Source of the DNA: Actinomycetota bacterium
GTDB taxonomy: Bacteria; Actinomycetota; Thermoleophilia; Solirubrobacterales; Solirubrobacteraceae
Assembly: GCA_005885515.1 (NCBI GenBank)
Contig: VAWK01000027.1
Location: 86,437 to 128,193 of the forward strand
Direction of reading: 5' to 3'
Length of the DNA: 41,757 nucleotides
Shown: piece by piece, positions 1-41,757 of the stretch
Numbering within the stretch: the stretch's first letter is position 1
Layout of the letters: every line of letters starts with the position of its first letter
Made by a program: the position numbers and the translations under genes
Notes under the pieces: model-generated
The model's database searches: none
What the model saw: the letters and a program-made list of their open reading frames with translations, nothing else
What the model was told of the DNA's origin: nothing

Positions 1-497
1 TGGTCGGGATCGGCGAGGAGCTCGGGCTCAGCATGCTCCAGCTGCACGGCGACGAGGGGCCCGCCTACTGCGCGGAGGCCTCCCACCGGAGCGGCGCGCG
101 GGTGATCAAGGCGGCCCAGGTCTCCGGCGTGGGGGACATCAGGGCCCTCGAGCGTTTCCACGTCGATTTCCACCTGCTGGACGCGCGCGCGCGGATGCCG
201 CGGGCCAGGGCGCAGCGCGGAGGAACCGGCGAGAGCTTTGACTGGACTCTGCTGTCGGCGCGGCGATCGGCGATCCCGCTCATCCTCAGCGGTGGCCTGA
301 AGGCCGACAACGTGGCTCAGGCGATCACGCTGGCGCATCCGTACGCGCTCGACACGGCCAGCGGCACCGAGGCGGCGCCGGGGCGCAAGGATCCTGGCAA
401 GCTGCGCGCATTCTTCGCCGCCGTGCGCTCGGCCCAGGTCCGCGGCGCGGACGAGGGGCGGGGAGCGATGCTCTCCCAGCTCTCCCAGCAAGTGTGA
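1..497 (+). CDS. trpF: Phosphoribosylanthranilate isomerase, 5' end missing
   Basis: TrpF is a cytoplasmic TIM-barrel enzyme that isomerises phosphoribosylanthranilate to CdRP in tryptophan synthesis. The frame is open from base 3 and ends at TGA 495-497, so the start lies left of the window; about 60 N-terminal residues seem to be missing. Family marks are LQLHGDE near the visible start, [12 protein letters not shown] for the phosphate-binding strand, and ALDTASGTE with PGRKD near the C-terminus. The last ~20 residues form a short Ser/Gln-rich tail. TGA overlaps the GTG of trpB (GTGA), which implies translational coupling in a trp operon. The assignment is firm because trpB and trpA follow. 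Confidence 0.93.
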
Positions 498-1672
498 GCG
501 ACGGCGACGCCAGCCCGGCCGTGGAGCGCCGCTTCGGCCCCTACGGCGGGCAGTTCGTGCCAGAGACGCTGATGCCGGCGCTCGCCGAGCTGGAGCAGGC
601 ATGGGCGCAGGCGCGCGCCGACGAGGGCTTTGCGCGCGAGCTCAGCGGGCTGCTGCGCGACTTCGGCGGCCGGCCGACACCGCTGTACTGCGCCCGGCGG
701 CTGTCCGAGCGAACCGGCCGAACGGTGTACCTGAAGCGGGAGGACCTCAACCACACCGGATCGCACAAGCTCAACAACGCGCTCGGCCAGGCGCTGCTGG
801 CCAGGCGCATGGGCAAGCGTCGCATCATCGCCGAGACAGGCGCGGGCCAGCACGGGGTGGCGACGGCCACGGTGTGCGCGTTGCTGGGAATCGAGTGCGT
901 GGTCTACATGGGCGTGGCCGACATGCATCGCCAGCGGCCAAACGTGCAACGCATGGAGCTGCTGGGGGCAACCGTGCGCCCCGTGGAGGTTGGATCCACG
1001 ACGTTGAAGGAGGCGACCTCGGAGGCGATCCGTGACTGGGTGAGCAACGTGGAGTCCACGCACTACGTGATCGGCTCGGTCGTCGGACCCGCTCCGTATC
1101 CGGCGCTCGTGCGCGACCTGCAACGCGTGATCGGTGACGAGGCGCGCGCCCAGATGCTCGAGCGCGAGGGGCGGCTGCCGACGCGGGTCGTGGCCTGCGT
1201 CGGCGGGGGCTCCAACGCGATCGGCACGTTTGCGGCGTTCATCGCCGACGAGCAGGTCGAGCTCGTGGGCGTTGAGGCCGGCGGCGAGGGCATCGATACC
1301 AGCCGCCACGGCGCGCCGCTGACGGTCGGCGGGCGGCCGGGGATCCTGCACGGCTCGCGCTCGGCGGTGATGCAGGACGAGGAGGGGCAGATCCTGCAGG
1401 CGCACTCGATCTCGGCCGGGCTCGACTATCCGGGCGCCGGGCCCGAGCACGCTTTCCTGCGCGACAGCGGCCGCGCGCGCTACGAGGCGGTGACCGACGA
1501 CCAGGCGCTGGCGGCGTTCGGCCAGCTGGCCCGCCTGGAGGGGATCATCCCGGCGCTGGAGACCGCGCACGCGCTCGCGTGGGTGCTCGCGCAGCCGGAT
1601 GGCGAGCTGGACCTCGTGTGCCTGTCCGGGCGCGGTGACAAGGATCTGGCGACGGTGCTGGGTGAGGCGTGA
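494..1672 (+). CDS. trpB: Tryptophan synthase beta chain
   Basis: TrpB is the PLP-dependent beta subunit that condenses indole, channelled from TrpA, with serine to give tryptophan. The 392-residue length is normal. The N-terminal [17 protein letters not shown] block is typical, [13 protein letters not shown] carries the Schiff-base lysine (K92), [15 protein letters not shown] follows, and [10 protein letters not shown] is the PLP phosphate loop. The GTG start at 494 overlaps the trpF stop by 4 bases and gives the expected N-terminus; no strong Shine-Dalgarno is visible, consistent with coupling. The trpA ATG follows after 10 bases. It looks complete with no missing catalytic residue. Confidence 0.97.
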
Positions 1673-1682
1673 CGCTGGCGCG

Positions 1683-2459
1683 ATGAGCGGCGAGCAGCGG
1701 CTCGGCGAGGCGTTCGCCGCATCCGGCAAGCACGCCGCGCTGATGCCCTACGTGATGGCGGGCTTCCCGACGCCCGCGGACTCGCTCGCGATCGGCCGCG
1801 CCTGCGTGCAGGCGGGCGCCGACGTGCTCGAGCTCGGCGTCCCCTACAGCGATCCGCTGGCCGACGGGCCCGTGATCCACGCGGCCGGCACGCGCGCGCT
1901 GGCGGCGGGCGCGAGCATGGCGAGCGTGCTGGAGGTCGGTCGCGCGCTGGCGCCGAGTGTCCCCGTCGTGCTGATGTGCTACGCGAACATGGTGTTCGCG
2001 CCCGGGGCCGAGGAGTTCCTCGAGCGTCTGGCGCGGTCCGGGGCGTGCGGGCTGATCGTCCCGGACCTGCCGCTGGAGGAGGCCGGCGCGCTGCGCCGGG
2101 CCTGCGATGCCCGCGGCCTGGCGCTGGTGCCGCTCGTCGCGCCGACCACCCCGCCCGAGCGGCTGGCGGCGATCGGGGCGGGGGCGCGCGGGTTCCTGTA
2201 CACGGTGTCGGTCGTCGGCACGACCGGCGAGCGCGCCACGCTGCAGGAGAGCCTCGCCGCGGTGATCGCGCGCGCGAAGGCCGCGACCGACGTGCCGGTT
2301 GCGGTCGGCTTTGGCATCAGCACGCCGCAGCAGGCGCGAGCGGCGGCCGATGCGGGGGCCGACGGCGTGATCGTGGGCACGCGCCTGGTGCGTGCCGCCG
2401 GCGAGCAGCCGGACGCCGTCGCGGAGCTCGTCGGCGAACTCGCCACGGCCCTGGCTTAG
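1683..2459 (+). CDS. trpA: Tryptophan synthase alpha chain
   Basis: TrpA cleaves indole-3-glycerol phosphate to indole and glyceraldehyde-3-phosphate and passes indole to TrpB. The protein has 258 residues, usual for the family. The catalytic Glu lies in VLELGVPYSDP and the catalytic Asp in DPLADGPVI; VGFGISTPQQA and GADGVIVGTRLV form the phosphate-binding end of the barrel. The frame is open further upstream, but ATG 1683 gives the expected beginning (MSGEQRLGEAF), so I chose it; it has no clear ribosome binding site and probably relies on coupling to trpB. It is the last recognisable trp gene here. Confidence 0.96.
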   Translation: MSGEQRLGEAFAASGKHAALMPYVMAGFPTPADSLAIGRACVQAGADVLELGVPYSDPLADGPVIHAAGTRALAAGASMASVLEVGRALAPSVPVVLMCYANMVFAPGAEEFLERLARSGACGLIVPDLPLEEAGALRRACDARGLALVPLVAPTTPPERLAAIGAGARGFLYTVSVVGTTGERATLQESLAAVIARAKAATDVPVAVGFGISTPQQARAAADAGADGVIVGTRLVRAAGEQPDAVAELVGELATALA

Positions 2460-2465
2460 CCTCGC

Positions 2466-2471
2466 TAGGAT
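2466..2471 (+). promoter_or_regulatory. TAGGAT -10-like hexamer 9 nt before a start codon
   Basis: TAGGAT fits the actinobacterial TANNNT -10 pattern and ends 9 bases before ATG 2481, the spacing expected of a leaderless transcript. It also contains AGGA, which could be a weak Shine-Dalgarno 10 bases from the start, so the reading is ambiguous. No convincing -35 is visible. Confidence 0.35.
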
Positions 2472-2480
2472 TGCGCCGCC

Positions 2481-2642
2481 ATGGGACTGATCCTGACGAC
2501 AACGGCGGGTCTGGTCGTCTGGATCGTGCTGTGGTCGCTGGGGAGCAAGGGATTCGACGCTTTCATGCTCGCCGTGGCGATCATCCTGGTCGGCGCCACG
2601 CTGAGGATCCTCGCACGCTACCTACCCGGCCGCCGCACCTAG
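2481..2642 (+). CDS. Small two-helix membrane protein, unknown function
   Basis: This 53-residue frame runs from ATG 2481 to TAG 2640-2642. I do not recognise a family. It has two hydrophobic stretches, about residues 2-20 (LTTTAGLVVWIVLWSLG) and 27-46 (AFMLAVAIILVGATLRIL), separated by the short polar turn SKGFD, and it ends with a basic tail (RYLPGRRT). This looks like a helical hairpin with a positively charged, probably cytoplasmic C-terminus. It sits 21 bases after trpA and 8 bases before the lipoprotein gene, so it may be co-transcribed with the latter. A chance frame is possible, but the amphipathic layout and tight packing support a real gene. Confidence 0.6.
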   Translation: MGLILTTTAGLVVWIVLWSLGSKGFDAFMLAVAIILVGATLRILARYLPGRRT

Positions 2643-2650
2643 CTGCCGCG

Positions 2651-3880
2651 GTGCGCGCGCGCTGGGCCTGCCTCGCTGCTCTGATCGTGATCGCCGCAGC
2701 GGCGGCGGGCTGCGGGAGCATCAGCATCTCCGGCGCCTCGGAAGCGACGGGCAGCCAGCTGGCGATCTACTCGAGCCTGCCGCTGCAGGGACCCTCGGCG
2801 CAGGTCGCCCAGGAAATGGTCAACGGCGAGCGGCTCGCGCTGGCCGACGCCGGCGGTCACGTGGGGCGCTTGCGCGTGGGCTTCGTGTCGCTCGATGACG
2901 CGGACCCGAGCACCGGCAAGCTCGACCCCGGGGTCACCGCTGCCAATGCCAAGATGGCGGCGCAGGACTCGAGCACGATCGCCTATCTGGGCGAGTACAG
3001 CTCGGTCGCGACCGCTGTCTCGCTGCCGCTGATCAATGCCGCCGGCATCCTGCAGGTCAGCCCCGGGAGTCCCTACGTGGGGCTCACCTCCTCGCTCGAC
3101 GCGGGCCAGTACGAGCCCCAGCGCTTCTACCCCAGCGGGCGGCGCACGTTCGGCCGCCTGCAGCCCGGTGATCCGGCACAGGCGGCCGCGCAGGCGGCGC
3201 TGATGCGCGCGCTCGGCATGCGCAGCGTGTACGTGGTGGACGACCAGAACCCGTTCCAGGTCCCGCTCGCTGAACTCGTCAGACGCGATGCCGAACGGGC
3301 CGGTATCCGCGTCGCGGGGCACGACAGCGTGCCGATAGCCTCGGGGACGGTGTTCAGCGGAGAGGTCGAAAAGATCTCCCGCACGGGCGCTCAGGCGATG
3401 TTCTTCGCCGGCGGACCCGGCCCCGGCTCGATCGCGTTCTGGCGCGCGCTGCACGGCGCCGAGCCGCAGGTCCTGCTGCTGGGATCGAGCTCGATGGTCA
3501 GCGAAGCGTTCACCTCGGCGATCGGCGCCGCCGCGGCGAGCACGTACCTGACGACGCCGGCGCTGGCCCTCGGCCAGTACCCGCGCGCGGCGGCCCGGAT
3601 GCTGGAGGACTATCGCCGCCACTTCGGCGGCGATCCCGGGCCCTACGCGCTGTATGGCTACGAGGCGATGAGCGTCGTGCTCGCCGCGATCCGCCGCGCC
3701 GGAGCTCGCGGAAACGACCGCCAGGCGGTGATCGAAAGCTTCTTCGCCACGCGCAACCGCGCCTCGGTGCTGGGCAGCTACTCGATCCAGCCCGATGGCG
3801 AAACCACGCTCTCGCGCTACGGGGTCGACCGCGTGCAGAACGGCCGGCCGGTCTTCGATCGAGCGATCGACATCGGCTGA
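2651..3880 (+). CDS. Type 1 periplasmic binding lipoprotein (LivK-like)
   Basis: Predicted extracellular solute-binding lipoprotein of the branched-chain amino-acid receptor type (ANF/LivK fold), 409 residues. GTG 2651 gives a textbook lipoprotein signal: RAR at the N-terminus, a hydrophobic core, then AAAAGCG with the lipidated Cys near residue 21. The mature protein begins with LAIYSSLPLQGPS and continues with INAAGILQVSPGSP, VYVVDDQNPF and YALYGYEAMSV, features of this fold. No permease or ATPase genes are adjacent, so it is either an orphan receptor or works with a transporter encoded elsewhere. The ligand cannot be told. The frame is open far upstream in the trpA shadow, but the signal peptide fixes the start. 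Confidence 0.85.
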   Translation: MRARWACLAALIVIAAAAAGCGSISISGASEATGSQLAIYSSLPLQGPSAQVAQEMVNGERLALADAGGHVGRLRVGFVSLDDADPSTGKLDPGVTAANAKMAAQDSSTIAYLGEYSSVATAVSLPLINAAGILQVSPGSPYVGLTSSLDAGQYEPQRFYPSGRRTFGRLQPGDPAQAAAQAALMRALGMRSVYVVDDQNPFQVPLAELVRRDAERAGIRVAGHDSVPIASGTVFSGEVEKISRTGAQAMFFAGGPGPGSIAFWRALHGAEPQVLLLGSSSMVSEAFTSAIGAAAASTYLTTPALALGQYPRAAARMLEDYRRHFGGDPGPYALYGYEAMSVVLAAIRRAGARGNDRQAVIESFFATRNRASVLGSYSIQPDGETTLSRYGVDRVQNGRPVFDRAIDIG

Positions 3881-3893
3881 GCTTTTAGCTCGG
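3877..3893. terminator. Possible bidirectional hairpin over two stop codons
   Basis: CTGAGC at 3877-3882 pairs with GCTCGG at 3888-3893 around the loop TTTTA (one G-U pair). The hairpin covers the TGA of the binding-protein gene and the TAA of the convergent DUF3352-type gene, whose stops are only 4 bases apart. The stem is short, so this is a weak terminator call. Confidence 0.35.
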
Positions 3894-5636
3894 GCGCAGC
3901 TCGAGCACGAGACGGAAGCGCTCCACGCCGCCGCCGAGGCTCCTGCTGCCGCCCGCAACCGAGGACAGCAGGCGCAGGTAGGGCACGATCGCAGCGACGG
4001 TCGGATCTTCTCCCAGGCCGGCCGATTCGAGCAGGCTGAGCACCGTGGGGGCCTGCACCAACAGGGCCGGCTGGATGCCTTCGCCGAGCACCATGCCGGC
4101 GCCGCCGTAGGAGGTCGCGGCGAGCGTGCTCGAGGGGGCGAGCGCGGCCGCGACCGAGGCTTCGCCCAGCCCGATCACGAACTTCGTCTGGCCCTTGGCA
4201 TCTCGCCCGTCGGCGATGTCCAGGGCCAGCGGAAGGCCGCTCAGCCGCGCGGTCACGGCGGCGTCTGTCCCCGTGATCGAGACCGGTTGCACCGACGCGC
4301 CCGAGCTGCGCAGCTTGAGCGCCAGCTTCGCCACCGCGGCGCGGGACAGGGCGGGATTGCGCGAGGAGATGACCACGCCCGCCTTCAGGTCGAGCAGCCC
4401 GCTTCCGCTGGCGAACAGCGCGCCCGGTCCCATCCAGCTCTGGAAGTTGCGCCTGGCTTCGGCGCTGTCTTCGGTCAGCGCGCTCACCGGCGCCAGCGTC
4501 GCCGCGAGCAGTCCCTTGACGCTGATGCCGGCGCCCGGCGCTTCCCCGCCCGAGCGCGTCGCGGTGCCGCCGAGCGAGCCGAGGCTGCGCAGCGCCCGCG
4601 CATACTGCGACAGGGCCGCGTGGGCCGAGCCGAAGCCGATCGCCACGAACGATTCGCCCGGCAGTTCGCCGGCCGCGCGTGCGGCTTCCGCTCCCGGCGA
4701 GAGCAGTCCGCCGGCCGCCCCGGGTGCCGCCGCCGGCAGCGTGTCGGCGTCGAACACGAGCGAGCTCGCCGACGGCAGCAGCGAGATGTTCGCAGTGCGC
4801 GACCCCGTCAGCAGCGCCAGCGGCCCCGGCGCGGCCCCTCCGCGTGCACTCGCTTCGGCGGCGGCCGACGCGCCGCTCACATAGACGTGCGCAAGCGCTT
4901 CCGCCGGGCCCACCGACAGCAGCTTGGCGTAGCCTGGCGCGTGCGCCAGCGAGGCTCCGCCGCGCGCGGTGTCGATGACGCTGCGCAGCGCCGGCTCGGT
5001 GCCGATGACCGCGAACCGGTCGACCAGCCCGAAGCCCAACCCGCCGCCGGTCGCCTCGTAGGCGACGCCGCGGTAGCTCGCTCCGCGCGCGCCCGCGCGC
5101 GCCGCCTGCGCGCTCAGAAATGCGCGCGCCCGGCCCGGGTCGGTCGTGTCGAGCACGATCGCGCCCTGGCCCGCGCCCGCCCGCCCGGCGCCCCCGGCGA
5201 ACGGGAACGTCGGCGCGGCGGAGCCGGGGAGGAGGACTGCTCGCAGCAGCGACAGCAGCGGTCCGAGGTCCACGCGAGCAGTGGCCGCGCTCGAGCTGAG
5301 GAAGATGCCCCCGCGTGCGCCGAGCCACGGTGCGAGGTCGCGCCTGAAGTCAAGCGCCCGCGAGCCCGGGGTCTGCAGCGCTCCGAGCAGGCGCAGGTAC
5401 GGATCGGCCTGGTGGGTGAGCGTGCGGCCGGCCGCGCGGGCCCGGGTCTGCAGCGCGCCGGTCGGGCGCACGACCGCCGCCACGTACACGGCCGCGGACG
5501 CGGGGACCGCCAGCGCGGGGTCGCTGCCGCGTGCGGATGATGACGAGCTGCCGCAGCCGGCCAGCGGGGCGGCGATGACCGCGCAGGCCAGAAACGCCGC
5601 CGCGAGGCGCGGCGGCGGGGGGAGGGGGTCCTGCAT
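3885..5636 (-). CDS. DUF3352-like lipoprotein, unknown function
   Basis: Predicted surface lipoprotein of 583 residues, the only clear minus-strand gene here. The start (ATG at 5636) is followed by a signal peptide, AAAFLACAVIAAPLAGCG, with a strong lipobox (LAGC) at residues 25-28. The mature part opens with DPALAVPASAAVYVAAVVRP and contains ALDFRRDLAPWLG and repeated alanine-rich strands, resembling the DUF3352 proteins common in Thermoleophilia-type actinobacteria; I place it in that family from memory. No catalytic motif is visible. It runs divergently from the dcw cluster, sharing the 184-bp upstream region, and converges on the binding-protein gene. Several overlapping + strand frames here are codon-bias shadows. 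Confidence 0.75.
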   Translation of the reverse strand: MQDPLPPPPRLAAAFLACAVIAAPLAGCGSSSSSARGSDPALAVPASAAVYVAAVVRPTGALQTRARAAGRTLTHQADPYLRLLGALQTPGSRALDFRRDLAPWLGARGGIFLSSSAATARVDLGPLLSLLRAVLLPGSAAPTFPFAGGAGRAGAGQGAIVLDTTDPGRARAFLSAQAARAGARGASYRGVAYEATGGGLGFGLVDRFAVIGTEPALRSVIDTARGGASLAHAPGYAKLLSVGPAEALAHVYVSGASAAAEASARGGAAPGPLALLTGSRTANISLLPSASSLVFDADTLPAAAPGAAGGLLSPGAEAARAAGELPGESFVAIGFGSAHAALSQYARALRSLGSLGGTATRSGGEAPGAGISVKGLLAATLAPVSALTEDSAEARRNFQSWMGPGALFASGSGLLDLKAGVVISSRNPALSRAAVAKLALKLRSSGASVQPVSITGTDAAVTARLSGLPLALDIADGRDAKGQTKFVIGLGEASVAAALAPSSTLAATSYGGAGMVLGEGIQPALLVQAPTVLSLLESAGLGEDPTVAAIVPYLRLLSSVAGGSRSLGGGVERFRLVLELRPS

Positions 5637-5643
5637 CGAGGCG

Positions 5644-5649
5644 ATCGTA
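5644..5649 (-). promoter_or_regulatory. TACGAT -10-like hexamer for the minus-strand lipoprotein gene
   Basis: Read on the minus strand, TACGAT is followed by 7 bases and then the ATG at 5636. There is no Shine-Dalgarno between. This fits a leaderless TANNNT promoter. A -35 box is not evident. Confidence 0.45.
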
Positions 5650-5653
5650 TCGC

Positions 5654-5738
5654 TGGGCCGTGTCGGTGGAGACAGGCGTGGGAAACGGACAAGTGGGAGG
5701 AAATGTCTCTAAGGGTTGAATTGTGGGACAAAGTGGGT
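5654..5738 (+). promoter_or_regulatory. MraZ-box-like TGGGN repeats
   Basis: TGGGN pentamers on the + strand begin at 5654, 5679, 5694, 5724 and 5734. The last two (TGGGA, TGGGT) are separated by exactly 5 bases, the arrangement bound by E. coli MraZ. All five starts differ by multiples of 5, and four of them (not 5679) by multiples of 10, so they could lie on one DNA face. The last pair lies inside the -35/-10 spacer of the predicted mraZ promoter, so MraZ binding there would block RNA polymerase. Autoregulation is inferred. Confidence 0.65.
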
Positions 5739-5744
5739 TATGGT
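5716..5744 (+). promoter_or_regulatory. Predicted mraZ/dcw promoter
   Basis: TTGAAT (5716-5721), a 17-bp spacer and TATGGT (5739-5744) form a good housekeeping-sigma promoter in an otherwise GC-rich region. Transcription would start near 5751 and give a leader of about 70 nt before the mraZ GTG. Two TGGGN repeats occupy the spacer. Confidence 0.6.
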
Positions 5745-5753
5745 CGCGCCCAG

Positions 5754-5798
5754 CGAGCCGGGGTGGAGGAGCTCCTCCCACTCCTCCACCTCGGCTCG
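5754..5798 (+). promoter_or_regulatory. 18-bp hairpin in the mraZ 5' leader
   Basis: Bases 5754-5771 (CGAGCCGGGGTGGAGGAG) pair with 5781-5798 (CTCCTCCACCTCGGCTCG) in RNA along all 18 positions; the only non-Watson-Crick pair is G5761-U5791. The 9-nt loop CTCCTCCCA repeats the anti-Shine-Dalgarno-like CTCCTCC of the 3' arm and could pair with GGAG at 5811-5814, the mraZ ribosome binding site. No U-tract follows, so it is not a classic intrinsic terminator. It lies just after the predicted transcription start. A cis-regulatory or mRNA-stabilising role is inferred. Confidence 0.7.
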
Positions 5799-5820
5799 AT
5801 CACCAACGCCGGAGCCCCAT

Positions 5821-6264
5821 GTGGTCCCTTTCCGCGGCACCTTCGACCATACGCTCGATGCGAAGAAACGGCTCACGATGCCCGCGCGCTACCGCAGCGC
5901 GCTCGCCGGGGGAATCGTGCTCGCGATGCTCGTCGACCAGCAGCCCTGCGTCGGCGTGTGGCGACCGCCGGAGTACGAGGACTACAGCCGACGCGCGCTC
6001 GGCGATCTGCCCGCGCTCTCGCCCCGACTGGCCGAGCTCGAGCGCTTCTTCTACGGCAACTCCCAGGACGCCGAGCTGGATGCGGCCGGGCGGGTCATCG
6101 TCCCCGCCTTCCTCAGCGAGCACGCTCGCCTGGAGAAGGAGATCGTGATCGTGGGCGCGGGCGACCGCCTCGAGCTGTGGAGCAAGGACGTCTGGAGCGC
6201 TCACCAGCCGACGCTGCTGAGCGGCGTGGCGGACATCACGGCCAATGTCGATGACACTGCTTGA
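5821..6264 (+). CDS. mraZ: Transcriptional regulator MraZ
   Basis: MraZ is an AbrB-like DNA-binding protein that represses its own dcw operon by binding TGGGN repeats upstream. The 147-residue product begins FRGTFDHTLDAKKRLTMPAR, the conserved first SpoVT/AbrB half, and the second half carries DAAGRVIVPAFL. GTG 5821 is chosen because the family N-terminus starts right there and GGAG (5811-5814) lies 6 bases upstream; the ATG at 5819 is in another frame. The last 20 bases overlap rsmH. Candidate binding repeats sit in its own promoter. It opens the dcw cluster, as in most bacteria. Confidence 0.95.
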   Translation: MVPFRGTFDHTLDAKKRLTMPARYRSALAGGIVLAMLVDQQPCVGVWRPPEYEDYSRRALGDLPALSPRLAELERFFYGNSQDAELDAAGRVIVPAFLSEHARLEKEIVIVGAGDRLELWSKDVWSAHQPTLLSGVADITANVDDTA

Positions 6265-7303
6265 GATGACATCAGCCCGGCGAGGCTCCCTCCGGCGCGT
6301 CAGCGGACCGGCTGCGCTGCGACGGGCCGCGCGCGAGCGCGGCGGCGAGCAGGCGCGACACGTGCCCACCCTCGCGCGGGAGCTGCTCGAGCTGCTGGAC
6401 CCCCAGCCTGGCCAGTGCGCGATCGACTGCACGTTCGGCGACGGCGGACATGCCCGGCTGGTGGCAGAACGCCTGGGCCCGTCGGGGACGCTCGTGGCGA
6501 TCGACCGCGATCCGGTCGCGGAGGAGGGCTTTGCGCGCTTGGAGCGCGAGGTGCCCTGCGCGGTTCGCTTCATCCGCGCCGGCTACGCCGAGGCGCTCGA
6601 GCTGCTCGCACGGGAGGGGCTGCGGGCGGACCTGGCCTACTTCGATCTCGGCATGTCCTGGATGCAGGTGGACGCGCGCGAGCGCGGCTTCTCGTACTCG
6701 TATGACGCGCCGCTGGACATGCGCATGGACCCCGACCAGCCGCTCAGCGCGCGCGAGCTGGTGGCCGAGTGGGACGAGCGCCGCCTGGCGCGGACGCTGC
6801 GCGACCTCGGCGAGGAGCGTCGCGCCGCGGCGATCGCCCGTGCGATCGTGCGTCGCCGCTCGCGCGCGCCCATCGCGACCACGCTCGAGCTGGTCGAGGC
6901 GATCAACTCCGCCGTTCCGGCGCCGGCCCGCTTCGGCGGCGGCCACCCGGCCAAGCGCTCCTTCCAGGCACTTCGCATCGCCGTCAACGATGAGCTCGGG
7001 CAGCTCGACCGGGCGCTCCCGCGCGCTTGGGGGCTGCTCCGCCCCGGCGGATCGCTGGCGGCGATCAGCTTCCACTCGCTCGAGGACCGGCGCGTGAAGC
7101 GCTTCATCGCCGAGCAGGTGCGCGGCTGCATCTGCCCGCCCGAGCTGCCCGTGTGCGCGTGCGGTCGCGAGCCGCGAGCGCGGTCGCTGAGCCGTCGCGC
7201 GATCGTTCCGTCCGCGGCCGAGGTGGCACGCAACCCGCGCTCCTCCTCGGCGCGGCTGCGCGGCGCAAGGAAGCTCGAGGACAGCCAGGCGGAGGCCTCG
7301 TGA
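6245..7303 (+). CDS. rsmH: 16S rRNA (cytosine(1402)-N(4))-methyltransferase
   Basis: RsmH (MraW) methylates N4 of C1402 in 16S rRNA using SAM. The 352-residue protein shows the SAM-binding block IDCTFGDGGHARLVAERL and then FDLGMSWMQVDARERGFSY, LDMRMD, GGGHPAKRSFQALRIAVN and ISFHSLEDRRVKRF, with the usual C-terminal RNPRSSSARLRGARK. ATG 6245 gives a basic extension of about 35 residues before HVPTLARELLELL; ATG 6251 or 6266 in the same frame would shorten it. It overlaps mraZ by 20 bases and the next gene by GTGA. It sits second in the dcw cluster as usual. Confidence 0.95.
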   Translation: MSMTLLEMTSARRGSLRRVSGPAALRRAARERGGEQARHVPTLARELLELLDPQPGQCAIDCTFGDGGHARLVAERLGPSGTLVAIDRDPVAEEGFARLEREVPCAVRFIRAGYAEALELLAREGLRADLAYFDLGMSWMQVDARERGFSYSYDAPLDMRMDPDQPLSARELVAEWDERRLARTLRDLGEERRAAAIARAIVRRRSRAPIATTLELVEAINSAVPAPARFGGGHPAKRSFQALRIAVNDELGQLDRALPRAWGLLRPGGSLAAISFHSLEDRRVKRFIAEQVRGCICPPELPVCACGREPRARSLSRRAIVPSAAEVARNPRSSSARLRGARKLEDSQAEAS

Positions 7304-8103
7304 CGCCGCCCGCCGCTGCCGCTCCTGCGGTCCAACCCAGGCGCGTCGGCGCCGGCTCGCGCCTGGCGCCGGGTGTCCGCCCGCCGCGCCGCGTCTCGGG
7401 CCCCGCCCGCCGGCCAGCGCCGGGGCGGGCGGCGCAGCGCCTGCAGCGCCACGGCGGGCTGCTGCTCGAGCTGCTCTCGGCGCTGGAGAGGCTATCGGGC
7501 CACCGGCTGATCGACCGCTTGATTCGCGGGCGCGCTTGGCTTGTCCTGATCACGTTCGCGCTGATCGGGATCGTGACGCTGCAGCTCGCGCTGCTGAAGC
7601 TCAACGGCGCGGTCGGCCGGACGCTCCAGCGCGAGGCCGTGCTGCAGCGCGAGAACGCCTCCCTGAGCATCGAAAACTCAGAACTGGCGGCCGCCAATCG
7701 CGTGCAGGCGCGCGCCGCCCAGCTGGGCATGGAATTCACCTCCTCGAGCGCGCTGCGCTTCCTCGCGGCCGATCCCGGCGTGGATCTCAAGCGCGCTGCC
7801 GCGGCGCTGCGAGCCTCGGGCACGGGCTCAGAAGAAGCTCAGGCGGGTCGCGCGGCCGCCGCCGCGAGCTCCTCATCGGCGGGCGCCGAACCCGGTCACA
7901 CCGAAGCCGGCGAAGCGACCGGCTCGGGCTCGGGCGCCGCCGGCTCGGAAACAGGCTCGCAAGCAGGATCGGGAGCGAGCTCAACGCAGGCCTCCCGCGC
8001 CAGCGGCGAAGCCGCCACGCCGCAGGCCGCGCCGTCGCCTGCGCCGTCGGGCTCGGCGCCGGCCTCGTCGGCGGGCGGGACGCAGGCGAGCCCGAACGGA
8101 TAG
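7300..8103 (+). CDS. ftsL: FtsL-like division protein with long low-complexity tail
   Basis: FtsL is a bitopic protein that with FtsB and FtsQ activates septal synthase FtsWI. The call rests on topology and position between rsmH and ftsI. The 267-residue product has an Arg/Pro-rich cytoplasmic part (1-78), one membrane segment at about 79-99 (AWLVLITFALIGIVTLQLAL), a coiled coil at about 100-140 (QREAVLQRENASLSIENSEL) and AAQLGMEFT as in the DivIC/FtsL fold. Residues 172-267 form an unusual Ser/Gly/Ala/Glu-rich external tail. GTG 7300 overlaps the rsmH stop and has GGAGG 4 bases upstream. Typical FtsL proteins are near 100-150 residues, so this one is long. Confidence 0.82.
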   Translation: MTPPAAAAPAVQPRRVGAGSRLAPGVRPPRRVSGPARRPAPGRAAQRLQRHGGLLLELLSALERLSGHRLIDRLIRGRAWLVLITFALIGIVTLQLALLKLNGAVGRTLQREAVLQRENASLSIENSELAAANRVQARAAQLGMEFTSSSALRFLAADPGVDLKRAAAALRASGTGSEEAQAGRAAAAASSSSAGAEPGHTEAGEATGSGSGAAGSETGSQAGSGASSTQASRASGEAATPQAAPSPAPSGSAPASSAGGTQASPNG

Positions 8104-8106
8104 CGC

Positions 8107-9768
8107 GTGGCCCTGGCGCAGCGGCGAATCGGGGCGATCTTCGTGGCCGGATTCGCGCTGCTCGCGCTCGCGGGAGCGCGCACCCTGTACCTCGGCACGC
8201 TGCACGGCGGGGCGCTGCGCCGTGCGGCGCGCACTCAGCAGCTGACCTATGAACCGGTTCCCGCGCAGCGGGGGACGATCAGCGACCGCAACGGCATCGA
8301 CCTGGCCGTGTCCGAGCCGGCACAGGACATCGCGGTGACGCCGTACCTCGTCAAGGAGCCGCTGGCGGCGGCGCGGCGGCTCGCGCCGCTGCTGGGCCAG
8401 CCGCAGGACGCGGTTTTGCGCAAGCTCTCCCAGCGCAGCGGCTTTGTGTACCTGGCGCGGGCGCTACCCGCCAGGCAGGCCAAGGGTGTGCTCGCGCTCA
8501 AGATCCCAGGCATCAGCGGAACCCCGGTGATGCGCCGGGTGTACCCGCGCGGGCAGCTGGCCGCGCAGGTGCTGGGGGTGGTGGGCGCGCAAGGCAACGG
8601 CCTGGCGGGGCTCGAGTACTCGCGCGACTCGCTGCTGCACGGGCGCACCGGAGAGCGCCGCGTGGTGAGCGATGCGATCGGCCAGCCGGTGTCGATCAAC
8701 GAAGTCAAGCCCGAGGGCCGGGGCACCTCGATCTCGCTCACGCTGGACGCCAACGTCCAACAGCGCGCCGAAGAAGTGCTCGGCGCGGTGGGCCGGGTGT
8801 TCAGCCCCAAAGACGCCGCGGCGATCGTGATGGACCCGCGCAGCGGCACCATCCTGGCGATGGCAAACTGGCCGACGTTCGACGCCAATGACCCGGGTCA
8901 CACCTCGCCCGAGGCGCTTGAGAACCGGGCGGTCAGCCTGGACTACGAACCCGGCTCCACGTTCAAGGCGATCACCGTCGCGGGGGCGCTGCAGACGGGG
9001 CTGATCACGCCGAACAGCGGCTTCTCGGTCCCTGACCAGATCCACGTCGCCGACAGGACGATCCACGACGACACCGAACACCCCCAGGAATCGCTCAGCG
9101 CCGCCCAGATCCTGGCCCGGTCGAGCAACGTTGGCGCGATCGAGATCGGCATGCTCGAGGGGGCGCCGCGATTCAGCGAATGGGTGCGCCAGTTCGGGTT
9201 CGGCGCCAGAACCGGCGTGGAGCTGCCGGGCGAGGAAATGGGCATGGTCCTCCCGCTCAAGCACTACTCCGGCTCCTCGATGGGCAACCTGCCGATCGGG
9301 CAGGGCCAGCTGGTCACGCCGCTGCAGATGGCCAGCGCGTATGCGGCGATCGCCAACGGCGGCATCCTGCGACCGGCCCGCATCGTCCGCTCGGTGGGCG
9401 GAGATTTGCTGCCCGAGCCCGCCGGGAGACGCGTCATCTCGCCCGCCACCGCGGCCGCCCTGAGGCAGATGCTGGAAGGAGTGCTCGCGCCCGGCGGCAC
9501 CGCCAGCGAGGTCTCGCTGCCCGGCTACCAGCTCGCCGGCAAGACGGGCACCGCGAGCAAGATCGATCCCGCCACGCACCAGTACTCGAAAACCGCCTTC
9601 ATCGCCTCCTTCATGGGGTTTGCACCGGCCGCGCACCCGAAGCTGCTGTGCGCGGTGGTCGTCGATGAACCCCAGGCCGGGTCGATCTACGGCGGCACCG
9701 TGGCGGCGCCCGCGTTCGGCCAGATCATGGCGTTCGCGCTGCCATACCTTGGCATCCCCCCGGGGTAG
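8107..9768 (+). CDS. ftsI: Septal class B penicillin-binding protein (FtsI/PBP3)
   Basis: FtsI is the septal peptidoglycan transpeptidase paired with the glycosyltransferase FtsW. The 553-residue protein has an N-terminal membrane anchor (IGAIFVAGFALLALAGA), a dimerisation domain starting at QRGTISDRNGIDLAVS, and a transpeptidase domain with STFK (nucleophile S284), SSN (339-341) and KTG (479-481). GTG 8107 is three bases after the ftsL stop and directly precedes the basic residues before the anchor. There are no C-terminal PASTA repeats, unlike some Gram-positive homologues. Its TAG stop lies inside a possible -10 element for murE. Position in the dcw cluster supports ftsI rather than an elongation-type PBP2. 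Confidence 0.94.
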   Translation: MALAQRRIGAIFVAGFALLALAGARTLYLGTLHGGALRRAARTQQLTYEPVPAQRGTISDRNGIDLAVSEPAQDIAVTPYLVKEPLAAARRLAPLLGQPQDAVLRKLSQRSGFVYLARALPARQAKGVLALKIPGISGTPVMRRVYPRGQLAAQVLGVVGAQGNGLAGLEYSRDSLLHGRTGERRVVSDAIGQPVSINEVKPEGRGTSISLTLDANVQQRAEEVLGAVGRVFSPKDAAAIVMDPRSGTILAMANWPTFDANDPGHTSPEALENRAVSLDYEPGSTFKAITVAGALQTGLITPNSGFSVPDQIHVADRTIHDDTEHPQESLSAAQILARSSNVGAIEIGMLEGAPRFSEWVRQFGFGARTGVELPGEEMGMVLPLKHYSGSSMGNLPIGQGQLVTPLQMASAYAAIANGGILRPARIVRSVGGDLLPEPAGRRVISPATAAALRQMLEGVLAPGGTASEVSLPGYQLAGKTGTASKIDPATHQYSKTAFIASFMGFAPAAHPKLLCAVVVDEPQAGSIYGGTVAAPAFGQIMAFALPYLGIPPG

Positions 9769-9771
9769 CAT
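9766..9771 (+). promoter_or_regulatory. TAGCAT -10-like hexamer before murE
   Basis: TAGCAT begins with the ftsI stop codon and is followed by 9 bases and the murE ATG. There is no proper Shine-Dalgarno (AGG ends only 2 bases before the ATG). It may be an internal leaderless promoter, though TAG is fixed as a stop codon, which weakens the signal. Confidence 0.35.
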
Positions 9772-9780
9772 GATCAGGCC

Positions 9781-11370
9781 ATGAGGCTCGACGAGCTGAC
9801 CGCCGGCCTGGCCAGCGCCAACGCGAGCGACGAATCCATGGCAGGCGCCGACGTGGCGATCGAGGGGCTCGCCTACGACAGTCGCGTGGTCGGCCCCGGA
9901 GACCTGTTCTTCTGCGTGAGCGGTTTTGAGAGCGACGGCCACCAGTTCGCCGCACAGGCCGTCGAGCGCGGCGCCGCCGCGCTGGTCGTCGAGCGCCCGA
10001 TCGGGTTGTCGGTGCCCGAAGTGCTCGTGTCCAGCAGCCGCGACGCGATGGCTCCGGTGGCCGCGCGCTTCTACGGCGACCCCAGCGCGCAGCTGCGCGT
10101 CGTGGGGATCACGGGCACGAACGGAAAGACGACCACGGCCTACCTCGTGCGCGCGCTGCTGCAGGCGCAGGGCATCCAGTGCGGACTGCTGGGTACGGTC
10201 ACCTCGATCGTCGGCGGGGACGAGCGCCCGGTCACGCGCACCACCCCCGAGGCGATCGATCTCCAGGCCGACTTTCACGCGATGCTGGCGGGAGGCGACC
10301 GCGCGTGCGCGATGGAGGTCTCCTCGCACGCGCTCGAGCTTGGCCGAAGCCAGGCCATCCACTTCGCGGTCGTCGTGTTCACGAACCTGAGCCGCGACCA
10401 TCTGGACTTCCACGCCACGATGGAGGACTACTTCCTGAGCAAGCGGCGCCTTTTCACCGGCTACCCCGAGCGGCCGCCGGCGGGCGCGTCCGCGGCGGCC
10501 ACGCCGCCGGGAGCGCCGCGAGCGCGCGTCATAAACACGGCGGATGCCTACGGCCGGCGACTCGCGGCGGAGCTCGACGGCGCGATCTCCTTCGCGGTCG
10601 AGCAGGCGGCCGACTACAGTGCCAGCGGACTGCGCTGCGGGCTGAGCGGGTGCCGCTTTCTCCTGCACGCACCGGCGCTGGAGCGCGAGCTCCTGCTGCC
10701 GATGCCGGGCCGCTTCAACGTCGCCAATGCACTCGCCGCGCTCGCTGCGGCGCACGCCATGGGCGGCGAGCTCGATGTCCTCGTGGATGCGCTTGGGCGC
10801 GGCGTGCGCGTCCCCGGCCGGTTCGAGCCCGTCGACGAGGGCCAGGACTTCGCGGTGATCGTCGACTACGCGCACACGCCCGACTCGCTCCAGAACGTGC
10901 TCGCCGCGGCCCGCGAGCTCGCGCGTGCCGACGGCGCCAGCGGGCGCGTGCTGTGCGTGTTCGGCGCCGGCGGGGACCGCGACCGCGGCAAGCGTCCGCT
11001 GATGGGGCAGATCGCAGCCCGCATGGCCGACGTGGCGCTGGTCACCTCAGACAACCCGCGTTCGGAGGACCCCGAGCGGATCATCGCCGAGATCCTCAGC
11101 GGCGCCCAGGGGGCGGGAGGCGCCGAGGTGCGGAGCATCGTCGAGCGCGCCGAGGCGATCGCGCAGGCGCTCGAACTGGCGCGCCGCGGCGACGTCGTCG
11201 TGATCGCCGGCAAGGGCCACGAGCAGGGCCAGGAGCTCGCGGGAGGAAGGAAGGTCCCGTTCGACGACGTCACCGTCGCCCGACGGGCCCTGGCCGGTCT
11301 GCCCGCGCCCTCGCCGGGCGGGGATCGCGCGCGGCCGCAGGCCAGCCGACCCACCGGAGCGGCGGCATGA
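9781..11370 (+). CDS. murE: UDP-MurNAc-tripeptide synthetase, meso-DAP type
   Basis: MurE adds the third stem-peptide residue to UDP-MurNAc-Ala-Glu in the cytoplasm, using ATP. The 529-residue protein carries the ATP loop GITGTNGKTTTAYLV, TTPEAIDL for substrate binding, EVSSHALELGR, VIVDYAHTPDSL and the specificity motif SDNPRSEDP. In this family DNPR marks meso-diaminopimelate-adding enzymes rather than lysine-adding ones, so the wall is predicted to contain meso-DAP. ATG 9781 has no good ribosome binding site. The C-terminus ends with about 25 Pro/Arg/Gly-rich residues beyond the domain. The TGA overlaps the ATG of a 16-codon frame that leads into murF. Confidence 0.95.
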   Translation: MRLDELTAGLASANASDESMAGADVAIEGLAYDSRVVGPGDLFFCVSGFESDGHQFAAQAVERGAAALVVERPIGLSVPEVLVSSSRDAMAPVAARFYGDPSAQLRVVGITGTNGKTTTAYLVRALLQAQGIQCGLLGTVTSIVGGDERPVTRTTPEAIDLQADFHAMLAGGDRACAMEVSSHALELGRSQAIHFAVVVFTNLSRDHLDFHATMEDYFLSKRRLFTGYPERPPAGASAAATPPGAPRARVINTADAYGRRLAAELDGAISFAVEQAADYSASGLRCGLSGCRFLLHAPALERELLLPMPGRFNVANALAALAAAHAMGGELDVLVDALGRGVRVPGRFEPVDEGQDFAVIVDYAHTPDSLQNVLAAARELARADGASGRVLCVFGAGGDRDRGKRPLMGQIAARMADVALVTSDNPRSEDPERIIAEILSGAQGAGGAEVRSIVERAEAIAQALELARRGDVVVIAGKGHEQGQELAGGRKVPFDDVTVARRALAGLPAPSPGGDRARPQASRPTGAAA

Positions 11371-11413
11371 GCATGGCAGCGACGGGCGCGCGCTTGTCCG
11401 CGGCGGCGGGCCG

Positions 11414-11417
<4 letters not shown>
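11367..11417 (+). CDS. Possible 16-codon coupling frame between murE and murF
   Basis: ATG 11367 overlaps the murE stop (ATGA), and its own TGA at 11415-11417 overlaps the murF ATG (ATGA). The peptide would be MSMAATGARLSAAAGR. The frame exactly bridges the 43-base gap between two large genes, so a ribosome could pass from murE to murF by reinitiation. It has no recognisable domain. A short open run arises easily by chance at this GC content, so it may be only a coincidence. Confidence 0.35.
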
Positions 11418-12942
<1,525 letters not shown>

Positions 12943-12943
<1 letters not shown>

Positions 12944-13908
12944 TGGGCCGGATCCTGTTCGGCGGCACCGCCGCGCTGCTCATCTGCATCTTCCTCAGCC
13001 CCAGGTTCATCGAGTTCCTGCGCGGCCGCGAGTTCGGGCAGCACATCCGCGAGGACGGGCCCAAAGGGCACCACCTCAAGGCTGGCAAGCCCACCATGGG
13101 GGGCCTGATCCTGTTCCTGGCGGTGTCGGTTCCGTTCCTCATCCTGACCGACTACGACTGGCGCTCGGTCGGCGTGTTCGGCGCGGCGATCGCCTGCGCG
13201 GTGCTGGGCTTCGCCGATGACTACACCAAGCTCGTCCGGCGCCGCTCGCTCGGCCTGCGGGCGCGCACCAAGCTGCTGGTCACGATCGCGATCTCGCTGG
13301 CGCTGTGGTTCATCGCCGAACACCAGGCGCACCTCGCGCCCACGCTGCGCCTGCGCTTCGTCGACTACGAGGTCGATCTCGGCGTGCTGTACCCGCTGCT
13401 GATCTATTTCGTGGTTGCCGGGACGACGAGCGCGGTCAACCTCACCGACGGGCTCGACGGCCTGGCCGCGGGCTGCGCCGCGATCGTGCTGCTGGCGTAC
13501 ATCGCGATCACGTTCATCACCGGCGAGTACGACCTTGCGATGCTCGCCGCGTGCCTGGTCGGGGGGTGCATCGGCTTTCTCTGGTTCAACGCCTTTCCGG
13601 CCACGATCTTCATGGGCGACACCGGCTCGCTCGGGCTCGGGGGGGCCGTGGCCGGGCTTGCGGTGATGACGAAGACCGAGCTGCTGCTGGTGCTGCTGGG
13701 CGGCATCTTCGTGATCGAGGCGCTGTCGGTCGCGCTGCAGGTGATCTCCTTCCAGGCGACGCGCAAACGCATCTTCCTGATGGCTCCGATCCACCATCAC
13801 TTCGAGCTGCGCGCCTGGTCGGAGACCAAGATCATCCTGCGCTTCTGGATCGTGGCCGCGATCTGCTGCGCGATCGGATTCACGATCTACCGCCAGAGCA
13901 TCAAATGA
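12943..13908 (+). CDS. mraY: Phospho-N-acetylmuramoyl-pentapeptide transferase
   Basis: MraY transfers phospho-MurNAc-pentapeptide from UDP to undecaprenyl phosphate, making lipid I at the inner membrane face. The 321-residue protein is a polytopic membrane protein with about ten helices. Family marks are GPKGHHLKAGKPTMGGLI, the aspartate pair in GFADDYTKL, NLTDGLDGLAAG, FMGDTGSLGLGG and the C-terminal MAPIHHHFEL. ATG 12943 overlaps the murF stop by one base and gives the expected first helix; the longer open frame upstream is a murF shadow. The stop overlaps murD as ATGA. Confidence 0.97.
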
Positions 13909-15347
13909 GCGGACCCGCCCAGCGCCATGCGCGGCGGCACGCGCGGCGGGCGCATCCGGCGCCGCCCGGTCGGCGGCGCCGACCGGCGCTGCCGCCGGGC
14001 CCCTATGCGGTGCTGGGGCTGGCGCGATCGGGCAGGGCCGCCGCGCTCGCCCTGGCCGCGCACGGGGAGCGGGTGATCGGCCTCGACGCCGGCGCGCCCG
14101 CCGGGCTGGACGAGCTGGCGGCCCACGGGATCGAGATTTACGCCGGCGAGCTCGCCGCGGCGCTGCCGGCAGGCGCGCGCGCGCTCATCAAGAGCCCGGG
14201 CGTGCCGCAGCAGGCAGCCGCGGTCGCGGCGGCCCGCCGGCGGGGACTGGAGGTGTTCGGAGAGCTCGAGCTCGGCTGGCGCATGCTCCCCAACCAGTTC
14301 ATCGCCGTGACGGGTACCAACGGCAAGACCACGACCGCCGAGCTGATCGGCCACATGCATCGCCAGGCGGGCCTGCCGGTGGTCATCGCGGGCAATGTGG
14401 GCACAGCGCTCAGCGGCCTCGCGGGCAAGGTCCCCGAGCGCGCCACCGTCGTGTGCGAGGCGTCCTCCTTCCAGCTCGAGGACACGGTCGCGTTCGCGCC
14501 CGAGGCGGCGGTGCTCGTCAACCTCGCGCCCGACCACCTCGACCGCCACGGCAGCCTCGGTGCGTACGTGCGGGCGAAGGCCAACGCCTTCGAGCGCCAG
14601 CACGAGCAGGATGTGGCGGTCCTACCCAGCTCGCTGCTGGCGGCGGCAACTGCGTCCGGCCGTCCCGCGCCGGGGATCCAGGACGCCACTCCGCTGCTGG
14701 GCGCGGGCCGCGCCCGGCGCGTCGGCTTCGGCGCTTCACCCGGCGCCGAGCTGCGCGAGCGCGACGGCGAGCTGTGGTGGCGCGATCGCCGCCTGCTCGC
14801 CACCGCAGAGCTGCGCCTGCGCGGGCGCCACAACCTCGAGAACGCGATGGCGGCGGCGGCCGTGTGCCTCGCGCGCGGGTTGGAGCAGGAAGCGGTTGCC
14901 GCCGCACTGCGCTCGTTCGCCGGCGTCCGTCACCGGCTCGAGGAGATCGCCACGCGCGGCGGGGTGCGGTTCATCAACGACTCCAAGGCCACCAACATCG
15001 CGAGCACGCTGGTCGCCCTGGAGGCGCTGGCGGGCGCGCCAGGGGTGCACCTGATCCTCGGCGGCCAGGGCAAGGGCCAGGATTTCGCCGCCCTGCGCGA
15101 CGCCGTGCGAGCGCGCTGCAGCGGGGCGTACCTGATCGGTGAAGACGCGGCCGTGATCGCGCGCGCGTTGACCGGCGCCGGCGTGCCGGTGCAGGTGTAC
15201 GGCGATCTCGAGCGCGCTCTCGCCAGCGCAACGCGAGCCGCGGCAGCGGGAGAGGTCGTGCTGCTCTCGCCCGCGTGCGCGAGCTTTGACCAGTTCAGCG
15301 ACTTCGAGGCGCGCGGCGAGCGGTTTCGCCAGCTGGTGTGCGGGTAG
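13905..15347 (+). CDS. murD: UDP-MurNAc-L-alanine:D-glutamate ligase
   Basis: MurD adds D-glutamate to UDP-MurNAc-L-Ala. The 480-residue protein shows YAVLGLARSGRAAA for the N-terminal fold, the ATP loop VTGTNGKTTTAELI, CEASSFQLE, NLAPDHLDRH, GRHNLENAMAA and FINDSKATNI, all expected. ATG 13905 overlaps the mraY stop. This start adds about 32 residues rich in Arg, His and Pro before the family's usual N-terminus; no better in-frame start is obvious. The TAG stop is the first triplet of a 63-base sequence that is repeated downstream. Confidence 0.95.
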   Translation: MSGPAQRHARRHARRAHPAPPGRRRRPALPPGPYAVLGLARSGRAAALALAAHGERVIGLDAGAPAGLDELAAHGIEIYAGELAAALPAGARALIKSPGVPQQAAAVAAARRRGLEVFGELELGWRMLPNQFIAVTGTNGKTTTAELIGHMHRQAGLPVVIAGNVGTALSGLAGKVPERATVVCEASSFQLEDTVAFAPEAAVLVNLAPDHLDRHGSLGAYVRAKANAFERQHEQDVAVLPSSLLAAATASGRPAPGIQDATPLLGAGRARRVGFGASPGAELRERDGELWWRDRRLLATAELRLRGRHNLENAMAAAAVCLARGLEQEAVAAALRSFAGVRHRLEEIATRGGVRFINDSKATNIASTLVALEALAGAPGVHLILGGQGKGQDFAALRDAVRARCSGAYLIGEDAAVIARALTGAGVPVQVYGDLERALASATRAAAAGEVVLLSPACASFDQFSDFEARGERFRQLVCG

Positions 15348-15471
15348 GCGCCGAGGCGAACAGCCCGCGGCGTCGGATCCCGGTCGGCGGCTAGCGTCCC
15401 CGTGGGCCCTAGGCGCCGAGGCGAACAGCCGCGGCGTGGGGTCCCGGTCGGCGGTTAGCGTCCCCGTGGGC
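15345..15471 (+). repeat. Imperfect tandem repeat, two ~63-nt units, at the murD end
   Basis: Unit 1 (15345-15407) and unit 2 (15410-15471) share almost all bases, differing by one C deletion and about three substitutions. Each begins TAGGCGCCGAGGCGAACAGC and ends TAGCGTCCCCGTGGGC. Unit 1 starts with the murD stop codon, so the duplication copied the stop. Each unit has one TAGCGT hexamer (15392 and 15456), which fits TANNNT, so duplicated promoter elements for ftsW are possible. No gene is seen in 15348-15527. Confidence 0.85.
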
Positions 15472-15527
15472 GGCGCGGGCGCCGGCGCGTGGAGGCTTTC
15501 GCCGCTGTCTGTCGAAGTGGGCTCACG

Positions 15528-16874
15528 ATGCCAGCGGCCGCAGCACGACGTGCGCGCGCGCCACAGCCGCCTGCGCGGGGAAAGGGTGCGAGGCGCCGCG
15601 GCCGTGCCTCCCGGGCGCAGCCGCTCGAGCAGCGCGTGCTGCTGACGGCGACGCTATGCCTGCTGGCGTTCGGGGCGGTGATGGTCTACAGCGCCTCCTC
15701 GGCCACGTCCCTGCTCCAGGGCCGCGGCACCGGCAGCGCCTACCTGATCAAGTTCCTCGTCTACGGGGCGATCGGCCTGGTGTTGATGCGCGTGCTCGCG
15801 CGCGATGGGCTGGCCCGGGTGCAGGGCGTGATCGGCCCGCTGCTGGCGGTCTCGTTCGTGCTCGTGCTCGCCGTGCACGTCCCCCATCTCGGCGTGAGCG
15901 TCAACGGGGCGCGCCGCTGGCTCGGCACCGGGCCGCTGCAGTTTCAGCCCTCGGAGCTGCTGAAGCTCGCGCTGCTGCTGTATGCCGCCACGCTGCTCGC
16001 CAGGCGTCCCGAGCGTGTGCACGACCTGCGCGAGCTGCTCAACCCGCTGCTCGTCGTCGTGGGCGGCGCCTGCCTGCTCATCGCCACCCAGCCCGACCTG
16101 GGGACGACGATGGTGATCATCTGCACGACCGTGGCGCTGCTCGTCACGGCCGGGATCCCGATGCGCAAGCTCGTGCTGCTGGCGGGTGCGCTGGTCGCGC
16201 TCGTGCTCCTGTACGCGATCGTGCGGCCGTACGCACGGGCCCGGCTGACCTCGTTCATGAATCCCTGGGCGCACGCAGCTGGCAGCGGCTTCCAGGCCGT
16301 ACAGGGGCAGATCGCGATCGGCTCGGGGGGGTTGTTCGGCGCCGGCCCGGGCGAGTCGGTACAGAAGATCTTCTACCTGCCCGAGGCGCCGACGGACTTC
16401 ATCCTCGCGGTCATCGCGGAGGAGCTGGGGGCGATCGGCGTGTGCGCGCTGCTGTTCCTGTACGGCATGATCGGCTACGCCGGGCTCAGTGCGGCGCGCA
16501 AGGCGCGCAGCTCCTACAGCGCCCTGATGGCGGTCGGCCTCACGAGCCTGATCCTCTCGCAGGCGCTGCTCAACATCTTCGCCGTGCTCGGCATGGCCCC
16601 GCTGACGGGAGTGCCGCTGCCGTTCGTGTCCTACGGCTCGAGCAGCCTGATCGTGATGCTGGCGGCGATGGGACTGCTGCTCAACGTTGCCGGCGGCGCC
16701 AGCGCACACCTGCGCGTCGTGCCCGCGCCGCGGCGGCGCCGTGTCGACGCCCGCAGGCGCGAAGCGCCACGATGGGGCGGTGAGCTCGGCGCCGAGGAGG
16801 ATCGTGATCGCCGCCGGCGGGACCGCGGGGCACGTCGTGCCGGCGCTGGCGGTGGCCGAGGCGCTGCGCGCTGA
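15528..16874 (+). CDS. ftsW: SEDS peptidoglycan glycosyltransferase FtsW
   Basis: FtsW polymerises lipid II at the septum together with FtsI. The 448-residue protein begins with an Arg/Pro-rich cytoplasmic tail of about 40 residues, followed by about ten membrane helices. SEDS marks are NGARRWLGTGPLQFQPSELL, ATQPDLGTTMV, LPEAPTDFILAVIAEELG and TGVPLPFVSYGSSSLI. ATG 15528 is my choice; GTG 15489 in the same frame is an alternative. The last ~50 residues are very Arg-rich, and the final 95 bases overlap murG in another frame, which is long for this cluster. The duplicated gap before it may hold its own promoter. Confidence 0.93.
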   Translation: MPAAAARRARAPQPPARGKGARRRGRASRAQPLEQRVLLTATLCLLAFGAVMVYSASSATSLLQGRGTGSAYLIKFLVYGAIGLVLMRVLARDGLARVQGVIGPLLAVSFVLVLAVHVPHLGVSVNGARRWLGTGPLQFQPSELLKLALLLYAATLLARRPERVHDLRELLNPLLVVVGGACLLIATQPDLGTTMVIICTTVALLVTAGIPMRKLVLLAGALVALVLLYAIVRPYARARLTSFMNPWAHAAGSGFQAVQGQIAIGSGGLFGAGPGESVQKIFYLPEAPTDFILAVIAEELGAIGVCALLFLYGMIGYAGLSAARKARSSYSALMAVGLTSLILSQALLNIFAVLGMAPLTGVPLPFVSYGSSSLIVMLAAMGLLLNVAGGASAHLRVVPAPRRRRVDARRREAPRWGGELGAEEDRDRRRRDRGARRAGAGGGRGAAR

Positions 16875-17871
16875 GGGCGCCGAGGTCGCCTTCATCGGTG
16901 GCGCCCGCGCCGAGGCGCGGCTGGTTCCCGCGGCCGGCTTTCAGCTGCACACGATCGCTGTCGAGGCGCTGAGCCGCACGAACCCACTGCGCGCCGTTCG
17001 CGCGCTCGCCCGGGCCGCGGCGGCGCTGCCGCGCGCACGGCGCATCCTCGCCGCGCTCGCCCCCGACGCGGTGATGGGAGGGGGCGGCTACGTCGCCGGA
17101 CCGGTCGCGCTCGCCGCGCTCACGCTGCGCCTGCCCGTGGTGCTGACCGAGGCCGACAGCCGGATGGGGCTCAGCAATCGCATCCTGGCCCCGTTTGCCA
17201 GGCGCGTGTGCCTCGCGTTTCCGCCGTCCTCGCGGCGCTCGCGACTGGCGGCGCGGGCCTCGCGGCGCTACCGCGTGACCGGGCGGCCGATGTATCCCCG
17301 CCGGCACGAGCGTGCCGGCGCGCGAGCGCGATTCGGTATCGCCGCCGAGGAGACCTGCGTGCTGGTGTTCGGTGGGTCGCTGGGCGCGCGCTCGATCAAC
17401 CTGGCCGCGATCGAGGCGTTCGCCGGAGCCTCCTTCCGCGTGCTGCACGTGTGCGGCCCGCGCGACTACCCCGAGCTGGTCCGGCGCGAGCTGCGCCCGG
17501 GCTATGACCTGCGCGAGCAACTGGACCCGGCCGACTTCGGCGACGCGCTCGCGGCGTCCGACCTGGCCGTGGCGAGAGCGGGCGGCTCGGTGTTCGAGAT
17601 CGCCGCGCACGGCCTGCCGGCGATCCTGATCCCCTATGCGCACGCCGCGGGCGATCACCAGAGCGCCAACGCCCGCTGGATGACCGAGGCCGGGGCCGCG
17701 ATCGCGATCGCCGACCACGATCTCAGCGCGGCGCGTCTGGCCGGCGAGGTGGCCGCGCTGCTCGCCGAGCGGTCCCGCCTTCAGGCGATGGCCGCCGCCG
17801 CCAGCGCAGTGGCGCGGCCCGACGCCGCGCTCGCGGTCGCGCGCGAGCTGCTGGAGGCCAGCTGCGCGTGA
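16780..17871 (+). CDS. murG: Lipid II synthase (GlcNAc transferase MurG)
   Basis: MurG adds GlcNAc to lipid I, forming lipid II at the inner membrane face. The 363-residue GT-B enzyme has the glycine loop AAGGTAGHVVPALAVAEAL, MGGGGYVAGPVALAA, FGGSLGARSIN and the UDP-GlcNAc site RAGGSVFEIAAHGLP with HAAGDHQSANA. GGTAGH rather than GGTGGH is the form I recall from actinobacteria. GTG 16780 gives the best N-terminus. A strong GAGGAGG (16794-16800) lies only 3 bases before GTG 16804, so a shorter 355-residue form cannot be excluded. It overlaps ftsW by 95 bases and murC by GTGA. Confidence 0.94.
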   Translation: MSSAPRRIVIAAGGTAGHVVPALAVAEALRAEGAEVAFIGGARAEARLVPAAGFQLHTIAVEALSRTNPLRAVRALARAAAALPRARRILAALAPDAVMGGGGYVAGPVALAALTLRLPVVLTEADSRMGLSNRILAPFARRVCLAFPPSSRRSRLAARASRRYRVTGRPMYPRRHERAGARARFGIAAEETCVLVFGGSLGARSINLAAIEAFAGASFRVLHVCGPRDYPELVRRELRPGYDLREQLDPADFGDALAASDLAVARAGGSVFEIAAHGLPAILIPYAHAAGDHQSANARWMTEAGAAIAIADHDLSAARLAGEVAALLAERSRLQAMAAAASAVARPDAALAVARELLEASCA

Positions 17872-19292
17872 GCGGCGCGCAGGCCCCCTGGCGCGGTCGT
17901 CGCCTGCACTTCATCGGCGTCGGCGGCGCCGGTTTGAGCGCCTACGCTCGCGCCGCCGGCGAGCTGGGGGCGCAGCTGAGCGGGTCCGACAGCGCGAGCT
18001 CGCCCTACCTCGAGCGGCTGGCCGCCGACGGCGTGCTGCAGGCGGTCGTCGGCCACCGCGCGGGGAACATCCCGCGCGGCAAAGGCGTCGAGGTCATCTA
18101 CTCCTCGGCGGTGCCCGAGGACAACGTGGAGCGCCAGGCCGCGCGCCGGCGCGGCCTGCGCGAGCGCCCGCGGGCGGAGCTGCTCGCCGAGCTCAGCGCG
18201 CTCGCGCGCACGATCGCGGTGGCCGGCACGCACGGCAAGACAACGACCGCCGCGATGATCGTGCACGCGCTGCGCGGCGCCGGCCTGGAACCGGGCTGGC
18301 TGATCGGCGGCACCCCTGGAGGAGGGCTCCCCAACGCTGGCTGGGGTGCAGGGGACTGGCTGGTCGTGGAGGCGGACGAGTCCGACCGCTCGATGCTCAG
18401 CCTCGAGGTCGAGGTCGCGGTGCTCACCGGCGCCGAGCTCGACCACCACGCCACGTTCGCGTCGCTGGCGGAGGTGCGCGAGGCCTTCCGCTCCTTCCTC
18501 GCGCGTGCGCGGGCCGCGATCGTCGTGCGCGACGAGCCCGAGCTGCTGGCGCTGGCCGGCGCGGCGCGGCCGCAACAAGCCTCGCGTCGCGACGCCGCGC
18601 CCGCCGAGCAGGCCGGCTTCGCGCCCGCGCGCGCCGGGCACGCCCCGGCGCTCGTGCCCTACGGCAGCGGCGAGTTTGCGCTGACGGCGGGCGGATCGCG
18701 CTTCTGCTGGCGCGGGCAGGAGGTCCGCCTGGCGGTGCCGGGCGCGCACAACGTCGCCAACGCCACGGCCGCGCTGGAGGCGGCTCGCCTCGCCGGCGCC
18801 GAGCCCGCGCGGGCGGCTGCCGCGCTGTCGCGCTTCGGCGGCGCGGGCCGGCGCTTTGAGCTGCTCGGCGAGAGCGAGCGCGGCGCGCGCGTGTACGACG
18901 ACTACGCCCACCACCCGACGGAGATCGCCGCCACCGTGCAGGCGGCGCGCACGCTCGAACCGCAGCGGCTGATCGCCGTCTTCCAGCCGCACCTGTACTC
19001 GCGCACCGCGCTGCTCGCGCGCGAGTTCGGCAGCGCCCTGGCGGGTGCCGACATCGTCTGCGCGCTGGACGTCTACCCCGCGCGCGAGCACGCCTCCGAC
19101 TACCCCGGGGTGAGCGGGCTGATGGTCGCCGAGGCGACCGCCGACGCCGCCGCGGGCAGGCCGGTGTACTGGCTACCCACGTTCGCGGACGCCGAGCCGG
19201 TGCTGCGCGGGCTGCTCGAGGGCGGCGACGTGTGCCTGGTGATGGGCGCGGGCAGCGTCGATCAGCTCGCCCGCAGGCTGGTAGCGCGATGA
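17868..19292 (+). CDS. murC: UDP-MurNAc:L-alanine ligase
   Basis: MurC adds L-alanine to UDP-MurNAc, the first stem-peptide step. The 474-residue protein shows FIGVGGAGLSAYARAA, GSDS, VAGTHGKTTTAAMI for ATP, EADESDRSML, GAHNVANATAALEAA and DDYAHHPTEIAAT. It carries an Arg/Ala-rich insertion around residues 230-258 (ARPQQASRRDAAPAEQ) that replaces a normally short loop. GTG 17868 overlaps the murG stop, and the TGA overlaps the murB ATG, so the three genes are coupled. Confidence 0.96.
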   Translation: MSGAQAPWRGRRLHFIGVGGAGLSAYARAAGELGAQLSGSDSASSPYLERLAADGVLQAVVGHRAGNIPRGKGVEVIYSSAVPEDNVERQAARRRGLRERPRAELLAELSALARTIAVAGTHGKTTTAAMIVHALRGAGLEPGWLIGGTPGGGLPNAGWGAGDWLVVEADESDRSMLSLEVEVAVLTGAELDHHATFASLAEVREAFRSFLARARAAIVVRDEPELLALAGAARPQQASRRDAAPAEQAGFAPARAGHAPALVPYGSGEFALTAGGSRFCWRGQEVRLAVPGAHNVANATAALEAARLAGAEPARAAAALSRFGGAGRRFELLGESERGARVYDDYAHHPTEIAATVQAARTLEPQRLIAVFQPHLYSRTALLAREFGSALAGADIVCALDVYPAREHASDYPGVSGLMVAEATADAAAGRPVYWLPTFADAEPVLRGLLEGGDVCLVMGAGSVDQLARRLVAR

Positions 19293-20197
19293 GCGCCGCA
19301 CGCCCGGCGAGCGTCGAGACCGGCCGACCCCTGGCGCGGCTGTCGACCGTGCGCACGGGCGGCAAGGCTGAGTTCTTCGCGCGCGCCGCCAGCGAGGCCG
19401 AGCTCGGCGAGCTGCTCGCGTGGGCACGCGCGAGGGGCACGCGCCTCAGCGTGGTCGGCTCGGGGTCGAACCTTCTGATCGCCGATCAGGGGGTGGCGGG
19501 CCTGGTGCTCAAGCTCGAGGGGCAGCTGGCGCGCATCGAGCGCTGCGGGCAGCGTCTGATCTGCGGCGGGGCCGCGCGCCTGCCGGCGGTGGCCGCGCAA
19601 GCCGCGCGCGACGGGCTGTCGGGCATCGAGTTCGGCGTCAACATTCCCGGCACGGTCGGTGGCGCCGTGCGCATGAACGCGAACGCCTATGGCGGTGAGC
19701 TCGGCAGGGTGCTGGAGTGGGTGCAGATCGCCACCGCCTCCGGGACGCAGCGGCGCAAGCCGCAGCAGCTGGGCCTCGCCTACCGCAGCTCGAACCTCGA
19801 GGAAGGCGAGATCGTGACGCGCGTGTGCTTCTCGCTCGAGCAGGCCGATCCGGCCGCGGTCAAAGCGGCGCTGGCAGAGATGCGCACCCGCCGCCACGCC
19901 GCGCAACCGCAGGGGATCAAGACGTTCGGCTCGACGTTCAAGAATCCCGACGACCCGCGCGCCCAGGGGCGCAGCGCCGGGCTGTTGCTGGCGGAGGCCG
20001 GCTGCAGCGGCCTCGCGGTGGGAGGTGCGCGCTTTTCCCCAAAGCACGCCAACTTCATCGAGAACACAGGCGCGGCCACGACCGCGGACGTGCTCGCGCT
20101 GATGGCCGAGGGCCGCAGCCGCGTGCTCGAGCGCTTCGGCGTGGAGCTCGAGCCGGAGGTGCAGACGCTGGGCGACGTGCGCTTCCCCTGGTTGTAG
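19289..20197 (+). CDS. murB: UDP-N-acetylenolpyruvoylglucosamine reductase
   Basis: MurB is an FAD enzyme that reduces UDP-GlcNAc-enolpyruvate to UDP-MurNAc with NADPH. The 302-residue protein has the FAD-binding block VVGSGSNLLIADQGVAGLVL, GIEFGVNIPGTVGGAVRMNA, YRSSNLEEGEIV, and the C-terminal TFGSTFKNPDDP and GARFSPKHANFIEN, with the catalytic Ser in the GSTF segment. This layout fits the shorter type II (Gram-positive) MurB. ATG 19289 overlaps the murC stop. In Streptomyces and Mycobacterium murB usually lies outside the dcw cluster, so its place here is noteworthy. Confidence 0.96.
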   Translation: MSAARPASVETGRPLARLSTVRTGGKAEFFARAASEAELGELLAWARARGTRLSVVGSGSNLLIADQGVAGLVLKLEGQLARIERCGQRLICGGAARLPAVAAQAARDGLSGIEFGVNIPGTVGGAVRMNANAYGGELGRVLEWVQIATASGTQRRKPQQLGLAYRSSNLEEGEIVTRVCFSLEQADPAAVKAALAEMRTRRHAAQPQGIKTFGSTFKNPDDPRAQGRSAGLLLAEAGCSGLAVGGARFSPKHANFIENTGAATTADVLALMAEGRSRVLERFGVELEPEVQTLGDVRFPWL

Positions 20198-20229
20198 GGG
20201 TTTTCGCGCGCGAGTCGAACACATCGGCG

Positions 20230-21456
20230 ATGGACCGCTCCCTAGCCGGCCGCGCCTCGCTGGGCGGTACCGGTCGCTCCTTCCGGCCGGGCACGTCGCC
20301 GCGCGCGGGCCGCGCGCCGGGCCGCGCCCGCGCGGCTCGTGCCCGGCGGCGCTCCTGGCGCCCGCCACGGCTTCACCTGCCGCTCCTCGGCGCCGCGCAG
20401 CGGATTCACCTGCCAGTGCTCGGCGCCGCGCAGCGGATTCACCTGCCAGTGCTCGGCGCCGCGCTGCGCTTCATCTGGCAACGACGGCGGCTGCGCCTTG
20501 CCTGCATCTTGCTCGTGCTGGCAGCGGGGCTCCTGTCAGGCGGCTGGCTGTGGCTGCGCCACTCCTCGCTGGCCGCCGTGCGCCGCGTTCAGATCAGCGG
20601 CGTGCACGGCCCCGAGGCGCGCGCGATCGACGCCGCCCTGACCGTGGCGGCCCGGCACATGAGCACGCTCGACGTGCACGTGGGCGCCCTGCGCGCCGCG
20701 GTGGCGCCGTTCGCCGTCGTGCGCGAAGTGCGGGCGACGGGGAGCTTCCCGCACGCGTTGCGCATTCGCGTGCTGCAGCGCCCGCCGGTCGCAGCATTGG
20801 TGGCGGGCGGCACGCGCACCGCAATCGCTGCCGACGGCGTCGTTCTCGGCCCGGCGCTGCTGTCCGGCTCGCTGCCGACCGTCATCGCGCCCAGCGCGCC
20901 GGCGGCCGGCCGCCGCATCGCCGATCGGGCGCTCGGCGAAGCGCTCACGGTGCTCGGGGCCGTCCCAGCCCCGCTGGCCGGGCTCGTGGCGCGAGCGTAC
21001 AGCGGCACGCACGGCCTCGTCGTGGTCATGCGCAGCGGCCTGACGGCGTATTTCGGCGATGCCAGCCGCCCGCATGCCAAGTGGCTGGCGCTCGCGCTGG
21101 TGCTGGCCAGCGAACGCTCGGCCGGGGCCACCTACGTGGACGTGCGCGTGCCGGCGCGCCCGGCGGCCGGCTTCGCTCCCGGCGCCGCTCCCCCGAGCGC
21201 CCAGTCTGCCACCAGCGGCGCCGCGGGCGAAGGAGTGGGCAGTCCGAGCGCCGCCGACGCGCTCGCGGCGGGCCTCGCGGCGGCGGTGAGCCGCGAAGGG
21301 GGCGCTGGCGCCCCGGGCCAGGCGCGCGCCTCCGGCGAAGAAGCGGGCACGCCCGCCGGCGGCGAAGGCCAATCCGGGGGGAGCCCATCGGCGAGCGGCG
21401 GCGCGAACTCCACCTCGGAAGCCGGCGCAGAAGGGGGTCAAACGGGAGGGCACTGA
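20230..21456 (+). CDS. ftsQ: FtsQ-like POTRA division protein with repeat and long tail
   Basis: FtsQ is a bitopic scaffold that recruits FtsL/FtsB and later division proteins. The 408-residue product has an Arg-rich cytoplasmic part (1-46), three tandem copies of an 11-residue unit (47-79; RIHLPVLGAAQ type), one membrane segment at about 88-109 (LACILLVLAAGLLSGGW), a POTRA domain from about 115 (VRRVQISGVHG, then VREVRATGSFPHALRIRV), and a beta domain. Residues 307-408 are a Gly/Ser/Ala/Glu-rich external tail with no recognisable fold. ATG 20230 starts 32 bases after murB; the open frame further upstream is a murB shadow. Position between murB and ftsZ supports the name. Confidence 0.88.
   Translation: MDRSLAGRASLGGTGRSFRPGTSPRAGRAPGRARAARARRRSWRPPRLHLPLLGAAQRIHLPVLGAAQRIHLPVLGAALRFIWQRRRLRLACILLVLAAGLLSGGWLWLRHSSLAAVRRVQISGVHGPEARAIDAALTVAARHMSTLDVHVGALRAAVAPFAVVREVRATGSFPHALRIRVLQRPPVAALVAGGTRTAIAADGVVLGPALLSGSLPTVIAPSAPAAGRRIADRALGEALTVLGAVPAPLAGLVARAYSGTHGLVVVMRSGLTAYFGDASRPHAKWLALALVLASERSAGATYVDVRVPARPAAGFAPGAAPPSAQSATSGAAGEGVGSPSAADALAAGLAAAVSREGGAGAPGQARASGEEAGTPAGGEGQSGGSPSASGGANSTSEAGAEGGQTGGH
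20368..20466 (+). repeat. Three tandem 33-nt repeats inside ftsQ
   Basis: Units at 20368-20400, 20401-20433 and 20434-20466 encode RLHLPLLGAAQ, RIHLPVLGAAQ and RIHLPVLGAAL. Units 2 and 3 differ at one base, and unit 1 differs from unit 2 at four. The repeat is in frame, keeps a +/hydrophobic pattern and lies just before the membrane segment on the cytoplasmic side. The near identity suggests recent duplication or slippage. Confidence 0.9.
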
Positions 21457-21464
21457 ACACTTAC

Positions 21465-21477
21465 CCTCAACTTGAGG
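21465..21477. promoter_or_regulatory. Inverted repeat CCTCAA-C-TTGAGG downstream of ftsQ
   Basis: CCTCAA (21465-21470) and TTGAGG (21472-21477) form a perfect 6-bp inverted repeat with a one-base centre, 8 bases after the ftsQ stop and about 84 bases before the ftsZ -35 box. A one-base loop cannot form an RNA hairpin well, so a dimeric DNA-binding protein site is more likely. The protein is unknown. Confidence 0.45.
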
Positions 21478-21560
21478 ATTAGCGATGCGCAGGGGTGACC
21501 GCTCAGGCGAGCATCGAGCGTTGGGATGTGCAACGATTGTTGCGAGATTCGACGTGCTCG

Positions 21561-21589
21561 TTGACAGGGCGAAGATCCCTGCATAACGT
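21561..21589 (+). promoter_or_regulatory. Predicted ftsZ promoter
   Basis: A perfect TTGACA (21561-21566), a 17-bp spacer and TAACGT (21584-21589) form the best housekeeping promoter in the window. Transcription would start near 21596, giving a leader of about 68 nt. It gives ftsZ its own expression apart from the upstream dcw transcript. Confidence 0.75.
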
Positions 21590-21601
21590 GCCCATCCCGG
21601 C

Positions 21602-21660
21602 GGTTCGGCGAGCGTGCGTGCCCCGAACCCTAATTTCCTACTGAAGGGTTCGGCGGAACC
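21602..21660 (+). promoter_or_regulatory. Competing hairpins in the ftsZ leader
   Basis: CCGAACCC at 21623-21630 can pair with GGTTCGG upstream (21602-21608, 7 bp) or with GGGTTCGG downstream (21646-21653, 8 bp). The downstream arm can instead fold as GGTTC (21647-21651) with GAACC (21656-21660), ending 3 bases before the ATG. These folds exclude one another and enclose the only Shine-Dalgarno-like bases (GAAGGG 21643, GGCGGA 21652). Translation control of ftsZ is inferred; no ligand or protein is known. Confidence 0.5.
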
Positions 21661-21663
21661 ACA

Positions 21664-22737
21664 ATGGAGAGCAGCGGAAGCTATCTGGCGGTCATCAAGG
21701 TCGTGGGGGTGGGCGGCGGCGGCACGAACGCCGTCAGCCGCATGATCGACGCCGGCCTGCGCGGGGTGGAGTTCATCGCCGCCAACACCGACGCCCAGGC
21801 GCTGGGGATGATCGACGCCGACGTCAAGCTCAACATCGGCCACCAGTCCACCAAAGGGCTGGGCGCGGGCGCCGACCCGGACGTCGGGCTGGCCGCCGCC
21901 TCGGAGTCGCGGGACGACATCAAGGAGGCGCTGAAGGGCGCCGACATGGTTTTCGTGACCGCGGGCGAGGGCGGCGGCACCGGTACCGGCGGGGCGCCGG
22001 TGATCGCGGAGATCGCCAAGAACGAGATCGGGGCGCTGACTGTCGGCGTGGTCACGCGCCCGTTTGACTTCGAGGGCGGGCAGCGCGCGCGCCAGGCGGC
22101 CGAGGGGATCGAGCGCCTGCGCGAGGTTGTGGACACGCTGATCGTGATCCCCAACGAGAAGCTGCTCGCGGTAGTCGAGCGCCGCACCTCGATGCTGGAC
22201 GCGTTTCGCGAGGCCGACAACGTGCTGCGCCAGGGCGTGCAGGGGATCACCGACCTGATCACGATCCCGGGGCTGATAAATCTCGACTTCGCCGACGTTC
22301 GCACGATCATGCAGGACGCCGGCTCGGCGCTGATGGGCATCGGCACCTCGGGCGGGGAGAACCGCTGCGCCGAAGCCGCGCGCGCGGCCATCTCCTCGCC
22401 GCTGCTGGAAGAGTCCGTCGGCGGCGCCACCGGCATCGTGCTCAACATCACCGGCCCCAAGGACCTGGGCCTGTTCGAGGTCCACGACGCCGCCGAGATC
22501 ATCCAGAACGAAGCCGACGCGGACGCCAACATCATCTTCGGCGCGGTCATCGACGAGGGCATGTCCGACGAGGTGCGCGTGACGGTGATCGGCACCGGCT
22601 TCGATCACCGGCCCGGGCGCGCCGCGCGCCGCGACAGCCGCGCGCGCCGCGATCGCGGCCCGCGCATCGACGAGCGCCAGCGCTCATCGCTTGAGATCTC
22701 CGACGAGGAGATCGACGTGCCGCCGTTCCTGCGCTGA
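21664..22737 (+). CDS. ftsZ: Cell division GTPase FtsZ
   Basis: FtsZ is the tubulin-like GTPase that forms the Z ring at midcell. The 357-residue protein has [23 protein letters not shown], the tubulin signature [31 protein letters not shown], the T7-loop region [11 protein letters not shown] and [18 protein letters not shown]. An Arg-rich linker (about residues 318-341) leads to the C-terminal peptide [10 protein letters not shown] that binds membrane tethers such as SepF. ATG 21664 follows a structured leader with a weak ribosome binding site. No ftsA precedes it, as is usual in actinobacteria, and no sepF follows in this window. Confidence 0.98.
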
Positions 22738-22739
22738 GC

Positions 22740-22766
22740 GCTCCGGCGGGCCGCGGGGCTTTCGTT
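22740..22766 (+). terminator. Possible ftsZ terminator
   Basis: GCTCCG (22740-22745) can pair with CGGGGC (22754-22759) around an 8-nt loop, with one G-U pair, and is followed by TTTCGTT. It lies 3 bases after the ftsZ stop and resembles a short intrinsic terminator. Stem strength is modest. Confidence 0.4.
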
Positions 22767-22771
22767 AGCCT
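22766..22771 (+). promoter_or_regulatory. TAGCCT -10-like hexamer before gcvT
   Basis: TAGCCT is followed by 7 bases and the GTG of gcvT, with no Shine-Dalgarno between. This fits a leaderless TANNNT promoter. No -35 is evident. A glycine riboswitch cannot fit in the 41-base gap. Confidence 0.4.
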
Positions 22772-22778
22772 GCCACGC

Positions 22779-23891
22779 GTGAGCGCCCCGGCGTCGCCTT
22801 CGCTGCGCAGGACCCCGCTGTTCGGGCGCCACCAGGCCGCCGGCGCGCGCCTGGTCGGATTTGCGGGCTGGGAGATGCCCGTGCACTACCAGGGTGCCCG
22901 TGCCGAGCACATCGCCGTGCGCGAGGCGTGTGGCATCTTCGACGTCTCGCACATGGGCCAGATCGAAACCTCGGGCCCGCAGGCGCAGGCGTTGCTTCAG
23001 CGGCTGCTGTCCAACGACCTCACCGCGATCTCCTTCGGCGTCGGCCCCGACGGGGGGCAGGGGACGGGCGGCGCGCAGTACAGCGTGCTGTGCCGCGAGG
23101 ACGGCGGGGTGCTCGATGACCTGTTCACCTATCGCCTGGACAGCGAGCGCTACCTGACCGTCACCAACGCCGCCAACCACGGCCGCGACCTGCACTGGTT
23201 TCGCGCTCACGCGCGCGAGTTCCCGCAGGCCCAGGTGAGCGACCTGATCGAGGATTACGCGATGCTCGCGGTTCAGGGCCCGCGGGCGCGCGAGCTCGTG
23301 CAGGCGATCTCGGACTCGCCGCTGCCGCGGCGCATGACCGCGTCACGCCGGCGCCTGGCCGGGGCCGAGGCGCTCGTGTGCGGGACCGGCTACACCGGCG
23401 AGGACGGCGTGGAGCTCCTGTGCGCGCCGGAGGATGCGCCGCTGCTGTGGGATGAGATCGTGCGGCGCGGCGCCGTGCCCGCCGGTCTGGCGGCGCGCGA
23501 CACGCTGCGCCTGGAGGCGTGCTACTGCCTGTACGGCAACGAGCTCAGCCTCGAGCGCGGCCCGATCGAGGCGGGCCTGGGCTGGTGCTGCCGCGAGCAC
23601 ACCGGGTTCATCGGCGCCACCGCGGTGGCGGCCGCGCGCGAGGCCGGGCCGGCCGAGATGCTGGTGGCGTTCGCGCTGCAGGAACCGGGCATCGCGCGGG
23701 CAGGAAACGCGGTGCTCGGCGGCGGCGAGGTGACCAGCGGGACGCTGTCGCCCAGCCTGCGGCGGGGAATCGGCATGGCCTACGTCCCGGCCGCCCGCGC
23801 CGCCGTCGGCACGCGCCTCGAGATCGACGTCCGTGGCAAGATGCGTGCCGCCGTGATCGAGCAGAAGCCCCTGTACCGCAAGGCGTCATAG
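22779..23891 (+). CDS. gcvT: Aminomethyltransferase, glycine cleavage T protein
   Basis: GcvT takes the aminomethyl group from lipoylated GcvH and passes the carbon to tetrahydrofolate, releasing ammonia. The 370-residue protein shows RRTPLFGRHQAAGARLVGFA near the start, FDVSHMGQIE with the conserved Asp and His, LTVTNAANHGRDLHWF, GTGYTGEDGVEL, and the C-terminal barrel with AARDTLRLEACYCLYGNEL. GTG 22779 gives the usual N-terminus and no ribosome binding site is apparent. gcvH follows after 16 bases. No glycine riboswitch is seen. Confidence 0.96.
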   Translation: MSAPASPSLRRTPLFGRHQAAGARLVGFAGWEMPVHYQGARAEHIAVREACGIFDVSHMGQIETSGPQAQALLQRLLSNDLTAISFGVGPDGGQGTGGAQYSVLCREDGGVLDDLFTYRLDSERYLTVTNAANHGRDLHWFRAHAREFPQAQVSDLIEDYAMLAVQGPRARELVQAISDSPLPRRMTASRRRLAGAEALVCGTGYTGEDGVELLCAPEDAPLLWDEIVRRGAVPAGLAARDTLRLEACYCLYGNELSLERGPIEAGLGWCCREHTGFIGATAVAAAREAGPAEMLVAFALQEPGIARAGNAVLGGGEVTSGTLSPSLRRGIGMAYVPAARAAVGTRLEIDVRGKMRAAVIEQKPLYRKAS

Positions 23892-23907
23892 AGGCGCGGC
23901 GGCGCGC

Positions 23908-24297
23908 ATGGCTGAGGCAAGCTACCCCGAGGACCTGCTCTACCACCCCGAGCACGATTGGGCGCGCGTGGAAGGCGAGCAGGCGACGCTCGGGATCACG
24001 TGGTTCGCCCAGGATGCGCTCGGCGAGGTCGTGTTCTTCGAGCCGCCGGCGGTGGGCACGAGCGTGGCAAAGGACGCCGCCTACACCGAGGTGGAGTCGG
24101 TGAAGGCGGTCTCCGATGTGATCGCGCCGCTATCGGGGGAGATAGTCGAGGTCAACGGCGCCCTCGCCGAGAACCCGCAGGCGATCAACGAGGATCCCTA
24201 CGGCGATGGCTGGCTGGTGCGGGTGCGCCTGTCGGACCCGTCCGAGCGCGAGGCGCTGATGGACGCTGCCTCCTACGTGTCCTCGTTGGCCAGCTAG
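23908..24297 (+). CDS. gcvH: Glycine cleavage system H protein
   Basis: GcvH is the lipoyl carrier that shuttles the aminomethyl intermediate from P protein to T protein and the reduced lipoate to L protein. The 129-residue length is standard. LYHPEHDWARVEGEQATLGIT opens the domain and EVESVKAVSDV holds the lipoyl-lysine K66. Further marks are GEIVEVNGALAENPQAINEDP and GDGWLVRVRL. ATG 23908 gives the natural start. The L protein (dihydrolipoamide dehydrogenase) gene is not in the window. Confidence 0.97.
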   Translation: MAEASYPEDLLYHPEHDWARVEGEQATLGITWFAQDALGEVVFFEPPAVGTSVAKDAAYTEVESVKAVSDVIAPLSGEIVEVNGALAENPQAINEDPYGDGWLVRVRLSDPSEREALMDAASYVSSLAS

Positions 24298-24312
24298 GCT
24301 GACCGCGGACAC

Positions 24313-25715
<1,403 letters not shown>

Positions 25716-25719
<4 letters not shown>

Positions 25720-27260
25720 ACCTCCCGGCGCCGAGCCCCGGCGGCGACGGCCGCGCGCCGGCCAGCGCGGGCGGCCCCTCGCCGCTGCAACGCGAACGGG
25801 CGCGAACGATCTTCCAGAAGGGCGCCACCTCTCGCCGCGCGTTTCAGTGCCCGCCGCCGGACGTGCCCGAGGCAGATCCCGACGAGCTCTTGCCGGCGCG
25901 CTTTCGCCGGCGTGAGCCGCCGCGGCTGCCCGAGGTCTCAGAGCCCGAGCTCGTGCGCCACTACGTGACGCTGTCCAAGCGCAACTTCGATCTCGACTCG
26001 GGCTTCTACCCGCTCGGATCGTGCACGATGAAGCACAACCCGCGGCTGCACGAGCGCGCGGCGGCGCTGGCCGGCCACGCCCGCCTGCACCCGCTGCAGG
26101 ACCCCGAGCGAGCGCAGGGAGCGCTCGAGCTGATGTGGCGCCTGCAGGGCGCGCTGGCCGAGATCTCGGGCCTGCCGCACGTGTCCCTGCAGCCCTCGGC
26201 GGGCTCGGCCGGAGAGCTGGCCGGGGTGCTGCTCACGCGCGCCTACCACGAGGACCGGGGCGAGCAGCGCCACAAGGTGCTCGCGCCCGACACCGCCCAC
26301 GGGACCAACCCGGCGACGGTGTCGATGGCCGGCCTGGAGGTCGTCAAGCTCGCGACCGATGCCGAAGGCGGCGTGGACGTGGACGACCTGCGCGTCAAGG
26401 CCGACACCGACGTGGCCTGCCTGATGCTCACCAACCCCAACACGCTCGGGGTATTCGACGCGAACATCGAGGAGATCGCCGCGATCGTGCACGGCGTCGG
26501 CGCGACGCTGTACTACGACGGCGCCAACCTCAACGCGGTGATGGGGCTCTCGCGGCCCGGCGACATGGGCTTCGACATCGTGCACTTCAACCTGCACAAG
26601 TCCTTCACGCAGCCGCACGGCGGGGGCGGCCCGGGCTCGGGGCCGATCGCGACCTCCGAGCGGATCGCCCCGTATTTGCCGCGGCCGCTGGTCGTGCGCC
26701 GCGAGGACGGGTCGTTCGCCCTCGAGCACCAGCGGCCCAAGTCGATCGGGCGCCTGCGCGGCTTTCACGGCAACTACGGCTGCTTGGTGCGCGCCTACGC
26801 CTACATCTGCTCGCTGGGCGCCGACGGCCTCAGAGACGCCTCCGAAGCGGCCGTGCTGAACGCCAACCACCTGCTCGCGAGGCTGTGCCAGAAGGGCGTG
26901 GCGGAGTACCTGCCGCTGGCCTATGGGCGGCTGTGCATGCACGAGTTCGTGCTGTCGGGCGGACCGATGAAGCGTGAGCTGAAGATCAAGACGCTCGACC
27001 TCGCCAAGCGGCTGCTCGACCACGGCTTCCATCCGCCGACCGTGTACTTCCCGCTGCTCGTGGAGGAGGCGCTGATGGTCGAGCCGACCGAGACCGAGAC
27101 GCGCGAGACGCTCGACGCCTTCGCCGAGGCGATCGCCGCGATCCTTGCGGAGGCCGCCGAGGACCCCGCCGTGGCGGAGGGCGCGCCGTACAGCACGCCC
27201 GTGCGACGCCTGGACGAGGTCGCGGCGGCCAAGCAGCCGGTCATTCGAGAGTCCCTGTAG
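25716..27260 (+). CDS. gcvPB: Glycine dehydrogenase (decarboxylating) subunit 2
   Basis: GcvPB is the PLP-binding half of the split glycine decarboxylase. The 514-residue protein has GFYPLGSCTMKHNPRLHE, SLQPSAGSAGELAGVL, APDTAHGTNPATVSMAG, the PLP lysine K295 in VHFNLHKSFTQPHGGGGPG, and HEFVLSGGPMKRELKIKT. GTG 25716 overlaps the gcvPA stop by 4 bases; the first ~25 residues are a Pro/Gly/Ala-rich extension before the conserved region. The last ~40 residues end in PYSTPVRRLDEVAAAKQPV, usual for the family. trpS begins one base after its stop. Confidence 0.96.
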
Positions 27261-27261
27261 C

Positions 27262-28275
27262 GTGCGCATCTTCTCCGGCATCCAGCCCACGGGGCGTAAG
27301 CACCTGGGCAACTACATCGGCGCGATCGTGCAGTACGTCGCAAGCCAGTACCGCGGCGAGGGGATCTTCTGCATCGTGGACCTGCACGCGATCACCGTCC
27401 CTTACTCGCCGGCCGAGCTTCGCGAGCGCTGCTATGACACCGCCGCGCTGCTCATCGCGGCGGGCCTCGAGCCCGCGCGCTGCACGCTGTTTCGCCAGAG
27501 CGACGTGCCCGAGCACACCGAGCTGACCTGGCTGCTGTCCACCGTCACCGAGCTCGGACGGCTGCAGCGGATGCACCAGTTCCGCGACAAGTCGCTGGCC
27601 CAGCGCGAGCTGGTCTCCGCCGCCCTGCTGTGCTACCCGGTGCTGCAGGCCGCCGACGTGCTCGCCTACCGGGCGCACGAGGTGCCCGTCGGGGAGGACC
27701 AGCGCGAGCATCTGGAGCTGATGCGCGACGTGGCGCGTCGCTTCAACGCACGCTTTGGCGATGGCGAGGAGGTGCTGGTCGTGCCCGAGCACCGCATCCC
27801 CGACGTGGGCGCGCGGATCATGGACCTGCAGGACCCGACCACGAAGATGTCGACCACCGCCGCGAGCGAGCAGGGGACCGTGTTCGTGCTCGACGGGCCG
27901 CAGGCGATCGAGCGCAAGCTCAAGAGCGCGGTCACCGATTCGGGCACCGAGGTCCGGCGCGCCCCCGAGAAGCCGGGCATCGGCAACCTGATCGAGATCC
28001 TCGCGGCGGTGCGCGACGCGCCGCCCGAGCAGATCGAGTCGGAGTACGCGGACGCGGGCTACGGGGCCTTCAAGGCGGCCGTCGCCGGCGCCGTGATCGA
28101 GTACCTGGCGCCGGTGCGCGAGCGCTATGACGAGCTGCGGGGCGACGAGAGCCAGCTCGAGCAAATCCTTCAGGGCGGCGCCGCGCAGGCCTCCGCGATC
28201 GCCGCCGAGACGCTCGCCGACGTGCGCGAGCGCATGGGCGTCGGCGCCCCCCGTCGGGCGCGGACGCTACCGTGA
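27262..28275 (+). CDS. trpS: Tryptophanyl-tRNA synthetase
   Basis: TrpS is a class I aminoacyl-tRNA synthetase that charges tRNA-Trp. The 337-residue protein opens with FSGIQPTGRKHLGNYIGA, where HLGN is the HIGH motif, and continues with FCIVDLHAIT, VPEHTELTWLLSTVTELGRL and DPTTKMSTTAAS, where K195-T199 is the KMSKS loop. GTG 27262 gives the exact family start one base after the gcvPB stop; the upstream open frame is a gcvPB shadow. No T-box or Trp-rich leader can fit upstream. scpA begins 7 bases after its stop. Confidence 0.96.
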   Translation: MRIFSGIQPTGRKHLGNYIGAIVQYVASQYRGEGIFCIVDLHAITVPYSPAELRERCYDTAALLIAAGLEPARCTLFRQSDVPEHTELTWLLSTVTELGRLQRMHQFRDKSLAQRELVSAALLCYPVLQAADVLAYRAHEVPVGEDQREHLELMRDVARRFNARFGDGEEVLVVPEHRIPDVGARIMDLQDPTTKMSTTAASEQGTVFVLDGPQAIERKLKSAVTDSGTEVRRAPEKPGIGNLIEILAAVRDAPPEQIESEYADAGYGAFKAAVAGAVIEYLAPVRERYDELRGDESQLEQILQGGAAQASAIAAETLADVRERMGVGAPRRARTLP

Positions 28276-28282
28276 GGCGCTG

Positions 28283-29065
28283 ATGAGCCTCGCGACGCTC
28301 GAGCTCGACCTCGAGCTCTTCACCGGCCCGTTCGATTTGCTGCTCGCGCTCGTGCTGCGCGAAGAGGTCGACCTGCTCGAGCTGCCGCTGGCCGAGATCG
28401 TGCTCGCCTACCTGGACCATCTCCAGACCCGGGATGAGCTCGATCTGGAGACGACCACCGAGTTCATCGTGCTGGTGGCCGCGCTGCTGGAGCTCAAGTC
28501 GCGCATGATGCTGACCGGCGAGGAGCAGGAGCTGCTCGAGATCGAGCCCGAGCAGGCGGCCGACGAGCTGCTCGCGCGCATGTTCGAGGCCCACCGCTAC
28601 CGCCGCGCCGCGGCTCACCTCGGCCAGTGCCTGGAGCGCGAGCACGGCGTGCGCTTCCGCTCGGTGCCGCTGCCCGCTCCTCTGCGGCGCACGATCCTGC
28701 CCCCGCCCGATGGCTCGGAGGACCCGGCGCTGCTGGGCCGGGCGATCGGCAGCCTGCTGCTGATGCCGCCCACGCTCAGCCTCGACCACGTCGCGGTCCC
28801 GCGCGTTCCCGTGGCCGAGCGCCTGGCGCACCTGCGCGCGCTGCTGCGCCGCGGCAGCTTCAGCTTCGAGGAGGCGGTCCGCGGGGCCGACCGGATGACC
28901 GTCGCGGTCACGCTGTTCGCGCTGCTGGAGCTCTACAAACGCGGCGAGGCGGAATGGCGCCAGGACCACAGCTTCGGCGAGATCTCGGTCAGCGCCCGCT
29001 CGGCGCTCGGCCCCGGGCGGGAGGGCGCACCAGGCATACGGCCCGCCGGGGCGATCGCGGGATGA
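28283..29065 (+). CDS. scpA: Segregation and condensation protein A
   Basis: ScpA is the kleisin that links SMC heads and, with ScpB, condenses and segregates the chromosome. The 260-residue protein has the N-terminal block LELFTGPFDLLLALVLREE, then LPLAEIVLAYLDHL, EFIVLVAALLELKSRMML, and the C-terminal winged-helix region with VAVTLFALLELYKRGEAEW. ATG 28283 has GAGG 5 bases upstream and gives the usual start. TGA overlaps the scpB ATG (ATGA). An smc gene is not in the window. Confidence 0.95.
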   Translation: MSLATLELDLELFTGPFDLLLALVLREEVDLLELPLAEIVLAYLDHLQTRDELDLETTTEFIVLVAALLELKSRMMLTGEEQELLEIEPEQAADELLARMFEAHRYRRAAAHLGQCLEREHGVRFRSVPLPAPLRRTILPPPDGSEDPALLGRAIGSLLLMPPTLSLDHVAVPRVPVAERLAHLRALLRRGSFSFEEAVRGADRMTVAVTLFALLELYKRGEAEWRQDHSFGEISVSARSALGPGREGAPGIRPAGAIAG

Positions 29066-29661
29066 GCGACGAGGGCGCGGCGCTCGCGCGCACGGTGGAG
29101 GCGCTGTTGTTTCTCTCAGGCGATCCGCTCACCTCGGCCGAGCTCGCCGATGCGGCCGAGGCGGACGAGCGTGACGTGGTCGCAGCGCTGGCGGTGCTGG
29201 CCGAGCGCCATGCGCCGGGGACGTCCGGCATCCGCCTGCGCGAACTGGCGGGCGGCTGGACGTTCACGAGCGACCCCGCGGCAGAGGATGCAGCGCGGCG
29301 GCTGTTCAGCCGGCCCCGGCTGGCGACGCTGACGCCGGCGCAGGCCGAGACGCTGGCGATCGTCGCCTACCTGCAGCCGATCTCGCGTCCGGAGATCACC
29401 CGGATCCGCGGCGTGAACGCCGACTCGGCCGCGGCCACGCTGCTCGACCGGGGCCTGATCGAGCCGGCGGGGCACTCCCAGTTCGGCGCCGTGCTGTACC
29501 GCACGAGCACGCACTTCCTGAAGCTGTTCGGGCTGCGCACGCTGGATGAGCTGCCCGACGTCGCCCGCTGGGACCCGACGCCCGAGGAGCAGGCCGAGCT
29601 GCGCGACCGTCTGCTGCGCGCCGGTGAGGCCCGCGCGGACAGCGGGCCCGGCGGGGCATAG
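29062..29661 (+). CDS. scpB: Segregation and condensation protein B
   Basis: ScpB is a dimeric double winged-helix protein that binds ScpA in the SMC complex. The 199-residue protein shows ARTVEALLFLSGDPLTSAEL, LRELAGGWTFTSDP, LTPAQAETLAIVAYLQPISR with EITRIRGVN, LLDRGLIEPAGHSQFGAVLY and THFLKLFGLRTLDELP, all typical. ATG 29062 overlaps the scpA stop by 4 bases. The scpA-scpB pair next to rluB is a widely conserved arrangement. Confidence 0.96.
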   Translation: MSDEGAALARTVEALLFLSGDPLTSAELADAAEADERDVVAALAVLAERHAPGTSGIRLRELAGGWTFTSDPAAEDAARRLFSRPRLATLTPAQAETLAIVAYLQPISRPEITRIRGVNADSAAATLLDRGLIEPAGHSQFGAVLYRTSTHFLKLFGLRTLDELPDVARWDPTPEEQAELRDRLLRAGEARADSGPGGA

Positions 29662-29700
29662 AGCGCCGACACGGCGCGGTGTCGCGGCAGAACGTCGAGA

Positions 29701-29837
29701 TAGCAAGCGGCGGGCGCTCGCGCGGCTACCTCGAACATCACGCGGCGTTGCGCGCGGCCGGGCTCTCCGACTAGCAAGCGCGCTCGCGCGCCTACCTCGA
29801 TCATCACGCGACGTTGCGCGCGGCCGGACTCTCCGAC
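29701..29837 (+). repeat. Imperfect tandem repeat between scpB and rluB
   Basis: Unit 1 (29701-29771, 71 nt) and unit 2 (29772-29837, 66 nt) begin TAGCAAGCG and end GGCTCTCCGAC or GGACTCTCCGAC. A third, partial copy (CAGCAAGCGCGC) follows at 29838. In one frame both units read YLEHHAALRAAGLSD and YLDHHATLRAAGLSD, with conservative changes and a stop after the first copy. This could be decayed coding sequence or a simple duplication. I see no gene in 29662-29877. Confidence 0.8.
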
Positions 29838-29863
29838 CAGCAAGCGCGCGCGATCGCTGCTCC

Positions 29864-29869
29864 TATCGT
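29864..29869 (+). promoter_or_regulatory. TATCGT -10-like hexamer before rluB
   Basis: TATCGT is followed by 8 bases and the rluB ATG, with no Shine-Dalgarno. It fits the TANNNT leaderless pattern seen elsewhere in this window. No -35 is seen. Confidence 0.45.
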
Positions 29870-29877
29870 TGCAGCCC

Positions 29878-30585
29878 ATGGCCGACCGGATGCGGCTGGC
29901 GAAGTACCTGGCACACGCTGGCGTCGCCTCCCGGCGCGCGGCCGAGTCGCTGATCGCCGCCGGGCGCGTGAGCGTGGAGGGACGCGCCGTGACCGATCCC
30001 GCCACCGCCGTCGCCGAGCACAGCCGCGTGGAGCTCGACGGGCGGCTGCTCGAGGGCCCCGAGCGGCGCGTTTGCTTCGCGGTCAACAAGCCGGTCGGGG
30101 TCCTGTCCACGGCGCGCGACACGCATGGGCGTGCGACGGTGCTGGAGCTCGCGCCGGCGGGCGGGCTGCGCCTGTACCCGGTTGGTCGGCTGGACGCTGA
30201 CAGCAGCGGGCTGATCCTGCTGACCAACGACGGCGCGCTGGCCAACCGCCTCACGCACCCCAGCTACCAGGTCGCCAAGACCTATCGCGCCAAGCTCGCC
30301 GGCGGCCCGATCGGCGCGGCGGCGCTGGCCGCGTTGCGCGCTGGCGTCGAGCTCGAGGACGGACGCACCGCGCCGGCGCGCGTGCGCCGCGTGGGGCCGG
30401 GCGAGATCGAGCTGACGATCCACGAGGGCCGAAACCGCCAGGTGCGGCGCATGTGCGCCGCGGTCGGCCACCCCGTGACGGCGCTCGAGCGGGTCGGCTT
30501 TGGGCCGCTCCGACTCGGCCGCCTGGCGCCCGGTGATCACCGCCGGCTCACGGCCGATGAGCTTCGGCGGCTAAGAGCCCTCTGA
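29878..30585 (+). CDS. rluB: 23S rRNA pseudouridine synthase, RluB type
   Basis: RsuA/RluB family pseudouridine synthase that modifies ribosomal RNA. The 235-residue protein has an N-terminal S4 RNA-binding domain (MRLAKYLAHAGVASRRAAES), then FAVNKPVGVLSTARDTHGR and the catalytic motif GRLDADSSGLILLTNDG with D106, and ends with HEGRNRQVRRMCAAVGHPV. ATG 29878 gives the expected start; TTG 29869 in frame is less likely. No ribosome binding site is visible and a -10-like hexamer sits 8 bases upstream. The scpA-scpB-rluB order is common. RluB and the related RluF/RsuA cannot be told apart with certainty by motif alone. Confidence 0.93.
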   Translation: MADRMRLAKYLAHAGVASRRAAESLIAAGRVSVEGRAVTDPATAVAEHSRVELDGRLLEGPERRVCFAVNKPVGVLSTARDTHGRATVLELAPAGGLRLYPVGRLDADSSGLILLTNDGALANRLTHPSYQVAKTYRAKLAGGPIGAAALAALRAGVELEDGRTAPARVRRVGPGEIELTIHEGRNRQVRRMCAAVGHPVTALERVGFGPLRLGRLAPGDHRRLTADELRRLRAL

Positions 30586-30599
30586 CACAATCGCGGCCC

Positions 30600-30965
30600 A
30601 TGCGACTGTTCGCCCTGCGGGGCGCAATCAGCGTCGACCGCAACGACGCGCGGGCGATCCACGAGGCGACGGCCACGCTGATGCGGGAGATCATGCAGCG
30701 CAACGGGCTGCGCCCCGAGGACCTGGTCAGCTGCATCTTCACCGCCACCGATGACCTCGACGCCGAGTTCCCGGCGGCGGCCGCGCGGGCGCTGGGCTTC
30801 GAGGAGGTGCCGCTCCTGTGCGCCCGCGAGATGGCCGTGCCGGACGCGGTGCCGCGGGTGATCAGGGTGCTGATCCACTACCACGCCGAGGAGGGGCATC
30901 GGGCCAGGCACGTGTACCTGCGCGAGGCCAGCGCGCTGCGCAGCGACCTGCAGGCGGCACAATAG
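30600..30965 (+). CDS. aroH: Chorismate mutase, AroH type
   Basis: AroH converts chorismate to prephenate, the branch to Phe and Tyr. The 121-residue protein is the trimeric Bacillus-type fold. The active-site residues known from B. subtilis AroH are present in place: R7 (FALRGAISVDRND), C74 and E77 (LLCAREM), R89 (VIRV) and Y106 (ARHVYLREA). ATG 30600 starts 14 bases after rluB and has no Shine-Dalgarno; CACAAT lies 8 bases upstream. Next to aroF, tyrA and aroA it clearly serves aromatic synthesis. No regulatory ACT domain is attached. Confidence 0.94.
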   Translation: MRLFALRGAISVDRNDARAIHEATATLMREIMQRNGLRPEDLVSCIFTATDDLDAEFPAAAARALGFEEVPLLCAREMAVPDAVPRVIRVLIHYHAEEGHRARHVYLREASALRSDLQAAQ

Positions 30966-30969
30966 GCCG

Positions 30970-32049
30970 GTGGCCCTCGAGTTCTCAGAGCGGATCCGGC
31001 GCATACCGTCCTACCCCGTAGCCGGGGGGTATGCCGAGGACGGCCCGCCCGTGCGACTGGCCAGCAACGAGTCGCCGTATCCGCCGCTGCCGGCGGTGAA
31101 GGACGCGATCGAGCGCGCCATGTCCACGCTCAACCGCTACCCCGACCCGTCCAACTCGCTGCTCAGAGCGAGGCTGAGCGAGCGCTACGGGGTTCCCGCG
31201 TCGCGGATCGCGATCGGCAACGGCTCGTGCGACATCCTGCTCGCGGCCGGCGAGGCGCTGCTGGAGCCAGGCGCGGAGCTGGTGTACGCCTGGCCGTCGT
31301 TCTCGGTCTACCCGCACCTCGCCGCCGCCTCGGGAGCGCGGGCGCTGACGGTCGCGCTCGACGCAGATGAGCGCCATGACCTGGACGCGATGCTCGCCGA
31401 GGTCACCGTCGCCACCAGGCTGGTGCTGGTGTGCAACCCCAACAATCCCACCAGCACCGCGATCCCGCTGTCGAGCATCGCCGCCTTCCTGGCGGAGGTG
31501 CCGGCGCACGTGTGCGTGATCGTCGATGAGGCCTACTGCGAGTTCAACCTGCTCGAGGACCCCGATGCGTCGATCGACCTGCTCGCCGCGCACCCCAACC
31601 TGGTGCTGCTGCGCACGTTCTCCAAGGTGCACGCGTTGTGCGGGCTGCGGGTGGGCTTCGCGCTGTGCGGCTCGGAGGACCTGCCACGGGCGGTCGACCA
31701 GGTGCGACAGCCGTTCTTCTGCAACGCGCTCGCCCAGGCGGCCGCGGTGGAGGCGCTGGCGCACCAGGACTCGGTCACAGATCGCGTGACGCGCACGATC
31801 GCCGAGCGCATCTCGATGGACGAGCGACTGCGCGCGCTGGGCCTCGAGCCCGCCGAGTCGCAGGCGAACTTCTGCTGGTTTCACCTCGGCGAGGAGCGCG
31901 AGGAGGATGAGGTCATGCGCGGACTCGCCGAGCGCGGCGTGCTGGTGCGCGGCGGCACCGCGCTGGGCGACCCGGGGGCGGTGCGCGTGACGTACGGGTC
32001 CTCCGAGGAGAACCTCCGCTTCCTCGAGGCGCTTGCCGAGGTGCTGTGA
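30970..32049 (+). CDS. hisC: HisC-type aminotransferase (histidinol-phosphate/aromatic)
   Basis: PLP class I/II aminotransferase of the histidinol-phosphate type, 359 residues. Marks are RLASNESPYPPLP, NRYPDPSNSLLRARLSERYG, GNGSCDILLAAGEALL, VCNPNNPTSTAIP, DEAYCEF and the PLP lysine K219 in RTFSKVHALCGLRVG. GTG 30970 is 4 bases after the aroH stop. Between aroH and aroF/tyrA it most likely aminates phenylpyruvate and hydroxyphenylpyruvate, perhaps as well as imidazole-acetol phosphate, as B. subtilis HisC does; no other his gene is near. The symbol names the family rather than a proven role. CACAAT overlaps the aroH stop 6 bases upstream. Confidence 0.88.
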   Translation: MALEFSERIRRIPSYPVAGGYAEDGPPVRLASNESPYPPLPAVKDAIERAMSTLNRYPDPSNSLLRARLSERYGVPASRIAIGNGSCDILLAAGEALLEPGAELVYAWPSFSVYPHLAAASGARALTVALDADERHDLDAMLAEVTVATRLVLVCNPNNPTSTAIPLSSIAAFLAEVPAHVCVIVDEAYCEFNLLEDPDASIDLLAAHPNLVLLRTFSKVHALCGLRVGFALCGSEDLPRAVDQVRQPFFCNALAQAAAVEALAHQDSVTDRVTRTIAERISMDERLRALGLEPAESQANFCWFHLGEEREEDEVMRGLAERGVLVRGGTALGDPGAVRVTYGSSEENLRFLEALAEVL

Positions 32050-32061
32050 AGCTGCTACAAA
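32033..32061 (+). promoter_or_regulatory. Possible promoter for the aroF leader
   Basis: TTGCCG (32033-32038), a 17-bp spacer and TACAAA (32056-32061) match the consensus at 4 of 6 positions each. Transcription would start near 32068, only a few bases before the leader ATG at 32076. It overlaps the end of hisC. Read-through from hisC is an alternative. Confidence 0.35.
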
Positions 32062-32075
32062 CTCCCGAGACGACC

Positions 32076-32162
32076 ATGCCCTCGCTGGCTAGCGCATCCG
32101 CTGCAGTCAATCGCGCGTACGCCGCGTGGTCGTCCTACGCCTACGCCTGGCGATTTAGCTAG
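32076..32162 (+). CDS. Aromatic-rich leader peptide of aroF
   Basis: This 28-codon frame runs from ATG 32076 to TAG 32160-32162, too short for routine gene calling. The first half is Ser/Ala-rich; the last 14 codons hold Y15, W18, Y21, Y23, W25 and F27, six aromatic residues of three kinds. GAGA at 32067-32070 is a possible ribosome binding site 5 bases upstream. It precedes DAHP synthase, the first step to Trp, Tyr and Phe. Stalling at these codons when aromatic tRNAs are uncharged would change folding of the mRNA that follows. By analogy with trpL and pheL leaders I infer ribosome-mediated attenuation. The peptide itself probably has no other role. Confidence 0.75.
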   Translation: MPSLASASAAVNRAYAAWSSYAYAWRFS

Positions 32163-32204
32163 GCGCTTCGAGGCAGGCCCGGCCGTGAGCGGGCCCGCGC
32201 CTCG
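32161..32204 (+). promoter_or_regulatory. Mutually exclusive leader hairpins after the leader stop
   Basis: CGAGGC (32169-32174) pairs with GCCTCG (32199-32204), with GGCCCG (32176-32181) and CGGGCC (32190-32195) nested inside. Alternatively AGGCGC (32161-32166), next to the leader stop, pairs with GCGCCT (32197-32202). AGGCG can also pair back with either of two CGCCT copies in the Tyr/Trp codons (32138-32142, 32144-32148). A ribosome at the stop would cover AGGCGC and favour the first form; one stalled at the Tyr codons would free it. No U-tract follows, so which form is 'off' is unclear. Confidence 0.5.
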
Positions 32205-32307
32205 CACAGGGTCCTGACCGACGGGACAGAGCGCCTTTCAAGCGGGCTCCACGCCCTCACTCGCGGCTCTGGCGCTGTTGGGCGGCGCGAGCCTCACGGA
32301 AGCCAGA

Positions 32308-32331
32308 GGGCCGCTGCCGAAGCGGTGGCCC
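32308..32331 (+). promoter_or_regulatory. Strong hairpin just before the aroF ribosome binding site
   Basis: GGGCCGCTGC (32308-32317) pairs with GCGGTGGCCC (32322-32331) across 10 positions, two of them G-U, closing the tetraloop CGAA. It lies 23 bases before AAAGGA, the aroF ribosome binding site. Another stem, CTCGCG (32260-32265) with CGCGAG (32286-32291), precedes it. These may be the terminator or pausing part of the leader. The 32163-32366 stretch holds no other gene that I can support. Confidence 0.5.
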
Positions 32332-32366
32332 GGACTAAGATCTCCAGGCGTCGAAAGGATGAGTTG

Positions 32367-33404
32367 ATGATGATCGTGATGAAGGAGACCGCCACCGAAC
32401 AGGAGGTGGAGGCGGTCGTCGAGAAGATCGAGCGAGTGGGTGCGCTCGCGCATCGCAGCCGCGGCGCGCGGGTGACGGTGATCGGCGCGATCGGCGACGT
32501 GGAGCAGGACGTCAGCGTCGAAAGCCTCGGCTTGGAGGGCGCGCCCGGCGTGGACCGGGTGGTGCCGATCCTCAAGCCCTACAAGCTCGCCTCGGCCCAG
32601 ATCACGCACGGCGAGATGACGGTGCTCGAGATCGACGGGCGCAAGGTCGGCGGCGAGAACTTCGCCTTGATCGCGGGCCCGTGCACGGTGGAATCGCGCG
32701 AGACCACGCTGCAGACCGCGCGCATCGTGCGCGATGCGGGCGCGACGCTGTTCCGCGGCGGCGCGTACAAGCCGCGCACCTCGCCGTACGCCTTCCAGGG
32801 CCTGGGCCAGGAGGGCCTGCGCCTGCTGGCCGAGGCGAAGGCCGAGACGGGCCTGCCGATCGTGACCGAGCTGTTGGACATCCGCGATCTCGACGCGGTG
32901 CTGGAGGTCGCCGACGTGATCCAGATCGGCGCGCGCAACATGCAGAACTACCCGCTGCTCGCCGAGATCGGCCGCGCCGGGCGCCCGGCGCTGCTCAAGC
33001 GCGCCCTGTCGGCGCCGCTGGATGAGCTGCTGATGGCGGCGGAGTACATCCTCAAGGAAGGCAATCGTGCGGTGATGCTGTGCGAGCGGGGCATACGCAC
33101 GTTCGAGACCGACCATCGCCGCGTCACGCTCGATCTGATGGCGGTGCCGATACTGAAGGAACTCACGCACCTGCCCGTGATCGTCGACCCGAGCCACGCG
33201 GCGGGCCGGCGCGAGCTCGTGCTGCCGCTGTCGCTGGCGGCCGCCGCGGCGGGCGCCGACGGGATCATCGTCGAGACCCACCCCAATCCCGACGAGGCGA
33301 TCTGCGATGGGCCGCAGGCGCTGCGCGCGGACTCGTTCGCCGAGTACCTCGCGCTCGTCGAGCGCGCCGCCGGGCTGGCGGGAAAGGCGCTCAGCGTCGT
33401 CTGA
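32367..33404 (+). CDS. aroF: DAHP synthase, type I beta
   Basis: This enzyme condenses phosphoenolpyruvate and erythrose-4-phosphate to DAHP, the first shikimate step. The 345-residue protein has an N-terminal ferredoxin-like regulatory domain (about 1-70, MIVMKETATEQEVEAVVEKI) as in the feedback-sensitive Thermotoga type, then the barrel with IAGPCTVESRETT, FRGGAYKPRTSPYAFQG, IGARNMQNYPLL, LLKRALSAPLDE and VIVDPSHAAGRRE. ATG 32367 (or 32370) has AAAGGA at 32354-32359 about 7-10 bases upstream, one of the best ribosome binding sites here. The longer open frame starting at GTG 32325 would begin inside the hairpin and is rejected. Both allosteric and leader control seem likely. Confidence 0.95.
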   Translation: MMIVMKETATEQEVEAVVEKIERVGALAHRSRGARVTVIGAIGDVEQDVSVESLGLEGAPGVDRVVPILKPYKLASAQITHGEMTVLEIDGRKVGGENFALIAGPCTVESRETTLQTARIVRDAGATLFRGGAYKPRTSPYAFQGLGQEGLRLLAEAKAETGLPIVTELLDIRDLDAVLEVADVIQIGARNMQNYPLLAEIGRAGRPALLKRALSAPLDELLMAAEYILKEGNRAVMLCERGIRTFETDHRRVTLDLMAVPILKELTHLPVIVDPSHAAGRRELVLPLSLAAAAAGADGIIVETHPNPDEAICDGPQALRADSFAEYLALVERAAGLAGKALSVV

Positions 33405-33409
33405 TGGGC

Positions 33410-33445
33410 AGCCCGCCGACGCATGCGCCTAGTGCGCGGCGGGCT
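33410..33445 (+). terminator. Hairpin between aroF and tyrA
   Basis: AGCCCGCCG (33410-33418) and CGGCGGGCT (33437-33445) are perfect 9-bp complements with an 18-nt loop, 5 bases after the aroF stop. No U-tract follows. It could end part of the transcription, or be an RNA processing or stability element setting the aroF/tyrA ratio. Confidence 0.45.
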
Positions 33446-33465
33446 CCCCATGGCGGGCGCGGCCG

Positions 33466-34542
33466 TTGAAGGTCGCGATCATTGGCGTCGGTCTGATCGG
33501 TGGCTCGATCGGCTTGGCGGCCCGGCGTCGCGCGGGGGCGCAGGTGTGCGGCTATGACCCGGACGAGCACGTGGCCGAGAAGGCGCTCGCGCTGGGCGCG
33601 ATCGACACGCGCGCCCCGGACGTGACGAGCGCGGTGGCGGACGCGGACATAGCGTTCGTCGCTACCCCCGTCGGCGCGCTGCCGGAGACCGTGCGCCTGG
33701 CGCTGCAGGGCGCCGGGCGCGAGTGCGTCGTCAGCGACGTGGGCTCGACCAAGCGCGTGGTTGCGGACGCCGGCGCCGACGAGCGCTTCATCGGCGGCCA
33801 TCCGCTGGCGGGGGCCGAGACCGCGGGCGTGGAGAACGCGCGCGAGGATCTGTTCGACGGTGCCACCTGGTACCTGACCCCGGCGCGAGGCAGTACGGCC
33901 GGGGTGCTGTACGAGCGGCTGCACGGGCTGCTGAGGCGCTTCGGCGCGCAGCCGCAGGCGATCGACGCGGACCTGCACGACCGCTTGCTGGCCTGCGTCT
34001 CGCACCTGCCGCACGTGCTCGCCAACCTGCTCGCGGCGCAGGCCGAGAGCATGATCGGCGAGGGTGAGCACGGCCGGCTGCCGGCGGCCGGCCCCAGCTT
34101 CCGCGACTGGGCCCGCGTGGCCGGAGCCAACAGCACGATCTGGACGGACATCTACATCTCCAACCGCGATGCCCTGACGCTGAGCATCGACGAGTTCTCG
34201 CGGCGGCTGGCAGACGTGCGAACGACGCTCCAGGCCGGCGACCGCGACGCGGTGACCGCGTGGAACGAGGCTGCGCGCGCGAGCCGCGAGACGGTCCTGG
34301 GCGTGGGACTGGTCGGCGGCGCGGTGCACGAGCTGCGCGCATCGGTGCCCAACCGCCCGGGTGTGATCGCCGACATCGCGCTGGCGCTTGGCCGCGCGGG
34401 AGTGAACATCGCCGACATGGCGCTGTCCCCATCCGAGGACAACCGTCAGGGCGTCGTCTCGCTGTGGATCGGCGGCGATGAAGAAGCCGCGCGGGCGCTC
34501 GAGCTGATCGGGCAGCTCGGCTTCCCGGTGTCGCGGGCGTGA
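33466..34542 (+). CDS. tyrA: Prephenate dehydrogenase with ACT domain
   Basis: TyrA oxidatively decarboxylates prephenate to 4-hydroxyphenylpyruvate on the way to tyrosine. The 358-residue protein opens with the NAD-binding loop VAIIGVGLIGGSIGLAARRR, then FVATPVGALPE, SDVGSTK, GGHPLAGAETAGVENAREDLF, LACVSHLPHVLANLL and FRDWARVAGANS. Residues ~283-358 are an ACT domain (LRASVPNRPGVIADIALALG), suggesting feedback by an aromatic amino acid. The start is TTG 33466, because the glycine loop begins at once after it; ATG 33450 is in another frame. The stop overlaps aroA as GTGA. Confidence 0.94.
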   Translation: MKVAIIGVGLIGGSIGLAARRRAGAQVCGYDPDEHVAEKALALGAIDTRAPDVTSAVADADIAFVATPVGALPETVRLALQGAGRECVVSDVGSTKRVVADAGADERFIGGHPLAGAETAGVENAREDLFDGATWYLTPARGSTAGVLYERLHGLLRRFGAQPQAIDADLHDRLLACVSHLPHVLANLLAAQAESMIGEGEHGRLPAAGPSFRDWARVAGANSTIWTDIYISNRDALTLSIDEFSRRLADVRTTLQAGDRDAVTAWNEAARASRETVLGVGLVGGAVHELRASVPNRPGVIADIALALGRAGVNIADMALSPSEDNRQGVVSLWIGGDEEAARALELIGQLGFPVSRA

Positions 34543-35849
34543 GCGGGGCGGGGGCGAGCATGCGCTTCGAGCCCGCCGCTCGGCTGTCGGGGGAGCTGCG
34601 CGCGCCACCGGACAAGTCAATCTCGCACCGCGCGGCGCTGCTCGGGGCGATGGCCTCCGAGCCGGTGCGGATCGAGCACTACCTGCACGCCGCCGACACC
34701 GCCAGCACACTGCAGGCCGTGCGCGACCTCGGGGCGCTCGTTGAGGTGCGCGAGGACGAGGTCGTGGTGCGCGGCACGGGTCTGCGCGAGGCGCGCGAGC
34801 CGCAGGGGCCGATCGACGTGGGCAACGCGGGCACGCTGCTGCGGCTGCTCCCGGGCTGGCTGGCGGCGCAGCACGGCCGCTCCTTCACGCTCGACGGCGA
34901 CGACTCGATCCGGCGACGGCCCGTGGACCGGATCGCCGAGCCGCTGCGCCGGATGGGCGCCGAGGTGCAGGCGCGAGACGGTCGCTTTCCGCCGCTGCAG
35001 GTTCGCGGCGGCCGGCTGCGGGCGATCTCGTGCGAGCTGGCAGTGGCCAGCGCGCAGGTCAAGTCCTGCGTGCTGCTGGCCGCGCTGACCGCCGACGGCG
35101 CGACGACCGTCGGCGAGCCCGCGCGCAGCCGCGATCACACCGAGCGGATGCTCCTGCGCGCGGGCGCGGGCGTGCACCGCCACGGGCGCCACGTGACGGT
35201 CGTCAACGTGGACGAGCTGCTGCTGGGAAGCGTGAGCGTGCCCGGGGACGCGAGCTCGGCGGCGTTCATGGTCGTCGCCGGCGTGCTGGTGCCCGGATCG
35301 CGGCTGCTGATCGCCGACGTCGGCGTGAACTGGACGCGCGCCGGCTTTCTGCGCATCCTGCGGCGCATGCGGGGGATCGTTCTCGGCGACCTCGAGGACG
35401 AGACCGGCGAGCTGGTGCCGGACGAGCCGGTCAGCGACCTGGACGTCGCGCACGGCGCGCTGGAGGGCACGGTCGTGGAGGCAGACGAGGTGCCGCTGAC
35501 TATCGACGAGCTGCCGCTGGTGGCGCTGCTCGGCTGCTTTGCCGAGGGCGAGACCGTGGTGCGCGGCGCCCAGGAGCTGCGTGTCAAGGAGTCAGACCGG
35601 ATCGCCGGCGTGGTCGCTGGCTTGCGCGGCCTGGGGGCGCAGATCGAGGCCACCGATGACGGCTTCGCCGTGCGCGGCACGGGCGGACTGCGCGGCGGCA
35701 CGCTGCAGGCCCACGGCGACCACCGCCTGGCGATGATGGGCGCGGTCGCCGGGCTCGCCTCCGCCGAGGGCGTCGAGGTGATCGGCATGGACAGCGCGGC
35801 CGTGTCCTATCCGGGCTTCGTCGAGGATCTGGCGGCGCTGGTGCACTGA
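34539..35849 (+). CDS. aroA: EPSP synthase (3-phosphoshikimate 1-carboxyvinyltransferase)
   Basis: AroA transfers enolpyruvate from PEP to shikimate-3-phosphate. The 436-residue protein shows RAPPDKSISHRAALLGAMA, DVGNAGTLLRLLPGWLA, ASAQVKSCVLLAAL, RSRDHTERMLLRAG, VNWTRAGFL and LRVKESDRIAGV. The SAQxK, RDHTE and NxTR strings resemble the class II (Gram-positive, glyphosate-tolerant) branch, while the Gly of GNAGT equals E. coli Gly96; Pro101 of E. coli is Leu here. GTG 34539 overlaps the tyrA stop; ATG 34560 is an alternative start 7 codons later. cmk follows after 10 bases. Confidence 0.95.
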   Translation: MSGAGASMRFEPAARLSGELRAPPDKSISHRAALLGAMASEPVRIEHYLHAADTASTLQAVRDLGALVEVREDEVVVRGTGLREAREPQGPIDVGNAGTLLRLLPGWLAAQHGRSFTLDGDDSIRRRPVDRIAEPLRRMGAEVQARDGRFPPLQVRGGRLRAISCELAVASAQVKSCVLLAALTADGATTVGEPARSRDHTERMLLRAGAGVHRHGRHVTVVNVDELLLGSVSVPGDASSAAFMVVAGVLVPGSRLLIADVGVNWTRAGFLRILRRMRGIVLGDLEDETGELVPDEPVSDLDVAHGALEGTVVEADEVPLTIDELPLVALLGCFAEGETVVRGAQELRVKESDRIAGVVAGLRGLGAQIEATDDGFAVRGTGGLRGGTLQAHGDHRLAMMGAVAGLASAEGVEVIGMDSAAVSYPGFVEDLAALVH

Positions 35850-35859
35850 TGCACGGCCA

Positions 35860-36480
35860 ATGCTCATAGCGATCGACGGCCCGGCCGGCTCGGGCAAGTC
35901 CACCGTCGCGCGCAGGGTCGCCCGCGAGCTCGGCTTCACCTATCTGGACAGCGGCGCCATGTACCGCAGCGTGGCCCTTTTGTGGCTCGCCTGTCCCACG
36001 CGCGAGCCCGCGGAGCTGGCTCGCGAGGCGCGGATCGAGCTGGGTGAGCGCGTGCTGCTCGACGGGCGCGACGTGAGCGCGGAGATCCGCTCGCACGAGG
36101 TCACCGAGGCGGCCTCTGTGCTGGCCGCCGACCCGCGCGTTCGCGAGCAGCTGGTGGCCAAGCAGCGCGAGCTGATCGGCACCGGAGACTGGGTAGCGGA
36201 GGGGCGCGACATCGCCACCGTGGTAGCGCCCGAGGCGGCGCTGAAGATCTTCCTCACCGCGAGCCCGCAGGAGCGCGCGCGCAGGCGTGCGGCCGAGCTG
36301 GGGGCGGATCTGGCGACGGTGCGCGCCGAGCTTACGTTGCGGGACACGCGCGACAGCACGCGCGAGCAGAGCCCGCTGAAGCCCGCGGCCGACGCGGTCC
36401 GGCTCGACACGAGCGAGCTGAACGCCGAGCAGGTCGTGCAGCGGGTGCTGCAGCTCGCGCGAGCCATACTGGCCCCATGA
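35860..36480 (+). CDS. cmk: Cytidylate kinase
   Basis: Cmk phosphorylates CMP and dCMP with ATP. The 206-residue protein opens with the P-loop [18 protein letters not shown] (G12-K13-S14-T15), then [56 protein letters not shown] and the lid region [10 protein letters not shown]. It is slightly shorter than the usual ~225 residues. ATG 35860 gives the family start. The TGA overlaps the der ATG (ATGA); the aroA-cmk-der order is shared with many bacteria. Confidence 0.96.
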
Positions 36481-37910
36481 AGGTCGCCGTGATCGGATAT
36501 CCAAACGTCGGCAAGTCATCGCTGATCAACCGCCTCACCGGCAGCCGCGAGGCGGTCGTGCACGAGCGCCCCGGCGTGACACGCGACCGCAAGGAGCTCG
36601 AGTGCGAGTGGAACGGGCGCCGCTTTGTGCTGATCGACACCGGCGGCGTCGATCTCAGCGACTCGCAGCCGCTGGCGCTGCAGGTTCGCGACCAGGCCCG
36701 CGCCGGCGTGGCAGACGCACAGCTGGCGCTGCTGGTCGTCGACGCGCGCGCCGGGCTGCGCCCGGGCGACGAGGACCTGGCGGCCGAGCTTCGCCGCTCG
36801 CCGCTGCGGACGGTCGTGGCGGCCAACAAGTGCGACAGCCTCGCCGACGTGCCGCTGGCGGCCGAGTTCCATCGCCTCGGGCTGGGCGAGCCGCTGGCGG
36901 TGTCGGCCGCGCAGGGGCTCGGCTCGGGCGATCTGCTCGACCGGATCGTCGAGCTGCTGCCCGCGGGCGAGTCAGAGCCCGAGCGCGAGGCGGTGCGCCT
37001 GGCGCTGATCGGACGGCCCAACGTCGGCAAGTCCTCGCTGGTGAACCGCATCCTGGGCGAGCAGCGCGTGATCGTCTCAGAGGCCCCGGGGACCACGCGC
37101 GACGCGATCGACATGCCGCTGCTGGTGGGCGAGCGCACGCTGACCCTGATCGACACGGCTGGCTTGCGCCGCCAGGCAAAGGTGAGCGATTCGCTGGAGT
37201 ACTACACGGCGCTGCGATCGCGGCGCGCGGCCGAACGCGCGGACGTGGCGCTGGTCATCTGCGACGCCGTCGATGGCCTGACCGCGCAGGATCTGCGCAT
37301 CGCGCAGCTGGCGATGAAGGCGGCGTGCGCTACTGCGATCGTGCTGAACAAGTGGGATCTGCACGAGCACGCCGCGCCCGACGACGGCGGCGGCGCTGAG
37401 CTCGAGCCGCTGCGCGCACGGGTGGGGCAAAAGCTGCGACAGCGGCCGCGCGTGCTGACCGCCAGCGCGAAGACGGGACGGCACGTTTCGCGGCTGATCA
37501 CCGAGGCGATCGCGCTCGGCGACCGGATGGCAACGCGCGTGCCCACACCGGAGCTGAACCGCTTCCTGTCGGAGGTCCTGCAGGAGCGACAGCCTCCACT
37601 CGGCTCGCGCGCCGGCCGTGGCGGGCAGCGGCTGAAGCTGCGCTACATGACCCAGTTTGGCACGCGCCCACCGCGCTTTGCGATCCAGGTCAACTCGCGC
37701 GCTCGCGTCACGCGCGAGTACGCGTACTTCCTGGAGAACCGCCTGCGTGCGCGCCTTGGCATGGAAGGCGTGCCGCTGGTGATTGACTTCGTCGAGCGCG
37801 GCCAGCGAGCCACCGGCGAGCGGCGCTCGCGCGGCGCCCGGGTCAGCGGCGACGGGTCCGCGGAGGGCGGCGAGCTCGCGCCCAGCGGCAAGGCGCGCAG
37901 CGTGACCTAG
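36477..37910 (+). CDS. der: Ribosome assembly GTPase Der (EngA)
   Basis: Der is a double GTPase needed for 50S ribosomal subunit assembly. The 477-residue protein has two G domains: the first with GYPNVGKSS (7-15), [14 protein letters not shown] and NKCD; the second from G179 with [45 protein letters not shown] and NKWDL. A KH-like C-terminal domain ([20 protein letters not shown]) follows. About 35 basic and polar residues trail the KH domain. ATG 36477 overlaps the cmk stop. All G motifs are intact. Confidence 0.97.
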
Positions 37911-37971
37911 ACTTTCCCGGCCTCGGGCCACTGCCCCTCCACCGACGATGCGCTAGCGAGACACCGCGACC

Positions 37972-39195
37972 ATGAGCCAGCTTGCCGACGACGAATTCCT
38001 GTTCACCTCCGAGTCTGTCACCGAGGGGCACCCGGACAAGATCGCCGACCAGATCTCCGACGGCGTCCTCGATGCGGTCCTCGCCGATGACCCCTACGGG
38101 CGGGTGGCATGCGAGACGCTCGTCAACACGGGCCTGATCGTGGTCTCAGGGGAGATCACGACCGAGACCTACGTCGACATCCAGGACATCGCGCGCGAGA
38201 CGGTGCGCAGGATCGGCTACGACGACGCCAACTACGGCTTCGATTGCCACACGTGCGCGGTCATCAACGCGATCGACAAGCAGTCGCCGGACATCGCCCA
38301 GGGCGTGGACTCCGCCTATGAGACGCGCCACGACCCCTCCGATGAGGACGAGCTCGACGTCGCCGGCGCGGGCGACCAGGGCATGATGTTCGGCTACGCC
38401 ACCAACGAGACCGAGGAGCTGATGCCGCTGCCGATCGCGCTCGCGCACAAGCTCGCCAAGCGACTGGCGGAGGTGCGCAAGGGAGGCGTCATGCCCTACC
38501 TGCGTCCGGACGGCAAGACCCAGGTGACGGTCCGCTACCAGGCTGGCCGGCCGGTGGAGATCGAGAAGATCCTGATCTCCACCCAGCACACAGATGGCAT
38601 CGACTCAGAGACGCTGATCAAGCCGGATCTGTTCGAGCACGTGCTGCATCCGGTGCTTCCGGGCGATCTGTATGACGAAAAGAAGCTGATGCGCAACTTC
38701 CTCGTCAATCCCACCGGGCGGTTCGTGATCGGCGGCCCGATGGGCGACTGCGGCCTGACGGGCCGCAAGATCATCGTCGACACCTACGGCGGCATGGCCC
38801 GTCACGGCGGCGGCGCGTTCTCGGGCAAGGATCCCTCCAAGGTGGACCGCTCCGCCGCCTACGCCGCACGCTGGGTCGCCAAGAACATCGTCGCCGCCGG
38901 GCTCGCCGATCGCGTGGAGGTGCAGGTGGCCTACGCGATCGGCGTGGCGCACCCGGTGTCGGTGATGGTCGAGACCTTCGGCACCGAGCACGAGGGCGTC
39001 AGCCGCAGCCGGATCGCGCAGCTGGTGGACCAGCACTTCGACCTGCGACCCGGGTCCTTCCGCGAGGAGCTCAGGCTGCACCGGCCGATCTATCAGAAGA
39101 CCGCGGCGTACGGCCATTTCGGGCGCGAAGACCACGACTTCACCTGGGAGCGGCTGGACAAGGCACCGGCCCTGCGCGCGGCCGCCGGCCTGTAG
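37972..39195 (+). CDS. metK: S-adenosylmethionine synthetase
   Basis: MetK makes S-adenosylmethionine from methionine and ATP. The 407-residue protein shows [71 protein letters not shown] and [19 protein letters not shown], all canonical. ATG 37972 follows a 61-base gap that is too short for a class I SAM riboswitch, and I see no SAM-II-like pattern there. The stop lies in a tandem 18-base repeat and a strong hairpin follows, so metK appears to end a transcript. Confidence 0.98.
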
Positions 39196-39226
39196 CAGTC
39201 GCGGTACATGTAGCACTCGCGGTACG
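39191..39226 (+). repeat. Tandem 18-nt repeat over the metK stop
   Basis: TGTAGCAGTCGCGGTACA (39191-39208) is followed directly by TGTAGCACTCGCGGTACG (39209-39226), 16 of 18 identical. The first copy contains the metK TAG stop, so the duplication adds a second TAG. Confidence 0.8.
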
Positions 39227-39236
39227 GCTTCTAGGG

Positions 39237-39260
39237 GGCCGGCCCGAGGGCGGGCCGGCC
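39237..39260 (+). terminator. Strong hairpin after metK
   Basis: GGCCGGCCCG (39237-39246) and CGGGCCGGCC (39251-39260) are perfect 10-bp complements around the loop AGGG, 41 bases after the metK stop. No U-tract follows, which is common for high-GC terminators. A weaker stem, GGCGC-GGA-GCGCC, follows at 39271-39283. Confidence 0.65.
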
Positions 39261-39304
39261 GATGCTGCCAGGCGCGGAGCGCCGCCGGGGCCCGGTCCGG
39301 CCGC

Positions 39305-41368
39305 ATGGCTAACGTCCGGACGATGGCGGAGATCGCCCTGGTCGAGCCGATGACGACGGCGCGCGCGGTGCGCGGGCCGTTCGATTACCGCCTGCCGGAG
39401 GAGCTGCGCGACGGCGCGGTGGGCGTGGGCTCGATGCTGGTGGTGCCGTTCGGCCGCAGAGACGTCCTCGGGGTGGTCGTGGGACTCGCCGACTCAAGCG
39501 AGGTGGAGGCCCACAGGCTGCTGGCTCCGCGGCGCGCCCTTGAGCTGGGCGTGCCGTCGGACCTGGTTGCGGTGGCCGAGTGGGTGGCGCAGGAGTACTG
39601 CTCGACGCCCGCGCGGGCGCTGGCGCTGGTGCTGCCGCCCGGTGCGACGCGGCGCCTGAGCGGGCGAAAACGCCGCCCCGTGGCGGCCCCGCGCCACCTC
39701 CCGGAAGGCTCGCCGGCCTCTCGGCCGCCGCAGCTGACCGCAGACCAGGCGGCCATCCTCGATGTGCTCACCGACGCGCTCCGTGCGCGCCGCGCGGAGC
39801 GGCGGCTGCTGCACGGCGTGACCGGCTCGGGCAAGACCGAGGTGTACATGCGCGCGGCTGGGCTGGCGCTGGCGCAGGGGCGCGGGGTGATCGTGCTGGT
39901 CCCGGAGATCGCGCTGACGCCGCAGATAGTGGCCCGCTTCGTACAGCGCTTCGGCGACACGGTCGCGGTGCTGCACTCCAAGCTGCGTCCGGCCGAGCGC
40001 TACGCGGAGTGGCGCCGGCTGCGGGTGGGCGAGGCGCGGGTGTGTGTGGGACCACGCTCGGCGGTGTTCGCGCCGGTCGATGACCTCGGTCTGATCGTGG
40101 TGGACGAGGAGCACGACGCCTCCTACAAGCACGAGGGCGATCCGCGCTACGACGCACGTGAGGTGGCGGCAGCGCGCGCGCGCCGCTGCGATGCGCTGCT
40201 GTTGCTCGGCAGCGCGACGCCGCGCCCGGAGAGCGTCTCATGGCTTTCCCGGCGCGTGGACGGGTGGCCTCTGCCGCCGGTGAGCGTGCTGGACATGCGC
40301 GGCGAGGATCTCGCCCTGCACCCGCTCACCGCACACGCGCTGGCCGAGGTGAAGGGCTCTCGCGGGAAGGCGATCGTGCTGCTGAACCGCAGGGGCTGGT
40401 CGAACTTCCTCTCCTGCCGCTCCTGCGGGCTGGTGTGGAGCTGCCCGCAGTGCGACGTATCGCTCGTCATGCACCGGGCGAGCGGCTACCTGGCCTGCCA
40501 CCACTGCGGTTACCGCGAGGCTGTTCCGGCTCGCTGCAGCGAGTGCACCTCGACGTCTGTGGCGCGTCACGGCGCGGGCACCGAGCGCCTGGAGCACGAG
40601 CTGGCAGGCATCCTCGACGACGGCAGCTTCCCGGTGATGCGCCTCGACGCCGACGCGGTGGCCGGCGAGGGCGAAGCCACGCCAAGCGGGCGCTCTGGCC
40701 CGGACGCGCCCGGGCTCGAGCGCGGCTCAGGCGTCTTTGACCGAGGCGCGGGGGCGCTGCTTGCCCGCTTCCAAGCGGCCGAGTGCGGGCTGCTGCTGGG
40801 CACGCAGATGGTCGCCAAGGGCCACGACTTCCCGGCCGTCGCGTTGGGCGTGGTGCTCGACGCGGACGCCACGCTGCGCTTTCCGGACTTCCGCGCCGAG
40901 GAGCGCACGTTCGCGCTCATCGCTCAGCTCGCGGGGCGCGTGGGGAGGGGCGGTGCGGGGCGCGTGCTCGTGCAGACGATCGCCCCTGAGGCGCGCTCGA
41001 TCGTGCACGCCGCGCGCCATGACAGCGAGGGCTTCCTGGCCGCGGAGCTGGAGCGCCGCGGCGCGCTCGGCTACCCGCCGTTCTCGCATCTGATCAGGAT
41101 CACCTGCTCCGCCGTCGAGCTCACCCGCGCCTGCGCGGCGGCCGGCGCGCTGCGTGAGCTGCTCGCCGTCTCACTGCCCGCACAGCGCGCGAGCGTGCTC
41201 GGGCCGGCGGCGCTGTTTCGGCTGCGCGGGCGCGAGCGCCAGGTGCTGGTCGTCAAGGCCGAGGCGCGACGCGAGGCGGCGCAGGCGGTGGGCGCGGCCG
41301 TTCAGCAGCTGGCCGACGCGCGAGCGCACGCGGGGGTGAGCTTCAGCGTTGACGTCGATCCGCAGTAG
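39305..41368 (+). CDS. priA: Primosomal helicase PriA
   Basis: PriA is a 3'-5' superfamily 2 helicase that restarts stalled replication forks. The 687-residue protein has an N-terminal DNA-binding domain (RGPFDYRLPEELRDGAVGVG), Walker A GVTGSGKTEVYM (K177), VPEIALTPQIV, the DEEH box D267-H270 with DASYKHE, LLGSATPRPES, eight zinc-binding cysteines (CRSCG, CPQC, CHHCG, CSEC) and LLGTQMVAKGHDFPAV. All ATPase motifs are present, whereas PriA of Mycobacterium and relatives lacks them. A Gly/Ser/Pro-rich insertion lies around residues 455-480. ATG 39305 gives the expected start, with ATG 39323 as an alternative. No clear ribosome binding site is seen. Confidence 0.96.
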   Translation: MANVRTMAEIALVEPMTTARAVRGPFDYRLPEELRDGAVGVGSMLVVPFGRRDVLGVVVGLADSSEVEAHRLLAPRRALELGVPSDLVAVAEWVAQEYCSTPARALALVLPPGATRRLSGRKRRPVAAPRHLPEGSPASRPPQLTADQAAILDVLTDALRARRAERRLLHGVTGSGKTEVYMRAAGLALAQGRGVIVLVPEIALTPQIVARFVQRFGDTVAVLHSKLRPAERYAEWRRLRVGEARVCVGPRSAVFAPVDDLGLIVVDEEHDASYKHEGDPRYDAREVAAARARRCDALLLLGSATPRPESVSWLSRRVDGWPLPPVSVLDMRGEDLALHPLTAHALAEVKGSRGKAIVLLNRRGWSNFLSCRSCGLVWSCPQCDVSLVMHRASGYLACHHCGYREAVPARCSECTSTSVARHGAGTERLEHELAGILDDGSFPVMRLDADAVAGEGEATPSGRSGPDAPGLERGSGVFDRGAGALLARFQAAECGLLLGTQMVAKGHDFPAVALGVVLDADATLRFPDFRAEERTFALIAQLAGRVGRGGAGRVLVQTIAPEARSIVHAARHDSEGFLAAELERRGALGYPPFSHLIRITCSAVELTRACAAAGALRELLAVSLPAQRASVLGPAALFRLRGRERQVLVVKAEARREAAQAVGAAVQQLADARAHAGVSFSVDVDPQ

Positions 41369-41388
41369 GCCCAGCGTGTTCGATCTCT

Positions 41389-41433
41389 CGCGCGTGCGCA
41401 GACGCGCGTAGCTCTGCGCAGGTTTGGGCAGAG
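41389..41433 (+). terminator. Two hairpins after priA
   Basis: CGCGCGT (41389-41395) pairs with ACGCGCG (41402-41408) around a 6-nt loop, 20 bases after the priA stop. A second stem, CTCTGC (41412-41417) with GCAGAG (41428-41433), follows. Neither has a U-tract. They probably end the priA transcript. Confidence 0.5.
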
Positions 41434-41474
41434 AAGCGTCGCTTGCACCTGTCGCAGCGGCCAAATCCCGCTGC

Positions 41475-41577
41475 TAGCATCGTTTTTCGCCGGTGCAATA
41501 GGGGAGAGGACCCGGCGACTCGGAATCAATCAGGGAAGTCGGGAACAGCTGCAACCCATCGCGTGAGGCCTGGAGGG
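41475..41577 (+). promoter_or_regulatory. Possible promoter and structured leader of the secreted-protein gene
   Basis: TAGCAT (41475-41480) fits a TANNNT -10 and would give a leader of about 90 nt before ATG 41578. In the leader CGCCGG (41488-41493) pairs with CCGGCG (41512-41517), which competes with GACT (41517-41520) pairing AGTC (41537-41540). GTGAGG (41563-41568) is the likely ribosome binding site. The purine-rich, patterned sequence recalls a riboswitch, but I could match it to no family I know. Confidence 0.35.
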
Positions 41578-41757
41578 ATGGCCGTCAAAAAGTACCTGTC
41601 TCTTGTGCCGCTGGCAGCGGTGATGCTCGCCTGCGCGCCCGCGTCTGCCGTCGCGGCCGGGAAAACGCAGACGATCGAATTCACCTCGATCGCCCCGACC
41701 CAGGCGACCGTCGGCGGACCGACGTACATGGTTACGGCCACCGCGTCGTCGGCACTA
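41578..41757 (+). CDS. Secreted protein, 3' end missing
   Basis: The frame opens at ATG 41578 and runs off the right edge after 60 codons. A clear Sec signal peptide is visible: VKK, a hydrophobic core (YLSLVPLAAVMLACAP) and a likely cleavage after ASAVAA near residue 24. The mature start, KTQTIEFTSIAPTQATVGGP followed by TYMVTATASSSAL, resembles the Ig-like repeat units found in large actinobacterial surface proteins, where such a unit usually repeats several times. Function is unknown. GGAGG directly abuts the ATG and is too close to act; GTGAGG 9 bases upstream is better placed. Confidence 0.7.
   Translation, partial: MAVKKYLSLVPLAAVMLACAPASAVAAGKTQTIEFTSIAPTQATVGGPTYMVTATASSAL

What the first reader, a model, noticed from the sequence alone, without database searches (positions are those of the whole stretch)
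32050..32366. Aromatic-codon leader peptide upstream of DAHP synthase: candidate attenuator sensing Tyr, Trp and Phe
The 317-base gap between hisC and aroF holds a 28-codon frame (32076-32162) with Y15, W18, Y21, Y23, W25 and F27 packed into its last 14 codons. Right after its stop lie alternative pairings: AGGCGC 32161 with GCGCCT 32197, against CGAGGC 32169 with GCCTCG 32199, and AGGCG can also pair back to the Tyr/Trp codons. A 10-bp hairpin (32308-32331) sits before the aroF ribosome binding site. Known leaders usually sense one amino acid; a mixed three-amino-acid leader would suit the common first step of the pathway. I do not know of this leader being described for aroF in this type of organism.
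Basis: partly seen in the sequence, partly recalled or inferred. Interest (0 to 1): 0.85.

Follow-up and report, generated by a model that had tools for sequence, protein, structure and literature searches.

The report
Conserved aromatic leader before DAHP synthase
A short decoy gene rich in tyrosine and tryptophan codons, ending in an almost unchangeable stretch of RNA letters and a hairpin, sits in front of the first enzyme for making aromatic amino acids in most members of one order of bacteria, and most likely lets the ribosome report shortage of those amino acids.

Summary
The 28-codon frame (32076-32162) belongs to a leader element found in 83 of 103 genomes of the window's order (Solirubrobacterales, by contig titles), one site per genome, with no credible copy elsewhere in the genomes sampled. 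All 90 distinct exact sites read are followed within 88-254 nt by a DAHP synthase gene, 62 of type Ib and 28 of the different type I-alpha. Tyr/Trp/Phe codons make up 33% of the eight codons before the tail in frame, 1.6% and 5.2% in other frames. The tail is fixed at nucleotide level: CGA-TTT-NNN-TAG in 91 of 91 leaders of a synonym-tolerant scan (43 of 43 without motif-fetched loci). No U-tract follows P1. Best reading: a terminator-less, ribosome-sensed leader that raises DAHP synthase when Tyr or Trp is short; the output step is inferred. Known kind (leader control), new variant; precedents are C. glutamicum aroR and the Acholeplasma uORFC-13-1 motif.

The parts
32033..32061 (+). probable leader promoter: TTGCCG (32033-32038), extended -10 TGCTACAAA (32053-32061), overlapping the 3' end of hisC; leader ATG 14 nt further
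   Evidence: TACAA upstream of 44 of 90 leaders, 37 of these 83-104 nt before the tail TGG, often as TGnTACAAA with a TTGC-like -35 (by eye); a strict sigma-70 scan found 0
32076..32162 (+). leader ORF, 28 codons, MPSLASASAAVNRAYAAWSSYAYAWRFS*
   Evidence: in-frame aromatic codons 238/720 against 10/630 and 33/630 in the other frames over 90 sites
32118..32150 (+). sensor codons Y15, W18, Y21, Y23, W25 (region 1)
32151..32162 (+). fixed tail CGA-TTT-AGC-TAG; CGA, TTT and TAG are fixed at nucleotide level
   Evidence: 91 of 91 by synonym-tolerant scan, 43 of 43 in loci fetched by protein only; CGA is 17 of 287 Arg and TTT 7 of 67 Phe codons in nine window genes
32144..32165 (+). possible anti-P1 hairpin H1: CGCCUGGC with GCUAGGCG, loop GAUUUA
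   Evidence: 78.6% of cells paired against at most 49% when slid, but no covariation; base before TGG is C or T in 90 of 90
32162..32235 (+). stem P1: GGCGCTT 32162-32168 with GAGCGCC 32229-32235, starting at the G of the stop codon; in the window it can enclose two inner hairpins (32169-32204 and about 32211-32227)
   Evidence: 11 pairs, 5 with changes on both sides, 61 such cells (0 of 500 shuffles)
32236..32366 (+). spacer without U-tract after P1; carries the aroF ribosome binding site GAAAGGA (32353-32359)
32367..33404 (+). aroF, type Ib DAHP synthase, the gene presumed to be regulated
   Evidence: NF006421 446 bits, TIGR01361 360 bits, both over cut-off; the name 'type Ib' is recalled

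Best explanation
This is a cis-acting leader that measures Tyr and Trp supply (charged tRNA) for the first enzyme of the aromatic pathway. A promoter just upstream starts a transcript whose leader ORF begins almost at once (inferred). The ribosome runs through 2-6 Tyr/Trp/Phe codons (tail TGG included) and then a fixed tail, CGA-UUU-NNN-UAG. If Tyr or Trp is short it stalls on the sensor codons; its footprint then leaves the region after the stop free, H1 cannot form because region 1 is covered, and stem P1 forms. If supply is good it moves on to UUU and UAG, where its footprint covers the 5' arm of P1. P1 is therefore the shortage (ON) state. Since P1 is not followed by U's, it is most likely a protecting or antiterminating structure against Rho-dependent termination or decay in the untranslated spacer, rather than a terminator. 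Shown: conservation of the translated frame, fixed tail, P1, link to DAHP synthase. Inferred: stalling, direction of response, and the output step.
For: Frame and codon bias: 238 of 720 aromatic codons in frame against 1.6% and 5.2% out of frame. 90 of 90 exact sites precede a DAHP synthase, of two different types, first match 88-254 nt from the site. P1 has compensatory changes (GGCA/TGCC in genus g9). Folding with an assumed ribosome footprint: P1 probability 0.85 with the ribosome on the nearest aromatic codon, 0.86 on TGG, 0.03 on TTT, 0.00 on TAG, 0.67 with none (77 sequences); the sensor codons lie on the permissive side of that boundary. One genome with no DAHP synthase in the stretch held at this locus (G005; hisC, leader, tyrA, aroA recognised by eye) keeps a decayed copy with few aromatic codons, a weak P1 and the only TTT-to-TTC change seen. 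0 of 77 have 5 or more T in the 10 nt after P1.
Against: No experiment. No conserved OFF structure or terminator was found, so the output is guessed. Amino-acid supply alone does not explain why CGA and UUU never change to synonyms. H1 lacks covariation. The 77 sequences for P1 were chosen from 90 by having at least 7 contiguous pairs, and on one of five measures (further pair types) P1 is not beyond shuffles (143 of 500). A TANNNT-like box near aroF in 33 of 55 loci could be a second promoter that bypasses the leader. In the window P1 is only 7 bp and the minimum-energy fold of the window's own core does not contain it. 20 of 103 genomes of the order have no hit.
Confidence: 0.7

Rival explanations
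1. The tail CGAUUUNNNUAG plus P1 is the binding site of a trans-acting factor (RNA-binding protein, RNA or RNase) that reads whether ribosomes cover it; the leader only supplies ribosome occupancy.
For: Nucleotide-level invariance that a peptide would not need (91 of 91); CGAUUU sits in the loop of the possible hairpin H1; in G212 the stop is lost (CAG) while CGATTT, AGGCG and P1 arms are kept.
Against: One site per genome, always in the same codon frame and after aromatic codons, which a pure binding site would not need; no factor identified.
Confidence: 0.25
2. The tail is a programmed ribosome pause: when the ribosome's leading edge meets the base of P1, CGA and UUU are about in the P and A sites; slow codons plus the stem time the ribosome against RNA polymerase.
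For: Spacing of about 8 nt from the start of UUU to the start of P1 (sequence); CGA and UUU are minor codons in window genes (17 of 287 Arg, 7 of 67 Phe); CGA is 0 of 123 CGN codons in the 12 codons before the tail of 90 leaders.
Against: Other minor Arg codons (AGA, AGG) never replace CGA; no profiling data; the ribosome geometry is recalled, not computed.
Confidence: 0.2
3. Classical transcription attenuator with an intrinsic terminator.
For: Leader ORF with regulatory codons and competing pairings, as in trpL (recalled).
Against: No U-tract after P1 (0 of 77 with 5 or more T in 10 nt); terminator scan of the window region 0 hits; the 3' arm of P1 pairs downstream no better than shuffles (mean z 0.14, 69 sequences).
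Confidence: 0.08
4. Nascent-peptide sensing of a free metabolite (TnaC-like arrest by W-R-F-x-stop).
For: Conserved C-terminal W-R-F-x; fixed UAG.
Against: W is replaced by Y, P or L in 4 leaders (L027, L184, L186, L294); peptide selection would not hold synonymous positions; residue x varies among S, I, T, R and M.
Confidence: 0.07
5. Chance frame; the region is a promoter or spacer only.
For: Short GC-rich frames are common.
Against: Conservation.
Confidence: 0.01

Closest known systems
C. glutamicum aroR leader upstream of aroF (Neshat et al. 2014, not seen itself; passages of PMC11802643, PMC4046766 and PMC7356990 seen)
   Same: Aromatic-codon leader before a DAHP synthase gene in an actinobacterium, ribosome-mediated control.
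   Different: Leader has Phe-Tyr-Phe and responds to Phe, not to Tyr (review passage); here Tyr plus Trp dominate, with a fixed nucleotide tail and a P1 stem at the stop codon. No copy with 0 or 1 mismatch to the element pattern was found outside the window's order in 396 phylum genomes.
uORFC-13-1 motif upstream of aroF in Acholeplasma (PMC8632094, section 26 and passages read)
   Same: uORF before DAHP synthase, probable attenuation.
   Different: Codes for at least one Phe and sits at an apparent intrinsic terminator; different phylum; no terminator found here.
LEU element upstream of leuA in Actinobacteria (PMC1262725, parts 1 and 2 of 3 read)
   Same: Run of regulatory codons followed by conserved RNA structure, no terminator, mechanism unsettled.
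   Different: In LEU the Leu codons pair with the Shine-Dalgarno box and a pseudoknot is proposed; here the leader's last codons pair with the aroF start region no better than shuffles (mean z -0.19, 55 loci). Leu-run leaders occur before leuA in the same order.
E. coli trpL / pheL attenuators (recalled; mentioned in PMC11802643 passages)
   Same: Ribosome stalling on regulatory codons frees region 2.
   Different: They end in an intrinsic terminator and sense one amino acid (recalled).
ilvB-II motif, Corynebacterium (PMC10272879, passages)
   Same: Conserved uORF rich in codons for several amino acids, found once per genome.
   Different: Has terminator and antiterminator; branched-chain amino acids.

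Membership tests
Ribosome-mediated transcription attenuator (trpL kind) | Short translated leader ORF with clustered codons for the pathway product | tested here: met
   (translation itself inferred from conservation)
Ribosome-mediated transcription attenuator (trpL kind) | Mutually exclusive RNA stems, one beside the leader codons | tested here: inconclusive
   P1 supported by covariation; competing H1 possible but invariant
Ribosome-mediated transcription attenuator (trpL kind) | Intrinsic terminator with U-tract before the structural gene | tested here: not met
Ribosome-mediated transcription attenuator (trpL kind) | Expression responds to amino-acid supply | not testable with these tools
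   needs experiment
Described RNA families (Rfam 15) | Match to a covariance model | tested here: not met
   0 matches at gathering level in the window; at E up to 5 for 31950-32480 only three low-scoring unrelated names
LEU element | Regulatory codons complementary to the Shine-Dalgarno region of the structural gene | tested here: not met
   mean z -0.19, 13 of 55 below -1
C. glutamicum aroR | Phe-Tyr-Phe leader | tested here: not met
   leaders carry W and Y, F among the sensor codons in 39 of 90
C. glutamicum aroR | Response to Phe limitation | not testable with these tools
   needs experiment
TnaC-like arrest peptide | Peptide-level rather than nucleotide-level conservation of arrest residues | tested here: not met
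   nucleotides fixed while residue x and the W position vary

The most novel reading that the evidence does not exclude
A leader-RNA class not described in the papers I searched, in which the sensor codons are followed by a fixed 'gate' (CGA-UUU-NNN-UAG running into stem P1) that works without any terminator: the gate couples ribosome position to P1, through a programmed pause or a dedicated RNA-binding factor, to control Rho or mRNA decay, and it has stayed with the function (DAHP synthase) while the enzyme itself was exchanged between two types.
Probability: 0.4. Interest if true: 0.78.

Novelty: new variant of a known kind. Interest (0 to 1): 0.6.

Why it matters
It gives an order of little-studied bacteria a first candidate for control of the entry step of aromatic biosynthesis, reading two or three products at once through translation. 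It is a clear natural case of leader control without an intrinsic terminator in GC-rich actinobacteria, an open question also for the leuA LEU element. The fixed CGA-UUU-NNN-UAG tail makes direct, simple mutations decisive. That one leader stands before two DAHP synthase types suggests a regulatory element that outlives the enzyme it controls.

Tried and rejected
Intrinsic terminator: rejected. 3' arm of P1 with a downstream partner: mean z 0.14 over 69 sequences, no signal (that set needed 8 or more P1 pairs, so the window and its nearest kin were not in it). Competing hairpin inside the P1 loop with the 3' arm: mean z -0.14; inner hairpins alone mean z -0.84, not universal (77 sequences). 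Hairpin near 32308-32331: weak tendency in eight close loci, not in 55. Second promoter before aroF: TANNNT in 33 of 55 but no -35, left open. Rfam: nothing. RNA polymerase pause consensus, boxA and tRNA pairing were considered only from memory and not tested. Stop-codon readthrough into aroF: the distance from site to aroF is not a multiple of 3 in many loci. Leader codons pairing with the aroF start region: no. A W-rich leader before trpE: not seen in 29 of 30 loci; the one hit (L242) ends 20 nt before the gene and looks like coding sequence. Plasmid search: no match. First scans read minus-strand loci in the wrong orientation and undercounted; corrected from then on.

Biases and dropped rows: 52 loci (L124-L175) were fetched because they carry TGGCGATTTNNNTAG, so the invariance claim rests, the latter without them; 30 loci (L176-L205) were fetched mainly because their genomes lack the pattern or as outgroups (L192 is an uninformative 100-base piece). 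Eight sites (L116-L123) in other families carried the pattern and were dropped as chance: no DAHP synthase in the loci, and the reversed pattern gave 9 hits in the same 299 genomes. In one search eight hits with 2 mismatches lay in seven genomes outside the order; none of those loci holds a DAHP synthase, and the reversed control gave 23 hits by my count. G071's pattern hit was not fetched. Two weak model hits outside the order (G027, G239) had no DAHP synthase downstream in the stretch held and were set aside. 13 of 90 sites were left out of the P1 alignment; all 13 score E <= 1.2e-4 with the model. In one search, a few 'stems' are in the wrong place (for example L038, L133). Against a perfect rule: G212 lost the stop codon; 20 of 103 order genomes have no hit, 13 of them in genera g4, g12 and g28; in one (G142) the contig begins inside aroF. 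The count of 103 is mine from the listings.

The LEU test, first judged by eye, was computed.

Full report
WHAT IS THERE. Its order is Solirubrobacterales by inference from the titles of the nearest named contigs; G288, of the same genus, holds the contig titled 'Solirubrobacteraceae bacterium' (L009 is identical in core to L036). Gene order is chorismate mutase (30600-30965), hisC (30970-32049), leader, aroF DAHP synthase (32367-33404), a tyrA-like gene (33466-34542; best models prephenate dehydrogenase, under their cut-offs), aroA (34539-35849), cmk, der. The leader frame at 32076-32162 is exactly as described.

CONSERVATION. A class-wide search for TGGCGATTTNNNTAG in 299 genomes gave 86 genomes with one site each; 78 are in the window's order and 8 in other families look like chance (reversed control 9 hits; no DAHP synthase in those 8 loci). 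A covariance model built from 77 cores (R1) found 83 of 103 genomes of the order at E <= 0.01 and two weak hits elsewhere without a DAHP synthase in the stretch behind them. In 396 genomes drawn from the phylum, matches with 0 or 1 mismatch to a longer pattern occurred only in this order; eight hits with 2 mismatches lay outside it, against 23 for the reversed control by my count, and none of those loci holds a DAHP synthase. Ninety distinct exact sites were read; 90 of 90 are followed by a DAHP synthase, 62 type Ib and 28 type I-alpha (the best match decides the type; TIGR00034 for one type I-alpha protein; the type names are recalled), with the first match 88-254 nt after the site, median 169. 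In L009, L040, L149 and L154 both types follow the leader in tandem (43 of 90 loci hold 2200 nt or more downstream), which suggests how one enzyme took the place of the other behind the leader.

THE READING FRAME. In the eight codons before the tail TGG, 238 of 720 codons are Tyr, Trp or Phe, against 10 of 630 and 33 of 630 in the other frames. In the ten codons up to and including TGG, Tyr is present in 89 of 90 and Phe in 39 of 90; Trp is fixed by the search pattern. TACAA lies upstream in 44 of 90, in 37 of them 83-104 nt before the tail and often as TGnTACAAA close to the leader start (by eye), so the leader mRNA is probably nearly leaderless.

THE FIXED TAIL. A scan anchored on DAHP synthase genes that allowed any Arg codon, any Phe codon, any residue and any stop found 91 leaders among 133 distinct upstream regions; all 91 use CGA, TTT and TAG out of 36 combinations. 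Restricted to loci fetched by protein, 43 of 43 among 79 regions. In nine window genes CGA is 17 of 287 Arg codons and TTT 7 of 67 Phe codons. The codon before CGA is TGG in 88 of the 91 and TAT, CCG or CTG in one each; L294 adds another CCG. So selection acts on nucleotides, not only on the peptide. Two natural exceptions: in G212 the stop became CAG while CGATTT, AGGCG and the P1 arms remain; in G005 no DAHP synthase follows in the stretch held, and the element between hisC and tyrA (genes recognised by eye) has few aromatic codons, a weak P1 and the only TTC.

THE STEM P1. From the G of the stop codon, GGCGYYCGGCC pairs with GGYCGRRCGCC; in the 77 sequences used the 3' arm ends 43-84 nt after that G. 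Of 90 sites, 74 have a match of 8 or more contiguous pairs, against 13% of shuffles (a few matches are in the wrong place). On 77 aligned cores 93.3% of cells pair, against at most 46% when slid; 5 of 11 pairs show two-sided changes (8 of 500 shuffles as high) and 61 cells are two-sided (0 of 500); further pair types are not beyond shuffles (143 of 500). The 77 were chosen for pairing, which inflates the percentage; the 13 left out all score E <= 1.2e-4 with R1. The alternative hairpin H1, which pairs the Ala/Tyr-Trp codons with CUAGGCG, is possible in many (78.6% of cells against at most 49% slid) but shows no covariation; the base before TGG is C or T in 90 of 90, as that pairing would want.

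NO TERMINATOR FOUND. After P1, 0 of 77 have 5 or more T in 10 nt and 1 of 77 has a run of 4. In 69 sequences the spacer is not more structured than shuffles (mean z 0.34) and the 3' arm finds no better downstream partner than shuffles (mean z 0.14). Just before aroF, 55 loci give mean z -0.3 for a hairpin, with a weak tendency (mean about -1.2) in eight loci close to the window. Terminator scan of 31950-32450: none.

MODEL. With an assumed footprint of -16 to +12 around the A site, P1 forms with mean probability 0.85 when the ribosome sits on the nearest aromatic codon, 0.86 on TGG, 0.03 on TTT, 0.00 on TAG and 0.67 with none (77 sequences). The sensor codons thus lie where a stall permits P1 and the fixed tail lies where the ribosome forbids it. 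By pathway logic shortage should raise DAHP synthase, so P1 should be the ON state. The output is most likely Rho-dependent termination or mRNA decay in the untranslated spacer; this is inference. Why CGA and UUU are fixed is not explained by supply sensing; a programmed pause or a trans-acting factor are the live ideas.

KNOWN AND NEW. Leader control of DAHP synthase is known: C. glutamicum aroR, Phe-Tyr-Phe, Phe response (passages in PMC11802643, PMC4046766, PMC7356990; the original Neshat 2014 paper not seen), and the Acholeplasma uORFC-13-1 motif with an apparent terminator (PMC8632094 section 26). The 2005 survey of Actinobacteria (PMC1262725, parts 1-2 of 3) lists no genome of this order and reported no conserved structures upstream of phenylalanine or tyrosine operons. 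PMC11109978 (50 genomes) has no mention of Conexibacter, Solirubrobacter, aroF or DAHP in its main text. My searches for the order or class with leader or attenuator terms found nothing relevant, in an open-access library only. Rfam has no matching family. I file it as a new variant of leader-peptide control, not as a member of the classical attenuator family, because the terminator test was not met.

Noticed in passing
L256-L285 (upstream of leuA, 30 loci): 28 of 30 leuA genes of the order have a frame with 5 or more Leu in 10 codons, mostly ending ...LLLLPLRGE*, followed at once by a GC-rich stem; this looks like the LEU element of other Actinobacteria.
   Followed up: partly
L180, L181, L190 upstream of aroF (family f4, genus g28): No aromatic leader; instead a shared hairpin like CACCAAAG...CTTTGGTG with a similar loop, perhaps another regulatory element of aroF (by eye).
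   Followed up: no
L296 about 700-790 (G005): Relic leader between hisC and tyrA with no DAHP synthase following in the stretch held; the only copy seen with TTC.
   Followed up: yes
L295 (G212): Leader stop TAG changed to CAG; the frame runs 8 codons further (CAG included), P1 arms kept.
   Followed up: partly
L009, L040, L149, L154: Type Ib and type I-alpha DAHP synthases in tandem behind one leader.
   Followed up: partly
L026, L032, L176-L179, L188, L189: Relatives in genera g4 and g12 and G071, mostly with small genomes, lack the leader; aroF there follows what looks like the end of hisC or of the chorismate mutase gene closely (by eye).
   Followed up: partly
L038: Contig titled 'Chlamydiae bacterium' carries an aroF 78% identical to the window's and a typical leader of this order: probably a misbinned or mislabelled contig.
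   Followed up: no
window 32336-32341 and about 25-45 nt before aroF in relatives: TANNNT box in 33 of 55 loci without a -35 element; may be a second promoter.
   Followed up: partly
L226-L255 (trpE, 30 loci): No credible Trp-rich leader before trpE in the 30 loci read, so Trp shortage may be read at DAHP synthase instead.
   Followed up: partly
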